A stretch of 64,000 bases of DNA, taken from Oribacterium sp. WCC10 (lineage in GTDB: Bacteria; Bacillota; Clostridia; Lachnospirales; Lachnospiraceae). The first letter of the stretch is position 1. Every line of letters begins with the position of its first letter. Where the stretch lies: positions 1-64,000 of the forward strand of contig NZ_FOPH01000006.1 of assembly GCF_900113415.1 (NCBI RefSeq), in the 5' to 3' direction. The translations under genes were made by a program, and so were the position numbers. This document shows positions 1-64,000 of the stretch, piece after piece. The notes below the pieces were generated by a model. The model made no database searches, was not told where the DNA came from, and saw only the letters and a program-made list of their open reading frames with translations.

Positions 1-3
1 TGG

Positions 4-67
4 CAGTTTTTCGAAGAAAAACTGTTTTGCAGAGCAAAATCAACACAGGGCAACAAGCCCGGTGTTG
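4..67. repeat. three consecutive stem-loops upstream of fabF
   Basis: Three hairpins follow one another almost without gaps. The first has a 9-bp stem CAGTTTTTC/GAAAAACTG with loop GAA (4-24). The second is TTTTGC/GCAAAA with loop AGA (25-39). The third is CAACAC-A-GGGC / GCCC-G-GTGTTG with loop AACAA (41-67). They end about 45 bases before the fabF start. No T-run follows the last stem, so it is not a standard terminator. It may be a processing site or translation-control element between fabF and the gene upstream of the window. Confidence 0.6.
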
Positions 68-112
68 ACCGGCGGAAAGCAGTGGGTACGGAAAAATAGA
101 TTGGAGATCTTT

Positions 113-1354
113 ATGGATAATAAGCGAAGAGTAGTTATAACAGGAATCGGTACAGTAAACCCGACAGGTAATAATGTGTCTGAGTCATGGGAGAATATAC
201 AAAAAGGATATTGCGGAATTGGACCCATAACACATTTCGACACAGAAAATTTCACTGTTAAGCTTGCGGGTGAAGTAAAGAACTTTGATCCATCAGAGAT
301 CATCGACAGACGTGAGCAGAAACATATGTCCAGATTTACACAATTCGCAATCATAGCTGCAGAAGAAGCTATCAGGCAGAGTGGAATAAAGGATTCTGAT
401 GAGTATGATGCATCACGTATAGGTGTCATAGTATCTTCCGGAATCGGAGCACTTGATACAATTGAAGCTGAGCATTCGAAGGCTTTGAATCATGGATTTG
501 AAAGAGTATCTCCGTTTTTTATACCTATGACTATATCAAACATGGCTGCTGCCAATGTTGCAATCCGTAATGGGTTCAAAGGGATGTGTACCTGCCCTGT
601 AACAGCATGTGCAGGAGGATCCAATGCCATAGGTGATGCATTTCACAGAGTAAGAGACGGCTATGAAGATGTGATGATTGCAGGTGGAACAGAAGCATGC
701 ATTTCTCCGCTTGGGATTGGTGGATTCAGTAGCATGCGAGCTCTTAATCATTCTGAAGATCCGAATCGTGCAAGTATTCCGTTTGACAATGAGAGAAGTG
801 GATTTGTTATGGGTGAAGGCGCAGGAATCATCGTCATGGAGGAAAGAGAGCATGCAATTCGCCGTGGGGCAAAAATCATTGCTGAAATCGTGGGATACGG
901 AGCAAACTGTGATGCTTATCATATTACCAGCCCGAATCCTGAGGGTGAAGGCGGAGCTGATTGCATGCGTCTTGCAATAAAGGATGCGGGTATAGATAGT
1001 TATGATATTTCCTATATAAATGCTCACGGAACTTCGACACATCTGAATGATTCCTGTGAGACAAAGGCAATCAAGTCTGTATTTGGAGATCATGCTTATG
1101 ATGTTCCGGTTTCATCAACTAAGTCTATGACCGGGCATCTGCTTGGTGCAGCAGGAGGCGTAGAAGCGGTTTTCTGTGTGAAAGCTCTTCAGGATGGTTT
1201 CATACCGGCAACTATAAATTACAGAAATGCTGATCCTGAATGTGATCTTGATGTTGTTCCAAATGAAGGCAGGAAAGCAGATTTAAAGTATGCCTTAAGT
1301 AATTCACTGGGATTTGGTGGACATAATGCCTGTCTTATTTTTGCTAAGGCATGA
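113..1354 (+). CDS. fabF: beta-ketoacyl-[ACP] synthase II
   Basis: FabF condenses malonyl-ACP with the growing acyl-ACP, the elongation step of type II fatty acid synthesis in the cytosol. The protein has 413 residues, the usual length for the family. The Cys-His-His triad is visible: active-site Cys near residue 166 in TACAGGSN, His near 305 in INAHGTSTHLND, and His near 342 in TGHLLGAAGG. The ATG at 113 is chosen because GGAG lies 8 bases upstream and MDNKRRVVITGIG is the canonical N-terminus; an upstream in-frame GTG at 62 falls inside a hairpin. fabZ follows 115 bases later on the same strand. In many Firmicutes accB sits between these two genes, but it is absent here. Family assignment is firm. 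Confidence 0.96.
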   Translation: MDNKRRVVITGIGTVNPTGNNVSESWENIQKGYCGIGPITHFDTENFTVKLAGEVKNFDPSEIIDRREQKHMSRFTQFAIIAAEEAIRQSGIKDSDEYDASRIGVIVSSGIGALDTIEAEHSKALNHGFERVSPFFIPMTISNMAAANVAIRNGFKGMCTCPVTACAGGSNAIGDAFHRVRDGYEDVMIAGGTEACISPLGIGGFSSMRALNHSEDPNRASIPFDNERSGFVMGEGAGIIVMEEREHAIRRGAKIIAEIVGYGANCDAYHITSPNPEGEGGADCMRLAIKDAGIDSYDISYINAHGTSTHLNDSCETKAIKSVFGDHAYDVPVSSTKSMTGHLLGAAGGVEAVFCVKALQDGFIPATINYRNADPECDLDVVPNEGRKADLKYALSNSLGFGGHNACLIFAKA

Positions 1355-1469
1355 ATACCATAAAATATAGTTGTCTGATAATGCACAATTCAGATAAAGA
1401 CCAGTAAGAATACAAAGAAAGGAAAAGCTCCGATCATATACATTTTAAGATTGGAGTTTATATACAGTT

Positions 1470-1946
1470 ATGGCAGATGAAATAAATAAAGTTAATGAGG
1501 CTTCTGAAGCAAGATTGCCAAAGGAACTTAATATAGAAGAAATCAAGAAAATAATTCCACATAGATATCCGTTTCTTCTTATAGATCATGTAAATGATTT
1601 TGAACCTGGGAAATTTGCGGATGCCACCAAATGTGTAAGTGTTAATGAGCCTTTTTTCCAGGGTCATTTTCCGGAGTATCCTGTAATGCCTGGAGTACTG
1701 ATAATTGAAGCACTTGCTCAGACGGGAGCAGTAGCATTACTTAGTATGCCTGAAAATCAAGGTAAAATAGCTCTTTTTGGTGGTATTAAAAATGCAAGAT
1801 TCAAGCGTCAGGTAAGACCGGGAGATGTTTTGGAACTTCATTGTGAGCTTACAAGAATGCATGGTCCTGTTGGGATAGGTACTGCAACTGCTCTTGTAGG
1901 TGGTAGAACTGCTGTTGTGGCAGAGTTGACATTTGCTATACAGTAA
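1470..1946 (+). CDS. fabZ: 3-hydroxyacyl-[ACP] dehydratase
   Basis: FabZ dehydrates 3-hydroxyacyl-ACP to trans-2-enoyl-ACP in the elongation cycle. The 158-residue protein has the hot-dog-fold signature [14 protein letters not shown] followed by [15 protein letters not shown], with catalytic His near residue 66, and EALAQ with catalytic Glu near residue 80. It carries about 20 extra N-terminal residues compared with typical FabZ (140-150 residues). A GGAG lies 13 bases before the ATG, which is rather far, so an internal start cannot be fully excluded. No accC, accD or accA follows, unlike many Clostridia, so the carboxylase genes must lie elsewhere or upstream of the window. FabZ rather than FabA is favoured because no FabA-specific isomerase context is present. 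Confidence 0.95.
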
Positions 1947-2085
1947 TAGGGTATTGGAGCGAACTTATTGATTTTGTTTGATAAAAACGTTATGAAAGTG
2001 TACAAATCATTCGATTAAAAAATAACGGTTTAACTGTTAAGATCTGGGATAAGTGACTATTTGCCTTATTTGTATTTAAGAGTTA

Positions 2086-2094
2086 TGTTATAAT
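2086..2094 (+). promoter_or_regulatory. extended -10 promoter element before the MarR gene
   Basis: TGTTATAAT is a perfect extended -10 box (TG-n-TATAAT). No good -35 is seen at the normal distance. It lies 86 bases upstream of the MarR start. An imperfect palindrome TAACGGTTTAACTGTTA (2023-2039) further upstream could be an operator. Confidence 0.5.
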
Positions 2095-2180
2095 ATGCTG
2101 TGTGGGGTACTTCTATAGCACGGTGAAAGGTTATTGAAGTTTTTCCATGTCTATCTTTTATGATATAAGGATGTTTTTGT

Positions 2181-2645
2181 ATGCTTAGTAATGCTTTTGA
2201 AGAATTGTACAATAGATTCAGAGTCCATTTTTATATGCAGGTCTTTTCAAAGGAAAAAACCTTTGATGATTCACTGACATCAGTAGAAGCTTTCAGTCTG
2301 GAATGTATAAAATCTCTTGGAGAACCAACTGTGGCTGAATTTGCCAAGATGATGGGAATATCAGCTCCTAATGCAGCGTATAAAGTTAACGCATTGGTTC
2401 AGAAAGGATATATAGAAAAAGTACAATCTGAGTCAGATCACAGAGAGTACTTTTTACGTGCAACTGATAAGCTTGATGCTTATTATAAGAGCAGTTATGA
2501 GTTTCTTCAGAAGATCGTTGACAGATGTGAAGAACGTTTTTCTAAAGAGGACATAGAAAGATTAGATCAAATGGTAGCCACTATTACTGAAGAGATTATT
2601 CCTGAACTTGATCCGAGTCACTTCAAAAAAAGTGATCGCAGATGA
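2181..2645 (+). CDS. MarR-family transcriptional regulator
   Basis: The 154-residue protein has MarR architecture: an N-terminal dimerisation helix (about 1-35), a winged helix-turn-helix with TVAEFAKMMGISAPNAAYKVNALVQKGYIEKV (about 50-82) and wing ESDHREYFLRAT, then long C-terminal helices. MarR proteins are dimeric DNA binders that often respond to small ligands. It lies 234 bases downstream of fabZ with its own extended -10 promoter and its own terminator, so it is probably a separate transcript. Its closeness to fabF/fabZ makes a FabT-like role in controlling fatty acid synthesis possible, but nothing in the protein proves it. The start at 2181 has only a weak ribosome binding site (ATAAGGATG). 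Confidence 0.85.
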   Translation: MLSNAFEELYNRFRVHFYMQVFSKEKTFDDSLTSVEAFSLECIKSLGEPTVAEFAKMMGISAPNAAYKVNALVQKGYIEKVQSESDHREYFLRATDKLDAYYKSSYEFLQKIVDRCEERFSKEDIERLDQMVATITEEIIPELDPSHFKKSDRR

Positions 2646-2673
2646 GGTTGTTGATAATAAGAAAGAGGATGAG

Positions 2674-2703
2674 AACGTTTGGATTTATATCCAAACGTTT
2701 TTT
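2674..2703 (+). terminator. intrinsic terminator after the MarR gene
   Basis: An 11-bp stem AACGTTTGGAT / ATCCAAACGTT with loop TTAT is followed by a run of six T. Confidence 0.9.
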
Positions 2704-2779
2704 AGTATAAGAATACTTTAGGGAAGCATTAGTGAAATACTGACAAAAAAACAATAGAAATTAGTACGTTTATTACTAA

Positions 2780-2808
2780 TTGACTTTGTGTAATAAACAG
2801 AATATATT
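2780..2808 (+). promoter_or_regulatory. sigma-A-type promoter of uxaB-uxaA
   Basis: TTGACT (2780-2785), a 17-base spacer, and TATATT (2803-2808) form a good vegetative promoter about 97 bases upstream of the uxaB start. Confidence 0.75.
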
Positions 2809-2811
2809 AAA

Positions 2812-2825
2812 TGTAAGCGCTTACA
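2812..2825. promoter_or_regulatory. cre / LacI-family operator palindrome at the uxaB promoter
   Basis: TGTAAGCGCTTACA is a perfect 14-bp palindrome matching the catabolite-responsive element consensus TGWAANCGNTNWCA at every position. It starts 4 bases after the -10 box and so covers the expected transcription start, a position expected to give repression. It may bind CcpA or a pathway-specific LacI-family uronate regulator; sequence alone does not separate these. Confidence 0.75.
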
Positions 2826-2904
2826 AAATTAGGCTGAAGAGCACAGGTTGCCGTAAGCATTAGCAGTAAATATATGAAGGATTTGTTTGAAAGGGGCTAT
2901 TTTA

Positions 2905-4398
2905 ATGGAAAAGTTAAACTATCAGGTACTTGAGAAGTCTGGTTATCAGGGATATGTCCTTAAGGATGCACCTGTAAAAGTTATGCAGTTTGGAGAAGGA
3001 AATTTCCTTAGAGCTTTTGTTGATTATTTCTTTGATCTGTCAAATGAGAAGGCGGGGTGGAATGGAAAGGTTACACTTGTTCAGCCGATTGCACAGGGAC
3101 TTACAGAGCTTATCAATGAGCAGGAGGGGCTCTATACACTTTATCTTCGTGGTTCAGAGAATGGTAAGAAGGTTAATAACAAGAGAGTTATTTCTGTATG
3201 TAAGGATGCTATAAACCCATATTCAAAGGAAGGATTTGAAGCGCTTCTTGAGCTTGCCAAGTCAGATGATCTTGAATATATCGTATCAAATACTACAGAA
3301 GCAGGAATCGTTTACGATGCAGATACCAGGTTCGATCAGGAGCCACCTGTTTCCTTCCCCGGAAAGATGACAAGAATCCTCTATGAGAGATTTAAGGCAG
3401 GAAAGGGCGGACTTGTTGTTCTTTCATGTGAGCTTATCGATGCTAACGGTCAGGAGCTCAAGAAGATTGTTAACCGTCACATAGATGAGTGGAATCTTGG
3501 AGCAGATTTCAAAAAGTGGGTAAATGAAGAGGTGCTTTTCTGTTCTACACTCGTTGACAGAATCGTTCCTGGACGTATCCGTGATCCTAAGGAAGTTGAA
3601 GAGATTGAGAAGGAGAATGGTTATACTGATCCACTCACAGATGTAGGAGAGGTATTCGGAGTATGGTATATAGAGGGTCCGAAGGAGCTTGAGGACAAGC
3701 TGCCATTCAAGAAGGCAGGAGTAAATGTTCATGTTGTTCCTGAAGTTGCGCCCTACAAGAAGAGAAAGGTTCGCATTCTTAACGGTGCACATACAGGTTT
3801 CGTACTTGGAGCTTATCTTGCCGGTTTCGATATCGTTCGTGATTGTATGCATGATGATGTGGTTAAGAACTATATGAATAAGATGCTTCAGGATGAAATC
3901 ATTCCTATCCTTCCACTTGATAAGGAAGATTGTGAGAACTTCGCAGCAGCTGTTGAAGACAGATTTAACAATCCGTTTGTAGATCATCAGCTCATGAGTA
4001 TTTCACTTAATTCAACATCAAAGTGGAAGGCAAGAAATATGCCATCATTTCTTGAGTATGTTGATAAATTTGGAAAGCTGCCTGAGGTTCTTGCAATGAG
4101 TTTTGCCGCATATATCGCTTTCTACAGCAACAATGTGCAGCGTCGTGAAGAGGATGGACTCATTTGCAAGCGTGCGGCAGGAAATGAATATAAGATTCAG
4201 GATGATAAGGAAGTTCTTGACTTCTACGATGCTCACAAGGCTGATGATGTTAAGACGCTTGTTCATACAGTTATGACAAATGTTGATTTCTGGGGACAGG
4301 ATCTTACAGAAGTAAAGGATTTTGAAGAGACTACAGTTAAAAATCTTACTCTTATCAGAGAGCAGGGAGCTAAGGCTGCATACGCATCCGTACTGTAA
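2905..4398 (+). CDS. uxaB: tagaturonate reductase (altronate oxidoreductase)
   Basis: UxaB reduces D-tagaturonate to D-altronate with NADH, the second step of the galacturonate branch of hexuronate breakdown. The 497-residue protein shows the mannitol dehydrogenase family layout: an N-terminal nucleotide-binding region with VKVMQFGEGNFLRAFVDYFFD (about 20-40), and the C-terminal catalytic half with KKRKVRILNGAHTGFVLGAYLAG (about 285-310). In this family the conserved Lys and the Asn-His type residues of that segment act in catalysis. The ATG at 2905 has AAAGGGG at good spacing; an in-frame TTG at 2887 is less likely. It is followed by uxaA with a weak stem-loop between them. Gene order, the adjacent uxaA and the operator upstream make UxaB more likely than fructuronate or mannitol dehydrogenase. 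Confidence 0.93.
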   Translation: MEKLNYQVLEKSGYQGYVLKDAPVKVMQFGEGNFLRAFVDYFFDLSNEKAGWNGKVTLVQPIAQGLTELINEQEGLYTLYLRGSENGKKVNNKRVISVCKDAINPYSKEGFEALLELAKSDDLEYIVSNTTEAGIVYDADTRFDQEPPVSFPGKMTRILYERFKAGKGGLVVLSCELIDANGQELKKIVNRHIDEWNLGADFKKWVNEEVLFCSTLVDRIVPGRIRDPKEVEEIEKENGYTDPLTDVGEVFGVWYIEGPKELEDKLPFKKAGVNVHVVPEVAPYKKRKVRILNGAHTGFVLGAYLAGFDIVRDCMHDDVVKNYMNKMLQDEIIPILPLDKEDCENFAAAVEDRFNNPFVDHQLMSISLNSTSKWKARNMPSFLEYVDKFGKLPEVLAMSFAAYIAFYSNNVQRREEDGLICKRAAGNEYKIQDDKEVLDFYDAHKADDVKTLVHTVMTNVDFWGQDLTEVKDFEETTVKNLTLIREQGAKAAYASVL

Positions 4399-4412
4399 TA
4401 TGAATTAATCTG

Positions 4413-4457
4413 ACGTCAGTCTTTTGTGAAATGTCATTTGCGAAGACTGACGTTTTT
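4413..4457 (+). terminator. stem-loop with short T-run between uxaB and uxaA
   Basis: ACGTCAGTCTT pairs perfectly with AAGACTGACGT across a 19-base loop, followed by five T. The uxaA ribosome binding site (AGGAGA) begins 8 bases later. It probably terminates part of the transcripts and lowers uxaA relative to uxaB, or stabilises the uxaB end. Confidence 0.65.
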
Positions 4458-4476
4458 ACAAAACAGGAGAAAAACT

Positions 4477-5967
4477 ATGGCTAAAGCAAAAGTGGTACAT
4501 ATCAATCCGGAGGATAATGTTGTAGTTGCTATTGCACCGATTGTAAAAGGAGATGAAATCAGGATATCTGATTCGGTTATAACTGCAATTGAAGATATAC
4601 CTCAGGGACATAAAGTTGCGGTAAAGCCAATAAAGGCTGATGAACAGGTTGTAAAATATGGTGTTTCCATCGGTCATGCAACAGAAGATATCAAGGTTGG
4701 TCAGTGGGTACACACACATGACATGAAAACTAATTTAAGTGGAGAGGTAGTATATACCTACAATCCTGCTGTACCTGAGAAGAAAGAAGTTCCTACAGAA
4801 ACTTTTGAAGGGTATGTACGTCCTGATGGAAAAGTTGGAACACGTAATGAGGTATGGATCATTCCGACTGTAGGATGTGTTAATGATGTGGCTAAACATC
4901 TTGTGGAGATGAATCAGGATATAGTTAAGGGTTCTATAGAAGGACTTTACACTTATACTCACCCCTTTGGATGTTCTCAGACAGGCGGAGACCATGCTCA
5001 AACAAGAAAAGTTTTGGCAGACCTGGTACGTCATCCTAATGCCGGAGCGGTACTTGTTCTGTCCCTTGGATGTGAGAATCTCACACATGAGCAGTTCCTT
5101 GAGGAACTTGGAGAGTATGACAATGATAGAGTGAAGTTTCTTACATGCCAGGATGTGGAAGATGAGTTTGAGACCGGATCTAAGCTTATACACGAGCTTG
5201 CAGTATATGCCGGAAAGTTTAAAAGAGAAACTGTAGGTATTGATAAGCTTGTATTAGGAATGAAGTGTGGTGGTTCAGATGGTCTATCTGGAATCACAGC
5301 AAATCCTACGGTAGGGCGTGTATCAGATATGATTGTGGCGCAGGGAGGAACAACCATTCTTACAGAGGTTCCGGAGATGTTCGGTGCTGAGAGTATGCTT
5401 ATGGATAGATGCATAAATGAGGAAGTATTTAAGAAAGCTTCCGATATGCTGAATGGATTTAAGGATTACTTTATCAGTCATAATGAAGTGGTCTATGATA
5501 ATCCTTCACCGGGAAACAAAGAAGGTGGAATAACTACACTTGAGGATAAATCCTGTGGATGTGTTCAAAAGGGTGGAAAGGCAGCAATATCAGATGTTTT
5601 GACCTATGCTGAACCTGTACATACCAAGGGACTTAATCTGCTTTACGGACCGGGTAATGATCTGGTTTCCAGCACAAATCTTACGGCTGCAGGATGTACT
5701 GTTATTTTGTTTACAACAGGAAGAGGAACTCCTTTTGGCGCGCCTGCTCCTGTTGCAAAAATTGCAACCAATGACAGACTTGCTGAAAAGAAAAAGAACT
5801 GGATTGATTTCAATGCGGGACCGGTTGCTTCACAGGGAGAATCGGTTGATGATGCCGGAAGAAGACTTTTTGAGTTTGTTAAGGAAATAGCATCAGGAAA
5901 GCAGACACAAGCAGAAAAACACGGTTTTAGAGAAATATCAATATTTAAAGACGGAGTTGTACTTTAA
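4477..5967 (+). CDS. uxaA: altronate dehydratase
   Basis: UxaA dehydrates D-altronate to 2-keto-3-deoxygluconate, which enters the KDG/Entner-Doudoroff route. The 496-residue length matches the single-chain enzyme. Residues about 1-95 form the SAF-like N-terminal domain (DNVVVAI, PQGHKVAVKPI). The large C-terminal domain begins at FEGYVRPDGKVGTRNEVWIIPTVGCVN and contains THPFGCSQTGGDH, LGCENL, KCGGSDGLSGITANPTVG and SCGCVQKGG, whose cysteines and histidine are typical metal ligands of the family. ATG 4477 is preceded by AGGAGA; the longer frame back to 4426 would read through the intergenic stem-loop. It acts directly after UxaB. A terminator follows. Confidence 0.94.
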   Translation: MAKAKVVHINPEDNVVVAIAPIVKGDEIRISDSVITAIEDIPQGHKVAVKPIKADEQVVKYGVSIGHATEDIKVGQWVHTHDMKTNLSGEVVYTYNPAVPEKKEVPTETFEGYVRPDGKVGTRNEVWIIPTVGCVNDVAKHLVEMNQDIVKGSIEGLYTYTHPFGCSQTGGDHAQTRKVLADLVRHPNAGAVLVLSLGCENLTHEQFLEELGEYDNDRVKFLTCQDVEDEFETGSKLIHELAVYAGKFKRETVGIDKLVLGMKCGGSDGLSGITANPTVGRVSDMIVAQGGTTILTEVPEMFGAESMLMDRCINEEVFKKASDMLNGFKDYFISHNEVVYDNPSPGNKEGGITTLEDKSCGCVQKGGKAAISDVLTYAEPVHTKGLNLLYGPGNDLVSSTNLTAAGCTVILFTTGRGTPFGAPAPVAKIATNDRLAEKKKNWIDFNAGPVASQGESVDDAGRRLFEFVKEIASGKQTQAEKHGFREISIFKDGVVL

Positions 5968-5973
5968 TAAAAT

Positions 5974-6007
5974 AAAAACCTGAATCGGTCTACCGATTCA
6001 GGTTTTT
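5974..6007. terminator. intrinsic terminator after uxaA
   Basis: A 15-bp perfect stem AAAAACCTGAATCGG / CCGATTCAGGTTTTT with tetraloop TCTA. With A- and T-runs on both sides it can serve uxaA on the plus strand and the small gene at 6094-6291 on the minus strand. Confidence 0.92.
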
Positions 6008-6093
6008 ATTACGTAGAGCCTTAGACATAAATGTTTTTAATATAAAGACCGGATGATTGCGAAACTCGATTGATATCCGGAATAAAATGTCTA

Positions 6094-6291
6094 TTAAACA
6101 GCAAAAATGATGTTCTTGTCACACTTGATTTCAACCACCTGGTTTGGATCCATGGAACCGTTTGAAATCATACCAAGGAAAGAATCAACAGATGTACTTG
6201 TCATCTCGATATCTAACTTGGAATTAATACGGTAAACATTAATCTGATGGTCTCCGTTTAACTGTGACAGAACTTTACGAATTCTATCCAT
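6094..6291 (-). CDS. small HPr-like protein without catalytic histidine
   Basis: A 65-residue acidic protein. Its middle part, KLDIEMTSTSVDSFLGMISNG, resembles the HPr region around the regulatory serine (the V-N-L-K-S-I-M-G-V segment of Bacillus HPr), with Ser aligned to the HPr kinase target Ser46. The N-terminal segment that would carry phosphoryl-accepting His15 is missing. It is probably a real gene: a strong AAGGAGGGG lies 7 bases before the ATG, with an extended -10 promoter and a perfect leader hairpin further upstream. The similarity is weak and judged by eye. If correct, it would be a regulatory relic or Crh-like partner rather than a PTS phosphocarrier. The second HPr-like gene (7174-7404) is divergent from it. 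Confidence 0.6.
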   Translation of the reverse strand: MDRIRKVLSQLNGDHQINVYRINSKLDIEMTSTSVDSFLGMISNGSMDPNQVVEIKCDKNIIFAV

Positions 6292-6345
6292 CGTTATCCC
6301 CTCCTTATTCAGTTATCAAAGAGCTGAATATGTGCCAAACATACA

Positions 6346-6368
6346 GTTGATCATGCCGGATGATCAAC
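6346..6368 (-). promoter_or_regulatory. perfect leader hairpin of the small HPr-like gene
   Basis: GTTGATCAT and ATGATCAAC form a perfect 9-bp stem with a 5-base loop, between the minus-strand promoter (6403-6430) and the ribosome binding site of the gene at 6291. There is no T-run, so it is more likely an RNA-stability or protein-binding element than a terminator. Confidence 0.6.
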
Positions 6369-6402
6369 AGGCAAATCTTAAAAACTCTATATACAAGTAG
6401 GT

Positions 6403-6430
6403 ATTATAGCACATTCTATTAATTTGTCAC
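6403..6430 (-). promoter_or_regulatory. extended -10 promoter for the small HPr-like gene
   Basis: Read on the minus strand: GTGACA (-35, 6425-6430), 16 bases, then TGC-TATAAT (-10 at 6403-6408). The expected leader is about 105 bases. Confidence 0.7.
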
Positions 6431-6917
6431 CATAAAAATAAATATATAATGCATATTGCACAAAGTACTTATCTTGATGAATTTCATTCGAGAAATATAA
6501 GAAATATTTAGTCGAGTGATAAAGGATGTAATAGTGTAAAATGCACTAAAAAAGATTTTGGGGATAATATGGTGAATTAAGTGAAATAATTATTAAAAAT
6601 CGAAGATGAATAATATAAGGATAATTAAGATGACAGAAGACTGAATAGTTATCTGATAATTGCCATAATACATATTAATTATTGTATTAAAATATGTTTG
6701 TTTGGCAGAATGGTAAACAAAATATAATAGAGTATTTTTATATGATACATAGAACAGTTTTATAAACTCAAAAAATCAGTCACGAAAATGTACCATAAAG
6801 GCAAAATGAACAAAAGGGAGAAAAGTGTCGAATATAAAAGGGCTATAATCTTTAATGAAAAAATGATTTATTATATGTGAAATTATTACAAAAAGTATTA
6901 AGCTTTGTAAAAGTGCA

Positions 6918-6946
6918 TTGATTTTTGATAATTGTGGTGTTAATAT
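6918..6946 (+). promoter_or_regulatory. candidate promoter for the second HPr-like gene
   Basis: TTGATT (6918-6923), 17-base spacer, TAATAT (6941-6946). It lies 228 bases before the start codon and upstream of the TAAACGTTTA palindrome, so a LacI-type protein could block it. Weak evidence, because AT-rich DNA often gives such matches. Confidence 0.35.
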
Positions 6947-7125
6947 CTCTGAAAATTAAATCATACATAACTAATAGTTATTTGGTAAACGTTTAAGTAA
7001 AAGTTTACCATAATTGTGAATTATGTTTATTCGAGATTGGATAAGCAACTTGATAATTTGAAAAGTTAGTTATGAATAATTTAATAATAAGGTGATATGA
7101 TATGTCACCAGTTTGATAAATAATT

Positions 7126-7148
7126 GGGATAAACGGATGATCCCTTTT
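7126..7148 (+). promoter_or_regulatory. small hairpin with T4 just upstream of the HPr-like gene
   Basis: GGGAT / ATCCC with a 9-base loop followed by TTTT, ending 11 bases before the AGGAGG site. It could be a weak attenuator, but the stem is only 5 bp. Confidence 0.3.
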
Positions 7149-7173
7149 AGTGTATTTCAGGAGGAACTATACG

Positions 7174-7404
7174 ATGAGTGAATTAAGCATTATGATTCCA
7201 AATCGTGAAGCAGTAAGCGATTTTGTTGAGTTGACATCAAGACTTCCATTTGATGTGGATCTTGTACAGGGATCAAAGATTGTTGATGCCAAGTCAATAC
7301 TTGGAATAATCTATATGGGACTTGGTAAAGTTCTCAGCCTCAAGTTTAGAACAGAGAATCTTGCAGATGTACAAACATCACTTAAAGATTTTATCGTAGA
7401 GTGA
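7174..7404 (+). CDS. Crh/HPr-like protein, His15 replaced
   Basis: The 76-residue protein aligns without gaps by eye to HPr from DVDLVQGSKIVDAKSILGIIYMGLGK onward. The D-A-K-S-I-L-G segment matches the HPr regulatory-serine loop (Ser46), so phosphorylation by HPr kinase is plausible. The active-site region normally T-G-x-H-A-R-P-A reads I-P-N-R-E-A-V here, with Asn at the His position. It therefore cannot act as a PTS phosphocarrier. This is the pattern of Bacillus Crh, a catabolite-control partner of CcpA. ATG 7174 follows a strong AGGAGG. It ends in a terminator and stands alone. Alternatively it is a degenerate HPr paralogue with another binding role. Confidence 0.75.
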   Translation: MSELSIMIPNREAVSDFVELTSRLPFDVDLVQGSKIVDAKSILGIIYMGLGKVLSLKFRTENLADVQTSLKDFIVE

Positions 7405-7420
7405 TCATAAACAAGCTAAA

Positions 7421-7458
7421 GGCGTTCGGAGTGGGTGAATTCCCAATTCGGGCGTTTT
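7421..7458 (+). terminator. intrinsic terminator after the Crh/HPr-like gene
   Basis: An imperfect GC-rich stem (GGCGTTCGGAGTGGG with its partner around TCCCAATTCGGGCG) is followed directly by a T-run. Confidence 0.7.
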
Positions 7459-7519
7459 TTTCTTTTTCTATATCCTAATCTCCGGGGCCGTGATAATATG
7501 AATCTTAAAAGAGGTACAT

Positions 7520-8074
7520 ATGCAAATAGAAATTCAAAGATGCAATAGAAAATCCATAGTAATTACTGTAAACAGTAAAGCTCAGGTTATCATAAAAGCT
7601 CCATATCGTACTACAGATGCCGAAATACAAGATATTTTGCAGAAGAGAGCAAAATGGATTAAAGAACATGTGGATAAAGTAAATAAGGAAATTGAGCGGG
7701 CAGACAGTGTGGAACCGCTCACTAATGATGAAATCAGAATTTTGGGAGATCGGGCAGTATCATATATTCCAAAGCGTGTTGAATTCTTTGCGCCAAGAGT
7801 GGGTGTAAGCTATGGTCGCATAACTATAAGAAATCAAAAGAGTCGTTGGGGAAGCTGTAGTGCTAAGGGGAATCTGAACTTTAATTGCCTGCTAATGCTT
7901 ACACCACCGGATATAATAGATTATGTTATAGTGCATGAGCTTTGCCATAGAAAAGAGATGAATCATTCGTATAAATTCTGGGAAGAGGTTGAAAAGGTTC
8001 TTCCGGACTATAAAAAGAGACGAAAATGGCTTAATGATAATGGCGGAGTTATTATAGGCCGTATGAGTGAATAA
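7520..8074 (+). CDS. YgjP-type (M48-like, DUF45) zinc metallopeptidase
   Basis: The 184-residue protein contains the zinc-peptidase motif HELCHRKEMNHSYKFW (about 139-154): HExxH plus a downstream His, with Glu in the following helix. Upstream is the family signature NQKSRWGSCSAKGNLNFNCLLML (about 112-134), characteristic of YgjP/DUF45 proteins. It has no signal peptide or membrane segment, so it is cytosolic. Substrates of this family are not well established. The start at 7520 is supported by AAAGAGG upstream. It stands alone and converges with the carboxypeptidase gene across a shared terminator. Confidence 0.9.
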   Translation: MQIEIQRCNRKSIVITVNSKAQVIIKAPYRTTDAEIQDILQKRAKWIKEHVDKVNKEIERADSVEPLTNDEIRILGDRAVSYIPKRVEFFAPRVGVSYGRITIRNQKSRWGSCSAKGNLNFNCLLMLTPPDIIDYVIVHELCHRKEMNHSYKFWEEVEKVLPDYKKRRKWLNDNGGVIIGRMSE

Positions 8075-8135
8075 TAGACAAAGAAGATGTTACTGCTGAA
8101 TTATATTTAAGAAAGAATAGAGATTCGATAGTAGG

Positions 8136-8175
8136 AAAAAGACCAACCATTTTGAAAATGATTGGTCTTTTTTTA
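8136..8175. terminator. bidirectional intrinsic terminator
   Basis: Outer stem AAAAAGACCAA / TTGGTCTTTTT and inner stem CATTT / AAATG with a short loop. A- and T-runs on both sides let it serve both the metallopeptidase (plus) and the carboxypeptidase (minus). Confidence 0.92.
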
Positions 8176-9861
8176 GTTCTTATTTTTTTTTCTGCTTCTT
8201 TTGGAACGACTGTTAAGAAGCAGATCTCTGCGGGCTTTTTGAGCCCTTGACAGATCGTTTGTATGCTTAAGCATACGTGTTCTTCGTCTTCTTCTTATGA
8301 ATTCTTCCCTACGCTCCAGGAGGTAGTATATTCCAAAAACAGTTCCTGAAAGGAGTCCTATAGCACCAAGAATAAGCAATAATCGTATAATTGGCTTCTG
8401 AACCTCTATACGACCTTCTTTCTGATTAAGAACGATAGGTGCATGATTGTCCGAGGAGTCTACAGAGAGCTGGCCTGAAACTGTAGGACGCATAGGATCA
8501 CTGTAGTTTACACTTATGCTCTCAGGTATTGTTTCTGTAATACTGTCAACATCGGAAGATGAAATGCTGTCCTTCTCATTAGGAGAATAATTTACCTGAT
8601 CATTTAATCTGACGTAAGCATTGCCTACTGATCTGTCACCATATGTATAGGTTATGCGTGCAAAGGATCCGTCAGTTTTCTCGGCATCTGACAGATCATA
8701 AGATATAGCACCTGTGACTGAAGAAAAGTCAGAACCTGCCGGAATAGTAACATGATATGAGGAAGGAATTTCAAATCCTAAAGTATTTACAATCTGTATA
8801 TCATTTACCTTTAGATTGCTTGTAAGCTTTTTTAGGTTTTCGTCATAAGATGAAGCTTCAAGAGACTTGAAGTTCTGATATCCGAAATCAAATAGATTCT
8901 TAGTATCTGTGTATTGGGAATTATGACCGTTAAGGATGACACATATAAGTGTCATTCCGTCCTTGTTGCACGCGGTTACAAGAGTGTTTCCCGCCAATGT
9001 TGTATATCCGGTTTTTCCTGCGAATACTCCGGGATAATACTCTTTGTAACTTCGTCTCATCATATGATGATGGGCGTAAACAGTATTTTCCGAATCGTCA
9101 TCATTGGGATACTTTGTTATCGGTGCGTGTGTATATACCTGTGTTGCGTCAATAGCTCTAAAAGTATCGTTTTTTATAGCATACTGCATTATTTTTGCAA
9201 AATCGTATGCGCAGGTATAATGTTCAGGATTATTAAGACCTGAAGGGTTTGCAAAATGTGAATTAACGCATCCGATTTCAGCTGCTTTTGTATTCATCAT
9301 ATCGGCAAACTTTTCATTGGAGCCGGCAATGTATTCTGCTAAAGCATTGGCACAGTCATTGGCTGAATGCAGGAGTAGACCATATAGGCAGTCACGAACC
9401 GAAAGCTTATCGCCGGGAACAGCTCCGATTATAGTAGAGTTAGGTTCCAGATTGCCGTTAACCGCAGCATATGAAAAGGTGACTTTATCATCCAGGTTCT
9501 GACAATTCTCAAGAACAAGTATTGCAGTAAGTACCTTTGTAATGGAAGCAGGATAGTATGCGGTTGTTGCATTTTTCTCATATAGGATGGCATCTGAGTC
9601 TGCATCAATCAGTATTGCACCCTCTGAATTGAGTGAAAATGATGCCTGAGGCCATCCTTCTTCAGCATAAGCGGTTATAGGTAATACTGAGTTGCCAAGA
9701 ATCTCTAAGATTCCGGTCGATAATATTGAAGAATTGTCAGTGCGTTTACATTCAGTACAGATACTTATGGAATTAGTTACAAGTAAAGATATGGTAAATG
9801 CCAGTAAGATACGTTTACTGTATTTATGTAAAATTGCGTTTTTATACATTGTCTTTATCAT
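8173..9861 (-). CDS. D-alanyl-D-alanine carboxypeptidase (DacF/PBP5-type)
   Basis: This enzyme trims the terminal D-Ala of peptidoglycan stem pentapeptides outside the membrane. The 562-residue protein has an N-terminal hydrophobic export segment (about 17-33) and an AYA-EE site near residue 66 that may be the cleavage point. It has the three penicillin-binding motifs S106-I-T-K109, S166-A-N168 and K283-T-G. A PBP5-like beta-rich domain follows (to about 420), then an acidic Ser/Asp-rich stretch. A membrane helix lies near 490-512, and the highly basic C-terminal tail is probably cytoplasmic. Its start overlaps the histidine kinase stop by 20 bases, so translation is likely coupled. Context suggests control of cell-wall trimming by the linked two-component system. 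The basic tail is longer than in typical DacF. Confidence 0.93.
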   Translation of the reverse strand: MIKTMYKNAILHKYSKRILLAFTISLLVTNSISICTECKRTDNSSILSTGILEILGNSVLPITAYAEEGWPQASFSLNSEGAILIDADSDAILYEKNATTAYYPASITKVLTAILVLENCQNLDDKVTFSYAAVNGNLEPNSTIIGAVPGDKLSVRDCLYGLLLHSANDCANALAEYIAGSNEKFADMMNTKAAEIGCVNSHFANPSGLNNPEHYTCAYDFAKIMQYAIKNDTFRAIDATQVYTHAPITKYPNDDDSENTVYAHHHMMRRSYKEYYPGVFAGKTGYTTLAGNTLVTACNKDGMTLICVILNGHNSQYTDTKNLFDFGYQNFKSLEASSYDENLKKLTSNLKVNDIQIVNTLGFEIPSSYHVTIPAGSDFSSVTGAISYDLSDAEKTDGSFARITYTYGDRSVGNAYVRLNDQVNYSPNEKDSISSSDVDSITETIPESISVNYSDPMRPTVSGQLSVDSSDNHAPIVLNQKEGRIEVQKPIIRLLLILGAIGLLSGTVFGIYYLLERREEFIRRRRRTRMLKHTNDLSRAQKARRDLLLNSRSKRSRKKNKN

Positions 9862-12025
9862 TTGCTTCTTTTACAGCCTTTTTTAGAATAACAGATACCT
9901 TATACAGGTCACCATCAATGGTTATAACCAGTTCTCCATTCATGAGCTTAGTGAGACTCTTTGCGATGGAAAGACCCAAACCAGACCCCTCAGTAGTACG
10001 GCTTACATCGCCGCGTACAAATCTTTCTGTCAACTCTTCAGGAGAGATATTGAGAGGTCTTGAGGATATATTTTTTATGGTACATGAGGCGGTACCCGAT
10101 TCCTCATCTTCTTTTATATCCACATAAACCCTTGAGTCGCGTAATGCATATTTGCAGCAATTGTTTAAAAGATTTTCGATGACACGCCATAAATGCCTGC
10201 CGTCTGCGCGAATCATTACCGGATGATCCGGGTAATTAAGTATCATCTCGAGATGGGATGCATTAGTTTTATCTTCAAACTCGCCGAGAGCCTGTTCAAC
10301 GATTTCGTTATAGTTGATATCGGCAAAATCTATTTTTACATTTCCGGAACTTGCCTTGCTTGCCTCTACAAGATCTTCTGTTAGAGTTTTAAGTCTGGTT
10401 GATTTCTGATCCAATACCTTTAAGTATTCCTGAACCCTTGGATTGTCGATTTCTTCACGCTTCATCAGGTCAACGTAGCTGATGATCGAAGTTAAAGGTG
10501 TCTTAAGATCATGTGATACATTTGTGATCAGGTCGGCCTTGAGACGCTCTGATCTGACCTGCTCATCAACAGCCTTGCTAAGTCCGGTGGATATATTCCA
10601 AGTATAGAAATCAATAGCCATGATAATGATAAGTATAGCTACTGCGGCAAGAAAAGACTTCAGACTTTCTTGAGTGAAAAAGTTAATAAAGAGCATGACA
10701 ATCATTATGATAGCAAACAAATTTGGAAGTACGAACAGAATATAGCTGAAAAGTTTGGAACCTGTTCTTTCAGCGCTGTGTACATAATATCCAAAAATAT
10801 CATATATCTTCTTTAATAAGCTGTTTTTCCATATACGATCAGCTTTGTAATTTCTGATAATGGACAAAGCCATAGGAACAAATACTATATACTTTAGCAG
10901 GAAACTGAGTGATGATTCAAAAAAATATGAATCAGGTACTGTTCCTATGATGCGTTCAACAGACTCGATAAGAGTAGGAGATAATAATCCTGTAAATACT
11001 GCCCAGATTAAGAATGTTGCAATGACGCATTCAATAGGGAAATCATCTGCCTTATAGAGATGTATCTTTGTATCCGTGATATCACTTCCGTGGCCTGTCC
11101 AAAGAATCAAAAACCCGATAGATACCAGTGATATCAGTGCTGAGATAAAAAGAATAGTAAGCCCCACAACACTTGTGGTACGGTGGTTGTTATATAGTTC
11201 CGCATTTTTTTGAAAACTATCAGCATAAGGGAATGATGTATCTATTCCTACTGAAAAATGATACTGGGATTTATCTGAATCAAAAGGATTTCTTGCCTGT
11301 AAAAGAGGAATAAGATTTTGAGGCAGATTCTTAAAGCTTGTGGATACCTCAAGAGAAGTTGAATCAGAGTATGCATAGCTTGGAAGGTTTCTTATATCAT
11401 TTTCAGAGAGGTTTGGAGCATTTGTGAATATAACCTTAGAATTTTTAGAAGTATAGGTTATATTGAAGAAAAAGTTTGTACTGTCATTGCTGAATTCGCT
11501 TTTTACCGCGTAGTACCTCGCCAGATAAGTAAGAGCTTCCTCTGCCAATGATCCAAGAGACATCTGACCATCTGTGGGACTGGACTGCTTGTAGTTTGGA
11601 AGATATGCTCTGTATTGAACGATTATCTGATGGTTCAATTCGTCTTCTTCTTTGGAGATAGTTCTGGTTCCATTGGTCTGAAGCTGATTCCAGGCATCGA
11701 AGTAGTATCCCATGGATCTGGCATATTGGATCAGGTAATCAAGAGAATAGGAGACATTCTGCCCCTGTACGTCAGCCTGAGCAATAATGAGTCCGAGATT
11801 CAATTTGCCATCCTGTTCGAAAATGTCTGTTAATTGAACATAATCGAATATATCGGTGATCATATGATTGGCTTTAGCTTCATATGAAGAACTCTGGACA
11901 TAATTTGGCTGACGAATAAATTCAAGAGCTGATCCCTCGGCGGCACCAAGTGTAAGCATACCTATGCTGAATATGATCATAAGTATCGATGTGAAATTGA
12001 TAATTGCTGTAATAGTCTTTTTCAT
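9842..12025 (-). CDS. sensor histidine kinase with large extracytoplasmic domain
   Basis: A membrane sensor kinase of about 727 residues. It has TM1 near 5-25, an extracellular region to about 280, and a cluster of membrane helices (about 285-485). The H-box NVSHDLKTPLTS has phospho-His near residue 505. ATP-binding boxes follow: ENLLNNCCKYA (N-box) and TEGSGLGLSIAKS (G-box). ATG 12025 is chosen because it gives a normal first membrane helix; a TTG at 12070 has GGAG nearby but lies in a hairpin. No strong ribosome binding site precedes 12025, so the start is uncertain. It lies 89 bases after its response regulator and overlaps the carboxypeptidase gene, so it probably senses a cell-envelope signal. 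Confidence 0.9.
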   Translation of the reverse strand: MKKTITAIINFTSILMIIFSIGMLTLGAAEGSALEFIRQPNYVQSSSYEAKANHMITDIFDYVQLTDIFEQDGKLNLGLIIAQADVQGQNVSYSLDYLIQYARSMGYYFDAWNQLQTNGTRTISKEEDELNHQIIVQYRAYLPNYKQSSPTDGQMSLGSLAEEALTYLARYYAVKSEFSNDSTNFFFNITYTSKNSKVIFTNAPNLSENDIRNLPSYAYSDSTSLEVSTSFKNLPQNLIPLLQARNPFDSDKSQYHFSVGIDTSFPYADSFQKNAELYNNHRTTSVVGLTILFISALISLVSIGFLILWTGHGSDITDTKIHLYKADDFPIECVIATFLIWAVFTGLLSPTLIESVERIIGTVPDSYFFESSLSFLLKYIVFVPMALSIIRNYKADRIWKNSLLKKIYDIFGYYVHSAERTGSKLFSYILFVLPNLFAIIMIVMLFINFFTQESLKSFLAAVAILIIIMAIDFYTWNISTGLSKAVDEQVRSERLKADLITNVSHDLKTPLTSIISYVDLMKREEIDNPRVQEYLKVLDQKSTRLKTLTEDLVEASKASSGNVKIDFADINYNEIVEQALGEFEDKTNASHLEMILNYPDHPVMIRADGRHLWRVIENLLNNCCKYALRDSRVYVDIKEDEESGTASCTIKNISSRPLNISPEELTERFVRGDVSRTTEGSGLGLSIAKSLTKLMNGELVITIDGDLYKVSVILKKAVKEANDKDNV

Positions 12026-12045
12026 ATTATTTGTAATAATGATAA

Positions 12046-12077
12046 CGCCAGGCAAGAGATAGATCTCCAACCCGGCG
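12046..12077 (-). promoter_or_regulatory. hairpin between response regulator and kinase genes
   Basis: CGCC-A-GG ... GAGAT / ATCTC ... CC-C-GGCG form an interrupted stem spanning a GGAG sequence on the minus strand, about 20-50 bases upstream of the kinase start. It could limit kinase translation relative to the response regulator. Confidence 0.4.
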
Positions 12078-12114
12078 ATATGTAGTGTGAAGTGTGCTGA
12101 AACAATTGGAAATA

Positions 12115-12822
12115 TTATTTAGCTGCATCCTGTTTTTCAATTTTATAACCAACGCCCCAGACAACCTTGAGATAACGGGGCTCTCTGGGATTGATCTCGA
12201 TCTTTTCGCGTATATGACGGATGTGTACAGCAACAGTGTTATCTGCTCCGATAGCCTCTTCGTTCCAAATCGAGGTATAAATGTCATCGATGGAAAATAC
12301 TTTTCCTGCATTCTTGACTAAAAGGAGAAGAATATTGTATTCGATAGGTGTCAGCTTTACGACATTACCGTCAACTGTAACTTCCTTTGTGTCATCATTC
12401 ATGACAAGACCGCCACAGACATAGACATTATCATCATCTGCCTCTCCGATATTTCCAAGCTGCGTATATCTTCGGAGCTGTGACTTGACTCTGGCAATAA
12501 GCTCAAGTGGATTGTATGGCTTTGTGATATAGTCATCGGCTCCGACATTAAGCCCCAAAATCTTGTCATTATCTTCGCCCTTTGCTGACAACATGATAAT
12601 AGGAATAGAACTGCTTTCACGAATCTTCAATACTGTATGTACGCCGTCAAGCCCCGGCATCATAACGTCAATGATAAGAAGATCAACCTTCTGCTGTCCC
12701 ATGATATCAAGTACATCATAACCGTCGTATGCTTTAAGGACGTTGAAGCCTTCCCCGGTAAGATAAATAGATATAGCTTCGACGATCTGTTTGTCGTCAT
12801 CGCATACTAGAATTGTCTGCAT
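12115..12822 (-). CDS. OmpR/PhoB-family response regulator
   Basis: The 235-residue protein has a receiver domain (1-120) with acidic pocket DDD at 8-10, phospho-acceptor Asp52 in LLIIDVMMPG and conserved Lys in DDYITKPYNPLE near residue 100. A winged-helix DNA-binding domain (about 135-232) includes LTPIEYNILLLLVKNAGKVFS and AVHIRHIREKIEINPREPRYLKVVWGVGYKIE. It is the first gene of a minus-strand operon with the kinase and the D,D-carboxypeptidase, and has a good promoter at 12884-12912. Overall it is VanR/YycF-like in sequence style. Targets are not known, but control of the operon itself is likely. Confidence 0.94.
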   Translation of the reverse strand: MQTILVCDDDKQIVEAISIYLTGEGFNVLKAYDGYDVLDIMGQQKVDLLIIDVMMPGLDGVHTVLKIRESSSIPIIMLSAKGEDNDKILGLNVGADDYITKPYNPLELIARVKSQLRRYTQLGNIGEADDDNVYVCGGLVMNDDTKEVTVDGNVVKLTPIEYNILLLLVKNAGKVFSIDDIYTSIWNEEAIGADNTVAVHIRHIREKIEINPREPRYLKVVWGVGYKIEKQDAAK

Positions 12823-12883
12823 ATAAGAACCTCCTGTGGGTAGGTAAGTATCAAAATGAATATAGATACCAATAAACTACATT

Positions 12884-12912
12884 ATTATATAATATTGTGT
12901 TATTCAATGCAA
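12884..12912 (-). promoter_or_regulatory. promoter of the response regulator-kinase-carboxypeptidase operon
   Basis: Read on the minus strand: TTGCAT (12907-12912), 17-base spacer, TATAAT (12884-12889). The expected leader is about 55 bases, and a good GGAGG precedes the response regulator start. Confidence 0.75.
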
Positions 12913-12929
12913 AGAAAGCGTGGGTGTTA

Positions 12930-12964
12930 AAAAAGGCTTCCGGAGTAAAACCGGAAGCCTTTTA
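12930..12964 (-). terminator. intrinsic terminator after the SH3 protein gene
   Basis: A 12-bp stem AAAGGCTTCCGG / CCGGAAGCCTTT with a 7-base loop. The A-run at 12929-12934 is a T-run on the minus strand, so it ends the gene at 12985-14079. Confidence 0.9.
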
Positions 12965-12984
12965 TATGCTGCCTGGAGTTAGCT

Positions 12985-14079
12985 TTAAGCAGCGGCTTGT
13001 GTTTCAGAGGCAACTTCCTGAACAAACTGCTTATTTAAGTAAGCATCGCGTCCATTATAGTCAATCATGATCCATTCATCACCGGCCTCCCCCTTATAGG
13101 TTACCTGAACGCCTGCATCAAGTACTTCGAGAACTTCACAATTGGTATTAGGTTCAGTTCTTACCTTAACACCTGTTGTGGTTACCCATACGGATGAAAC
13201 TGCAGCTGTTTCCTGAGCGGCAGTTGTTTCAACAACTGTTTCCTGAGCTGCGGTTGTTTCGATCACTGTTTCAGTTGATGCAGCAGTTGTTTCAATGGTT
13301 GATTGTGAGGAGCCACCCATGATGATACGTATCAGAATAATAAGGAGTATCAGACATGAGATAGGAATCAGGAACTTCATGACATTGTATAAATCCATAT
13401 CAAATCCCTGTCTCCGCTTGGGACGACGACCTGAATTGCGACCTGAACGTCCGCTCCGTAATCCTGAACCGGATGTACGATGACCGGAATTTCTGGAAAC
13501 CCGCTCACTGTCTCTAAGGGGTCTTGTGGGACGAGAACCTCGTCTTCCATCAGAAGAACCTCTGTTTCCGGAAGTAGTGTTTGAAAGAGGAACATTTACG
13601 CCGGAAAGATCCTGTTGAGAAATTCCTGCATCGTATTCACTTCCAATTGTTGTATCAGCATACTGTTGATCATCGGAATAGGTGGTATCCTGTGAAGTAT
13701 ATGATTGAGCTGTAGGCCTTGTCTGATATGTCTCCATATAGGTATTAAGCTCTTCACGGATAAGAGAAAAGGACTCATTGGCAGCCTGTGATGTAGGGGC
13801 ATCACCTGCTTCGGCCTGTTCTCCGTATATGCGTATAACATGATAATTGTCTCTGGTCTGGCTTGAAATCAGCTGATTCTCGTAGAGCTGATCAATATCG
13901 CTGTCAAGATTGTTTGACACAAGCACAGCTCTGTCTATCTGCATTCGAACAAGTGTCTTTAATATGCGCTTATTCAAAATAAGAGCATCGCTGTATTGAC
14001 CATTTAGGATACTTTGCTGAGCCTGATTTAGATCATTGCGTATCTTGCCCCAGATACTGGCTTCTCTCGGCGTTGGCAT
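12985..14079 (-). CDS. single-pass membrane protein with extracellular SH3b domain
   Basis: The 364-residue protein has four parts. Residues 1-115 are helical and resemble DUF4145-type nucleotide-associated domains (by eye only). A low-complexity Arg/Ser/Gly/Pro-rich linker follows (about 165-225), then one membrane helix MKFLIPISCLILLIILIRIIMGG (about 231-253). Outside are ETTAA repeats (about 260-292) and a bacterial SH3 domain (about 296-352: VWVTTTGVKVRTEPNTNCEVLEVLDAG ... EWIMIDYNGRDAYLNKQFV). SH3b domains usually bind cell-wall peptides, so the protein may link cytoplasm and wall. Start ATG 14079 has GGAGG upstream. It is monocistronic, and the specific function is unknown. Confidence 0.85.
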   Translation of the reverse strand: MPTPREASIWGKIRNDLNQAQQSILNGQYSDALILNKRILKTLVRMQIDRAVLVSNNLDSDIDQLYENQLISSQTRDNYHVIRIYGEQAEAGDAPTSQAANESFSLIREELNTYMETYQTRPTAQSYTSQDTTYSDDQQYADTTIGSEYDAGISQQDLSGVNVPLSNTTSGNRGSSDGRRGSRPTRPLRDSERVSRNSGHRTSGSGLRSGRSGRNSGRRPKRRQGFDMDLYNVMKFLIPISCLILLIILIRIIMGGSSQSTIETTAASTETVIETTAAQETVVETTAAQETAAVSSVWVTTTGVKVRTEPNTNCEVLEVLDAGVQVTYKGEAGDEWIMIDYNGRDAYLNKQFVQEVASETQAAA

Positions 14080-14379
14080 GAAAAAAACCTCCTTACGGAA
14101 ATACGGAATCAGATAAAGAAATCGAGGCAGAATAAAGGAAATATCTGCGAATCGGAAAATCTATCTTTTAATAGTATATTTCCGGATAATTTACTTTTAG
14201 TATACAAAATTTCAAAAGTCACTTCAAGGGAACAACAAGGTATTTGTTATGACTTGCCGAAATAATGTTTATATGTTAAACATAGTAGATAAAAATTATG
14301 ACAGAGATATGAACGCAGTATGAAGAGAAATTTTCAAAAAGCTTATCATTTGTAAAAACATGCAGAAAGGTATGGAATT
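14080..14379. other. divergent intergenic region, SH3 protein / trmB
   Basis: This 300-bp spacer separates two divergent genes. It contains an inverted repeat TGTTTA (14266-14271) / TAAACA (14277-14282) about 100 bases before trmB, which could be an operator or weak hairpin. No convincing complete promoter was identified for either gene. Confidence 0.5.
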
Positions 14380-15033
14380 ATGAGATTAAGACATATAACA
14401 GGATCTGAAGATTTTGTTGCAAATTCAGATTATGTAACACATGATCCTGAGAATAACAAGGGAAGATGGACGGCATTCTTTGGTAATGATAATCCGATAA
14501 GAATAGAGATAGGTATGGGAAAGGGACAGTTCATTGAAAATATGGCTGCCCGCAATCCTGATATCAATTATATTGGTATAGAAAGATATGATACTGTAAT
14601 TCTTAAAGCCATAAAGAAGAGAGAAGCGATGGAGAAAGACGGAGTTAAGCTGGATAACCTGACATTTATCTCTATTGATGCCAGACTTCTTGCAGATGTT
14701 TTTGCACCTGGGGAGGTTGACCGTATATATCTGAATTTCTCTGATCCATGGCCTAAAGACAGACAGGCAAATCGTCGTTTGACAAGCCCTGTATTTATGA
14801 AAATATATAGAGAATTCTTGAAAGCAGATGGACAGCTTGAATTTAAAACGGATAATACAGGCCTGTTTGACTATTCACTGGAGTCTATTCCTGAATCCGG
14901 ATGGAAGCTTAGTGCAGTAACAAGAGATCTTCATAATGATTTCTCCATGAATGAGGGAAATATCATGACTGAATATGAAGAGAAGTTTTCTGCAAAGGGA
15001 AACCCGATATACAAGCTGATAGCGGTTCAATAA
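14380..15033 (+). CDS. trmB: tRNA (guanine-N7)-methyltransferase
   Basis: TrmB uses S-adenosylmethionine to methylate G46 in the variable loop of many tRNAs. The 217-residue protein has the SAM motif IRIEIGMGKGQFIENMAARNPDINYIGIE (about 46-74), the FISIDAR loop near residue 107, and the signature YLNFSDPWPKDRQANRRLTSPVF (about 124-146), typical of this family. The C-terminus TEYEEKFSAKGNPIYKL matches the conserved Thr-x-x-Glu recognition segment. AGAAAGG lies upstream of ATG 14380. It directly precedes a tRNA gene, which is transcribed from its own promoter. Confidence 0.96.
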   Translation: MRLRHITGSEDFVANSDYVTHDPENNKGRWTAFFGNDNPIRIEIGMGKGQFIENMAARNPDINYIGIERYDTVILKAIKKREAMEKDGVKLDNLTFISIDARLLADVFAPGEVDRIYLNFSDPWPKDRQANRRLTSPVFMKIYREFLKADGQLEFKTDNTGLFDYSLESIPESGWKLSAVTRDLHNDFSMNEGNIMTEYEEKFSAKGNPIYKLIAVQ

Positions 15034-15049
15034 AAAATCAAAAATAGTG

Positions 15050-15078
15050 TTGACAATACAAAATCATTCATGTATTAT
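15050..15078 (+). promoter_or_regulatory. strong promoter of tRNA-Lys
   Basis: TTGACA (15050-15055), 17-base spacer, TATTAT (15073-15078). It lies 35 bases upstream of the tRNA 5' end, as expected for a stable-RNA promoter. Confidence 0.88.
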
Positions 15079-15112
15079 AAACAAGCGCTGTGAGGAACAG
15101 CGCATTGGATAT

Positions 15113-15185
15113 GCACCTTTAGCTCAGTTGGTAGAGCAGCGGACTCTTAATCCGTTTGTCCAGGGTTCAAGTCCCTGAAGGTGCA
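15113..15185 (+). tRNA. tRNA-Lys, anticodon CTT
   Basis: A full cloverleaf of 73 bases. The acceptor stem is GCACCTT / AAGGTGC with discriminator A. The D arm is GCTC...GAGC with AGTTGGTAGA. The anticodon stem is GCGGA / TCCGT around loop CTCTTAA (anticodon CTT), and the T arm is CAGGG-TTCAAGT-CCCTG. The 3' CCA is not encoded. A T-run directly after the gene probably ends transcription. Confidence 0.97.
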
Positions 15186-15295
15186 TTTTTTGTTACCTAA
15201 ATATATGATAAGAAGCAAAGGAAAGCCGAGGTCCTCAAGGGACAACGGTTTTATTTTTATTGTAAGAATAAAGTAACAAGTATTTTTAAACGTGA

Positions 15296-15304
15296 TGCTA
15301 TAAT
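15296..15304 (+). promoter_or_regulatory. extended -10 promoter of the NlpC/P60 gene
   Basis: TGCTATAAT is a perfect extended -10 box about 122 bases before the start codon. No good -35 is visible. Confidence 0.55.
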
Positions 15305-15425
15305 TTAATGACTTATAAAGTGGTATAGTGCGAGTAGTGCTTTGATACAAAGATGGATTGTGAATAATAGTGATTTTATAAACAATCTGTGCCGTCTTTA
15401 AAAAGGCGGAGGAATGGAGATTTTT

Positions 15426-17048
15426 ATGTTCAATCGTAGATTATTGCGAGTCACTTCACTTACGCTTGTGGCAAGTATGCTTATGATGACCGGATGTGAG
15501 CAGCAGATAAGCGGGACTGTAAGTGCAGAAAGTGAATCTGAGATTATCGTTACTACAGCTCCTGAAACAGAAGCTGTAGAGGCTGTGGCGGCATTAGGAA
15601 TCAATTCAAATGTTTTGCCATCAATAGCAGGTGTAACGGTTGCCGAATCGGCAGAAGATCTGGCTCCTGTCAATCTTACTGTAGGAGTTATCAATTCAGT
15701 TGTTAAGGATCTGCAGCAAAGACTTATGGATCTTGGTTATATGGACCCGGACGAGCCGACTACTTATTATGGTGATGCCACATCCCTTGCAGTTCAGTAT
15801 TTCCAGAGACAGGTCGGAATGGCCATGGATGGAATATGTGGTGTGGGAACCTGGGATGCAATAATGGCTGATAGTGCCCCGCACTATGCATTAAAGCTCG
15901 GATTCCAAGGCAATGATGTAACTCATGCCCAGTATCGTTTGTATAATCTTGGTTATCTTTATAATGCATCTGATATAAACGGAACATATGATGAGACGAC
16001 CATGGAGGCCGTAAAGAAATTACAGGAGACAAATGGACTCACAGCAGATGGAATATATGGTACAAGTACATACAATCTTTTGTATTCAGATGAAGTAAAG
16101 GCCAATGTTGTAGCTCTTGGCGAACAGTCTGATCTCGTAAAGAAGTATCAGCAGATACTTATTAATCTCGGATATCTTGAGGGCGAGGCTGACGGAAACT
16201 TCGGATTAGGTACACAGAATGCCGTAAAAGCATTTCAGTCAAGAAACGATCAGGTAGTTGATGGTTATCTCGGACCGGATACAAGAAAGGCCCTTGAAGA
16301 TCCCAACGCTATTCCATTTGCAATGCGTTTAGGTGAGCAGTCGGATTCTGTTAAGGAGCTCCAGGAGTATCTTGTGAAGTACGGATATCTTTCATCTGAT
16401 AAAGCAACGGGCTATTTTGGTGAACTTACAAAAGCTGCTGTAGCAAATTTCCAAAAGAAGAATGGACTTACTGCGGATGGACTTGCAGGAGCCAAGACTA
16501 TCTCACTGCTTCATAGCGGTAATGTTAAGAAGAACACAACATCAAGCAGTTCCTCAAGCAGCAGTTCAAGTTCGTCTTCGAGTGCGGCAACAAGCGCAGC
16601 AAATGCCGGAATAACAAGCAATGCAGGAAATACAGCTGTATCAATTCCTTCAACAGCAGCGGTAGGAAACGGTGGAGAAACAGTTTCTGGTTCTGCAGCG
16701 GCACTCATTGCTATCGCTTCATCCAAGATCGGTTGTCCATATGTTTGGGGATCAAAGGGACCAAACAGCTTTGACTGTTCAGGATTTGTATACTGGTGTC
16801 TCAACCAGGCAGGAGTAGGTATCTCTTATATGACATCTTCAGGTTGGAGAAATCCGGGAAGATTTAAGAGGGTATCATATAATGAGCTTCAGGCCGGAGA
16901 TATCATTGTTGTTTCCGGACATGTAGGTATTGTTGCTGGTGGTGGAACGATAATTGATGCTTCATCCTCAAACGGTCGAGTAGTACACAGATCACTTGGA
17001 TCATGGTGGGCAAATCACTTTATCTGTGGCTGGAGAATTTTTAGCTGA
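15426..17048 (+). CDS. lipoprotein with four peptidoglycan-binding repeats and NlpC/P60 peptidase
   Basis: A 540-residue secreted cell-wall hydrolase. The N-terminus is a lipoprotein signal ending LMMTG-C. Four PG_binding_1-type repeats follow (roughly 80-140, 155-220, 228-292 and 297-360), each with a ...LQ..L...GY......G.FG..T..AV..FQ pattern. A polyserine linker (about 372-388) leads to an NlpC/P60 domain (about 420-540). Catalytic Cys is in NSFDCSGFVYW and His in GDIIVVSGHVGIV; a third polar residue is expected near the ANHF segment. The domain cleaves peptide stems of peptidoglycan. ATG 15426 is preferred to 15414 because GGAG (15416-15419) is then correctly spaced. Probably a wall-remodelling or cell-separation enzyme anchored to the membrane by lipid. 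Confidence 0.93.
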   Translation: MFNRRLLRVTSLTLVASMLMMTGCEQQISGTVSAESESEIIVTTAPETEAVEAVAALGINSNVLPSIAGVTVAESAEDLAPVNLTVGVINSVVKDLQQRLMDLGYMDPDEPTTYYGDATSLAVQYFQRQVGMAMDGICGVGTWDAIMADSAPHYALKLGFQGNDVTHAQYRLYNLGYLYNASDINGTYDETTMEAVKKLQETNGLTADGIYGTSTYNLLYSDEVKANVVALGEQSDLVKKYQQILINLGYLEGEADGNFGLGTQNAVKAFQSRNDQVVDGYLGPDTRKALEDPNAIPFAMRLGEQSDSVKELQEYLVKYGYLSSDKATGYFGELTKAAVANFQKKNGLTADGLAGAKTISLLHSGNVKKNTTSSSSSSSSSSSSSSAATSAANAGITSNAGNTAVSIPSTAAVGNGGETVSGSAAALIAIASSKIGCPYVWGSKGPNSFDCSGFVYWCLNQAGVGISYMTSSGWRNPGRFKRVSYNELQAGDIIVVSGHVGIVAGGGTIIDASSSNGRVVHRSLGSWWANHFICGWRIFS

Positions 17049-17092
17049 GAATAGTGAAATAAAAAATCATATTTACTTCACATATAACACTT

Positions 17093-17128
17093 AAAAAGGC
17101 ATCATCCTTATGGGATGGTGCCTTTTTC
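17093..17128 (+). terminator. intrinsic terminator after the NlpC/P60 gene
   Basis: AAAAAGGCATCATCC pairs with GGATGGTGCCTTTTT (one wobble) around loop TTATG; the T-run follows. Confidence 0.93.
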
Positions 17129-17230
17129 TATGCTTTCAGATATTTTGAACAGTCTGGTATAGAAGAAATAATCTTGAGATAGTAAAAAAATCCAGATATT
17201 ATGCGGAAAAATTGCTTAACCAGTGTTTTA

Positions 17231-18124
17231 TCAGATACGTGTTTCTTTTACAAAGGTGTCTATAAGTTTTATAGCAGCACTGGAAAGATTTCGGGATCTG
17301 TCAATCAAAAGGCAGAAAGTACGATCAGGAATGGGTTCTAAAATTGGGACACGATATACAAGACCTCGCTCCAGTGCGTCTTTCGCCAAATCTTCGGGAT
17401 AAAAACCACATCCCAGATCATTTTCTACCATAGGAAGAATCTGATCAGTTGAAGAGGCTTCCAATTCAGGTTGAAATGTAAGCTGATGATTTAAAAAGTA
17501 TTGTACATACAGTTCTCTTGTACCGGTTTCACGTCCAACGCTTATGATCGGATATTTGTTCAGTTCTCTTAAAGATATGGGTTTTTCTGTCAAATGTTTA
17601 AATCCGGGGCCAACTATAGGGATCTCTTTGAAATGAAATAAAGGATCCATGGTCAAAGGTTCCCTGATGGTAAGAGGTGTTGTTACAAGAGCAAAATCAG
17701 CAGAACCGTTTTGGAGAGATTTTATAGCCTTTGGTGTTGCGTGATTGGATATCCGTATGCTTATATCAGGATATTTACTTTTAAAATCATGAAGAACAGG
17801 AAGAAGTACAAGTCGGAGTGCATTTTCTGAAGCAGCAATAGTAACCTGGCCTGATTCCAGATTAACATCTTTATCCAGCTCACGTTCGCCTTCCTCCAAT
17901 TGTTCAAAAGCAATGATCACATGTTCATATAGACGCTGCCCGTTTTGAGTCAGAGTGATTCCTCTTTTGCCTCTCTGCATTAGCTTACATCCCAGACTTT
18001 CTTCGAGATTGGTCATGGCTCTGCTGACATTAGGCTGATTGGAACCAAGCATTCTTGCAGCCTGTGTAAAGCTTTTATAGGTTCCTACATAATAAAAGAT
18101 TCTGTAGTAGTCATACGATATCAT
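17231..18124 (-). CDS. LysR-family transcriptional regulator
   Basis: The 297-residue protein has the LysR helix-turn-helix at 1-62 (FYYVGTYKSFTQAARMLGSNQPNVSRAMTNLEESLGCKLMQR) and a periplasmic-binding-like effector domain from about 90 (GQVTIAASENALRLVLLPVLHDFKSKYPDISIRI) to the end. It is divergent from the ATP synthase operon across 413 bp. LysR proteins often regulate the divergent neighbour, but a link to the atp genes is only a guess; the palindrome at 18377-18393 is a candidate site. No effector can be named. Confidence 0.92.
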   Translation of the reverse strand: MISYDYYRIFYYVGTYKSFTQAARMLGSNQPNVSRAMTNLEESLGCKLMQRGKRGITLTQNGQRLYEHVIIAFEQLEEGERELDKDVNLESGQVTIAASENALRLVLLPVLHDFKSKYPDISIRISNHATPKAIKSLQNGSADFALVTTPLTIREPLTMDPLFHFKEIPIVGPGFKHLTEKPISLRELNKYPIISVGRETGTRELYVQYFLNHQLTFQPELEASSTDQILPMVENDLGCGFYPEDLAKDALERGLVYRVPILEPIPDRTFCLLIDRSRNLSSAAIKLIDTFVKETRI

Positions 18125-18537
18125 AAAGTACTCCGTTTAATATGTATTATGCAGTTAAAAAATATGCTGAAGTGGTTTAGCAATTAACGTACTTGATAAA
18201 TATGCAATTATAATTTGTATTTTTTTGCCGTAAATATTTATGAGCACTGTGCGGATGGAAAAATTTTTTTGAAAACAATCATTTTTAAAATTTAAAGCCA
18301 CAAAGGTGATTTTGTTATTTAAATAGACAAAATAATTTGTATTTTAACAAACAAAAATATAGCAAAATGTATAATCCATGTCAAATTGACATGAATAACA
18401 TATAAAAAATGCGGCTTGAATATTAAAAATCGCGGAATATAATAAGTTCGCGCGAGTTTAGAAAAAATTTTTCTATTTTTAGAGAAGATTTCTCAGCCAA
18501 GCGCATGCAACTAAATTTTAAGAATGGAGGTAGTAGA
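18125..18537. other. divergent regulatory region of LysR gene and atp operon
   Basis: This AT-rich 413-bp spacer has a plus-strand -10 TATAAT at 18370-18375 followed by a perfect 17-bp palindrome. The remaining 145 bases before atpB form a long leader with short complementary stretches such as AGAAAAAATTTTTCT. No coding frame is supported. The minus-strand promoter of the LysR gene was not identified with confidence. Confidence 0.6.
18377..18393. promoter_or_regulatory. palindromic operator candidate at the atp operon promoter
   Basis: CATGTCAAATTGACATG is an 8+1+8 perfect inverted repeat beginning one base after the -10 TATAAT, so it would span the transcription start. A dimeric regulator (for example the divergent LysR protein) binding here could repress atp transcription. 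It could also act as a short 5' RNA stem. Confidence 0.55.
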
Positions 18538-19224
18538 ATGGAGCAGTTTACCGAGGAACTCCAGGAACAATTGCAGGTGTCGACTGCGTTTACGATTCCG
18601 GTGTTTGGAGGGATACAGGTTGCCGAGTCAACGGTTATCACATGGATCATCATGGCGGCCCTTACTGCGTTGTCAGTTTATCTGGGATCAAATCTCAAAG
18701 TGAGAAATCCGGGAAAAAGGCAGCAAGTGGCCGAGCTTATCGTTTCATGGTTTGATAGCTTTACGGGCGAGCTTCTTGGAGAGCATGGAAAGCAGTACAG
18801 CACCATTATCTCTGTGATTCTCATCTATATCGGTCTTTCCAATGTAATCGGTCTTTTCGGATTAAAACCGCCGACCAAGGACCTGAATGTAACAGTTGGT
18901 CTTTCACTTATCAGTATTTTCCTTATTGAAATCGCAGGATTCAGGAGAAAAGGAGCAAAGGGGTGGATCAAGCACTTTTCAGAGCCTGTGGCTATCGTAA
19001 CTCCGATTAACATCTTAGAGCTTGTGATCCGACCTTTATCACTGTGCATGAGATTGTTTGGTAATGTACTTGGTGCATTTATCATCATGGAGCTGATAAA
19101 GATGGTTATTCCTGTCGGTGTTCCGGCAATCTTCAGCCTCTATTTTGATATATTCGACGGACTTATTCAGGCTTATGTATTTGTATTCCTGACATCACTC
19201 TACATTCAGGATGCAACAGAATAA
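18538..19224 (+). CDS. atpB: F1Fo ATP synthase subunit a
   Basis: Subunit a forms the ion half-channels beside the c-ring of Fo. The 228-residue polytopic protein starts with short MEQFTEELQEQLQ. It contains the essential arginine in helix LVIRPLSLCMRLFGNVLGAF (about 161-180) and the C-terminal helices with DGLIQAYVFVFLTSLYIQDATE. ATG 18538 follows GGAGG at ideal spacing; an in-frame upstream ATG at 18505 has no such site. It is the first gene of the atp operon; no atpI precedes it. At 228 residues it is slightly short but complete. Confidence 0.96.
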   Translation: MEQFTEELQEQLQVSTAFTIPVFGGIQVAESTVITWIIMAALTALSVYLGSNLKVRNPGKRQQVAELIVSWFDSFTGELLGEHGKQYSTIISVILIYIGLSNVIGLFGLKPPTKDLNVTVGLSLISIFLIEIAGFRRKGAKGWIKHFSEPVAIVTPINILELVIRPLSLCMRLFGNVLGAFIIMELIKMVIPVGVPAIFSLYFDIFDGLIQAYVFVFLTSLYIQDATE

Positions 19225-19279
19225 AAATTAAAATCATATATAACAAATCATATTCTTATTATTAAAAGGAGAAAAAGTT

Positions 19280-19501
19280 ATGAGCATGACAGCTATTGGT
19301 GTAGGTTTAGCAGCACTTGCATGTTTAGGAGCAGGTCTTTCAATTGGTATTGCAACAGGTAAGGCAGCAGAGGCTATTGCGAGACAGCCTGAGGCAGACG
19401 GAAAGATCATGAGAATTCTTCTTCTTGGATGCGCACTTGCCGAGGCAACTGCAATTTACGGATTCGTTCTTGGTATCCTTTGTATCTTCTTCCTTGGATA
19501 A
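19280..19501 (+). CDS. atpE: F1Fo ATP synthase subunit c
   Basis: A 73-residue helical-hairpin subunit that forms the rotor ring. Helix 1 is followed by the polar loop ARQPEADGK (about 36-44). Helix 2 carries the carboxylate in ALAEATAIYG (Glu near 55). Compared by eye with the Na+-binding c-ring of Ilyobacter, the helix-1 Gln is Ile here and the Ser after the Glu is Ala, while Glu, Thr and Tyr remain. This suggests H+ rather than Na+ coupling. AAAAGGAG lies upstream of the ATG. Confidence 0.96.
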   Translation: MSMTAIGVGLAALACLGAGLSIGIATGKAAEAIARQPEADGKIMRILLLGCALAEATAIYGFVLGILCIFFLG

Positions 19502-19542
19502 TCACATAAACATTAATCAATAATTGTAGGAGAAGAAAAGGC

Positions 19543-20049
19543 ATGTTAAGAGTAGATATCAATTTATTATTTACTGTTATAAATCTGCTGGTTCTTGTAT
19601 TTCTTATGAAGAAGTTCCTTTTTAATCCGGTTCGCATTGTTATTGAAAAGCGCCAGGCTGAGATTGAAGAATCTTATAAGAAGGCTGAAGAGACAAATGT
19701 CGCAGCAGATGAATTAAAAGCGAAGTATGAAGCCGGTCTCAATAACATTGAGGAAGAACGCAAGCAGACAATTAATAAGGCAAAGATCGACGCTTCAAAG
19801 GAATACGATGAGATCGTAAATAATGCTAACAAGAAGGCTGAGAAGATTCTTGCCGAGGCAAAACTTCAGGCAGAAAAGGAAGCGGAGACAAAGCAGCGTG
19901 AGATGCAACAGCAGATGGCAGTACTTGTGGCTGAGGCAGCATATAAGATCGCAGCTTCTCATGACAGCGAAGCAAATGATATAAAGCTGTTCGATCAGTT
20001 CCTTAGTAGCAATAGTCAGCCTACAAACAAGGATGAGCAGGAGGCATAA
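19543..20049 (+). CDS. atpF: F1Fo ATP synthase subunit b
   Basis: The peripheral-stalk subunit, 168 residues. A single N-terminal membrane helix (about 6-24, LLFTVINLLVLVFLMKKFLF) precedes a long charged coiled coil rich in Glu, Lys and Ala (about 35-140). The conserved FNPVR follows the membrane helix. AGGAGAAG lies upstream. The stop is two bases before the GTG start of the delta-alpha fusion, so the two are translationally linked. The C-terminal end would contact the delta part of the fusion. Confidence 0.95.
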   Translation: MLRVDINLLFTVINLLVLVFLMKKFLFNPVRIVIEKRQAEIEESYKKAEETNVAADELKAKYEAGLNNIEEERKQTINKAKIDASKEYDEIVNNANKKAEKILAEAKLQAEKEAETKQREMQQQMAVLVAEAAYKIAASHDSEANDIKLFDQFLSSNSQPTNKDEQEA

Positions 20050-20051
20050 TA

Positions 20052-22106
20052 GTGAGTCAGAATGCTAGAGAAATTGCAGAACGTCTGATTCAGTTACAGG
20101 TTTCAGAGAGTGTTATCAATGCCACTTCACGTATTTTTGAAGTACTTCCACAAACAGCATCTCAGCTCAGTGATCCTACTATCGATCTTGAAAAACGTAA
20201 TGAGGTTATCGATAGTGTTTTCCCTACTGAGGTTAGAAGTATTTTGAAGGAACTGTGTGATGATAATAATGTCGGACAGTGGCCTGATATCGCTGAACTT
20301 TACAAGACTGTACGTGCCAATGCTGAGAAACAGCTTCATGTACAGCTTAGATATGTAACCAGACCTTCTGAGAAGCAGCTTCTGGACATACAGAAGTTTG
20401 TATTTGATAAATATAATACTCACCATTTTGAGTTTGATCTTAAGGAGGATAAGAGCCTTGGCGGTGGATTTATCCTTGAAGTCGGAAATGATCAGTATGA
20501 CTGGTCAACAAGTGGAAGACGTAACCAGTTCTTAGAGCAGCTTAAGTCTACACGTTCAGGATTGACAAGCGATATGGATATCCTGACTATACTTCAGCAG
20601 AGTGTTAATAACTTTGACCTTAAGGCTGAAAAGAAAGAAATAGGATTTATCGAAAGTATAGGTGATGGCATAGCAATTGTGAATGGTCTCGACCATGCGA
20701 TGTATGGAGAGGTCATAGCTTTTGATAACGGCACAAAGGGTATGGTTCAGAACATCGAAAGAGATAGAATCGGTGTAATTCTTTTCGGTGATGAATCAGG
20801 ACTTGGAGAAGGAAGCCGTGGAATCCGTACCGGACGTATGGCCGGTATCGGTGTATCAGATGACTACCTTGGAAGAGTTGTTGATGCTCTTGGAAATCCT
20901 ATTGACGGACTGGGTGGCATTCATGAGGTCGAGTACAGACCTATCGAACAGCCGGCACCTGGAATCATTGATCGTCAGCCGGTAAATGAACCGATGCAGA
21001 CAGGTATTCTTGCCATTGACTCAATGTTTCCTATAGGAAGAGGACAGCGTGAGCTTATAATCGGTGACCGTCAGACCGGTAAAACTTCTATAGCACTTGA
21101 TACAATTCTTAATCAGCATGATAAGAATTGTATATGTATTTATGTAGCTATCGGACAGAAGGAGTCGACTGTAGCTGCCCTTGTTGAGACATTGAAGAAG
21201 CATGATGCTATGAGATATACATGTGTTGTGGCAGCTACTGCAGCTGACCCGGCACCTATTCAGTATATTGCACCTTATTCGGCCACATCACTTGCCGAGT
21301 ATTTTATGTATAAGGGACATGATGTACTCATAGTTTATGATGATCTTTCGAAGCATGCGGTAGCTTACAGAGCGTTGTCATTGCTTCTTGGACGTTCACC
21401 GGGACGTGAGGCATATCCTGGAGATGTATTCTATCTCCATTCAAGATTGCTTGAGCGTTCCTGCCACCTTAACGATAAACTTGGCGGAGGCTCCATAACA
21501 GCACTTCCTATTATTGAAACTCAGGATGGTGATGTATCTGCATATATACCTACTAATGTAATATCTATCACAGACGGACAGATTTTCCTTGAGTCAAACT
21601 TGTTCTTCGAGGGACAGAGACCTGCCGTTAATGTCGGTCTTTCAGTATCCCGAGTAGGTGGTGCTGCACAGGCCAAGGCCATGAAGAAGGCATCAGGTTC
21701 ACTGAGAATCGACTTAGCACAGTACAGAGAGATGGCTGTATTTACACAGTTCTCATCTGATCTTGATCAGAATACAAGAGATCTGCTTACACAGGGTAAG
21801 GTTTTGATGGAACTTCTTAAACAGCCGTTAGGTCGTCCTATGTCATTGAGTGATCAGGTTATTACACTTGTGGTATCTTTGAATCACAGGATGATGAGTA
21901 TTGAGCCTAAGAGAATAAAGGATTTTCAGCAGAAGATGCTTACTTATTTTGCTCAGAGATATCCTGAAATCGGTAAAAATATCGAGATATCAAGACTTAT
22001 CGGAGATGATGAGAAAGCTCAGATACTTAACATTGCTGATGAGTTCATGCGTCTTTGGAAAGAAAATGACGGAAATTTTGAGACTTCCAAAGAAGAAAAA
22101 GTTTGA
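20052..22106 (+). CDS. fused ATP synthase delta and alpha subunits (AtpH::AtpA)
   Basis: One uninterrupted 684-residue frame. Residues 1 to about 166 are a complete delta subunit: an N-terminal helical bundle, then the C-terminal signature DKSLGGGFILEVGNDQYDWSTSGRRNQFLEQL. From about 173 a near-complete alpha subunit follows: ILTILQQSVNNFDLKAEKKEIGFIESIGDGIAIVNGL aligns with the usual alpha N-terminus, Walker A GDRQTGKTS lies near 337, and SITDGQIFLE, VSRVGGAAQAKAMKK and a normal C-terminus follow. There is no stop, start or frameshift at the junction, where separate atpH and atpA genes are expected. The start is GTG with GGAGG upstream. The delta part joins stator to F1 head; only one of three alpha copies should carry delta, so the fusion raises a stoichiometry question. 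Confidence 0.95.
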   Translation: MSQNAREIAERLIQLQVSESVINATSRIFEVLPQTASQLSDPTIDLEKRNEVIDSVFPTEVRSILKELCDDNNVGQWPDIAELYKTVRANAEKQLHVQLRYVTRPSEKQLLDIQKFVFDKYNTHHFEFDLKEDKSLGGGFILEVGNDQYDWSTSGRRNQFLEQLKSTRSGLTSDMDILTILQQSVNNFDLKAEKKEIGFIESIGDGIAIVNGLDHAMYGEVIAFDNGTKGMVQNIERDRIGVILFGDESGLGEGSRGIRTGRMAGIGVSDDYLGRVVDALGNPIDGLGGIHEVEYRPIEQPAPGIIDRQPVNEPMQTGILAIDSMFPIGRGQRELIIGDRQTGKTSIALDTILNQHDKNCICIYVAIGQKESTVAALVETLKKHDAMRYTCVVAATAADPAPIQYIAPYSATSLAEYFMYKGHDVLIVYDDLSKHAVAYRALSLLLGRSPGREAYPGDVFYLHSRLLERSCHLNDKLGGGSITALPIIETQDGDVSAYIPTNVISITDGQIFLESNLFFEGQRPAVNVGLSVSRVGGAAQAKAMKKASGSLRIDLAQYREMAVFTQFSSDLDQNTRDLLTQGKVLMELLKQPLGRPMSLSDQVITLVVSLNHRMMSIEPKRIKDFQQKMLTYFAQRYPEIGKNIEISRLIGDDEKAQILNIADEFMRLWKENDGNFETSKEEKV

Positions 22107-22195
22107 AAATAACATTCAAACTTAAACAGTGAATAATATACGAGTCCGGATAAATCCGGATCCGTGACCGACCCGTGGGGCAATAATGAAACACG

Positions 22196-22231
22196 ATTGA
22201 GCTGTACCGAAATGTAACGGTATAGCTCAAT
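22196..22231 (+). promoter_or_regulatory. strong hairpin between atpH::atpA and atpG
   Basis: ATTGAGCTGTACCG pairs with CGGTATAGCTCAAT (14 bp with one wobble) around an 8-base loop, 16 bases before the AAAGGAG of atpG. There is no T-run. A smaller TCCGGA/TCCGGA stem sits at 22146-22161. It may be an RNA processing or stability element that tunes subunit ratios inside the operon. Confidence 0.65.
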
Positions 22232-22259
22232 TAAAGATAGATTGTTAAAGGAGTGAATT

Positions 22260-23174
22260 GTGGCAACTACAAGAGAACTGCGAGACAGAATCTCGAGTAT
22301 CGATAATACATTAAAAATAACGAATGCCATGTATCTTATCTCCAGTACGAAGCTTCGTAAAGCAAAGATGGAGCTTCAGCAGACCGAACCATACTTCTAC
22401 ACACTTCAGACTATGATTCAAAGAATCATACGTCACTTACCGGATGACTTTACACATCCTTATCTGGATCTTCGTGAAAGTATTCGAGAAAGTAAAACGC
22501 CGAAAGAATATCGTACCGCGATTATTTGTGTGACAGCAGATAAGGGGCTTGCGGGTGCTTATAATCATAATGTTATTAAGCGTACGGAAGCACTTCTTAA
22601 AGAGAGACCTGATCATAGATTGTATATCGTTGGAGAAATGGGAAGAGCATATTTTCGCTCCAGCGGAGTATGGATAGATGAAGAGTTTCACTATACAGCA
22701 CAGAATCCGACATTACACCGTGCCAGAGTTATAACAGGCCGAATGCTGGATCTTTTCCAGGAAGACAAAATCGATTCCGTATATATTGTATATACCAGAA
22801 TGAAGAATTCTTTGGAGATGGTGACAGAAACCGAACAGCTTCTTCCGATAGATAAGCTTAGAGGCGGAGCGCTGATGGGAAGTCAGATACCGATGGTTGC
22901 AGGTATGGAGGATTTCAGACTTCGACCGACCCCCAAAGCTATCATTGATAATGTTATCCCTGATTATATCAACGGATTTATATACAGTGCTTTGGTTGAG
23001 TCATTTTGCTCTGAGCAGAACGCTCGTATGACGGCTATGGATGCGGCGAACAGGAGCGGAAATAAACTGAGACAGGAGCTAAGTATCCAGTATAACAGAA
23101 CTCGTCAGGCAGCTATCACGCAGGAGATCACAGAAATCGCAGCAGGAGCGAGAGCCCAAAAGCTGAGAGGTTAA
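22260..23174 (+). CDS. atpG: F1Fo ATP synthase subunit gamma
   Basis: The central rotor shaft, 304 residues. The N-terminal helix is RELRDRISSIDNTLKITNAMYLISSTKLRKAK, and the C-terminal helix carries the conserved SEQNARMTAMDAANRSGNKLRQELSIQYNRTRQAAITQEITEIAAGA. The start is GTG 22260 with AAAGGAG seven bases upstream. It is slightly longer than the usual 285-295 residues through the middle segment. The order atpA-atpG-atpD is normal. Confidence 0.96.
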   Translation: MATTRELRDRISSIDNTLKITNAMYLISSTKLRKAKMELQQTEPYFYTLQTMIQRIIRHLPDDFTHPYLDLRESIRESKTPKEYRTAIICVTADKGLAGAYNHNVIKRTEALLKERPDHRLYIVGEMGRAYFRSSGVWIDEEFHYTAQNPTLHRARVITGRMLDLFQEDKIDSVYIVYTRMKNSLEMVTETEQLLPIDKLRGGALMGSQIPMVAGMEDFRLRPTPKAIIDNVIPDYINGFIYSALVESFCSEQNARMTAMDAANRSGNKLRQELSIQYNRTRQAAITQEITEIAAGARAQKLRG

Positions 23175-23221
23175 ATGTGAGCCGGGTATGCGTTTCCGAA
23201 AAAAGACGGATAGGTACATAG

Positions 23222-24676
<1,455 letters not shown>

Positions 24677-24798
24677 TACCGGCTCATAAGAATTTAGTTT
24701 TAGATGTTTATGATGTATTGAAAAGAATGTCGGATTTCGTGAAATGGGGAATCAGGATTTTGCGCGATACACCATATTATGATATGTGAGGTTTTGAA

Positions 24799-25224
24799 AT
24801 GGCAGATACACCAACGTTCAGCCTGAAGGTTATAGCGTCAAATAAGGTATTTTATGACGGTGCAGCAGAATATCTGCAAATCATCACGCTGACCGGTTCA
24901 CGTGGAATAATGGCGCATCATGCTCCATGTATAGTTGCCGTGGAAACCGGTAAGATGAGTATAGTAAAGCCGGGTGGTGAAAGGGATACGGTTCTGGTCA
25001 GCGGAGGTATATGTTCCTGCGCCAATAACCGTGTTACAGTACTTGTTGATACCTGTGAAACAGCGGATGAAATCGATATCCGCAGAGCCCAGGAAGCCAA
25101 GGAAAGAGCCCTTGAGCAACTTAGACAGAAACAGTCTGTAGGTGAGTATAAGATGACGCAGTCATCGCTTGCCCGTGCACTATCACGACTTGAGTTTTCA
25201 AGCCAGAAGAAGCACTATATTTGA
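24799..25224 (+). CDS. atpC: F1Fo ATP synthase subunit epsilon
   Basis: The 141-residue subunit has an N-terminal beta sandwich (FSLKVIASNKVFYDGAAEYLQIITLTGSRGIMAHHAPCIVAVETG) and a C-terminal helical hairpin (AQEAKERALEQLRQKQ ... SSLARALSRLEFSSQ). It couples gamma to the c-ring and can inhibit ATP hydrolysis. It is the last gene of the operon, 122 bases after atpD, and is followed by a very strong terminator. Confidence 0.94.
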   Translation: MADTPTFSLKVIASNKVFYDGAAEYLQIITLTGSRGIMAHHAPCIVAVETGKMSIVKPGGERDTVLVSGGICSCANNRVTVLVDTCETADEIDIRRAQEAKERALEQLRQKQSVGEYKMTQSSLARALSRLEFSSQKKHYI

Positions 25225-25241
25225 CCAGCTGTTGCAAACGC

Positions 25242-25305
25242 AATCAAAAGAAGGAGCTACATGCAGCAAGGAAACTTGCGAGCAAAGTAGCTCCTTCTTT
25301 TGATT
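25242..25305 (+). terminator. terminator of the atp operon with nested GNRA hairpin
   Basis: A perfect 19-bp stem, AATCAAAAGAAGGAGCTAC with its complement ending in TTCTTTTGATT. The 26-base loop itself contains GCAAG-GAAA-CTTGC (25266-25279), a hairpin closed by a GAAA tetraloop. The T-rich 3' arm supports termination; A-rich and T-rich arms may allow activity in both directions. Confidence 0.85.
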
Positions 25306-25425
25306 ATTAGACGGTGCATGGATTGAGTTTAATTCTATATCCCATATAACTAAAAAGAAATAGCCTTCTTTTATATATAAATATAAAATATAATTTGAAC
25401 AAGTTGATTAAGAGAGGTAAGTCCC

Positions 25426-26235
25426 ATGAAAACAATAGACGAACTCAAAATAGGATTTATAGGTTTTGGTAATATGGCAGGAGCCACTGCGAAGGGACTT
25501 ATCAATTCCGGTTTGAAGGCAGATAATATGTATGCAGCAGCCGGACATTTTGATAAGCTTAAGGAAAAATGTGAAGAGATGGGTGGTATAAATCCATGCA
25601 AGTCTGCAGAAGAAGTCGCTCAACTTTCAGATTTGGTATTTATAGCGATTAAGCCCAATAAGATAAAAGAGGTAATATCACCTGTCAAGACAATATTATC
25701 AGGCGAAAAACATAAAACGCTAATTTCTGTAGCATGGGGGTATAACTTTGACAGATATTTTGAAGAAGGTATTTTGAAAAATGATACTCATATTATTTGT
25801 ACATGTCCCAATACCCCGGTTTCGATAAATAAGGGGATATTTGTCGTAGAGAATAAACACTCTCTAAATTATGAAGAGTACGAAATGATAGAAGAACTAT
25901 TGGGACGTATAAGTCTGGTTATTCCTGTTGAAACAAGACTTATGGATGTATCCGGCACAGTATGTGGATGTGGTCCTGCATTTGCAGATCTCTTTATCGA
26001 AGCACTTGGTGATGCAGCAGTCATGTATGGAATTCCAAGAAAAACCGCATATAGGATGGTTTCAAGGATGTTGGAGGGAACCGCGGCGATGCAGCTTTCA
26101 AGCGGTAAGCATCCCGGGGAAATGAAAGATGATGTATGTTCTCCCGGTGGGGTAACTATTAAGGGTGTGGCAGCTTTGGAAGAGAAAGGATTCAGAGCTG
26201 CATTGATAGATGCCGTAAAGGCTATTCAGGGATAA
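25426..26235 (+). CDS. proC: pyrroline-5-carboxylate reductase
   Basis: ProC reduces 1-pyrroline-5-carboxylate to L-proline with NAD(P)H, the last step of proline synthesis. The 269-residue protein has the Rossmann motif IGFIGFGNMAGATAKGL (about 8-24), CPNTPVSINKGI near 128, and the C-terminal signature VSGTVCGCGPAFADLFIEALGDAAVMYGIPRKTA followed by HPGEMKDDVCSPGGVTIKGVAALEEKGFRAA. AAGAGAGG precedes the ATG. The gene appears monocistronic. Confidence 0.95.
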   Translation: MKTIDELKIGFIGFGNMAGATAKGLINSGLKADNMYAAAGHFDKLKEKCEEMGGINPCKSAEEVAQLSDLVFIAIKPNKIKEVISPVKTILSGEKHKTLISVAWGYNFDRYFEEGILKNDTHIICTCPNTPVSINKGIFVVENKHSLNYEEYEMIEELLGRISLVIPVETRLMDVSGTVCGCGPAFADLFIEALGDAAVMYGIPRKTAYRMVSRMLEGTAAMQLSSGKHPGEMKDDVCSPGGVTIKGVAALEEKGFRAALIDAVKAIQG

Positions 26236-26335
26236 TAAAACAGATATCCATTGTCACAGTGTATGGATATAAAAAGATATAATCATAAAAATGAACATAA
26301 ATGCCGTCTGCCTGAATCATCGCTAGATAAAAAAC

Positions 26336-26364
26336 TTGTAAGTATTACCTAAACAGTGTATTAT
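26336..26364 (+). promoter_or_regulatory. promoter of the 32-residue membrane peptide
   Basis: TTGTAA (26336-26341), 17-base spacer, TATTAT (26359-26364). A short leader stem ATCGACA / TGTCGAT with loop TTATT (26374-26392) follows just after the expected start. Confidence 0.65.
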
Positions 26365-26437
26365 ATTAAAATCATCGACATTATTTGTCGATTTTGACAT
26401 TGAATACCAAAAGGGATTTCAAGGAGATTGTATAGAG

Positions 26438-26536
26438 ATGATGAGTCCAAAAACTAAGAAGACTATATCAGCGGTTATTGTCATTGCTCTTGTATTTGCA
26501 ATGGTGCTGACCATGGTTCTTCCTTATATTTTTTAA
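26438..26536 (+). CDS. 32-residue single-pass membrane peptide
   Basis: A short frame encodes 32 residues: MMSPKTKK, then one hydrophobic helix rich in Val, Ile, Leu and Met (about 9-28), ending PYIF. It has a good ribosome binding site (AAGGAG 26420-26425), a clear promoter and its own terminator, which together support a real gene. Positive charges before the helix predict N-in topology. It resembles in size and layout other tiny Firmicutes membrane proteins such as the stressosome-linked Prli42 of Bacillales, but no relationship can be claimed. Function unknown. Confidence 0.75.
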   Translation: MMSPKTKKTISAVIVIALVFAMVLTMVLPYIF

Positions 26537-26554
26537 TGAAGACAGAGTAAAGCA

Positions 26555-26588
26555 AAGCGGCAGTCCATTGTGGACCGCCGCTTTTTTA
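26555..26588 (+). terminator. intrinsic terminator after the small membrane peptide
   Basis: AAGCGGC-A-GTCCA pairs with TGGAC-C-GCCGCTT around loop TTG, followed by a T-run. Confidence 0.93.
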
Positions 26589-26713
26589 TATTATCGCATG
26601 GAGATATTAATCGTTTACCGGTTCTGAACCTTGTGGGAGAAGAGTGGATAGAAAATTATATTCTCGATTGGTCTCAATGTGATAGTAAAAAAACAAACTT
26701 GAATGGATAAACT

Positions 26714-27502
26714 ATGGAAAGAAAGATAATTCCGGGTCAGGACCTTGTCATGGTAGGCGAGGTAGGAACTTATGCAGTAAATAAGCTGCTTGAGTTATAT
26801 CCTGACAGGATAAACAAAAGATTTTCAAAAGCATACTTAGATGAAGAATTGAAGAAAATATCTGAGCAATTATGTGAATTGGAACAGTGGTATAATTCAG
26901 CGAGAGAAGCCCGAGCGACCCACGCTGTATCGGATAAAAAAGATACAGATGAAAAGTGGATTGAAACTGATCCAATAGAGTCGGTGTTACCAGGGTACAG
27001 AAACACATATGGTGTGACCAAAATATGGCCTGTCGAAAGAGGTGGTGTATTAAAGGCTCTTTGGGATTTTTGCGAATCAGAAGCCATCGATGGTGAGACC
27101 GGAAGAAAAAAGGGAAATGGAGCCGGATGTAGATTCAGATACGATCGAATCCCGATAAGTCAGTTCACAACTGAGATATGCGAGATTTTTGATATCACGC
27201 CATACAGACTCTGGTCGAAGGACTGTTTTATAATGTCTATGGATAAAGGTACACAATTCTGTGAGGATTTTCTGGAGATTCAGCTTGAGAAATCTCAAAA
27301 TCTGGCGAATGAAGCATTTGCAAAAGGGACACGTTCAGGTTTTGACAGTGCAGCTCATGTAAGAACAAGTGAACCTGTGAAGACAGCAGTATTCGGAAGA
27401 TTCACTACAGAAAAAAAACGTATACGTGTTGATGGTGATGAGATAGGGTATCTTACTAAAGAATCATATGAGGAGTTGGATAAATTTATTAAGATACTCT
27501 AA
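26714..27502 (+). CDS. stand-alone AIR-synthase C-terminal-like protein
   Basis: A 262-residue protein that looks like only the C-terminal (AIRS_C) half of the PurM/HypE/ThiL superfamily. Matching segments, by eye, are IIPGQDLVMVGEVGTYAVNKLLE (7-29, the P-G-Q-D-I-V element), VTKIWPVERGGVLKALWDFCES (about 103-124, normally V-x-x-M-H-D-V-T-E-G-G), DRIPISQFTTEICEIFDITPYRL (about 148-170) and RIRVDGDEIGYLTKESYEELDKF at the end. The N-terminal ATP-binding half is absent, and the conserved D-V-T-E-G-G is P-V-E-R-G-G, so ATP-dependent catalysis is unlikely. No genes of purine, hydrogenase or thiamine metabolism are nearby. It may bind a nucleotide or a protein. ATG 26714 has no strong ribosome binding site. 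Confidence 0.65.
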   Translation: MERKIIPGQDLVMVGEVGTYAVNKLLELYPDRINKRFSKAYLDEELKKISEQLCELEQWYNSAREARATHAVSDKKDTDEKWIETDPIESVLPGYRNTYGVTKIWPVERGGVLKALWDFCESEAIDGETGRKKGNGAGCRFRYDRIPISQFTTEICEIFDITPYRLWSKDCFIMSMDKGTQFCEDFLEIQLEKSQNLANEAFAKGTRSGFDSAAHVRTSEPVKTAVFGRFTTEKKRIRVDGDEIGYLTKESYEELDKFIKIL

Positions 27503-27613
27503 ACTTGTACGAATCGTATAACAATACTAAAATTGAATCATCTATAGGTAAGTGTCAGTCCTTTGCAATATGAATAATGTAGACAGATATTTTCGTTTAT
27601 GAGGAGTAAAATC

Positions 27614-28096
27614 ATGAGAAAAAAGATATTAACTATTATAGAAAAAAATTCTCGTCTTACCGTTAAGGATATAGCCAGCATACTTGGCGAAAATGAGACA
27701 AAAGTTGCAGAAGAGATAGAGACTATGGAGAATGAGCATATCATATGCGGCTATCATACTTTGATCAATTGGGATAAGACTGATGATGAGCGTGTGGATG
27801 CACTGATTGAAGTTAAGGTTACACCTCAGCGTGGACTTGGATTCGATTCTATAGCTCAACGTATATATCAGTATGATGAAGTTGATGCAGTATATCTTAT
27901 GTCAGGATCATTTGATTTTACGGTTTTGATAAGCGGTAAGACTATGAAAGAGGTTGCATCTTTTGTTTCGAGTAAACTTTCGCCAATGGATTCAGTGCTT
28001 TCGACTGCAACTCATTTTGTTCTTAAGAAATATAAGGATCACGGAACGATTATAGAGCAGCCCAGAGTTGATGAGAGAATGAAGGTGTCACCATGA
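27614..28096 (+). CDS. Lrp/AsnC-family regulator
   Basis: The 160-residue protein has an N-terminal helix-turn-helix (RKKILTIIEKNSRLTVKDIASILGENETKVAEEIETMENEHIICGY, 2-48) and a C-terminal RAM ligand domain (about 65-140). Members sense amino acids and form octamers. ATG 27614 is preceded by GAGGAG; an upstream ATG at 27599 lacks one. It overlaps the aminotransferase start by four bases (ATGA), so the two form an operon and the regulator probably responds to the substrate or product of that enzyme. Confidence 0.9.
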   Translation: MRKKILTIIEKNSRLTVKDIASILGENETKVAEEIETMENEHIICGYHTLINWDKTDDERVDALIEVKVTPQRGLGFDSIAQRIYQYDEVDAVYLMSGSFDFTVLISGKTMKEVASFVSSKLSPMDSVLSTATHFVLKKYKDHGTIIEQPRVDERMKVSP

Positions 28097-29259
28097 GAAA
28101 TCCATTAAACAGCAAGATCACCGATATACAGCCAAGCGGTATACGTAAGTTTTTTGATATTGTATCTGAGATGAAAGATGCTATATCTTTGGGTGTTGGT
28201 GAGCCGGATTTTGATACACCTTGGCATATAAGAGAAGAAGGCATTTATTCGCTGGAGAGAGGAAAGACTTTCTATACATCCAATTCCGGACTAAAAGAAT
28301 TGAGAAATGAAATAGCAAACTATGTTAAGAGAAAGTATGATGTAGACTACAATCCTATGACAGAGGTTATGGTGACCGTCGGAGGATCTGAGGCTATTGA
28401 TCTGGCCATGAGAGTAATGCTTGATCCAGGTGATGAGGTTCTCATACCTCAACCAAGTTACGTTTCCTACGTACCGTGTGCGATTATGGCAGGAGGCGTT
28501 CCGGTAGCCATAGAGCTTGAAGAAAAGGATGACTTCCGACTTACAGCCGAGAAACTGAAAGAAAAGATAACCCCCAAATCCAAAATTCTTGTTCTTCCGT
28601 TTCCAAACAATCCTACCGGTGCCATCATGGAAAAGGAAGATCTCGAAAAGCTTATATCCATCATTGAGGAGAATGATCTCTATATTATTACTGATGAAAT
28701 ATACAGTGAGCTCAGTTATAAAGGTAAGCCATGCAGTATAATAGAGTTTCCGGGTATGCGTGAGAGAACCATATATATTAATGGTTTTTCCAAAGCCTAC
28801 GCTATGACCGGATGGAGACTGGGCTACTGTTGCGGACCTCAGCTCATAATGCAGCAGATATTAAAACTTCATCAGTTTGCGATAATGTGCGCGCCTACAA
28901 CATCGCAGTATGCCGGTGTGGAAGCTCTGAAAAACGGAGATGAAGACGTGGCCAAGATGAGGGAGGCATATGATGAGAGAAGAAGATATCTTGTTGCAAG
29001 GCTACGTGGAATGGGTATGGACTGTTTTGAACCGTACGGAGCTTTTTATGTATTCCCTTCAATAAAAAGATTTGGCATGAGCTCTGATGAATTTGCAACA
29101 AGACTTTTGAAGGAAGAGAAGGTAGCTATCGTTCCGGGAACAGCATTCGGAGATTGTGGAGAAGGATATATGCGAATATCCTACGCATATTCTATTCAGG
29201 ATTTGAAGAAAGCCCTGGATGGTATAGAGAGTTTTGTCAGTCGACTTGAGGTAAAGTGA
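28093..29259 (+). CDS. PLP-dependent class I/II aminotransferase
   Basis: A 388-residue cytosolic fold-type I aminotransferase. The PLP-binding lysine is in YINGFSKAYAMTGWRLGYC (Lys near 237). Other landmarks are YTSNSGLKELR (substrate pocket), LPFPNNPTGAIM with the cofactor-ring Asn, ITDEIYSELSY with the pyridine-N Asp, and the C-terminal MRISYAYS with the carboxylate-binding Arg. It resembles the AspC/PatA-type enzymes of Gram-positive bacteria; the amino acid specificity cannot be read from sequence. It is translated with the Lrp regulator, and the GH13 gene follows 13 bases later. Confidence 0.93.
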   Translation: MRNPLNSKITDIQPSGIRKFFDIVSEMKDAISLGVGEPDFDTPWHIREEGIYSLERGKTFYTSNSGLKELRNEIANYVKRKYDVDYNPMTEVMVTVGGSEAIDLAMRVMLDPGDEVLIPQPSYVSYVPCAIMAGGVPVAIELEEKDDFRLTAEKLKEKITPKSKILVLPFPNNPTGAIMEKEDLEKLISIIEENDLYIITDEIYSELSYKGKPCSIIEFPGMRERTIYINGFSKAYAMTGWRLGYCCGPQLIMQQILKLHQFAIMCAPTTSQYAGVEALKNGDEDVAKMREAYDERRRYLVARLRGMGMDCFEPYGAFYVFPSIKRFGMSSDEFATRLLKEEKVAIVPGTAFGDCGEGYMRISYAYSIQDLKKALDGIESFVSRLEVK

Positions 29260-29272
29260 ATCGGAGGTGACT

Positions 29273-30598
29273 ATGGCCTGGTACGATAGTGCGATTTTTT
29301 ACCATATGTATCCACTTGGTATGGTAGGAGCTGAAAAAGAAAATGATGGCGGAAAAGTGAGACATCGATTTAATCAGCTTACAGCATTTATACCATATTT
29401 AAAGGTTCTCGGATGTGATGCTGTTTATATCGGACCTGTATTTGAGTCCGCCAGTCATGGTTATGACACTACAGATTATAAAAATATAGATCGCCGACTT
29501 GGATCAAATGAAGACTTTCGAAAGTTTGTAGATACATCACACAACTATGGCATACATGTTATCGTTGACACTGTTTTTAATCATACAGGACGAGACTTTT
29601 TTGCTTTTAAAGATATTCGGGAAAAACTGTGGGATAGTCCGTATAAGGATTGGTACAAGGGAATCAATTTTGAACGACATTCTCCAAGAGGAGACAGTTT
29701 TTCGTATTCCGCATGGAGAGGCGCGTGGGAACTACCCGAACTAAATTTCAATAATGAACAGATGAGAAAATATCTTATCGATATTGTCCGGTATTGGGTT
29801 GACACTTTTGATATAGACGGACTCAGGCTTGATTGTGCGGATGTTCTGGATATTAATTTTCAAAAGTCACTCAGGTACTTTACCACTCAGATGAAACCGG
29901 AGTTCTGGCTTATGGGTGAGGTAATACATGGGGAGTACCCCAGATGGGTCAACGCAGAGACTCTTCACTCGGTTACCAATTATGAGCTTCATAAGTCAAT
30001 CTACAGTGGTTTTAACAGCCACAATTTCTTTGAGATAGCTCATAATTTAAACAGGAATCTGGCTATTTCAAGAGATTTATACCTTTTCCTTGAAAACCAT
30101 GATGTTGATCGCATTGCATCTAAGCTTGAAAATAAAGACAATCTTAGATCATGCTATCTGACGTTGTTTACTTTACCCGGAAAACCATCGATATATTATG
30201 GTGGTGAGTTTGGGCTGGAAGGAAAGAAAAGAGACGGATGGGATGACAGGCCACTTCGTCCATCGATTAATATCGATGAGATGAAACCTAATAAGCTTAC
30301 ATCCTTCATTGCAAAACTTGCTGAAATTCATGGTAAGAATTCTGAGCTTCACATGGGCCAATATAAGGAACTTTATCTTCAGTGTAAACAGTGGGCATAT
30401 GCACGTATGGATACTAACAGTGCGGTGATTACAGCACTGAACAATGATGAATCTCCGGCGGTATTTTATATTACTCTTCCGATTAAAGCTAATATAGCAT
30501 TTGATCTCATATCAGAAGAAGAGATAATAATAGAACAGGACAATCGTATTCTCATTACATTACCACCAAATTCCGGAAAAATCATAAAGGTAAAGTGA
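29273..30598 (+). CDS. GH13 alpha-glucan hydrolase (neopullulanase/cyclomaltodextrinase-like)
   Basis: A 441-residue intracellular alpha-amylase-family enzyme with no signal peptide. The four conserved regions are visible: VDTVFNHTG (region I), DGLRLDCADV with nucleophile Asp near 185, GEVIHGEY with acid/base Glu near 215, and FLENHDVDR with the transition-state Asp near 277. The (beta/alpha)8 barrel is followed by a short beta domain. It lacks the N-terminal domain of typical neopullulanases, so it is small. Likely role: degradation of maltodextrins, near glgB in glycogen metabolism. ATG 29273 is preceded by GGAGGTGA. Confidence 0.9.
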   Translation: MAWYDSAIFYHMYPLGMVGAEKENDGGKVRHRFNQLTAFIPYLKVLGCDAVYIGPVFESASHGYDTTDYKNIDRRLGSNEDFRKFVDTSHNYGIHVIVDTVFNHTGRDFFAFKDIREKLWDSPYKDWYKGINFERHSPRGDSFSYSAWRGAWELPELNFNNEQMRKYLIDIVRYWVDTFDIDGLRLDCADVLDINFQKSLRYFTTQMKPEFWLMGEVIHGEYPRWVNAETLHSVTNYELHKSIYSGFNSHNFFEIAHNLNRNLAISRDLYLFLENHDVDRIASKLENKDNLRSCYLTLFTLPGKPSIYYGGEFGLEGKKRDGWDDRPLRPSINIDEMKPNKLTSFIAKLAEIHGKNSELHMGQYKELYLQCKQWAYARMDTNSAVITALNNDESPAVFYITLPIKANIAFDLISEEEIIIEQDNRILITLPPNSGKIIKVK

Positions 30599-30692
30599 GA
30601 TGATGCTTGATAAGTAGAATTCTGAGACCTGAAGTATCAGATTTCAGGGATGATATTTTACTTCACAATTAAAATGGAGATAAATATTTCAG

Positions 30693-30719
30693 ACCGATCG
30701 GCAAAAGCCGGTCGGTTTG
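30693..30719 (+). terminator. GC-rich hairpin between the GH13 gene and glgB
   Basis: ACCGATCGGC pairs with GCCGGTCGGT (one wobble) around loop AAAA, followed by TTGTTG. It is a modest terminator for the GH13 gene. A TATAAT (30723-30728) follows directly and may be the -10 of glgB, without a clear -35. Confidence 0.6.
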
Positions 30720-30765
30720 TTGTATAATTAGATTGGTATGTATTTTGATCGTGATGGAGGTATAT

Positions 30766-32805
30766 ATGGCTAAAAGGTCATCTATTAATAGAACAACAGG
30801 TAAGGGTAAGTCTGTCAAAAAAGCAAGCGTATCAAAAAAGGCGGTAAGTGAAGTTTTGTCCAGGGGTGAAGTACCTAAGAATGAAGCTCATGCAAATACA
30901 GCGAATTCCGGTCTTGATGCGGTATTTATCACCGAACTTGACCGCTATCTTTTTGGCCAGGGAAGAAATTATAAAATCTATCAGAAAATGGGAGCCCACC
31001 CGGCTACATTGAACGGAAAAACAGGTATGCATTTTGCTGTGTGGGCACCTCATGCAAAAGCAGTATCCATAGTAAGTGACCGTAATAATTGGGATGTGAC
31101 AGCTAACTATATGCTTCCGCTTGAAGATAGTGGCATATATGAAGGTTTCATTGAGGGTATGGGTTATGGAGAGATATATAAATTTGCTATCCATACCATG
31201 AGAGGAGAGGTACTTTACAAGGCGGATCCATATGGGTTCTCTGCAGAGTTTCGTCCGGGGACAGCTTCAAAAACGGCAGATGTAGCAAATTATGGTTGGA
31301 GCGATGGAGAGTGGATGAGAAAAAGAGCTAAAGATTCTCCTTTTGCACAGCCGATTGCGATATATGAGTGTCATATAGGATCATGGCGTAAGAAAGACAG
31401 AGAAGAGAAAAACGGATTCTATACTTACGTTGAGGCGGCACATGAGCTGGCACAGTATTGTAACGATATGGGTTATACACATGTAGAGCTTATGGGAATT
31501 GCTGAACATCCGTTAGATGCAAGCTGGGGATATCAGGTTACAGGATACTATGCACCTACTAGCAGATACGGAACTCCTAAGGAGTTTATGTATATGGTGG
31601 ACTATCTCCATAAGCATGGTATAGGTGTGATACTGGATTGGGTACCGGCACATTTTCCTAAGGATGCTCAGGGACTTGCTGATTTTGATGGAACAGCTAC
31701 TTATGAATATGCTGATCCGCGAATGGGAGAGCATCCTGATTGGGGCACCAAAATCTTTGATTACAGTAAAAATGAGGTCAAGAATTTCCTTATAGGCAAT
31801 GCCTTATACTGGTATGATGAATATCATATAGACGGTCTCCGTGTCGATGCGGTTGCATCAATGCTTTACCTTGATTATGGACGAGAGAATGGTCAGTGGA
31901 TTCCTAACAAATACGGTGGAAACGGAAACCTTGATGCCATCGAGTTTTTCAAACATTTGAATTCAGTTATCCGTGGAAGAAAAGACGGAACTATGATTAT
32001 AGCCGAAGAGTCCACAGCATGGCCAAAGGTGACTGCAGCACCGGAGGAAGAGGGTCTGGGATTTACATATAAGTGGAACATGGGATGGATGCATGACTTT
32101 CTGGATTATATGAAACTTGATCCACTTTTCCGAAAAGGTGCACATAATATGATGACTTTCGGAATGAGTTATGCCACTGCAGAGAAATTTATTCTGGTGA
32201 TTTCTCATGATGAGGTGGTGCATCTAAAGTGTTCTATGATCAATAAGATGCCGGGAATATATGAAGATAAGTTCAGAAACTTAAAGTGTGGTTATCTGTT
32301 CATGTTCGGTCATGCAGGAAAGAAGCTTCTGTTTATGGGACAGGACTTTGCGCAGCTTCATGAGTGGAATGAGGCAGTTGCACTTGACTGGTATCTAATA
32401 GAAGAACCATGGCATAAGAATGTACATGGATTTGTGAGAGATCTTCTTCATATGTATAGAAAGTATCCTGCAATGTGGGAGCTTGATGATAGCTGGGACG
32501 GCTTTGAGTGGGTAAATGCTGATGATAGCGATAGATCGATCTTCAGTTTTATTCGAAAGGATAAAACCGGGAAGGATAATCTTCTGTTCGTAATCAATAT
32601 GACTCCGATGGAAAGACCTGACTATAGGGTTGGAGTTCCTGTAAAGACAAGATATACCCTGCTTCTCAATGAAGATGGTAATGTAGACTCTAATAAAATG
32701 AAAACACTGTATCAGGCAGAAAGCGGTGAGTGTGATGGAAAACCGTACAATATAGCATATTCTCTTCCTGCATATGGATGTGCGGTTTTCAGATTTAGCT
32801 ATTAA
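30766..32805 (+). CDS. glgB: 1,4-alpha-glucan branching enzyme
   Basis: GlgB makes the alpha-1,6 branches of glycogen. The 679-residue protein has a Lys/Ser-rich N-terminal extension (1-45). A CBM48-like domain follows (about 75-165, GMHFAVWAPHAKAVSIVSDRNNWD), then a GH13_9 barrel with DGLRVDAVASMLYLDY (nucleophile Asp near 358), IIAEESTAWP (Glu near 412) and VISHDEVVH, and a C-terminal all-beta domain. ATG 30766 has GGAGG at the right distance. Together with the GH13 enzyme it points to an intracellular alpha-glucan store. The basic tail at the N-terminus is unusual. Confidence 0.95.
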   Translation: MAKRSSINRTTGKGKSVKKASVSKKAVSEVLSRGEVPKNEAHANTANSGLDAVFITELDRYLFGQGRNYKIYQKMGAHPATLNGKTGMHFAVWAPHAKAVSIVSDRNNWDVTANYMLPLEDSGIYEGFIEGMGYGEIYKFAIHTMRGEVLYKADPYGFSAEFRPGTASKTADVANYGWSDGEWMRKRAKDSPFAQPIAIYECHIGSWRKKDREEKNGFYTYVEAAHELAQYCNDMGYTHVELMGIAEHPLDASWGYQVTGYYAPTSRYGTPKEFMYMVDYLHKHGIGVILDWVPAHFPKDAQGLADFDGTATYEYADPRMGEHPDWGTKIFDYSKNEVKNFLIGNALYWYDEYHIDGLRVDAVASMLYLDYGRENGQWIPNKYGGNGNLDAIEFFKHLNSVIRGRKDGTMIIAEESTAWPKVTAAPEEEGLGFTYKWNMGWMHDFLDYMKLDPLFRKGAHNMMTFGMSYATAEKFILVISHDEVVHLKCSMINKMPGIYEDKFRNLKCGYLFMFGHAGKKLLFMGQDFAQLHEWNEAVALDWYLIEEPWHKNVHGFVRDLLHMYRKYPAMWELDDSWDGFEWVNADDSDRSIFSFIRKDKTGKDNLLFVINMTPMERPDYRVGVPVKTRYTLLLNEDGNVDSNKMKTLYQAESGECDGKPYNIAYSLPAYGCAVFRFSY

Positions 32806-32952
32806 AAAAATAATGAATAAATTTGTTATTTATTTAACAATTTATATTTCCTTTTATAATTTGCTGTAGTAAAATTAAGATATACAATTCAGAAGGATGT
32901 TTATCTGTGATTTAAGAAAACATTCATGATGACTCAGCAAAGGAGATAGAAT

Positions 32953-33702
32953 ATGGCTAGAGAGTTATTATCAAAGAGCGCATCTCAATGTGTATATCGC
33001 GATGGCGATAAGATCTTAAAGATCTTCGCAAAGGATTTTGATAAATCTGAAGTATTTCATGAGGCGTTCATAAACACACGTGTTGAAAATATTGATGGTA
33101 TAAATGTACCTAAGATTTTGGGAATTCGTGTTGAAGACGGGCAATGGATCATTGAGAAGGAGTATGTTGAAGGAAAAACATTGAAGCAGCTTATGGACGA
33201 GAATCCTGAAAAGATGGATGAGTACATAGGCAAGATGGTAGACCTTCAGATGACAATTTTCACAAAAAAGGCACCGTTACTTCAGAAACTTAGAGATAAG
33301 CTTACATATCAGATCAATGGATTAAATACTATTGATTCAAGCACAAGATATGAACTTCTCACCAGACTTGAGTCAATGCCTAAGCATTTTAAACTTCTTC
33401 ATGGCGACTTCAGACCATCAAACATAATTGTGAAGGATGATGGAACTATGTATCTTATCGACTGGGTACATGCATCACAGGGTAATGCGAGTGCAGATGT
33501 TGCCAGAACATACACAACTATGTATCTTTATAATAAGGATGCAGCAGAAAAGTATTATGCTGATTTCTGCTCAAAAACAAACACAGATAAGAGTTATGTA
33601 CATAAGTGGCTTCCGATTATAGCGGCTGCTAATCTCACAAAGAACAGAACTGAAGAAAAAGAACTTCTTGAGAACTGGTTGAATGTTGCGGATCTTATGT
33701 AA
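32953..33702 (+). CDS. APH-family kinase-like phosphotransferase
   Basis: The 249-residue protein has the protein-kinase-like fold of aminoglycoside/choline/homoserine kinases. It has an N-lobe with a possible ATP lysine (DKILKIFAKDF), the hinge KEYVEGKTLKQLM, the catalytic loop LLHGDFRPSNIIV (HGDxxxxN, about 151-163) and the metal-binding MYLIDWVHASQGN with D-x-W in place of DFG. The substrate is unknown: it could be an antibiotic, a sugar or a small metabolite. AGGAGATAG precedes the ATG. It is monocistronic with its own terminator. Confidence 0.85.
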   Translation: MARELLSKSASQCVYRDGDKILKIFAKDFDKSEVFHEAFINTRVENIDGINVPKILGIRVEDGQWIIEKEYVEGKTLKQLMDENPEKMDEYIGKMVDLQMTIFTKKAPLLQKLRDKLTYQINGLNTIDSSTRYELLTRLESMPKHFKLLHGDFRPSNIIVKDDGTMYLIDWVHASQGNASADVARTYTTMYLYNKDAAEKYYADFCSKTNTDKSYVHKWLPIIAAANLTKNRTEEKELLENWLNVADLM

Positions 33703-33715
33703 TTGGGATAATATA

Positions 33716-33747
33716 AAAATGCTGTCAGTATCTGACAGCATTTTTTT
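33716..33747 (+). terminator. intrinsic terminator after the kinase-like gene
   Basis: AAAAATGCTGTCA pairs perfectly with TGACAGCATTTTT around loop GTATC, with a T7 run. Confidence 0.95.
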
Positions 33748-33776
33748 ATTACATATTTGCTGTAAAGGGGAATATA

Positions 33777-34529
33777 ATGCTGGATCAATTTTCTAGGACA
33801 AAGTTACTTCTTGGAGTAGAGGCTATGGAGATACTTCAACATTCAAGGGTTATAGTGTTTGGTGTAGGTGGAGTCGGAGGATATGTTGCGGAGGTTTTGG
33901 CCCGTTCAGGAGTCGGATCCATAGATCTTGTTGATAATGATACTGTAAGTGTAACTAATATTAACCGTCAGCTAATTGCTACCACCAAAACGGTAGGAAA
34001 ATACAAAGTTGATGTCATGGCAGACAGAATTCATGAAATCAATCCTGAATGTAATGTGTCAGTACATAAAACATTTTACCTACCGGAAAACAGCGATTCT
34101 TTTGATTTTAAGCAGTATGATTACGTTGTTGATGCCATAGATACTATAACTGCAAAGATACAGCTTATTGTGGCATGTAATGAGGCAGGAACACCTGTTA
34201 TGAGCAGTATGGGAGCCGGAAATAAGCTTGATCCAACAAAATTTCAGGTTGCAGATATTTACAGAACTTCCGTGGATCCACTAGCAAGAGTCATGCGGAG
34301 AGAACTTAAAAAGAGGAATATAAAACATTTAAAGGTTGTTTACTCAACAGAAGAGAGTACAAGACCGATACAGGAACCGCAGGAAGCAAAGATTTTGGAT
34401 GAGATAAAAATTGTAGAGAAGAAGACAGACAGGCGTAAGGATGTACCCGGATCAGTAGCTTTTGTTCCTTCTGTTGCAGGTATAATAATAGGTGGAGAAG
34501 TAATAAAAGATCTTACAAAAAACATGTAG
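33777..34529 (+). CDS. tcdA: tRNA threonylcarbamoyladenosine dehydratase
   Basis: TcdA (CsdL/YgdL) uses ATP to cyclise t6A37 in tRNA to ct6A. The 250-residue E1-like protein has the nucleotide motif VIVFGVGGVGGYVAEVLARSGVGSIDLVDND (about 25-55) and VTNINRQLIATTKTVGKYKVDVM with the conserved Arg-Gln. It also has YVVDAIDTITAKIQLI, and the C-terminal PGSVAFVPSVAGIIIGGEVIKDL, which is characteristic of TcdA rather than ThiF/MoeB. The ATG is preceded by AAAGGGG. Confidence 0.92.
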   Translation: MLDQFSRTKLLLGVEAMEILQHSRVIVFGVGGVGGYVAEVLARSGVGSIDLVDNDTVSVTNINRQLIATTKTVGKYKVDVMADRIHEINPECNVSVHKTFYLPENSDSFDFKQYDYVVDAIDTITAKIQLIVACNEAGTPVMSSMGAGNKLDPTKFQVADIYRTSVDPLARVMRRELKKRNIKHLKVVYSTEESTRPIQEPQEAKILDEIKIVEKKTDRRKDVPGSVAFVPSVAGIIIGGEVIKDLTKNM

Positions 34530-34809
34530 AGTAATGAAATATAATAAAATTTTGTATTTTAAAGTGATAGCTTATTTTTTATTGACCATCTGCTGATAAT
34601 ATATCCGGGAGACAAATATATTTACTTATTTTAAACAAAGTCTTTTCAAAAATTATTTTGTTATTTAAAATATAAAGGTGCTTAGTTTTCTGTTACAATA
34701 AAGATATGGTGTAAAGCATAGGTACTAAAGAATGTTTTTGTGCAATGATTTTTATTGTTACATCATAGTATACTACTTAATATAATCAGTTTTTTTATGA
34801 GGTGAGCAT

Positions 34810-35409
34810 ATGAAGAGATGGTATAGTGAAGAAAAGATTGCATTTATAATCAGAAAGGAAGAATTTTCTGATATATATCATAATTACCTTCTCAAGAACA
34901 TGAAGTATATCCGCAACGAATGGGTAAAGGATATGAAAGATACTTCAACTCCAAATGTTACCCAGGAGCAGTTTATGAACCGTGAGATCGTGGGGGAGGG
35001 AAAGTGGATACGTTCCCAGTTTGCCGGAAGTATGGGAGATAGCGAAGAGCAGTTCTTCACAATTTATGCACTTGATGATAAGCCGATAGAGAGAAGTATT
35101 GTTTTTACACCATTCATTTCCGTGGATGGTTTTGGAAGTGCGGGATTCAATACAAAGCGCACAAAAGAGGATCTTTCAGATACGGATAAGCTTTACTATA
35201 TTCTTCCTGATAAGATGGGTTACAGTGATATGATTTCGGCTGTTTCAGGAACAGTATATACGACAAAGTCGCTTAGTAATGAATATCGTGCAAAGCTTGG
35301 AGAGTATCTTCCTTCAAATTTTGCCATTGAATCACACTTAGGTATTATTTCCTTTACATATGAAAAGGAGATACCGGAAGTTGAAGATGAAGAAAATGAA
35401 GAAGAGTGA
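34810..35409 (+). CDS. uncharacterised 199-residue acidic-tailed protein
   Basis: Not recognised. The cytosolic protein begins MKRWYSEEKIAFIIRKEEF, has no membrane segment or signal peptide, and ends with an acidic tail rich in Glu and Asp (about 188-199). A good GAGGTGAG ribosome binding site sits 5 bases upstream, and codon use resembles its neighbours. It is followed by a large bidirectional terminator shared with the pilus operon. No catalytic motif was seen. The 280-base spacer upstream is AT-rich and shows no clear element. Confidence 0.75.
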   Translation: MKRWYSEEKIAFIIRKEEFSDIYHNYLLKNMKYIRNEWVKDMKDTSTPNVTQEQFMNREIVGEGKWIRSQFAGSMGDSEEQFFTIYALDDKPIERSIVFTPFISVDGFGSAGFNTKRTKEDLSDTDKLYYILPDKMGYSDMISAVSGTVYTTKSLSNEYRAKLGEYLPSNFAIESHLGIISFTYEKEIPEVEDEENEEE

Positions 35410-35441
35410 TATTTCACTGATATAGCTTTAGAATAAACTAT

Positions 35442-35526
35442 AAAAAGCGTAGCAACTACATGATATGAAACCTCTTATCGTAAGACGGTAAAAAGGGATT
35501 ACATCATATAGCGGCTACGCTTTTTT
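35442..35526. terminator. large bidirectional terminator with nested stems
   Basis: Outer stem AAAAAGCGTAGC / GCTACGCTTTTT with T6. An imperfect middle stem (CTACATGATATG with CATCATATAG) and a small apical hairpin TCTTA-TCG-TAAGA lie inside. It ends the 199-residue protein gene on the plus strand and the pilus operon on the minus strand. Confidence 0.88.
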
Positions 35527-35639
35527 AGTAAGTTGACAGTTAAGCAAAGAACATGGCGCCCACTTGGTGAATTAAGTTGTGCTCTGAGATTTCACCAGGC
35601 ATCAAGCATAATATATGAATGTTCAGCAGGTGGCAATAT

Positions 35640-36782
35640 TTATGCATCCTCAGGCAGTTTATGCATTATGAAATCAAGGGCAATCATCATTGAAAGACCA
35701 ACTTCAAGAGCAAGTATCAATGGTAAAGTTCTTTTGAATATCAATCCGCCTTTAAGAAACCATACCATGGATGGAATCATAAGCATCAAAAGAACTGTGA
35801 TAAACCCTTTAATCTTGATGCTGTTTTTGGCATTTTTTTCAGAAATTCTGGACTGTATGGTATTTTTAACTTGAATATCTTCTTCCGGTGTAGCTGGTAT
35901 ATCTGATTTTTTTCCGTAAGATGAGAAAGAACTGAATAGACTACGGGGTTCGGGTTTTGAGAGGTTAAAACTGTCAATTCCGGAATCTGAAGAGTCTTCT
36001 ATATACGGATCATCAGATTCGGTAGGTGTATACTTATCGGAAGTATCGGTGATACTATCGGCTATTATATCAAAGGAGGCTGGAGATTGTGATGAGGAAG
36101 CTGGATTCTTATCATCACTTTTCAGGATAATCCCTGCATCTATTGGTCTAAAGATACCATCATCAGAGATCATTCGTTTTTCTGAAGGAGTTGTAGAAGA
36201 ATCTTTCTTCACATTTACTGACTGATTTTCCTTTGCAATATTATTTCTGACTATACGCATAAGATCGGAAAGCTGATAGAATTCTTTACTAGATTCCTGA
36301 AACATGGAGTATCCCATAATGACAGCACGGTCGTCCTTGTAATCTATGTGTTTTAAAAGATAGGTGAGAAATTCAGAAAGGGATTCGTGAAAGACATTCT
36401 TGAAATCAGGTATAATTGTGAAATTCCATGAAGAATTATCCGGATTGTAAAAAACAGCAGAAGGAGAAAGAAGAACGGAGTTCTCAGAAATCATGTATTC
36501 ATCAAGAGAAGAAAATAGTTTATTAAGGCTCTCCATAAAAGCTGAAAGATCGACATGAGAAAGAGGATTAGATTCAAGATAGCTTTTCATGGATTCAAGT
36601 CCGGAAATGTCATAGCTCAGGAGGGGGTCAGTGGATATATTATCCAGGTTGAATTTCAATGTTCCTGGAATATGTGTGCCAATCAACATCTTTGTTTCAT
36701 AGGCATCCTGAGATATACTTATGTTTTGTATATGCATGTAGCTATGTCTTAAAGAATGCTCATAGCTTATATTGTTTTCCAT
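35640..36782 (-). CDS. DUF6382-like membrane protein, no FHA domain
   Basis: A 380-residue protein. Residues about 1-180 resemble, from memory, the uncharacterised DUF6382 domain that in Clostridia usually precedes an FHA domain. Then comes an acidic low-complexity linker (about 200-300) and two membrane helices (about 320-345 and 347-368), ending HKLPEDA. No FHA phosphothreonine-binding domain follows, and none would fit before the terminator at 35526. It is the last gene of the pilus operon, 2 bases after the small pseudopilin. The role may be assembly or regulation of the pilus at the membrane. The missing FHA domain could be an ancestral state or a loss. Confidence 0.7.
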   Translation of the reverse strand: MENNISYEHSLRHSYMHIQNISISQDAYETKMLIGTHIPGTLKFNLDNISTDPLLSYDISGLESMKSYLESNPLSHVDLSAFMESLNKLFSSLDEYMISENSVLLSPSAVFYNPDNSSWNFTIIPDFKNVFHESLSEFLTYLLKHIDYKDDRAVIMGYSMFQESSKEFYQLSDLMRIVRNNIAKENQSVNVKKDSSTTPSEKRMISDDGIFRPIDAGIILKSDDKNPASSSQSPASFDIIADSITDTSDKYTPTESDDPYIEDSSDSGIDSFNLSKPEPRSLFSSFSSYGKKSDIPATPEEDIQVKNTIQSRISEKNAKNSIKIKGFITVLLMLMIPSMVWFLKGGLIFKRTLPLILALEVGLSMMIALDFIMHKLPEDA

Positions 36783-36784
36783 AA

Positions 36785-37021
36785 TTATGTTTCTCCTTTT
36801 TCTGCAGGATCTTTGTCCTGCTCAAATAAACTGATTTCCCGGATAAAGTTTTCCGGTTTAAATATCTTTTCCCCGTCCGGTTTGTGACTGTCTATTTCTG
36901 ATTCCAAAGCGGTTCTTGTATAAGCATTAATCTTTGATTGCAGATGAATGGCGCCGTTGATCAATGTTGCTATGACCAAAAAAGATATACTGAAAATATA
37001 AGTTGCTTCGAGTGTGTTCAT
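36785..37021 (-). CDS. short leaderless TadE-like pseudopilin
   Basis: The 78-residue protein starts MNTLEATYIFSISFLVIATLINGAI. A hydrophobic N-terminal helix begins right at the start, with Glu at position 5, as in mature type IV pilins, and LEAT resembles the VEAS of TadE proteins. There is no prepilin leader before the helix. The C-terminal half is charged. It may be a pseudopilin that needs no peptidase cut, or merely methylation-competent. GGAGGC lies upstream. It sits between the second prepilin peptidase and the DUF6382-like gene. Confidence 0.65.
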   Translation of the reverse strand: MNTLEATYIFSISFLVIATLINGAIHLQSKINAYTRTALESEIDSHKPDGEKIFKPENFIREISLFEQDKDPAEKGET

Positions 37022-37035
37022 AGAAAGCCTCCGTA

Positions 37036-37518
37036 TTAAAAGCCGTTTAAAAATAGGAAAAGACCAGGAAGCATTAATGGAATGAATGGTAGTGTCATGT
37101 TGTGATAATCTTTTCCACTGATCTTTCCGTAAATAAGAATGGCCATGCTGACCATAAAAGCCGACAGAAAACCGCTTATTGCAAGCATCAAAATATAATT
37201 AAAGGGGATATAGAAAGCAGATACAGTTATAAATATTGCATCACCGATTCCTATATTTCCTCCTGATATAATACTTATGGCTGTAAGAATAATTCCGGGA
37301 ATAAATCTCAATAAAATATCAATTAGTAATGTATATTCCTGACAGGATAATTCTCTTACCTGAAAGTTTATAAAAAATGGCAGTCCGGAAAGCATGAATA
37401 TAATATGAAGAATCGTTGGAACAGTTTTCTTTTTTAAATCATAGAAACCGGAAAGAAAAAAATATAATAAAAAAAGATAGAAGTAGAAAGAATTTAAAGA
37501 TATAGATAGGTTAAACAT
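37036..37518 (-). CDS. prepilin peptidase-like A24 protein (second copy)
   Basis: The 160-residue polytopic protein has the two aspartates of A24 aspartic prepilin peptidases: GFYDLKKKTVP (first Asp near 27) and GIGDAIF (GxGD, near 92). Six hydrophobic segments span the whole protein. It processes prepilin leaders and methylates the new N-terminus in the known family; the short CpaA/TadV form does cleavage only. A separate A24 gene lies at the other end of the operon (45519-46037). This copy may be dedicated to the pseudopilins. Confidence 0.82.
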   Translation of the reverse strand: MFNLSISLNSFYFYLFLLYFFLSGFYDLKKKTVPTILHIIFMLSGLPFFINFQVRELSCQEYTLLIDILLRFIPGIILTAISIISGGNIGIGDAIFITVSAFYIPFNYILMLAISGFLSAFMVSMAILIYGKISGKDYHNMTLPFIPLMLPGLFLFLNGF

Positions 37519-37552
37519 GATAAAAGAAAATATAACTTATATAATAAATGTA

Positions 37553-38455
37553 TTAACCGCAACGAATGCAGGCGTGTTTTCCTGCGGATTCAGCCTGGGA
37601 TTTTTTCATTGCCTGAATGTAACTGGATAAAGTTTTGCAGGTATTTGTACTGTGAAAACTTCTGGCGCCACTTGTGTAGTAGACTACAGACATTCGATAA
37701 TTAGGTTTACATGAGGCACATGGTGAGAATCGACCGCCAAATTTAGTTCTCATGGCCTTTATTACGGCACCTGATGTTTCCATGATGTCATGCGTTATAT
37801 ACGAGCAGCTCATGGTTGTGTGGTAAACATCACTGTCACGGGTGCTGACATAAACAGTTGCATCATCTGATTTTGGTGGATTTCCGTTATTTTCCATCCA
37901 TCGATTTCCATCGGCTCCGATCCAGGCCCGTCTGCTGGCTACAACCTGCTGTGGGATGCTGTTAAGACCAAATACCGAAAAGGGAAGTAATGCTTTATAA
38001 TTTGCTACATATTTGATGTTTTTATCTGTGACTTCGGAATCACTAAGTAAATCAATATGTTCCATTCCGGGTTGCTCTATCTGGTGAGCAAGAGAAAGGG
38101 CAGAAACAGATGTTTCGATGCTGTTTAGTATGTCAGTATCAAGCTTTATAGTCCCATCCTTTTTTTTATAGTATTCAATATACTTTTCCTGAGCCACCAT
38201 ACGGGCATTGTCCTCAAGTATGATACTTGCATTTCGCTGGTGGTTCAGGATAAGCAATGGTGTTATGAGGATCACACAGGCAAAAATAACTAGAGTCAGT
38301 GCCAGTGAGGCCTCCACCGTATATGAAGAACGACATGAGGAATGAAAAAAAATATTTAGTTGTGTAAAAAGATTTGATTTATAGTCTGATTGCGATATTT
38401 CGTACTTGGAGTTGTGAATTATCTGCATATGTTTTTTTAAGTTTTTCATTTTCAT
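37553..38455 (-). CDS. TadE-like pseudopilin with two HX4C...CX2C modules
   Basis: The 300-residue protein has a cytoplasmic leader (1-43), a pilin-type helix SYTVEASLALTLVIFACVILI with Glu48 at the +5 position, and a large outer part. The last 90 residues contain two copies of a pattern: H-T-T-M-S-C then C-A-S-C, and H-S-T-N-T-C then C-I-R-C, the last at the very C-terminus. Each HX4C plus CX2C set could bind zinc or form disulfides; the spacing resembles Ada-like metal sites seen in some clostridial surface proteins (judged by eye). It is probably a minor pilin at the tip or base. It lies 11 bases after the TadG-like gene. Confidence 0.78.
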   Translation of the reverse strand: MKMKNLKKHMQIIHNSKYEISQSDYKSNLFTQLNIFFHSSCRSSYTVEASLALTLVIFACVILITPLLILNHQRNASIILEDNARMVAQEKYIEYYKKKDGTIKLDTDILNSIETSVSALSLAHQIEQPGMEHIDLLSDSEVTDKNIKYVANYKALLPFSVFGLNSIPQQVVASRRAWIGADGNRWMENNGNPPKSDDATVYVSTRDSDVYHTTMSCSYITHDIMETSGAVIKAMRTKFGGRFSPCASCKPNYRMSVVYYTSGARSFHSTNTCKTLSSYIQAMKKSQAESAGKHACIRCG

Positions 38456-38466
38456 GTCGGATTCAC

Positions 38467-40491
38467 TTAATGAGTGTCGTTCCTGTATTTATAGTAAGTA
38501 GACAATTGAAAGGAATAGTTCTTTTCTGGCGAAGAACCATATACTAAAGGGATTATATTGTTGCCAAACATTACATGGCGTGTATCAGGCTCTATGCCAA
38601 TGGCTAGAGAATAAAGGCATTCATCTATGGAAAATCCGGTTTCCGGATCCTTGCCTATAGTTTGAATGTTTTTTTCTATCCGGCTGAGCATTCTTCGATT
38701 TATCAGAGGCTGGTCCAGCATGCCTGCTCCAAGAAGAAAGGTTCTCAGATAGTCTCTGTAGGATAGTCCCTTTTTGTTTGTTTTATCTGCATCAATGGAT
38801 CGATTCTGTCCAAAATCCAAAAGTCCTCCTATATCCATGGACCAGGTACCTGAGTCATGAAAGACAGGAACACGACCTCCGGATAGTAAGGTTTTGACAT
38901 CTTTTATGGATTGGGCAAGTGCCCATATACCTAAAACGAAAAATGTAAAGACGGAAATGAGTGCCGGATTTGCCGTTACGCAAAGAAATGATGTTACAAA
39001 GGCCCTGGCTTCATTGCGTTTGGCAGAATCTGTATAAAGATATATGAGATTGAGACCTTCTCGAAGGGTAACCAGTCTGGTGACAAATTCCGAAAGATTC
39101 TTATAATCACTTTCTTTACCCCCCAAGAGATACTCAAGTTCCAGTCCATGATTACCACTTGGAGGAAGTTCTCCATTTGAAGGTGTTCCCGGATGATAGT
39201 AATTAAAGTACTTTAACGCATATTCTCCAAGTATGGCGATTTCCACCGGATTAGCTGTGGAATCAGCCATAAAATGTGGATTAATAGTATAATCTTTTGA
39301 TTTTGAGGGAGTTTTCGCATCATCCGGAAGCACCATTGAGAGAAGATTTCCATCTATAAAAGTGCTGATGTTGTCCAGAATACGTTTGTTTGTATTGTTT
39401 ATCGTTGATACTTCGCCATGATAGACTACAAGTGGAAAACTGTTCCATTCACTGGCAGCACTACTGTAGAACGCACTGATTTCTGATGAAAAGTCATAAT
39501 CATCGTCTTCGTCATCTTCGCTGTCTTCTATAGCATCCTCCAGCCATTCTTCGAAATCTTCCACTTCAAGTTCAAGTCTGTCCGACTCAACTCTCAGATG
39601 TTCGGTTTGCGAAGGCATGGCTTCAATCTCGGCACGAACTGCTCCGTTTCCGGAAACATAATTTTCATACTCGGATATTTCTGCTTCTACTGCCGCTACT
39701 CCTTCAGGTGAAAGATTAGACTTTCGGGATTCAAAATCTTCCCGTAGGTTATCGACTTTTAGTTTTAGATCATCAGCAGCCTTGCTGAAGGTCTCAACTG
39801 CTGAATCTATGGTATCAAGACTGTTTCTGAAAGCGGAAAGTTTACTATAGAAGTCACCGGGACTTTCGTTTCTTAAAGCTGTCCAGCAATCATAGTGGCA
39901 GGCTTTAGAATTCTTTGCAGCAGAATCAACAGAGGATATTGCATTTTCTACTGCTTTCAGTGAATTTGAATCTAAAGCATACTTCTTTTGAATCTCCCGT
40001 ATCTCTTTGGTCTCGTCTGTGCGTTTAAATATTGTCTTCATTATTTCTGAAATTTCTGCTTCGGTGTGTTCGGAACCTGCAAAGCTTATGAGAGAATTAA
40101 TAAGACCATATTTCATGTATTCAAGGATTTCTTCTTCAAAGCAAGTGTCTTCGGTTATATGTAAATGCTCCGAGAGAGAAATATTGTCTTCTTTAAGATT
40201 TCCGGGATAAAAATTGCGTGCTGATCTGTAAGGTTCTGTAAAATCATAGAACTCCTCAATCAGATCTCCGTCTGTCCTGTATTGAAGCCCCAGAATACGA
40301 TAATTTTCCCATAAAGGTCGATGGAACTGGGAGAAAAGAGATTCTATAGAAGAATCAGCGGCAACCTGCCAATAATAGCGTTCACCTACAGTACGGCATG
40401 ACTCTACTATGGTAAGTAGAAGGGCTGCTATCATAGTAAAGCTCAGTGCCATAAAGACTGTTACAGAACCACAGGTTTCTTTGTGAAACAT
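38467..40491 (-). CDS. TadG-like (DUF5702-type) pilus-associated protein
   Basis: The 674-residue protein has an N-terminal membrane helix (GSVTVFMALSFTMIAALLLTIVESCR, about 8-33), like TadG/TadE pseudopilins but without Glu at +5. A large extracytoplasmic region contains Glu/Asp-rich coiled-coil segments (about 130-330, including an acidic run near 318-330). A second hydrophobic helix lies near 503-523. By resemblance it belongs to the DUF5702 proteins found in clostridial Tad loci. Start ATG 40491 overlaps the Flp stop by one base (TAATG), so translation is coupled. It probably acts as a minor pilin or assembly platform outside the membrane. Confidence 0.75.
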   Translation of the reverse strand: MFHKETCGSVTVFMALSFTMIAALLLTIVESCRTVGERYYWQVAADSSIESLFSQFHRPLWENYRILGLQYRTDGDLIEEFYDFTEPYRSARNFYPGNLKEDNISLSEHLHITEDTCFEEEILEYMKYGLINSLISFAGSEHTEAEISEIMKTIFKRTDETKEIREIQKKYALDSNSLKAVENAISSVDSAAKNSKACHYDCWTALRNESPGDFYSKLSAFRNSLDTIDSAVETFSKAADDLKLKVDNLREDFESRKSNLSPEGVAAVEAEISEYENYVSGNGAVRAEIEAMPSQTEHLRVESDRLELEVEDFEEWLEDAIEDSEDDEDDDYDFSSEISAFYSSAASEWNSFPLVVYHGEVSTINNTNKRILDNISTFIDGNLLSMVLPDDAKTPSKSKDYTINPHFMADSTANPVEIAILGEYALKYFNYYHPGTPSNGELPPSGNHGLELEYLLGGKESDYKNLSEFVTRLVTLREGLNLIYLYTDSAKRNEARAFVTSFLCVTANPALISVFTFFVLGIWALAQSIKDVKTLLSGGRVPVFHDSGTWSMDIGGLLDFGQNRSIDADKTNKKGLSYRDYLRTFLLGAGMLDQPLINRRMLSRIEKNIQTIGKDPETGFSIDECLYSLAIGIEPDTRHVMFGNNIIPLVYGSSPEKNYSFQLSTYYKYRNDTH

Positions 40492-40817
40492 TAATATACG
40501 CTCTGAGCTGAGCTGTCGATCTGATCAAAAATACTGGTTAAGAGATCATTGATTCTTCCTTTAAACACTATAACTAGTGCTATAAGCACTACCAAAATTA
40601 ATACAAGTTCGATGGTTCCTATTCCGGATTCACCCTTTAAAAGGTAGTTTATATGATGCTTTATAGTACGTCTTAACTTTAATCCGTGATATAGGAAACC
40701 TGTTTGCAATCTTCTGTACATGTTTGTGAACTGCTGTGTGAGTTCATCTTCAGGTCTCATAGGTCCCTGAAAAAATCCGCAAATACTTAAGTTTCTTGTA
40801 GTAGTTGATAAATTCAT
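40491..40817 (-). CDS. flp: Flp-type major pilin candidate with long leader
   Basis: The 108-residue prepilin has the cleavage site GESG-IGTIE: cutting after Gly65 leaves Glu70 at +5. The mature part is a hydrophobic helix (LVLILVVLIALVIVFKG) plus a short amphipathic tail, giving a 43-residue pilin typical of the Flp1 family. The leader of 65 residues is far longer than the usual 10-30. The start at 40817 is supported by AAAGGAG nine bases upstream, so the leader is not an artefact of a wrong start. A structured 169-base spacer separates it from tadC, as expected for a highly expressed pilin. Confidence 0.8.
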   Translation of the reverse strand: MNLSTTTRNLSICGFFQGPMRPEDELTQQFTNMYRRLQTGFLYHGLKLRRTIKHHINYLLKGESGIGTIELVLILVVLIALVIVFKGRINDLLTSIFDQIDSSAQSVY

Positions 40818-40871
40818 TTTTAATTCTCCTTTTGAGGGGTTACCTCTGATAATAAGTTTTGATAATGAGTT

Positions 40872-40899
40872 TTAATCTCATAAAAGATGTTGAGATTAA
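40872..40899 (-). promoter_or_regulatory. hairpin in the tadC-flp spacer
   Basis: TTAATCTCA and TGAGATTAA form a perfect 9-bp stem with a 10-base loop, about 55 bases upstream of the flp start. A second CCGGT/ACCGG stem lies near 40934-40953. There is no T-run. These may stabilise the pilin mRNA after processing. Confidence 0.5.
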
Positions 40900-40986
40900 G
40901 CATTGGTATTTATATAAAATCTGTTATTTCCGGTAATTATTAAGACCGGATAGCAGATGAAAAAAGGGGATGAAAATGTCTTAGAA

Positions 40987-42381
40987 TCAGCTTATGGCTG
41001 TTAAAGCAGGTACAATCACTATAACCATTACAATGGAAAGCATCAGGAACAGAGGTAAAAGGAGCTTTGTTCCTGCTTCTTCGCCAAGACGTTTGGCAGC
41101 GTTTTTTCTTTGGTCAAACGCATCATTCATCTCAAGCTCAAGCATGGCTCTGAGATTTTTTGTGCCGGTTTTTCGATTCTGCTCTATAAGACTTATAAGC
41201 TTTGTATATGGTTTCAGATTGATGCGTCTTCCGAAGTCTAGATATACTTCGGATTCAGGCATATTTCTGTGAAATTGATGACATAATGTGCGTAATTCTT
41301 TAGAAAGAGGACGATCAGGTTTGACGCCACGGTTAACAAGATTATCATAGCTTTCGGAAATGCTTATGAACGAATTTTTGATGGTAAGACCTGCGCCTGT
41401 ATAGACCATAAGTTTTGATACAAGGTCTGAATAATCAAGCATGAGCATGTTTTCACGCTTCTTTTTTTCTTCCTTTTTTTGTGATCCATGTCGTAGATAT
41501 ATAGCTATGGCTGCTATTATTCCCAGAAAAGGGAAGATAATATATGTATGATCCTGAGCTTCATGGTAGCTGAGACTAAGCCCGTCAAGTTCCAATGGCA
41601 GACTAAGAGAATCCTCTCCAAGAGTCGATAGATTTGCAGCAGATATCCTGTCGTTAAGTGCTTTAAGTAATAGCTCATGTTCACTTAGCCTTTTTGGAAC
41701 AACATTGACATATATCTTGTATGGCTCGGAGTGATATTTTATTTTGATATAGTCTTTGGAGTCTTGTTCGGTATCATTCTGAGCTTCCGGAACAATATAG
41801 GTGCTCATGATCAACGACAGATATCCGTTTATAACCGAACCTTCAGGGATATCTTCGTTATGCACTGTACCATCATCTTCAATGAGATGCCTGTACTTTC
41901 TATAGTCGGTTGGATCATCAGTTTCAGGATAGAAATCCCACGACAGTTCTATACCGTAATCCTTTAGTCTGGTCACGAGTTGTAGATCATGGCTTACACA
42001 TGCAAGACTCTGCTCATCCTTTATGATGATACCTTCGATATTTTCTACTATTTCAGAAAATACATGGTCAGCTTCTTCTTTTGTATATCTTCGGGAATTT
42101 ACAGTTATATCCAAAGGAATGTTTTTACTCTCGGACAGTCCCGATACTTCTATTGATATGGTTTTATTACTGCTGCCATAGGCTGAACGTTTTATGAGAT
42201 TTCCGTTGGTTATTACACTATCGGTAAATGAAGAGAAGAAGACTATAGCTGATAGGAAGAGAGAAACTGCGATGCATAAAATCTGCTCCTTCAATATCTT
42301 TTGCGGAATCTTCTCATATTTTGAAATAAACAGCTTCTGCCATTTACAGAATGCTGATTGAAAAATAGCTTTTGATTTCAT
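40987..42381 (-). CDS. tadC: TadC-like inner-membrane platform protein with extracytoplasmic insert
   Basis: The 464-residue protein ends in a T2SF domain (about 310-460: DYSDLVSKLMVYTGAGLTIKNSFISIS ... LGEEAGTKLLLPLFLMLSIVMVIVIVPA), the hallmark of TadC. It starts with a basic cytoplasmic segment and TM1 (about 33-55). Unlike ordinary TadC (about 300 residues) it has some 210 residues between TM1 and TM2 (about 60-270) that would lie outside the membrane. TM2 is near 278-296. With TadB it forms the platform driven by the TadA ATPase. It lies 22 bases after tadB. Confidence 0.82.
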   Translation of the reverse strand: MKSKAIFQSAFCKWQKLFISKYEKIPQKILKEQILCIAVSLFLSAIVFFSSFTDSVITNGNLIKRSAYGSSNKTISIEVSGLSESKNIPLDITVNSRRYTKEEADHVFSEIVENIEGIIIKDEQSLACVSHDLQLVTRLKDYGIELSWDFYPETDDPTDYRKYRHLIEDDGTVHNEDIPEGSVINGYLSLIMSTYIVPEAQNDTEQDSKDYIKIKYHSEPYKIYVNVVPKRLSEHELLLKALNDRISAANLSTLGEDSLSLPLELDGLSLSYHEAQDHTYIIFPFLGIIAAIAIYLRHGSQKKEEKKKRENMLMLDYSDLVSKLMVYTGAGLTIKNSFISISESYDNLVNRGVKPDRPLSKELRTLCHQFHRNMPESEVYLDFGRRINLKPYTKLISLIEQNRKTGTKNLRAMLELEMNDAFDQRKNAAKRLGEEAGTKLLLPLFLMLSIVMVIVIVPALTAIS

Positions 42382-42403
42382 TATTATGTGAGTTTTGATG
42401 ATG

Positions 42404-43237
42404 TTATACCTCTATATTCAGGATTCGATTTGCCAGATATATGGAAAGACAATATATTCCAAGGCAAACAGACATAGTTATGCGTCCAAGAAAAGTGGTG
42501 TATAAAGATATGAAGAAATCGGGTGACGTAAAATTCATATAAAGAATAATGATAAATGGAATAAGATTCATTATCCGTTGTTCATATATTTTTGAGGCGT
42601 TTAATGTCCTTATATCTTCTATTATCTGGACCTTATCGCGAATGATACCGGAAGTATGTGTAAGTATATTAACCAGATTTCCACCGTTTCTTTTTGCGAC
42701 ATTAAATATTTCCGCAAAGTTTGATACATCATCGAGTCCTGAACGATATGCAAAGTCAGAAAGCATACATTCAAGAGATTTGTTTAGTTTAAGTCCGTTT
42801 ACTATAGCTTCAAACTCAAATACTATCATGGATTTTTCGCCGGACATATGCTTAAGTTCTGGTATAGATGCCTGAAAAGCATTTTCTGTAGAGTATCCTG
42901 CACTTAAAAATGATGAAAGAATGGATAACGCTTCTTTGAATTGAAGAAGCAATTCGTTTCGTCGTTTTGAAATAAGATTTTTCTTTATCAGAAATGGATA
43001 AACAAAACAAAGCGGCAACAGAAGAAGGAATACCAGACTGCTTTGATAAAAAGTGTAACTCACCATGATATCTGCCAGTGTTGCTGAAAGAACCAGACGA
43101 AAAAATTCAGGGAGAGTAAATAGATATTCACTGTAATCTACTGATAAGCTTTTGGTTTGATGTGAGAGTTGAAAGCTTTTTAAGCATCTTTCCATCATAT
43201 TTGTAAATTTGATTGAGGGTAATTTCACCGTTTTCAA
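42404..43237 (-). CDS. tadB: TadB-like inner-membrane platform protein
   Basis: The 277-residue protein has two N-terminal membrane segments (about 47-85), a cytoplasmic T2SF domain (about 95-215: KEALSILSSFLSAGYSTENAFQASIPEL ... VAKRNGGNLVNILTHTSGIIRDK) and two C-terminal helices. The start is TTG 43237, selected because a perfect GGAGGTGA lies 6 bases upstream. The gene therefore overlaps the end of the ATPase gene by 110 bases. An internal ATG at 43198 is possible but lacks this site. Confidence 0.82.
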   Translation of the reverse strand: MKTVKLPSIKFTNMMERCLKSFQLSHQTKSLSVDYSEYLFTLPEFFRLVLSATLADIMVSYTFYQSSLVFLLLLPLCFVYPFLIKKNLISKRRNELLLQFKEALSILSSFLSAGYSTENAFQASIPELKHMSGEKSMIVFEFEAIVNGLKLNKSLECMLSDFAYRSGLDDVSNFAEIFNVAKRNGGNLVNILTHTSGIIRDKVQIIEDIRTLNASKIYEQRIMNLIPFIIILYMNFTSPDFFISLYTTFLGRITMSVCLGIYCLSIYLANRILNIEV

Positions 43238-44303
43238 TACCTGTCACCTCCGAGATTTCTAATACACGCCTTTTGTGATCTTTGGTTTTTCCGAGATGTA
43301 TAACTATCTCTATAGCAGAAGCAATCATACTTCTTATTGCAGGGAGAGGAAGATCTGCAGCCTGCAGAATCATAACTTCCATGCGTTTCAACATATCTTT
43401 TGCTGAATTTGCATGACCGGTACTGATGGAACCATCATGGCCTGTATTCATAGCATTTAGCATATCAAGAGCTTCTCCTCCGCGGACTTCTCCGACGATT
43501 ATCCGGTTTGGAGACATTCTGAGAGATGCCTTTATAAGGTCGGACATACTTACCTGACCGTCGCCTTCGGAATTGGCATTTCTCGTTTCCATGGATACAA
43601 GATTGGATACATTACGTATCTGCAGTTCAGCAGAGTCTTCGATAGTGATGACCCGTTCATCTTCTGGGATATATTGGCTAAGTGCATTTAAAAAAGTAGT
43701 TTTCCCGCTGTTGGTTCCGCCGGATATAAAAATGTTATAGCCGGCTTTAGTAAGTGATTTGACAAATTCTGCGGCGTCCTCAGTCAGAGATTTATAAGCA
43801 ATAAGCTTATCCATTGTGATTGGTTCCGGAAATTTACGTATGGTAAGTGTCGGACCCTTGAGAGCGATGGGGGGAAGTACTACATGTACTCTGGACCCAT
43901 CCTCCAATCGGGCATCAACAATAGGATTTGATGTATTTACTGTTCTATTTACTTTACTGACTATAGATTGAATAACTTCCTCAAGCTGCTCAATAGATTC
44001 GAAGCTGCGATTCCATTTTTCCTGATGTCCGAATCGTTCTATAAATATATCTTTATGGGAATTAATCATTATCTCTGTGATCTCAGGATTGTCGAGAAGT
44101 TCAGAAAGTACATCGAGACGTCTGAAGCTGTTGAATATGGCATTTCTAAGGTAAAGCTTGTTTTTTAAACTGAGATCTATTCTTGTGTATAAAAGTTCGT
44201 CAATTCTGGAAAATAAATCCTCGTCATTTAAGTCTTTCTGTTCGCTAAGTTCAGAGACTATTTTCTGTTTTAATTCTTTTTTAATTTCAGTTAATTCATT
44301 CAT
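43128..44303 (-). CDS. tadA: TadA/CpaF-type secretion ATPase
   Basis: A 391-residue hexameric motor ATPase for pilus assembly. The N-terminal helical domain (1-90) contains [26 protein letters not shown]. The P-loop is [16 protein letters not shown] (near 192-207). The Asp box is [11 protein letters not shown], Walker B is [26 protein letters not shown], and the His box is [17 protein letters not shown] 44303 is two bases after the TadZ-like stop; a TTG at 44309 would overlap it. It drives Flp polymerisation together with TadB and TadC. Confidence 0.93.
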
Positions 44304-44305
44304 GA

Positions 44306-45421
44306 TCAATTGTAGATATAGTTCTTTATTACTGCAGATGTATAGTTCAAGAGAGCCTCAGTACCTTTTGAATCGTTATTAAAATCGGAAAAATGTTTTT
44401 CTTCAGGTACTATAAGCTTTACGATGCGGTTGACCACATCCTGTGACTGGGTTTTGGACAGATAGGACTCGAGTAAATCAAGTTTTACGTTAGAAGATGG
44501 TTCCTCTGTCACAGGCATAAATATTCTTGTGGCCAAAGGAAGCAGTCCTTCAACACGACTAATAATACTGTCTGTATCAAGGACGATAGCATCAGCTTCT
44601 GAAATTGATTGAATGTGTTCTATGAAATGTATCAGTTCCTGGGAATCCAGAGTAGTCAGATCTTCGGGAGTTCTGACAGGAAGTATATGATCAAAAACTT
44701 CCGAGTGTTGAATAATTTCCTGTAATCTTGCTTCAGTAAGTTTTCCTTCTTTATAAAAATAAAAAGCTTCAGATAAAGTATCCCGGCAAATATTATCGTT
44801 AATAGAAGTATCGGCCAGAGATACCTCCTCAAGCGTCATATACAGAGTTTTACAATCTTTACGTAAAGCCTTTGAGAGACTTCTTGCAAAGGTTGTTTTT
44901 CCGGATCTGCCTATAGGACTGTATATGATGTAAAGCTTTGAAAGTGAAGATGTGTGAGTCTTTATTTCCGGAATATTCTTTTTACCGTATACAGTCATGA
45001 TCTCACTGATTATTTTTTCTCCGGATTGATATTTGTATATAGAAGGTTCAGTCTTCTCGGCTATGTCCCTTGATCCGTCAAAGGAACGGTATAATGGTGA
45101 TTCCGAGAGCCTGATGATTGATTTTGCAGGAATTGAATCAAGCAGATTCGAAGAATCTGAAATTTTTTCGTCACTTTTTTTGTAGAGATAGTTTCCGTAT
45201 TTATCGATACTGTTCTTATTTCCACCATATGAAACGGATTCTTTTTTTGACTCGCTTCCGACTAACAGTTCGATGGGATGATCCTGAGAGAACTCTTTAA
45301 GATCCTTATAATTATGGAAGGAATAGACGGTGAATGGACAATTGGTATGGGAAGAAGCAAATCTTTTGAAGCGGTCGCCATAGATTTGGTCTTCATCATA
45401 AAAGGCCAGAATATGTTGCAT
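44306..45421 (-). CDS. TadZ/CpaE-like MinD-family ATPase
   Basis: The 371-residue protein has an N-terminal receiver-like region (about 1-60), a variable middle, and a MinD/ParA-type ATPase domain from about 160. The deviant Walker A is IYSPIGRSGKTTFARSLS (about 171-188), and a Walker B-like segment ADAIVLDTDSII is near 280. TadZ/CpaE proteins place the pilus machine in the cell. No C-terminal amphipathic membrane helix was identified with confidence. GGAGAC precedes the ATG. It is the second gene of the operon. Confidence 0.82.
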   Translation of the reverse strand: MQHILAFYDEDQIYGDRFKRFASSHTNCPFTVYSFHNYKDLKEFSQDHPIELLVGSESKKESVSYGGNKNSIDKYGNYLYKKSDEKISDSSNLLDSIPAKSIIRLSESPLYRSFDGSRDIAEKTEPSIYKYQSGEKIISEIMTVYGKKNIPEIKTHTSSLSKLYIIYSPIGRSGKTTFARSLSKALRKDCKTLYMTLEEVSLADTSINDNICRDTLSEAFYFYKEGKLTEARLQEIIQHSEVFDHILPVRTPEDLTTLDSQELIHFIEHIQSISEADAIVLDTDSIISRVEGLLPLATRIFMPVTEEPSSNVKLDLLESYLSKTQSQDVVNRIVKLIVPEEKHFSDFNNDSKGTEALLNYTSAVIKNYIYN

Positions 45422-45518
45422 ATAAATGTCTCCTTAACCTGATTTGTTGATGTATTTCTGATCTGACAGTTTCCGGAAAGGGATGTTTATGTGATGTCAC
45501 ATTCAGTGAAACATCAGA

Positions 45519-46037
45519 TCATGAAAATGCATAAGTGATCAGTCCCGGAATTGCACCGAGGAAAACAGGAACCGCAAGGGGTAGAGATGATCCTATAGGG
45601 GGTGAACCATAGTCATATAAGGGGGAAGTTATATGAGAATTGGCAGAATCATTATGCGAGAATACTGTTTCAGCTTTGCTGACCATAATTAATGCAAGAG
45701 CAAGTAAAAGACCGGGGAAAAGAACAATTATTCCGTTACAAAAGCCTGACCATGATGTGATAAGAGCCAGTAGCTTGGCATCACCTGCACCTGCATTTGT
45801 CATAGCGGTAAGAACAGATAGTATAAGTACAGTTATTAGAAATGTGAAAAAAAATATGATAGAAGATAGGAAAGAAATATGGCCGTATTGTTCAAGGTAG
45901 TTTATACTTCCAAAATTCAGGAACATTCCGAGTATGATATAGAATCCAATGTATATATTGGGAATGCGCCGGCCATAGAAATCTGTGAGAGCTGCGCCGT
46001 AAAGGCACTGCAATAAGACAAGACTTGATACTATCAT
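45519..46037 (-). CDS. A24 prepilin peptidase (TadV/CpaA-like)
   Basis: The 172-residue polytopic protein has the catalytic aspartates in LTDFYGRRIPNIY (first Asp near 19) and NAGAGDAKLLALI (GxGD near 88). It removes the leader of Flp prepilins on the cytoplasmic face of the membrane. ATG 46037 is chosen because of its GGAGG; the longer frame starting at 46178 runs through a large hairpin. It is the first gene of the operon. A 97-base gap separates it from the TadZ-like gene. Confidence 0.9.
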   Translation of the reverse strand: MIVSSLVLLQCLYGAALTDFYGRRIPNIYIGFYIILGMFLNFGSINYLEQYGHISFLSSIIFFFTFLITVLILSVLTAMTNAGAGDAKLLALITSWSGFCNGIIVLFPGLLLALALIMVSKAETVFSHNDSANSHITSPLYDYGSPPIGSSLPLAVPVFLGAIPGLITYAFS

Positions 46038-46089
46038 GTTGCCTCCGTATGAATTTGTGGGTTCAGTATATGGTAGGCGATGATACTTG

Positions 46090-46132
46090 CATATAGTCGT
46101 TTTTGAGACAATGTCTGAAAAACGACTATATG
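46090..46132. repeat. 19-bp hairpin in the pilus operon leader
   Basis: CATATAGTCGTTTTT pairs perfectly with AAAAACGACTATATG. A single G-G mismatch follows, then AGAC / GTCT and loop AAT. It lies 53 bases upstream of the first pilus gene, between it and the possible promoter. On the minus strand no separate T-run follows. It could be an attenuator, a protein-binding RNA stem or a relic of a small mobile element. Confidence 0.7.
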
Positions 46133-46365
46133 TTCTGTGATTTAAAGACAAAAAAGTATAATAATGAAAAAATACCAAAAATCATGAATAAAAACCATTT
46201 GATTGGCATTATATAAGGGATTTTATGCGATTTTTACGAAGCAGGATCAGATAGATAAAATAGCAGAAAAGCATACTAGTTGTTGAAAAGTTACAAAACA
46301 TAGTGGAATTTATGACAGAAATCACCAAAGGGCTTGATTTTTCGTGAAAATTAAAGAGCTCTCAA

Positions 46366-46393
46366 TTGATAAAGCCGGGGGATATGCTAAAAT
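46366..46393 (+). promoter_or_regulatory. extended promoter of the phosphohexomutase gene
   Basis: TTGATA (46366-46371), 16-base spacer ending in TGC, TAAAAT (46388-46393). The expected leader is about 95 bases. Confidence 0.7.
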
Positions 46394-46492
46394 ATCAAAG
46401 ACTTTATGAGGGCAATTTGTGACTATAAAGTCCGGTGCCTACAATTGACACTTGTGAAATGTAATTTATATGTAAATCCATCGGAGGGTTTT

Positions 46493-48301
46493 ATGGATCA
46501 TTTAAAAGAGTATCATCGTTGGATAGAACTTGCCAAAGGTGAGGATAAAGATATAGAGGATGAGCTTCGTGCAATATCACAGGATGAAGCCAAGATAGAG
46601 GATGCTTTCTATAGGGATCTCGCTTTCGGAACAGGCGGATTGAGAGGAGTTATAGGTGCGGGAACCAACAGAATGAATATCTATACTGTTGCAAAGGCAT
46701 CTCAGGGGCTTGCGAATTATGTTGTGAAGAAATATCCTGAATCGGAGCGTCGGATAGCTGTTTCAAGAGACAGCCGTATAAAGTCGGATATTTTTGCCAA
46801 AACTGCAGCTTCGGTTTTCGCTGCAAACGGAATAGATGTATATGTTTATGAGGATATAATGCCTACACCATGCTTAAGTTTCGCTACAAGAGAGCTTAGA
46901 TGTGCAGCAGGTATTATGGTGACTGCAAGCCACAATCCTTCAAAGTATAACGGATATAAGGTTTACGGTTCGGATGGATGCCAGATTACTACAGAGGCAG
47001 CAGAAGAGATTCTCACTGAGATTGAAAGTCTTGATATATTTAAAGATGTGAGAATAGTTGAATTTACTGTGTCCGGGACAAAGAACGAGGCAGTAGATAT
47101 AGAAAAAGCAGGTGAAGGAGTAAAGAGACAGGGAAACATTTACTATATAGGAGAAAAAATTTACTCAACTTTCATCGATAATGTAAAGGCACAGTCGGTT
47201 CTCGGTGCAGATGACAAAGTGGACAGAAATGTAGCTATAGTTTATTCTCCGCTGAATGGTACGGGGCTTAAGCCTGTAACAAGAGCATTGAGAGAAAGTG
47301 GCTATACCAATATAACTGTTGTCAAGGAACAGGAGGCTCCGGATGGTAATTTCCCGACATGTCCCTATCCGAATCCTGAGATTAAGGAAGCTATGGCTCT
47401 TGGTATGGAGTATGCAAAGAAGGAGGATGCAGACCTGCTTCTTGCTACTGACCCAGATTGCGACAGAGTAGGAATCGCTGTAAAGGATAATAATGGTGAA
47501 TACCGGCTTCTCAGCGGAAATGAGACTGGTATACTTCTTCTTGACTATATAGCAAGTCAGCGTCAAAAAAACGGAACAATGCCTGAAGATCCAGTTATGG
47601 TTAAGACCATAGTTACTATGGATATGGGAGAACGTATAGCAGAGCACTATGGAATCAGGACCGTAAATGTTCTTACAGGGTTTAAATTTATAGGGGAGCA
47701 GATCGGAAGACTTGAAAGCGAAGGTCATAGTGACAGCTATATATTTGGCTTTGAAGAGAGCTATGGATATCTTACAGGAAGTTATGTAAGAGATAAAGAT
47801 GCTGTTGACGGAGCATTTATGATATGTGAGATGTTCTCTTATTATAAAACAAAGGGATTGAGTCTCCTTGATAAGCTTGAGGAGCTTTACAGAGTGTACG
47901 GATATTGTCTCAATACTCTTCACAGCTATCAGTTTGAAGGGTCTGCAGGCTTTGATAAGATGCAGAAGATAATGCAGCAGTTCAGAGCAGACAGTTATAA
48001 GGCGGAAATAGACGGCGCAAATCAGCCTGATGACAGACCAATGCAGCATGAAGCAATTGCTTTGGAAAAGTTTGGGGTTAAAGATATTGAAAAGGTTCTT
48101 GACTATGAGCCGGGACTTCAGGGACTTCCAAAGTCAGATGTTCTTAAGTATCTTTTGAAGGATCATTGTTCAGTTGTTATACGTCCTTCAGGTACAGAAC
48201 CTAAGCTTAAAGCATATATCTCCATAAGTGCAGAGAGCCGTGAAAAGGCAGAGTCTATTGAGAAAGAGATAGCTTCTCAGCTTGAGGACAGAATGAAATA
48301 G
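46493..48301 (+). CDS. phosphoglucomutase/phosphomannomutase family enzyme
   Basis: The 602-residue alpha-D-phosphohexomutase has the active-site serine loop GIMVTASHNPSKYNGYK (Ser near 147), the metal loop LLATDPDCDRVGIA (about 321-334), the sugar-binding FGFEESYGYLTG, and the phosphate-binding VIRPSGTEPKLKAYI at the C-terminus. The length and the G-T-G-G-L-R-G-V-I-G start match PgcA-like phosphoglucomutases. It interconverts glucose-6-P and glucose-1-P, the precursor for CDP-glucose (rfbF downstream) and for glycogen (glgB). ATG 46493 has GGAGGG; the upstream frame start at 46406 is not supported. Confidence 0.93.
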   Translation: MDHLKEYHRWIELAKGEDKDIEDELRAISQDEAKIEDAFYRDLAFGTGGLRGVIGAGTNRMNIYTVAKASQGLANYVVKKYPESERRIAVSRDSRIKSDIFAKTAASVFAANGIDVYVYEDIMPTPCLSFATRELRCAAGIMVTASHNPSKYNGYKVYGSDGCQITTEAAEEILTEIESLDIFKDVRIVEFTVSGTKNEAVDIEKAGEGVKRQGNIYYIGEKIYSTFIDNVKAQSVLGADDKVDRNVAIVYSPLNGTGLKPVTRALRESGYTNITVVKEQEAPDGNFPTCPYPNPEIKEAMALGMEYAKKEDADLLLATDPDCDRVGIAVKDNNGEYRLLSGNETGILLLDYIASQRQKNGTMPEDPVMVKTIVTMDMGERIAEHYGIRTVNVLTGFKFIGEQIGRLESEGHSDSYIFGFEESYGYLTGSYVRDKDAVDGAFMICEMFSYYKTKGLSLLDKLEELYRVYGYCLNTLHSYQFEGSAGFDKMQKIMQQFRADSYKAEIDGANQPDDRPMQHEAIALEKFGVKDIEKVLDYEPGLQGLPKSDVLKYLLKDHCSVVIRPSGTEPKLKAYISISAESREKAESIEKEIASQLEDRMK

Positions 48302-48438
48302 TAAACATATAACAGAGAATGAAAATAACGGCAAAAAACTTATACTATTATGACAACGTGGCATCAACGCTGTTTGATATTGAATATAAGAGGCGGCAAT
48401 TCTGATTAATAAAAGTGATTATAATGTGAAAATAAGAG

Positions 48439-48473
48439 CAGCTATGTGAGTAAAAACTCACATAGCTGTTTTT
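48439..48473 (+). terminator. intrinsic terminator after the phosphohexomutase gene
   Basis: A perfect 13-bp stem CAGCTATGTGAGT / ACTCACATAGCTG with loop AAAA and a T5 run. Confidence 0.93.
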
Positions 48474-48523
48474 GGTGATAAAAATATAAGGAAAAGACAG
48501 ACAAATCTAAAATAAAGATAAAA

Positions 48524-48550
48524 TTAGCACTCAACACTTGCAAGTGCTAA
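48524..48550. promoter_or_regulatory. CIRCE operator (HrcA site) of clpB
   Basis: TTAGCACTC-N9-AAGTGCTAA matches the CIRCE consensus TTAGCACTC-N9-GAGTGCTAA with one mismatch. It overlaps the -35 region of the clpB promoter, which fits heat-inducible repression by HrcA. The hrcA gene itself is not in the window. Confidence 0.93.
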
Positions 48551-48565
48551 CAATCGAGCTATAAT
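48538..48565 (+). promoter_or_regulatory. clpB promoter
   Basis: TTGCAA (48538-48543), 16-base spacer, TATAAT (48560-48565). The -35 lies inside the CIRCE element. Confidence 0.75.
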
Positions 48566-48652
48566 CATTGTAACACGATTTAGAAGTGTAGACGGTATCA
48601 GACATTTTCGAGATATGAAGATGGCTGACATTCCAAAAGGGAGGGTTAATAT

Positions 48653-51241
48653 ATGAATATCAATAAATTTACTCAAAAATCAGTTGAAGCCATAAATAAA
48701 TGTCAGGAAATAATAACAGAGTACGGTAATCAGTATGTGGAGCAGATTCATTTGCTATACAGTCTTGTAACCATAGACGAAAGTCTCATAGCTCAGCTTC
48801 TTAGGAGAATGGGCATTTCGGTAGATGCATTTAAAAGTACTTTGGAATCCGAGATTTCCAGGCTGCCTAAGGTAAGCGGAAGTGGTCAGATGTATATGTC
48901 ACAGGCTGCAAATCTTGCCATCACAAGAGCTGAAGATCACATGAAGGCTATGGGGGATGATTATGTTGCGGTAGAACATATTTTTCTTTCCATAATGAAA
49001 GAAGCTGACCCTGTGGTTAAAAAGATACTGAAGGAATATGACATAACAAAGGATAAGTTTCTTAAGGCACTCTCAGAGGTTAGAGGAAATCAAAGAGTAA
49101 CCACAGATAATCCTGAGAGCACTTATGATACACTAAATAAGTATGGATTTGAGATGGTTCAGCGTGCCCGGGATCAGAAGATGGATCCCATCATAGGACG
49201 TGATGATGAAATAAGAAACATAATACGTATTCTCAGCCGTAAGACGAAGAATAATCCTGTTCTTATCGGTGAACCCGGAGTCGGTAAAACAGCGGTTGTT
49301 GAAGGCCTTGCTCAAAGGATTGCGAAGGGAGATGTACCTGACAGTCTAAAGGATAAGAAGATATTTGCACTTAATATGGGTTCCCTTATAGCCGGTGCAA
49401 AGTACAGAGGAGAGTTTGAAGAAAGACTGAAGGCAGTTCTTGATGAGGTAAAGAAGTCTGACGGGCAGATACTTATGTTCATAGATGAGCTTCATACCAT
49501 AGTAGGAGCCGGTAAAACAGACGGTGCAATGGACGCGGGAAATCTTCTTAAGCCTATGCTTGCCAGAGGTGAGCTTCACTGCATAGGTGCAACAACACTT
49601 AATGAATATCATAAGTATATCGAAAAGGATGCGGCACTTGAGAGACGTTTCCAGCCTGTTCAGATAGATGAGCCTAATGTTGAGGACACAATATATATTC
49701 TTAGAGGAATAAAGGACAGCTATGAAAAGTATCACGGAGTCACTATAACGGACAATGCCCTGGTGGCTGCTGCGACCCTTTCTGACAGATACATTTCTGA
49801 CAGATTTCTTCCGGATAAGGCTATCGACCTTATGGATGAAGCCTGTTCTATGGTTAAAACTCAAATGGAATCCATGCCTGAAGATATGGCAAGCATGCAG
49901 AGTCGTATTACGCAGCTTAAGATGGAACAGATTTCTCTCAAAAAGGAAGATGACAAGCTGTCAAAGGAAAGATTACAGGATATAGATAAGGAACTTGCAG
50001 AACTTCAGTCGCAGTTTGATGTAAAGATGGCTCAGTGGGATAATGAGAAAAATTCTGCAGGTAATCTTCAGAAACTGCGCGAACAGAAGGATCAGATTCG
50101 CAAAGATATTGAGAAGGCTATGCAGATGGCTGATTATGATAAGGCGGCAAAGTTACAGTATAAGGATCTTCCGGAGATAGAAAAGAAGATTGCGGATGCT
50201 GAAAACAGTGTTCACGGAGAGGATAAAGCGCTTCTTCAGGAAACGGTTACAGAAGATGAAATAGGAAAGATTGTAAGCCGCTGGACGGGAATACCTGTGT
50301 CAAAGCTCAATGAATCTGAGAGAAGCAAGGTTCTGCATCTTGATGATGAGATTCATAAGAGACTCATTGGACAGGATGAGGCTGTAGAAAAAGTGGTTGA
50401 AGCAATTCAGCGATCAAAGGCAGGCATCAAGGATCCTGGAAGACCGATAGGATCGTTCCTGTTCATGGGACCTACAGGTGTTGGTAAGACTGAGCTTGCA
50501 AAAGCATTGGCACAAAATCTCTTCGATGATGAGAATGCTATGGTACGTATCGATATGTCTGAGTATATGGAAAAATATTCAGTATCAAGACTTATAGGTG
50601 CAGCGCCTGGATATATAGGTTACGAGGAAGGCGGACAACTTACGGAAGCAGTACGTCGTAAACCATATTCTGTTGTACTTTTCGATGAGATAGAGAAGGC
50701 TCATCCTGATGTATTTAACATACTTCTTCAGGTGCTTGATGATGGACGAATCACTGACAGTCAGGGAAAGACAGTAGATTTTAAAAATACCATAATCATT
50801 CTTACCAGCAACCTGGGGGCTCAGTATCTGCTCGATGGTATTGATGCAAACGGAAACATAACAGATAGTGCAAGAAAGAACGTTAATGATGAGCTGTTCC
50901 GGTCATTCCGTCCTGAGTTCCTGAATCGTCTTGATGAGATAATAATGTTCAAACCTCTCAGCAAGGATAACATTGGGAATATCACTGATCTTATGATAAA
51001 GGATCTTAACAGGAGACTTTCCGGAAGACAGATTTCAATTGAAATTACAGATGCAGCTAAGGAATATATTGCGGATTACGGTTATGAGCCACAGTTCGGT
51101 GCCCGTCCGCTCCGCAGGTTCATACAGAAAAATGTTGAGAATCTGGCAGCGAGATTCATACTTGAAGATAAGGTTCAGGAGGGAGATGTTATGATCATCG
51201 ACCAACGTCTCGGTAAACTGAATATAGAAGTAAAAAAGTAA
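48653..51241 (+). CDS. clpB: ATP-dependent disaggregase ClpB
   Basis: ClpB is the Hsp100 disaggregase that works with DnaK. The 862-residue protein has an N-domain with two Clp_N repeats (1-145), AAA-1 with Walker [14 protein letters not shown] (near 205) and Walker [14 protein letters not shown], and a long coiled-coil middle domain (about 400-525). AAA-2 has [14 protein letters not shown] (near 604) and [14 protein letters not shown], and a C-terminal domain follows. The presence of the middle domain separates it from ClpC and ClpA. GGGAGGG precedes the ATG. Monocistronic, under a CIRCE operator. Confidence 0.97.
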
Positions 51242-51246
51242 AATAT

Positions 51247-51283
51247 ATGCAGCACCCACAGAAATGTGCAGGTGCTGCATTTC
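51247..51283 (+). terminator. intrinsic terminator after clpB
   Basis: ATGCAGCACC pairs with GGTGCTGCAT; an inner CACA-GAAA-TGTG stem caps it with a GAAA loop. The T-run is short (TTTCT). Confidence 0.8.
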
Positions 51284-51377
51284 TATATACATATTAAATA
51301 CAGGAGATATTATCGAAACCACAATGGTAAATTCAGTGTCCTGTCATCTAAATTTAAGCTTTTATTTCGTGATTCTG

Positions 51378-51386
51378 TGATATACT
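51378..51386 (+). promoter_or_regulatory. extended -10 promoter of the secreted protein gene
   Basis: TGATATACT fits an extended -10 (TG-n-TATAnT-like). No matched -35 box is obvious. Confidence 0.4.
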
Positions 51387-51553
51387 CAAACTGATATTTG
51401 GAGACATAATAAAACACGGTTGCCACAGAAGGGTATAGATATTAGGACCTAAGGACAGAAGAAACAAATCACATATTTGAATGAGATGATTTGAGACTTT
51501 ATTCCACGGTTTATATGCTATTGGGTGCAAGCCGTCGATTTCAGGAGAAAACA

Positions 51554-52375
51554 ATGAAATTTGGGAAAACAAGAAAAGCTTTGATTTCAGCCATGGCTAT
51601 GTCACTTATGATGAGTGTTCCGGCTATGGCAGATTGGAATTATACACTATATGGTCCGATTGCCGTATGGACTAACTCTGATACAGGAGAGCAGACCACT
51701 GTTTTCGCAGGTCAGCCTGCACCGGATGGAACTCTTGCACCAGATGTTACATTAACAGCAGAAGTTAGTCAGGAAAGAACAGATGCGGCTTCAGCAGTTG
51801 CAGCAGCCAATGCAGCTGCAGATGCAGCCAAGGCTGCAAGAGGAGGTAATGTTTCAGACACTCAACTTTCAGCTGAACAGATGGTAGCCAATACCGCGGC
51901 GGCCAATGCCAATATGAATACCAATACTGTTGCGGTTATAAATAGCACAGCTTCAAAGGCAAGCACACTAAGTAACGCTGAGCTTCCTATGATACAGACA
52001 GGAGATCAGTCTGCCGCTGTTACATCTGAAATTACAAGTGGGAGTTTTGTGGGACCTGATAACAGTGTAACAAATAGGGTGTCAGGATCAACAGGTGTTA
52101 CATCAGAGACAAGCAGCTATACTACAAATTCAGGACGATTGGTTACCAATGCAGCAGCGCCTGATACTTCTGCATCAACAACATCATCAGGCAACAGCAA
52201 TTCATCTTCAACTACTACAGGAAGCGCACCGGTGGCAACAGGTACATCAGGTTCAGGATCTACAGGAACACCTGCTGCCGCATCACAAAATACTTCACAG
52301 GTTAGTTATGAAGGTACACTTCCGTCAACAGGTGCCGGGAATGTAAATACCTATACTACACCCGGAAGTGTATAG
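51554..52375 (+). CDS. secreted Ala/Ser/Thr-rich protein of unknown function
   Basis: The 273-residue protein has a clear signal peptide (MKFGKTRKALISAMAMSLMMSVPAMA, cleavage before DWNYTLYGP). Next come a short folded segment (about 27-60), an Ala-rich helical stretch (ASAVAAANAAADAAKAARG, about 75-95) and a long Ser/Thr/Gly linker. Near the C-terminus is L-P-S-T-G, but it is followed by only about 13 mostly polar residues, not by a membrane helix and basic tail, so sortase anchoring is unlikely. ATG 51554 has AGGAG upstream. It is placed directly before the Wzt gene and may be a wall or glycan-associated protein of the same locus. Confidence 0.75.
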   Translation: MKFGKTRKALISAMAMSLMMSVPAMADWNYTLYGPIAVWTNSDTGEQTTVFAGQPAPDGTLAPDVTLTAEVSQERTDAASAVAAANAAADAAKAARGGNVSDTQLSAEQMVANTAAANANMNTNTVAVINSTASKASTLSNAELPMIQTGDQSAAVTSEITSGSFVGPDNSVTNRVSGSTGVTSETSSYTTNSGRLVTNAAAPDTSASTTSSGNSNSSSTTTGSAPVATGTSGSGSTGTPAAASQNTSQVSYEGTLPSTGAGNVNTYTTPGSV

Positions 52376-52401
52376 TAAAACAAAAAGAAATGTGTTATCA
52401 T

Positions 52402-52440
52402 AATCTCCAAATGCGCCGGGACGCATCTGGAGATTTTTTT
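52402..52440 (+). terminator. terminator hairpin that contains the Wzt ribosome binding site
   Basis: AATCTCCA-A-ATGCG pairs with CGCAT-C-TGGAGATT (13 bp, one mismatch) around CCGGGA and runs into T7. The GGAG in the 3' arm (52429-52432) is correctly spaced, 8 bases, from the ATG of the next gene at 52441, which follows the T-run directly. The element is thus both an intrinsic terminator for the secreted protein gene and a sequestered Shine-Dalgarno for the ABC ATPase. Confidence 0.85.
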
Positions 52441-53955
52441 ATGGCAGATAATGAAATAAATAATATAAAGGAAAAAAACGGTGATAATGCTGTGAACAGC
52501 AGTGAAGTGGTCATAGATGTCAGGGATGTTACCAAGATTTACAGACTGTATGACCAGCCTATTGACAGGCTTAAGGAAGCGATAAGTTTCACGCACAAAA
52601 ATTATCATCGTGATTTTTATGCGCTGAATCATATAAACTTTCAGGTTGGTAAAGGAGAAGCAGTAGGAATCATTGGAACTAACGGTTCCGGTAAATCTAC
52701 CATACTGAAGATTATAACCGGTGTTCTCACTCCGACAGGTGGCAGTGTAAACATAAACGGTATAGTGTGTGCTCTTCTGGAGCTTGGAGCAGGATTTAAT
52801 CCTGATTATACCGGTATAGAGAATGTTTATATGAATGGAACCATGATGGGGTTTACTAAGGAACAGATGGATGCAAAGCTTCAGGAGATATTGGACTTTG
52901 CCGATATAGGTGATTTTGTAAATCAGCCTGTAAAGAGCTATTCCAGCGGAATGTTCGTAAGACTTGCATTTGCCATGTATGTGGCTATGGATCCGGAGAT
53001 ACTGGTAGTGGATGAGGCACTCTCTGTAGGAGATGTTTTTTTTCAGGCCAAGTGCTATCACCGTATGGATGAGTTAAGGAGAAACGGTACAACTATCCTT
53101 ATGGTCACTCATGATCTGGGCTCAGTTATGAAGTATTGTGACAGGGTTATCCTTATTAATAAGGGAGAGAAGATATCCGAGGGACAGCCTGGTGAAATGG
53201 TTGATCTTTATAAAAAGATTCTTGCCGGAAGATTCACGGAGGAAGACAGGAATAGTATTCAAAAGCAGAAGGAAGCTCAGGATGCCTGTGATTTTATAGA
53301 TGAGCAGAATTTTGGAGTAGATACTGTGGGATCTGCTGCGATGAATGATGTCTATAGGAAGGAATCCAACGGACCACAGGATGATGTTACCGATAATATG
53401 GATATAACAGTTGCTGTTGAAGGTGATCCAAAGACTGAGGAAGTATCGGCTGATTATACAGACGGCCGCCTCATGCAGGATGAGCTTAGTCTAAATCCGC
53501 ATGTACAGCATTATGGTGACGGAAGAGCTTCGATTTGGGATCTCGGTATACTGGATGAGAGAGGAAAGGTCACCAATGTTATTGTTAAGGGTGAGATGTT
53601 TTCTATAAAGGAGAAAATACGTTTCAATGCTCCGATAGAAGCTCCGATATTTACATTTACCATAAAGGATAAACGCGGAGCTGATCTTACCGGTACCAAT
53701 ACCATGATTGAAGGCTGTGATATTAAATCGGTAAAAGCCGGTGACGAGTACGTATGTACATTTACTCAGCGTATGACTCTTCAGGGTGGAGAGTATCTGC
53801 TCAGCATGTCCTGTACAGGATTTGAACAGGGTGAACATGTGGTATATGACAGAAAGTATGACGTGGCATCTATCACGGTTTTATCCAACAAAAACACTGT
53901 TGGTGTATATGATATGGAGTCTCAGGTGACTCTGGAAAGGCATAGTAAAAAATGA
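52441..53955 (+). CDS. Wzt-type ABC transporter ATPase for polysaccharide export
   Basis: A 504-residue ATPase. The nucleotide-binding domain (about 20-255) has Walker A GIIGTNGSGKSTILK (near 75-89), the signature YSSGMFVRLAFAM and Walker B EILVVDEALSVGD, with H-loop VTHDLG. After a variable linker (about 265-355), a beta-sandwich C-terminal domain (about 360-500, SIWDLGILDERGKVTNVIVKGEMFSIKEKIRF) resembles the Wzt_C domain that recognises the sugar cap of the exported chain. The partner membrane protein (Wzm/TagG) is not in the window. ATG 52441 sits inside a terminator-SD arrangement. It overlaps the next gene by 4 bases. Confidence 0.92.
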   Translation: MADNEINNIKEKNGDNAVNSSEVVIDVRDVTKIYRLYDQPIDRLKEAISFTHKNYHRDFYALNHINFQVGKGEAVGIIGTNGSGKSTILKIITGVLTPTGGSVNINGIVCALLELGAGFNPDYTGIENVYMNGTMMGFTKEQMDAKLQEILDFADIGDFVNQPVKSYSSGMFVRLAFAMYVAMDPEILVVDEALSVGDVFFQAKCYHRMDELRRNGTTILMVTHDLGSVMKYCDRVILINKGEKISEGQPGEMVDLYKKILAGRFTEEDRNSIQKQKEAQDACDFIDEQNFGVDTVGSAAMNDVYRKESNGPQDDVTDNMDITVAVEGDPKTEEVSADYTDGRLMQDELSLNPHVQHYGDGRASIWDLGILDERGKVTNVIVKGEMFSIKEKIRFNAPIEAPIFTFTIKDKRGADLTGTNTMIEGCDIKSVKAGDEYVCTFTQRMTLQGGEYLLSMSCTGFEQGEHVVYDRKYDVASITVLSNKNTVGVYDMESQVTLERHSKK

Positions 53956-56900
53956 GTTTTACACACCATATGACCAATTTGATAGATTGGTTCTATTTCG
54001 AAGATGTGACCACCGGTATGGAAAGAGATGCGTCTGTACTGGTCTTGGGAGATAAGGAATATACAGCACCTTTTGTAGAGCTTCTTGAGAAAAGGGTGCG
54101 CAATGTTTCGAGAAGACTTGATGAGACTACCTATGATCATATTGTTATTCCTGTACTTACAAAGAGAGTACTCAGGATGTTCAAGGGCAACCTAGGTATG
54201 ATGTACAGTTCACTTTCAAGAACATGGCTCAAGCAGGGCGGATGCATCATGGTAGGTATGCAGAATGCTTTGGATATAGACCGCATGTCCTCAGGCGAAA
54301 AGGACGGAGATACCATTTATATGCGATGGTCGAAGATTCAGGAGTTAAGAAAGGTACTCAAGGAAGAGCAGCCTGAGTCAAAGGAATGGATGTATTATCC
54401 TGTGCCTGAGCTTAAGATGCCTCTTAATTTTTATACAGATGAGGTTCTTCCGGGACCTGCTGATGAAACAGAGAAGATTGCACTTCTTGTGAAAGAAAAT
54501 GTATTTCAGGAGTTTGCGCCGTCTTACTTCTATATTTTCCAGCCTGATGGATCATACCGAAGTAAGGCAAAGGACTTCCATAAGTATCGCCCTGTATATC
54601 TGAAGTATAATTCAAGCCGTAAGCCTGAATATGCCATAAAGACAGAGATATACAGAGATTATGACGGAAAGCGCCATGTTGTAAAGATGGGTATAACACC
54701 TGATGCCAATGCTCATATAGAGTCTCTTACCGATAAGGCCAAGGTACAGCGCAAGGCGAATCCTACAGTTTCTGTTCTTTCTGCGGAGGAGACAAGTCAC
54801 GCACTTGGAGATTTTCAACGCTTAAGTTTCCAGATATATCCCTACCTTGAAGGAAAGAATCTCGGAGCTATTCTTGCTGATATGGTCAAGGATGGTGTTG
54901 CACCACTTAAAGAGCTTGCCGAATCAGTGGATATGGTCATAGGTGCAGTAGATGGTAAGGTGAATCCTGCAAATCTGGACTGCCTTTTTGATAATGTGAT
55001 CATGATGGATGGAACCCCAACTCTCATCGATTGCGAATGGGTACTCGAAAGAGATGTTGATGTTAGATTCCTGCAGTTCCGCATTCTTTATTACTGGTAT
55101 CTTGAATATCGTGACATTCTTGCATATGATGATCTGTTTGGATTCTTAAGAAACTTTGGATTTACCAAGCCGGAATGTATGGAGCTTCTTGATAAGGAGA
55201 AGGAATTCCAGCTTTTTGTACATGGCGACGGTCAGGACAGTAATGTTAATGCATACTATGAGAATAAAGTAACAGTTCATCGTTTTAATGAACTGAAGGG
55301 GCATCTTGCTGTGGCAGAGAATGAAAACACCATTCTTTCGCAGGAGACAAAGGAGCAGAAGATTGCACTTCGTAAGGAAAGAGAGATCAACAGACTGACT
55401 TCAGTGCATGTTGCAAATCTTACAAAGGTTATCAAGACTCATGAGCGTGATATAGATACGCTTATGAAGGAACGAGAATACTATAAGGCACATATGGGGT
55501 GGACAGGTAAGTTGTCTGAGAGTATCAATGATGCCTATACAAGAAGGTTCCCTGTCGGTTCAAGAAAGCGTAAGCTTCTTTCCTATGTGGGACAGACTTT
55601 TGCACATCCGATAAAGACCATTCCGATGTTCTTTACTGAGGAGGGAAAGAATCTTATTCGTGGTGATTTCAATATCGGAGCATTCTACAGTGAATTCGGA
55701 AAAGTAAGCTTTGAAAAAACAGACAGGCCATTGGTAAGTATTGTTATCCCTTGTTATAACCAAATCAACTATACATATCAGTGTCTCGTAAGCATTAAAC
55801 AGAACACGGATTTTGAAAAGACACCTTATGAAGTAATAATTGCAGATGACGTTTCGACCGATGCAACACGAGAGATTGGTTTTTATGCTGATAATCTTGT
55901 TATCGCAAGAAATACTGAAAACATGGGATTCCTGAAGAATTGCAATCAGGCGGCATCCATAGCAAAGGGTAAGTATATTTTCTTCCTTAACAATGATACA
56001 AAAGTAAATGAAGGCTGGCTTGAGTCTCTTGTTGAACTGATAGAAAGTGATGATTCCATAGGTATGGTTGGATCAAAGCTTGTTTATCCTGATGGAAGAC
56101 TTCAGGAAGCAGGCGGTATAATATGGTCTGATGGTTCAGGATGGAACTATGGAAGACTTCAGGATCCTGAAGAGCCTGAATTTAACTATGTAAAGGAAGT
56201 AGACTATATTTCAGGTGCAGCCATAATGATCCGAACTGATCTTTGGAATGAGATCGGTGGATTTGATGAGAGATTTGCACCGGCATACTATGAGGATACG
56301 GATCTTGCATTTGAAGTACGTAAGCATGGAAAAAAGGTTGTTTTCCAGCCGAAATCTGTCATCACACACTTTGAAGGCATATCCAACGGTACTGACACCA
56401 ATGATACATCAGGACTTAAGCATTATCAGGTTGTGAACCAGCAGAAGTTCAAGGACAAGTGGGCTGAAGAGCTTAAAAAGCAGTCTGTAAATGATGGAAG
56501 TCCTAATCCGTTTGCGGCTCGTGAGCGTGGTCAGAATGCAAAGTATATTCTGGTTGTGGACCATTATGTTCCTACATGGGATAAGGACGCCGGATCAAAG
56601 CTTGATTACCAGTATATGCAGCTTTTCATGAAGGTTGGATACAGAGTCAAGTTCCTTGGAGACAATTTTGCTCATGAGGAGCCATACACTTCAGCTCTTC
56701 AGCAGATGGGTATAGAGGTGCTGTATGGTAATACAATGCAGGCCGGAATATGGGATTGGATAGACAAAAACAAGAAGTTTATCAATATAGCATATCTTAA
56801 CAGACCACATATCGCGGCTAAGTATATAGATTATTTCTGCGATAACACTGATATAAAGGTCATCTACTTTGGTCATGATCTTCATTCATTGCGTCTTATG

Positions 56901-57653
56901 CGTGAGTATGAGATAGATCATGATGAAAAAACCAGAGAGGATGCCGAATACTGGCACAATGTTGAGTACGGAGTAATGCGTAAGGCTGATGCAAGCTATT
57001 TCCCTTCAGAAGTGGAAGCTGAGATCGTTCGTAAGGAGGATCCTACCATCAATGTCAAGGGAATCACAGCCTATGTATATGATGAACCTGCTATATTGGA
57101 TGAAGACTATGCTCACAAGCAGGGACTATTGTTTGTGGGAGGTTTTGGACATCCGCCAAACAAGGATGGTCTTCTTTGGTTTGTTAATGAGATACTTCCT
57201 AAGATAAGGGATAAAATTCCCGGTATAGTTCTTAATGTTGCCGGTTCAAAGGCAGATGAAGAAGTGCTTGCTCTAAACGAGAGACCGGATGTAAATGTTC
57301 TTGGCTTTGTAACTATAGAGGAGCTTGATGAACTATACAGAAAGAACAGGGTAGTTGTTGTGCCTCTGAGATACGGAGCAGGTGTAAAGGGAAAAGTGGT
57401 TGAGGCTCTTCATGCAGGAGCTGCCATAGTAACCACCTCCTGTGGTGCAGAGGGAATTCCGGAAGCACCAACAGCTCTGCGTATCCAGGATACTGTTGAT
57501 GGCTTCGCAGAGGAAGTTATAAACCTTTATAACAATACCTATGAAGTTGACAAAATGTCTCACAGAGCGGTTCAGTTCATACAGGAATTTTATTCACCGG
57601 AAGGTGCATGGAATAAGATCCGTGATGATTTTGAAACAGACTATAGGAAATGA
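53952..57653 (+). CDS. 1233-residue multidomain glycosyltransferase
   Basis: The protein seems to hold four units. Residues about 1-150 resemble a class I methyltransferase that has lost the glycine-rich SAM motif (VLVLGDKEYTAPFVELLEKRV). About 200-455 is kinase-like: LEGKNLGAILADM, then NLDCLFDNVIMMDGTPTLIDCEWVLERD like an APH catalytic and metal loop. A coiled coil lies at about 455-525. A family-2 GT-A domain (about 591-860) has PLVSIVIPCYNQ, the metal motif FFLNNDTKVNEGW and the base YYEDTDLAFEVR. A GT4/GT-B-like domain (about 862-1233) ends with VKGKVVEALHAGAAIVTTSCGAEGI. It is coupled to the Wzt gene by ATGA and has no membrane segment. Likely builds the exported glycan. Confidence 0.85.
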   Translation: MSFTHHMTNLIDWFYFEDVTTGMERDASVLVLGDKEYTAPFVELLEKRVRNVSRRLDETTYDHIVIPVLTKRVLRMFKGNLGMMYSSLSRTWLKQGGCIMVGMQNALDIDRMSSGEKDGDTIYMRWSKIQELRKVLKEEQPESKEWMYYPVPELKMPLNFYTDEVLPGPADETEKIALLVKENVFQEFAPSYFYIFQPDGSYRSKAKDFHKYRPVYLKYNSSRKPEYAIKTEIYRDYDGKRHVVKMGITPDANAHIESLTDKAKVQRKANPTVSVLSAEETSHALGDFQRLSFQIYPYLEGKNLGAILADMVKDGVAPLKELAESVDMVIGAVDGKVNPANLDCLFDNVIMMDGTPTLIDCEWVLERDVDVRFLQFRILYYWYLEYRDILAYDDLFGFLRNFGFTKPECMELLDKEKEFQLFVHGDGQDSNVNAYYENKVTVHRFNELKGHLAVAENENTILSQETKEQKIALRKEREINRLTSVHVANLTKVIKTHERDIDTLMKEREYYKAHMGWTGKLSESINDAYTRRFPVGSRKRKLLSYVGQTFAHPIKTIPMFFTEEGKNLIRGDFNIGAFYSEFGKVSFEKTDRPLVSIVIPCYNQINYTYQCLVSIKQNTDFEKTPYEVIIADDVSTDATREIGFYADNLVIARNTENMGFLKNCNQAASIAKGKYIFFLNNDTKVNEGWLESLVELIESDDSIGMVGSKLVYPDGRLQEAGGIIWSDGSGWNYGRLQDPEEPEFNYVKEVDYISGAAIMIRTDLWNEIGGFDERFAPAYYEDTDLAFEVRKHGKKVVFQPKSVITHFEGISNGTDTNDTSGLKHYQVVNQQKFKDKWAEELKKQSVNDGSPNPFAARERGQNAKYILVVDHYVPTWDKDAGSKLDYQYMQLFMKVGYRVKFLGDNFAHEEPYTSALQQMGIEVLYGNTMQAGIWDWIDKNKKFINIAYLNRPHIAAKYIDYFCDNTDIKVIYFGHDLHSLRLMREYEIDHDEKTREDAEYWHNVEYGVMRKADASYFPSEVEAEIVRKEDPTINVKGITAYVYDEPAILDEDYAHKQGLLFVGGFGHPPNKDGLLWFVNEILPKIRDKIPGIVLNVAGSKADEEVLALNERPDVNVLGFVTIEELDELYRKNRVVVVPLRYGAGVKGKVVEALHAGAAIVTTSCGAEGIPEAPTALRIQDTVDGFAEEVINLYNNTYEVDKMSHRAVQFIQEFYSPEGAWNKIRDDFETDYRK

Positions 57654-57660
57654 TGAAAAG

Positions 57661-57686
57661 ATATATCCGGAGAAATCCGGATATAT
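57661..57686 (+). promoter_or_regulatory. hairpin between the large and small glycosyltransferase genes
   Basis: ATATATCCGG / CCGGATATAT is a perfect 10-bp stem with loop AGAAAT, 6 bases after the stop codon. No T-run follows, so it is probably an mRNA stability element within the operon. Confidence 0.5.
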
Positions 57687-57738
57687 TGCTTTATGGAAGA
57701 ACATACATGGTATTATGTGTGTTGAAGGAGGGGTTGAT

Positions 57739-58548
57739 TTGAAAAAGTATAAACATTGCTTTGCAGTTGCAGCATATGGTGAATCAGAGTATCTCCCGTA
57801 TCTGTTGAATTCACTTAAGGCGCAGAGTATAGACAGCAAAGTTATCATATGTACCTCCACCCCCAATAAATTCATAACAGCCTGCAGTGCGAGATTCGGG
57901 TATCCGGTGTATGTCAGAAATGGTAGGCACGGACTTCAGGAAGACTGGAACTTTGCTTATGAAGAAGGCAGTAAGCTGGCTACACTTGTAACCATTGCTC
58001 ATCAGGATGATCTGTATTTTCCTGATTATACAAAGGCCTTGCTTAATGCATACAGTGTATTTCCGGATATGTCTGTTTTCTGCTGTCGTTATGATACCAT
58101 TGATGCATCGGGGAATACTATCGATGGAAGCTCAGAAAAAGTAAAGAGATTACTGAGATTAAGGCTTAAAAATCATAAGGTGGCAGACAGGGCAAATGTA
58201 AAACTGTCAGCGCTTAAATACGGGAACGCTATAGGATGCCCAACCTGTACCTATAACACGAATTTATGTACTGCGCCTCTTTTCAGAAACTCCTATAAGT
58301 TTGTGATAGATTGGGCAACGCTAATAAGACTGGCCAAAGAACCCGGAAGGTTTATATGTATTGAGAAACCTCTTATGGCCTATCGTGTTCATCAGGGTGC
58401 TGAAACCATGAGAAACATAGAGAACAATAACAGAGAAAAGGAAGAGAGAGAAGTGTTCAGGCAGATGCATTCTGGCTTTGTTACAGCTTTGCTCATGCAT
58501 TTCTACAAAAAAGCTTATGGAGCTTATGACAATAAAAAAGATAACTAA
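57739..58548 (+). CDS. family-2-like glycosyltransferase
   Basis: The 269-residue GT-A fold protein has a nucleotide-binding start (CFAVAAYGESEYLPYLLNSLKAQSIDSKVIICTST), the metal motif VTIAHQDDLYFPDYTKALL (Asp-Asp near 90) and a later RVHQGAETMR segment. The start is TTG 57739, chosen because AAGGAGG lies 7 bases upstream; the frame extends back to 57541 and would overlap the large GT by 113 bases, which is not supported. It is a soluble, probably membrane-associated, enzyme of the locus. The sugar is unknown. Confidence 0.82.
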   Translation: MKKYKHCFAVAAYGESEYLPYLLNSLKAQSIDSKVIICTSTPNKFITACSARFGYPVYVRNGRHGLQEDWNFAYEEGSKLATLVTIAHQDDLYFPDYTKALLNAYSVFPDMSVFCCRYDTIDASGNTIDGSSEKVKRLLRLRLKNHKVADRANVKLSALKYGNAIGCPTCTYNTNLCTAPLFRNSYKFVIDWATLIRLAKEPGRFICIEKPLMAYRVHQGAETMRNIENNNREKEEREVFRQMHSGFVTALLMHFYKKAYGAYDNKKDN

Positions 58549-60148
58549 AGATAAAGTGCAAATGGTGCTTCCTGCACTTTTTGCACTTATTTTGATTGGA
58601 TTTTTCGTGAACAGGAATATTCAGATCAGAGGACTCTACGGAGATGACCTGTATCTTTGGTCCTTTTACGGAGAGGACAACTTTTGGGAGTTTACATTTC
58701 CGCTCAAAACAAAGGGTAATTTCAGACCATTTTACTGGGCACTAAGCTATCTGGAGTTCATGATAGTCGGGAGACATGTAAACTATTACTCAACTTTCAA
58801 TGTTTTTGTAAATATCTTCATTTCCTTTGTGATCTACTTTTTTTCAATGGATTTAACCAAAGCCTTTGAAAAGAATGGACGGGGAGCTATTCAAGCTTCA
58901 CTTATATCATTCCTAACGGCCGGAATGTATCTTGGGTCACATTTTGCTGCTTATCAGATAGGACAGGTGCTCGGACTGCTGGAATCGATGGCACTTCTTC
59001 TGGCCATAATTGTTCTTTGGATGCTGTACAGATTCATAGAAAGAAGAAACAGCTTTTGGTATTTTGCAGGATGTATCACTTATTTTCTTGTGATATTCAC
59101 TCACGAAAGATATATAGCCTTATTCCCGCTTTTCTATCTAGTACTTATAGGCAGAAGGCTGATAGTAGGAAGATTCGACAGTAGCATGAGATATATGACA
59201 AAGGCATTTGTTCCAATACTTGAACTCGTGTTTTTTTTCGGTGTTCGAATGTTTATAGCAGGACAGGCCATGCCTGCCGGAACAGCAGGGACAGATGTAT
59301 CAGATACATTTGATCTTATACAGGCACTCGGATATTCGATACAGCAGGTTCAGTACATATTTGGAGTAAATGTTGGAGAAGCATATCTTGATGGTATAAA
59401 CTGGCTTGACACTCCACTTTGGTTAAAGCTGTCAGTGTATTTTAGTTGGGTGATTCTTATACTCATGATAGCTGTATTCATAAGAGAATCCTTCAGGAAG
59501 GCTATTGATCCGGAGTGGGTATCACTTAATCTCTTGTTTATTACATTTATTGCCATGTGCATAGGATGCAGTTCCATCACTGTAAGGCTCGAGATAAGAT
59601 GGGTTTATGTGAGCTATACTGCGGCACTTCTGTATCTTTGCTTTATGTATGGAAGAAGTTCGGGTAGATGTGAAGAAAGAATAAGCGGAAAATCCCGAAA
59701 GAAGTCCAGGGAATTTAAGGCTAAAGAAGTATTTGCAATAATGTTTATTGCGTACTGCATTGTCATGACTCCTGTTGAACAGCTTTACAGAAGCAACTTC
59801 AACAACATTTTCTTTATGACGGATATTTCAAGAGTCAATTCACTGGCTGATGAGACCATTGGAAAATATCAAAACTTTCTTGGTGTACGTCAGACATATA
59901 TCTTCTACAATCGTTATGGAATGACTGATTTCTATGGAGAATACTTCTATAAGCCATTTGATCCTGAGAAAACCGGACAGGGGTCAGAGGTTCATTTCAT
60001 AAATGACATATCAGAGCTTCCGAAGGAAGCGAGCTACGATAATTCGGTGGTTCTTCTTGAAAGTACAGATACAAAAAGATATTTAGATATAACAGATCAA
60101 GTATTCGGAAAGGCAGATTGGGATGCCATTAAACAAATGGAACAGTAA
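58526..60148 (+). CDS. polytopic GT-C-like membrane glycosyltransferase
   Basis: About 540 residues with some 10 membrane helices. The first outer loop carries GLYGDDLYLW, an acidic pair typical of GT-C enzymes that use lipid-phosphate sugars. A large C-terminal soluble part (about 440-540) follows the last helix. ATG 58526 and 58517 both fit; neither has an ideal ribosome binding site. The gene overlaps the previous one by about 23 bases. It probably transfers a sugar to the surface glycan outside the membrane. O-antigen-ligase-type or uncharacterised polymerase function are alternatives. Confidence 0.7.
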   Translation: MTIKKITKDKVQMVLPALFALILIGFFVNRNIQIRGLYGDDLYLWSFYGEDNFWEFTFPLKTKGNFRPFYWALSYLEFMIVGRHVNYYSTFNVFVNIFISFVIYFFSMDLTKAFEKNGRGAIQASLISFLTAGMYLGSHFAAYQIGQVLGLLESMALLLAIIVLWMLYRFIERRNSFWYFAGCITYFLVIFTHERYIALFPLFYLVLIGRRLIVGRFDSSMRYMTKAFVPILELVFFFGVRMFIAGQAMPAGTAGTDVSDTFDLIQALGYSIQQVQYIFGVNVGEAYLDGINWLDTPLWLKLSVYFSWVILILMIAVFIRESFRKAIDPEWVSLNLLFITFIAMCIGCSSITVRLEIRWVYVSYTAALLYLCFMYGRSSGRCEERISGKSRKKSREFKAKEVFAIMFIAYCIVMTPVEQLYRSNFNNIFFMTDISRVNSLADETIGKYQNFLGVRQTYIFYNRYGMTDFYGEYFYKPFDPEKTGQGSEVHFINDISELPKEASYDNSVVLLESTDTKRYLDITDQVFGKADWDAIKQMEQ

Positions 60149-61604
60149 AAATGATATACAAAAGCTCGGACATTTAGCGGTATGGGCGGCACCCTTTGTG
60201 GGAACCGCCTTTCTTTTCTGGTATATAAAGTCTGCAACAAGGGATATAGTTTATTCGGATTATATAAGACTTATAAACAGCTATATACCGGATACATTAT
60301 CGAAGGATAGTTTTCTGGTTTCGGATATACTCACTCGCATTCCGGTTACCTATCCGATCAGATGGCTCAATGTTAAGCTTTTTGCGTACTCTGTGGATTT
60401 TGACAGAATGCTGGGACTTTTGGGAGTATTCCTGATGATGCTTATGATGAGCCTTTATTTGAAGAGAGAGTCTGTGGGAGTTCCGGCTTTTTTAGCTATT
60501 ATAATTACAGGATTCAGCCTGAATAAATGGGAACTTCTAATAAACGGTTCCGGCTACCCACATTTTTTAAGCTATGGGCTGTTCTTCTATAACTATCTTG
60601 TATTTGAGAGAGTTTTTACAGGAACCAAAAGAACATATGATGTGCTGAAACTCTTTCTTATACCATATACAGCACTTCTTTTGGCAGGCCCTTATATAGT
60701 TCAGTTCTGTGCGGCGCTTATAGCTGCAGCGTTATACACTGTGTTTATAAAAAACAGAAATGTGGATAGAAAGCAAATGCTTTTTTATGCCATAACAACA
60801 GTTATACCAATACTACTGTTCCTTTGGAGTAACAGTACAGCGGTGTATGAACATAATATAAGTGAGCAGAGATCTGTCATAGATGTGGTTACAAAGGAAG
60901 CTGGATTCACTTTACATTTCATGCTTAATGGTTTTGCTTCCGAATTACTTGACGGATCAGGATGGGAGACTATGCTAAGCAGCGGAGCCATTGGATATAA
61001 AGTGATCTATGCTGTAGGAGCATTGATGGTTCTTTTGTATGTATATGCCATATTCCTTTATTTCCAAAAAGGTATATATCTTCGTACAGTATTCCCTCTT
61101 CTCCTAGTAGTAAGTGGTCTTCTTAGTCATCTTCTGGTGTTTTTATCAAGATATCTTTACCTTGTTGAGACGTATGCATGGCAGAGCAGATATTCCCTGC
61201 AATATCTGCCGGGGGTACTTGGTATTCTCATAATTTACGGAAAGGTATCAAAAGAATATATAGATAAACATTATAGGCGTAAAAAAGGAGAAAAGAGAAC
61301 TACTACATATAGGGAGGATGGTTCAAAGTTGGTGTTGATGAATATTCTTCCGGCAGTGACAGCATTTACGATTTTTATAGCCTGTATGACAGGAAGTTTA
61401 GCTACGGATTTAAGAGAAATAAATAATGCTCCATTCAGAAAAATATATTTTGAAAGTATGGAGAATGCAGCATTAAATACAGATAATTATACAGATGATG
61501 AACTAAATCATATTTTTGAGTATAATCATGGTGCCGGTAAGGTAAGAGAGGCATTTTCTATACTTAGAGATAACAGACTCAATATTTTCAGTGAAAGACA
61601 TTGA
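60123..61604 (+). CDS. second polytopic membrane protein of the glycan locus
   Basis: The 493-residue protein has about 10-11 membrane helices and a Lys/Arg-rich loop (about 379-398). The first outer loop contains DIVYSDYIRLINSY, similar in position to the acidic motif of its upstream neighbour. The last 60 residues form a soluble tail. It overlaps the previous gene by 26 bases, and AAAGG lies about 7 bases before the ATG. The two may be a diverged pair of GT-C-like enzymes, or this could be a Wzy-like polymerase. No specific family could be named. Confidence 0.65.
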   Translation: MPLNKWNSKNDIQKLGHLAVWAAPFVGTAFLFWYIKSATRDIVYSDYIRLINSYIPDTLSKDSFLVSDILTRIPVTYPIRWLNVKLFAYSVDFDRMLGLLGVFLMMLMMSLYLKRESVGVPAFLAIIITGFSLNKWELLINGSGYPHFLSYGLFFYNYLVFERVFTGTKRTYDVLKLFLIPYTALLLAGPYIVQFCAALIAAALYTVFIKNRNVDRKQMLFYAITTVIPILLFLWSNSTAVYEHNISEQRSVIDVVTKEAGFTLHFMLNGFASELLDGSGWETMLSSGAIGYKVIYAVGALMVLLYVYAIFLYFQKGIYLRTVFPLLLVVSGLLSHLLVFLSRYLYLVETYAWQSRYSLQYLPGVLGILIIYGKVSKEYIDKHYRRKKGEKRTTTYREDGSKLVLMNILPAVTAFTIFIACMTGSLATDLREINNAPFRKIYFESMENAALNTDNYTDDELNHIFEYNHGAGKVREAFSILRDNRLNIFSERH

Positions 61605-61687
61605 TAAAGGTATAAGAAGACAGTATTACCTTATCTATGTGTTTGGAGTATAAAAAGCAAGATGTCTTTGTAAAGAAGGATGAATAT

Positions 61688-62461
61688 ATGAAAGTATTAA
61701 TTTTAGCAGGTGGTTTTGGAACAAGAATTTCAGAGGAATCTCATTTGAAGCCAAAGCCAATGATAGAGATAGGTGAGATGCCTATCCTCTGGCATATCAT
61801 GAAGTATTATTCAAGTTATGGCTTCAATGATTTCGTCATACTTGCCGGATATAAGCAGTATGTTATAAAGGAGTTTTTTGCCAATTACTTCCTTCACAAT
61901 TCGGATGTAACATTTGATCTTTCCAATAATCAGATGGAAGTTCACAACAACATGAACGAACCATGGAAGGTGACTATTGTTGATACGGGATTGAATACCA
62001 TGACTGGAGGACGTATCAAGAGAGTTCAGAAGTATGTAGGAGATGAGCCGTTTATGCTGACTTATGGAGACGGTGTTTCCAATGTTGATATATCGGCGTT
62101 GGTGAATTTTCACAAATCACATGGAAAGATAGCAACCATTACAACAGTTTCTCTTGCACAGCAAAAGGGAGTCCTGGATATAGATGCCGGTAATCATATA
62201 AGATCCTTCAGAGAAAAGGAGGATGAAGACGGCGCGATCATTAATGGTGGATTCATGATCTTTAATCCCGAAGTGTTTGATTATCTCTCCGGTGATAAAT
62301 GCGTTTTGGAACAGGAACCTATGCACAAACTCGCAGCAGATGGACAGCTGATGAGCTTCTACCATCCGTATTTCTGGCAATGCATGGATACCCAGCGTGA
62401 GAAGAAACTGCTTGAAACACTGTGGGAAGAAAATCGTGCTCCATGGAAACGTTGGAGCTGA
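61688..62461 (+). CDS. rfbF: glucose-1-phosphate cytidylyltransferase
   Basis: RfbF makes CDP-glucose from CTP and glucose-1-phosphate. The 257-residue length equals that of known RfbF enzymes. The nucleotide-binding motif KVLILAGGFGTRISEESHLKPKPMIEIG is at 2-29, with MLTYGDGVSNVDI near 123 and MDTQREKKLLETLWEENRAPWK at the end. ATG 61688 is preceded by AAGGATG; upstream in-frame starts are not supported. It acts directly before RfbG, encoded 107 bases downstream. Confidence 0.95.
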   Translation: MKVLILAGGFGTRISEESHLKPKPMIEIGEMPILWHIMKYYSSYGFNDFVILAGYKQYVIKEFFANYFLHNSDVTFDLSNNQMEVHNNMNEPWKVTIVDTGLNTMTGGRIKRVQKYVGDEPFMLTYGDGVSNVDISALVNFHKSHGKIATITTVSLAQQKGVLDIDAGNHIRSFREKEDEDGAIINGGFMIFNPEVFDYLSGDKCVLEQEPMHKLAADGQLMSFYHPYFWQCMDTQREKKLLETLWEENRAPWKRWS

Positions 62462-62568
62462 TGAATGCGATAACAGTAAAGTGTACAAATCAGGTGCATA
62501 TATGATGACTTGTGAAGCTATTACTCATAGCATCAGATTCTGTAACAAAGCATAAAAAGGAAGAAAAG

Positions 62569-63663
62569 ATGTCTAAATTAACTGAGCTTAAAAAATTTTA
62601 TAGCGGAAAGAGAGTGCTTTTAACAGGACATACCGGATTTAAGGGGAGTTGGATGTCACTTATGCTTCATATGCTTGGGGCTGAAGTGTACGGATATTCA
62701 CTTGAGGCTCCGACAGAACCCTCTCTATATGATATTCTGGGACTTGATGCTCTTATTTATTCTGAGATCGGTGATATAAGAAATTATGAGAAACTCCAGA
62801 CCTTCTTTGATAAAGCAAGACCTGAAGTGGTTTTCCATCTTGCGGCTCAGCCCATAGTCAGAACTTCATATGTATTTCCACGGGAAACCTATGAAATCAA
62901 TGTGATGGGAACAGTTAATGTACTTGAGTGTGCAAGAAAATATAATTCAACACATGATGAAAAGATAAAAACATTACTCAATGTTACAACCGATAAAGTT
63001 TATGAGAACAATGATGAGGAAGGCCACGCATTTATAGAGGATGAGAAACTTGACGGATATGATCCCTACAGCAATTCGAAATCATGTTCGGAGCTTGTAA
63101 CTCATAGCTATAAGAAGTCATTTTTTAATGTGGCAGATGGAGAAGTGACGAGAATCTCGACTGCGAGAGCCGGTAATGTTATCGGTGGAGGTGATTTTGC
63201 AAAGGACCGTATCATTCCTGACTGTGTAAGAGATACAATAGAAGGAAAGACTATTCATGTCAGGAATCCTTATAGTACAAGACCATATCAGCATGTACTT
63301 GAGCCGCTATATGTTTATCTTCTTATCGCTATGCAGCAGGCTATGGATGAATCGAAGGCGGATTACTACAATGTGGGGCCGGATGAAGTAGATGCCATCA
63401 CAACGGGTGATCTAGCGGACAAGTTTGTTTCATCCTGGGGAGAAGGAGCAGGCTGGCATACGGAGGCGGAGGCAGATGCTCCGCATGAAGCATCATTTCT
63501 GAAACTAGATACAGGCAAGCTAAAGAGAGTGTTTGGATGGAGTCCTGTATGGCATGTAGATGAGGCTGTAGACCAGACAGTGAAGTGGTACCATGCATGG
63601 CATGATAATGAGAACATGTTGGAGTACACAGAAAAGCAGATTTCTGAGTTTCTTTCATGTTGA
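62569..63663 (+). CDS. rfbG: CDP-glucose 4,6-dehydratase
   Basis: RfbG converts CDP-glucose to CDP-4-keto-6-deoxyglucose with bound NAD. The 364-residue SDR protein has the variant Rossmann motif LLTGHTGFKGSWMSLML (about 16-32), VTTDKVYENNDEEG with the active-site Thr-Asp-Lys, YDPYSNSKSCSEL with catalytic Tyr-x3-Lys, and ARAGNVIGGGDFAKDRIIPD. AAGGAAG precedes ATG 62569. The product feeds 6-deoxy or 3,6-dideoxy sugars, but no rfbH is within the window. Confidence 0.95.
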   Translation: MSKLTELKKFYSGKRVLLTGHTGFKGSWMSLMLHMLGAEVYGYSLEAPTEPSLYDILGLDALIYSEIGDIRNYEKLQTFFDKARPEVVFHLAAQPIVRTSYVFPRETYEINVMGTVNVLECARKYNSTHDEKIKTLLNVTTDKVYENNDEEGHAFIEDEKLDGYDPYSNSKSCSELVTHSYKKSFFNVADGEVTRISTARAGNVIGGGDFAKDRIIPDCVRDTIEGKTIHVRNPYSTRPYQHVLEPLYVYLLIAMQQAMDESKADYYNVGPDEVDAITTGDLADKFVSSWGEGAGWHTEAEADAPHEASFLKLDTGKLKRVFGWSPVWHVDEAVDQTVKWYHAWHDNENMLEYTEKQISEFLSC

Positions 63664-63727
63664 TGGACCGATGTTACGGAATTGTGGCAGGTTTTCTATG
63701 AAAACATGGAACGTAGCATGGTCCATC
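63662..63727 (+). repeat. long inverted repeat after rfbG
   Basis: GATGGACC / GGTCCATC, then ATG / CAT and TACG / CGTA form an interrupted stem of 15 bp around a 33-base loop. It begins in the rfbG stop codon. No T-run follows, so it is not a standard terminator; it may separate rfbG from the acyltransferase mRNA. Confidence 0.45.
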
Positions 63728-63779
63728 GCGAAACGATATTCAAAATGGGCTGATGTTCCCGGTCTTCAGGAGATAGTTT

Positions 63780-64000
63780 ATGGAAAAAAAACAGGGTGAA
63801 CGTGAGATATGGCTGGATGCTGTGAGAGGTTTTGCCATACTTATAGTCCTGACAGTTCATATCATACAGGCGGTTCCTGAATTTCATGATTCGGTTTCCG
63901 GATGTGGAAAGATAGGAGTATGGCTTTTATTTCTGCTTACAGGTTTGTTTACATTAAGACCGTATCTTTCATTGGATAATAATGGTATCCGGCAAAGGCA
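63780..64000 (+). CDS. acyltransferase-3-type membrane protein (5' part only)
   Basis: The first 73 codons of a gene that runs off the window. It begins MEKKQGEREIWLDAVRGFAILIVLTVHIIQ. The D-A-V-R-G-F-A-I-L-I-V-L pattern with an early His in the first membrane helix is typical of the OafA/YrhL acyltransferase-3 family, which O-acetylates or otherwise acylates surface glycans. A second helix GVWLLFLLTGLFTL follows. AGGAGA is 6 bases upstream of the ATG. It fits decoration of the polymer made by this locus. Confidence 0.8.
   Translation, partial: MEKKQGEREIWLDAVRGFAILIVLTVHIIQAVPEFHDSVSGCGKIGVWLLFLLTGLFTLRPYLSLDNNGIRQR

Follow-up and report, generated by a model that had tools for sequence, protein, structure and literature searches.

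A natural delta-alpha fusion in the F-type ATP synthase of Oribacterium and loss of the delta N-terminal domain among fused relatives

In the known F1Fo ATP synthases delta and alpha subunits are present in a ratio of 1:3, and the C-terminal domain of delta binds the stalk. One stalk and one delta per F1 have been treated as fixed features of ATP synthase, a rule that was broken by hand in 2025, when Ueno et al. (PMC12229609) described an engineered deltaDeltaN-alpha Bacillus PS3 FoF1 that carried up to three stalks and had an H+/ATP ratio of 5.8 versus 3.0. In its available parts the same paper reports stalk binding by the delta C-terminal domain, places the delta N-terminal domain of the wild-type PS3 enzyme on the threefold axis, where it limits the stalks to one, and names a natural fusion in Acidaminococcus fermentans that lacks this domain. 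It adds that the UniProt entries G4Q3K6 and A0A1I2C5T3 show similar features, and that nature may also have broken the one-stalk rule. The idea of a natural delta-alpha fusion is already known from this 2025 paper; the present analysis adds the full-length form, its breadth, repeated domain loss and a triple fusion. No second account of a natural delta-alpha fusion, and no report of the full-length fusion and its spread, was found in the open-access literature, an absence that weighs little with preprints and most subscription papers outside its scope. The available portion of a survey of 2248 strains (PMC5709465) describes delta/b fusions and units without delta in Clostridia and mentions no delta-alpha fusion, that of PMC4478896 records F0F1 subunits in butyrivibrios and contains neither "fused" nor "fusion", and in that of PMC4154653 the word fusion occurs in the reference list only.

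The window, a stretch of 64,000 nucleotides of Oribacterium sp. WCC10 DNA, contains a gene (atpHA, 20052..22106; forward strand, as are all features given below) that was confirmed by its ORF and by Pfam and NCBIfam matches as a single frame encoding a complete delta subunit (OSCP) followed by a complete F1 alpha subunit. Its 684 codons without internal stop run from a GTG, located two bases past the atpF stop and seven bases past a ribosome-binding site (AGGAGG, 20039..20044; sequence and start scan), to a TGA. Pfam OSCP (PF00213) matched residues 8-163 with 64.4 bits (gathering cut-off 22.3) over profile positions 12-171 of 172, covering both delta domains: an N-terminal domain of six predicted helices that is lost in many relatives (residues 1-93, 20052..20330) and the C-terminal, stalk-binding domain with its predicted strands and helices (residues 94-167, 20331..20552). 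The alpha body (residues 196-684, 20637..22103) contains ATP-synt_ab_N (196-261), ATP-synt_ab (318-533) and ATP-synt_ab_C (540-665), and residues 175-667 matched the NCBIfam atpA model TIGR00962 with 725.4 bits (cut-off 484.45). At 594 bits, versus a curated cut-off of 750.5, the alpha part falls outside the N-ATPase/alternate F1F0 family (TIGR03324).

Delta and alpha are joined by a linker of about residues 168-176 (20553..20579), placed from a low-confidence structure model. The first-pass annotation had the linker replace the free alpha N-terminus, a view at odds with residues 177-194 (20580..20633), which appear to retain the alpha N-terminal helix: they are predicted to be helical, at low confidence, about nine residues past the last delta helix, and the hydrophobic pattern of the helix is visible in the consensus of full and short fusions. 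The structure models were monomers with mean pLDDT of 65.5 and 68.2, with values under 50 for the linker and for the greater part of this helix, and were used for domain borders only.

Gene order in the operon is a-c-b-(delta-alpha)-gamma-beta-epsilon and, as had been claimed, normal apart from the fusion, with all neighbors identified in place: atpB (subunit a, 18505..19224), atpG (gamma, 22260..23174), atpD (beta, 23231..24676) and atpC (epsilon, 24799..25224) by ORF, Pfam and NCBIfam, and atpE (subunit c, 19280..19501) and atpF (subunit b, 19543..20049) by ORF and Pfam. The a, c and b genes are single, and nothing in the operon demands several stalks. With its own stop, atpF ends at 20049, leaving b separate and the arrangement distinct from the mycobacterial b-delta type; it is the sole b above the Pfam cut-off in the genome. 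Across the whole genome (97.4% complete), atpHA is both the single PF00213 match and the single alpha scoring above the TIGR00962 cut-off; these searches found no separate atpH or atpA, in keeping with the earlier statement that none lies between atpF and atpG. Weaker matches in the alpha search were the beta gene and others read, from score and position only, as FliI-type, V-type A/B and Rho. The same genome also encodes V-type ATPase A and B genes (G000:C41:33267-35371), judged by score pattern only. In all 19 genomes tested (that of the window and 18 chosen ones) the fused enzyme was the sole F-type found.

Of 98 genomes searched, 17 were from the window's genus. The full-length fusion was present in 15 of these 17, two of which run off a contig end; of the other two, one carries a shortened fusion (G006) and one, 73% complete, yielded no F-type alpha (G010). 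Junction identity was 96-97% for Lachnospiraceae bacterium JC7 and Oribacterium sp. C9, and lower for Oribacterium oral taxon 078 (74%) and O. parvum (68%). Wherever dN/dS was computable within the genus, it indicated purifying selection on the segment, dS being saturated in several other segments. The delta N-terminal domain was the least constrained (dN/dS 0.04-0.17, seven of seven pairs), and the C-terminal domain gave 0.01-0.15 in five of seven pairs, with dS saturated in two. The natural fusion reported by the first-pass annotation is confirmed by its single frame, its Pfam and NCBIfam domains and the same junction in genus relatives, and represents a real, conserved variant of the F-type ATP synthase under purifying selection. 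Five of the 17 genus genomes (G005, G006, G007, G009 and G013) also have a canonical-type alpha of 48-58% identity, and Holdemanella biformis likewise has a canonical F-type alpha besides the fused one. In many genomes, among them these five and G450-G452, a fused F-type operon coexists with a second in which atpH and atpA are separate.

The fusion also extends beyond the genus. When a junction profile was searched against 397 genomes of the family, at least 75, counted from the best matches listed, had a match that ran without a stop from the delta C-terminal domain into the alpha N-terminus, two at contig ends; the other listed matches spanning both parts contain stops. Among the 72 of these 75 that were read (G143, G201 and G222 left out), 27 were full-length, 44 short and one a triple fusion, where the length rule alone had given 28, 43 and one before a domain HMM check moved L061 to the short form. 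A further set of the 80 best-matching loci included 78 readable ones, 48 full and 30 short. With a frame of at least 570 residues and no stop between the delta and alpha parts as criterion, at least 33 matches with an unbroken frame were obtained from a class sample of 391 genomes, partly in family genomes included above, and at least ten further ones from a phylum sample of 398 genomes. All 28 class and phylum regions that were listed without a stop and fetched proved to be fused, while a 29th, listed with a stop (L259), was split. Across the sampled phylum, and with G087 counted, the fusions read come from 19 family groups and include both full-length and shortened ones. Hosts of the full form include Pseudobutyrivibrio ruminis, P. 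xylanivorans and Agathobacter ruminis, and also a Lachnospira recorded under the title Lactobacillus rogosae; the short form occurs in Holdemanella biformis and Absicoccus porci. In L133 (4716-5948) the fused frame stops early (417 aa), possibly through a frameshift in the record.

Fused genes come in two forms: the delta N-terminal domain is either retained, the case in the window, or gone, with the stalk-binding C-terminal domain alone left on alpha. Short-form genes follow atpF closely and start a little ahead of the first strand in the delta C-terminal domain. The N-terminal domain is absent in 107 of the 206 fused loci (duplicates included), namely 102 short loci, the triple fusion and L061, L249, L262 and L267, four short forms that the length rule had called full. 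Class labels were first set by motif, then replaced by the length rule and finally checked with the domain HMM; L240-L242, which match the N-terminal domain only in part, were counted as full, and L075 and L103, without a P-loop pattern match, are outside all counts. None of the 41 unfused loci (duplicates included) had a short delta, with 166-187 aa in 40 split loci and 169 aa in L259. Among the loci read, loss of the N-terminal domain is confined to the fused state, as it should be if the covalent link takes over the role of the delta-alpha contact. In one short form (L129) the first helix of the N-terminal domain survives while most of the rest is missing, which suggests an in-frame deletion; in another (L254) the fused frame starts with a threefold tandem repeat of about 21 residues per unit. 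The alpha N-terminal helix can still be recognized in full and short forms of the main lineage, in the latter despite the loss of the delta domain to which it binds in known enzymes, and is less clear in short forms of other families.

No separate delta N-terminal domain was found by PF00213 or a domain profile (no match below E = 0.09) in 18 of 18 family genomes, comprising 17 with short forms and the one with the triple fusion (G122); all had been picked for a single weak PF00213 match, a bias toward single-copy genomes, and three (G191, G208 and G330) are 81-87% complete. In each, PF00213 saw the fused part only, and the one F-type alpha over the cut-off was fused. The domain profile found the N-terminal domain in four full-length controls; being made from the lineage, it is poor at canonical delta (6e-8 for the second delta of G009, no clear match in G024 and G033). 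Applied alone to seven short-form genomes of other families, where a lack of matches says little, it matched nothing in six; in the seventh (G949) its match was a full-length delta, located in an unfused second operon. Two further places for the domain were considered and rejected. Reading PF00213 through the stops in G191 and G116 led into upstream frames that are the b gene, with no N-terminal domain, and a move onto b is contradicted by the b-like frame of 149-204 aa that adjoins the fused frame in 97 of 99 distinct short-form loci. The remaining two (L073 and L107) begin at the edge of their stretch; starts were taken as the first in frame and b was judged by charge.

The distribution of these forms was followed in two alpha trees. 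In a 138-row tree, built by a quick method from the alpha core alone and with L061 mislabelled as full, fused genes fall into one F-type lineage on a strongly supported branch apart from the canonical alphas, and the short label needs 19 changes, at least eight of them forced by starred branches. A more careful 70-row tree, with rows hand-picked to cover sister pairs and supplemented by fusions from other families, needs 18 changes for the short label, at least 14 forced, and five for split versus the rest, at least three forced. Starred sister pairs of full and short forms are L058/L117, L025/L129, L065/L030, L159/L158 and L063/L037. The tree method gives no direction, and a change from full to short is what we infer. 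Several of the added families (L243, L247, L260, L262, L263, L265 and L268) lie outside the main fused lineage, so fusion probably arose more than once. L137 and L142 are full-length fusions, and L137 stands among unfused rows (starred in the 138-row tree, weaker in the 70-row tree), possibly as a separate fusion.

One genome (G122, 96% complete) carries b, the delta C-terminal domain and alpha in a single frame of 778 residues (L175, 1556-3892), located between atpE and atpG and encoding the sole b and the sole alpha over the cut-off in that genome. This triple fusion comes from one assembly, and no frame spanning b and alpha was found among the matches listed in 40 relatives. In G116 (L154) b and a short delta-alpha fusion share a frame and are parted by one stop.

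If the sole F-type ATP synthase of this cell is built from the delta-alpha chain, each F1 head would contain three delta. The C-terminal domain of the fused chain would grip the b stalk and hold it to alpha covalently, replacing the usual non-covalent delta-alpha contact. Three N-terminal domains cannot share the single site atop F1, so one is expected to be seated there while the other two stand aside. With every alpha offering a stalk-binding domain, an F1 head could hold more than one b stalk and a-subunit, in the way that the engineered short fusion does, and extra stalks would raise H+/ATP and allow ATP synthesis at low proton-motive force. The N-terminal domain, redundant given the link, may then have been deleted in many relatives, leaving the form that was engineered. 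We consider it very likely that the fused chain is made intact and likely that there are three delta per F1, while an intact, covalently tethered chain on every alpha is, from the sequence evidence, the reading we favor with some reserve. The question of stoichiometry raised by the first-pass annotation is a real one; no correction of the ratio is required, given that an engineered enzyme bearing the delta C-terminal domain on every alpha is active and accepts up to three stalks (PMC12229609).

How many stalks such an enzyme holds is the point on which the closest competing explanation differs. It assumes an intact chain and one stalk, with one delta at work and two as idle passengers, and is a possibility to be taken seriously, if somewhat short of even. 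The full-length form keeps its N-terminal domain under purifying selection, and this domain is said in the available part of PMC12229609 to limit the stalk number to one, so the enzyme of the window may have one stalk; idle copies would also explain the frequent loss of the domain. On the other hand, the triple fusion gives three b per F1 if its chains stay intact, and stalk numbers of up to three were reached in the engineered short form (PMC12229609, available part). By analogy with that enzyme, a natural enzyme with several stalks is plausible: for the short-form relatives the chances that more than one stalk is attached appear evenly balanced, whereas for the full-length form of the window this is rather doubtful.

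Cutting of the chain during or after assembly into free delta and free alpha, with degradation of the surplus delta, would restore a textbook enzyme. The linker, some nine residues modelled at low confidence, could be a cleavage site, and known enzymes as a rule have delta and alpha at 1:3. The delta part of short forms, however, amounts to little besides the C-terminal domain, without the domain that sits on top of F1, so that cutting should set it loose, and the 18 family genomes described above yielded no delta N-terminal domain elsewhere. Both points concern the short forms, with no direct bearing on the full-length form of the window; we regard cleavage as improbable.

Free alpha might also come from an internal start on the same mRNA, so that only some alphas carry delta, as implied by the earlier suggestion that partial translation corrects the ratio. 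Near the junction in the window an AGGA is indeed followed by in-frame TTG and ATG codons, as it is by a GTG at the same position in L009; an alanine codon, however, replaces the ATG in L011, L012, L013 and L014. Strong Shine-Dalgarno sites with a start were found at the junction in none of 46 full-length and none of 63 short fusions, compared with 14 of 28 in the same scan of unfused genes, while medium sites occurred in nine of the 46 (7.2 expected by chance, from other windows of the same genes), five of the 63 (9.9 expected) and 18 of the 28 unfused genes; L061 carried the full label in these scans. The scan detects half to two thirds of real starts and misses a third to a half. Judged by the start scan and its unfused controls, free alpha from the same message is unlikely as a rule, the suggestion of partial translation finds no support, and internal initiation as its source was rejected as very improbable. 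A sequencing or assembly artefact, or a decayed copy, has a negligible probability given the recurrence of the junction in 15 of 17 genus genomes and many other genera and the purifying selection on what is the sole F-type alpha found in the genome.

The favored reading of an intact, tethered chain can be extended, tentatively and by analogy, to a widespread natural class of enzymes with a stalk-binding domain on all three alphas. Short forms might carry two or three stalks with their a-subunits and so synthesize ATP when the proton-motive force is low. The full-length form could be the preceding stage, its N-terminal domain competing for the central site and perhaps shifting the stalk number (one if seated, more if not), and the triple fusion an end point with three b helices per F1. 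Natural test cases exist, some of them cultured (Oribacterium and Pseudobutyrivibrio for the full form, Holdemanella and Absicoccus for the short form), and bear on whether stalk number can set H+/ATP in living cells.

Compared with known systems, the mycobacterial/Gordonia type has delta fused to another stator subunit, b, which is separate in the window. Such a b-delta fusion poses no three-to-one problem. It is described as a delta/b Rosetta Stone fusion in the available part of PMC5709465, a b-delta chain is present in PDB 9vkp, and among the loci read only the triple fusion joins b to delta in a single chain. The canonical Lachnospiraceae F1Fo has the same subunits in the same order as the window, but separate genes, a full-length delta and an alpha across a strongly supported branch. 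The fusions of A. fermentans, G4Q3K6 and A0A1I2C5T3, compared by description only, are natural delta-alpha fusions like that of the window, although A. fermentans is described without the delta N-terminal domain that the window retains. The engineered PS3 enzyme (PDB 9jc1) was the third-best sequence match (residues 101-648 of the window protein) and the best fold match. It shares with the window a delta C-terminal domain placed covalently before alpha by a short linker and the lack of a separate delta or alpha. It differs in being man-made, with the N-terminal domain removed, and in having its stalks and H+/ATP measured; its chain has a size of 63 kDa, compared with about 75 kDa for an intact chain of the full form. 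The natural short form has the same architecture as the engineered deltaDeltaN-alpha enzyme.
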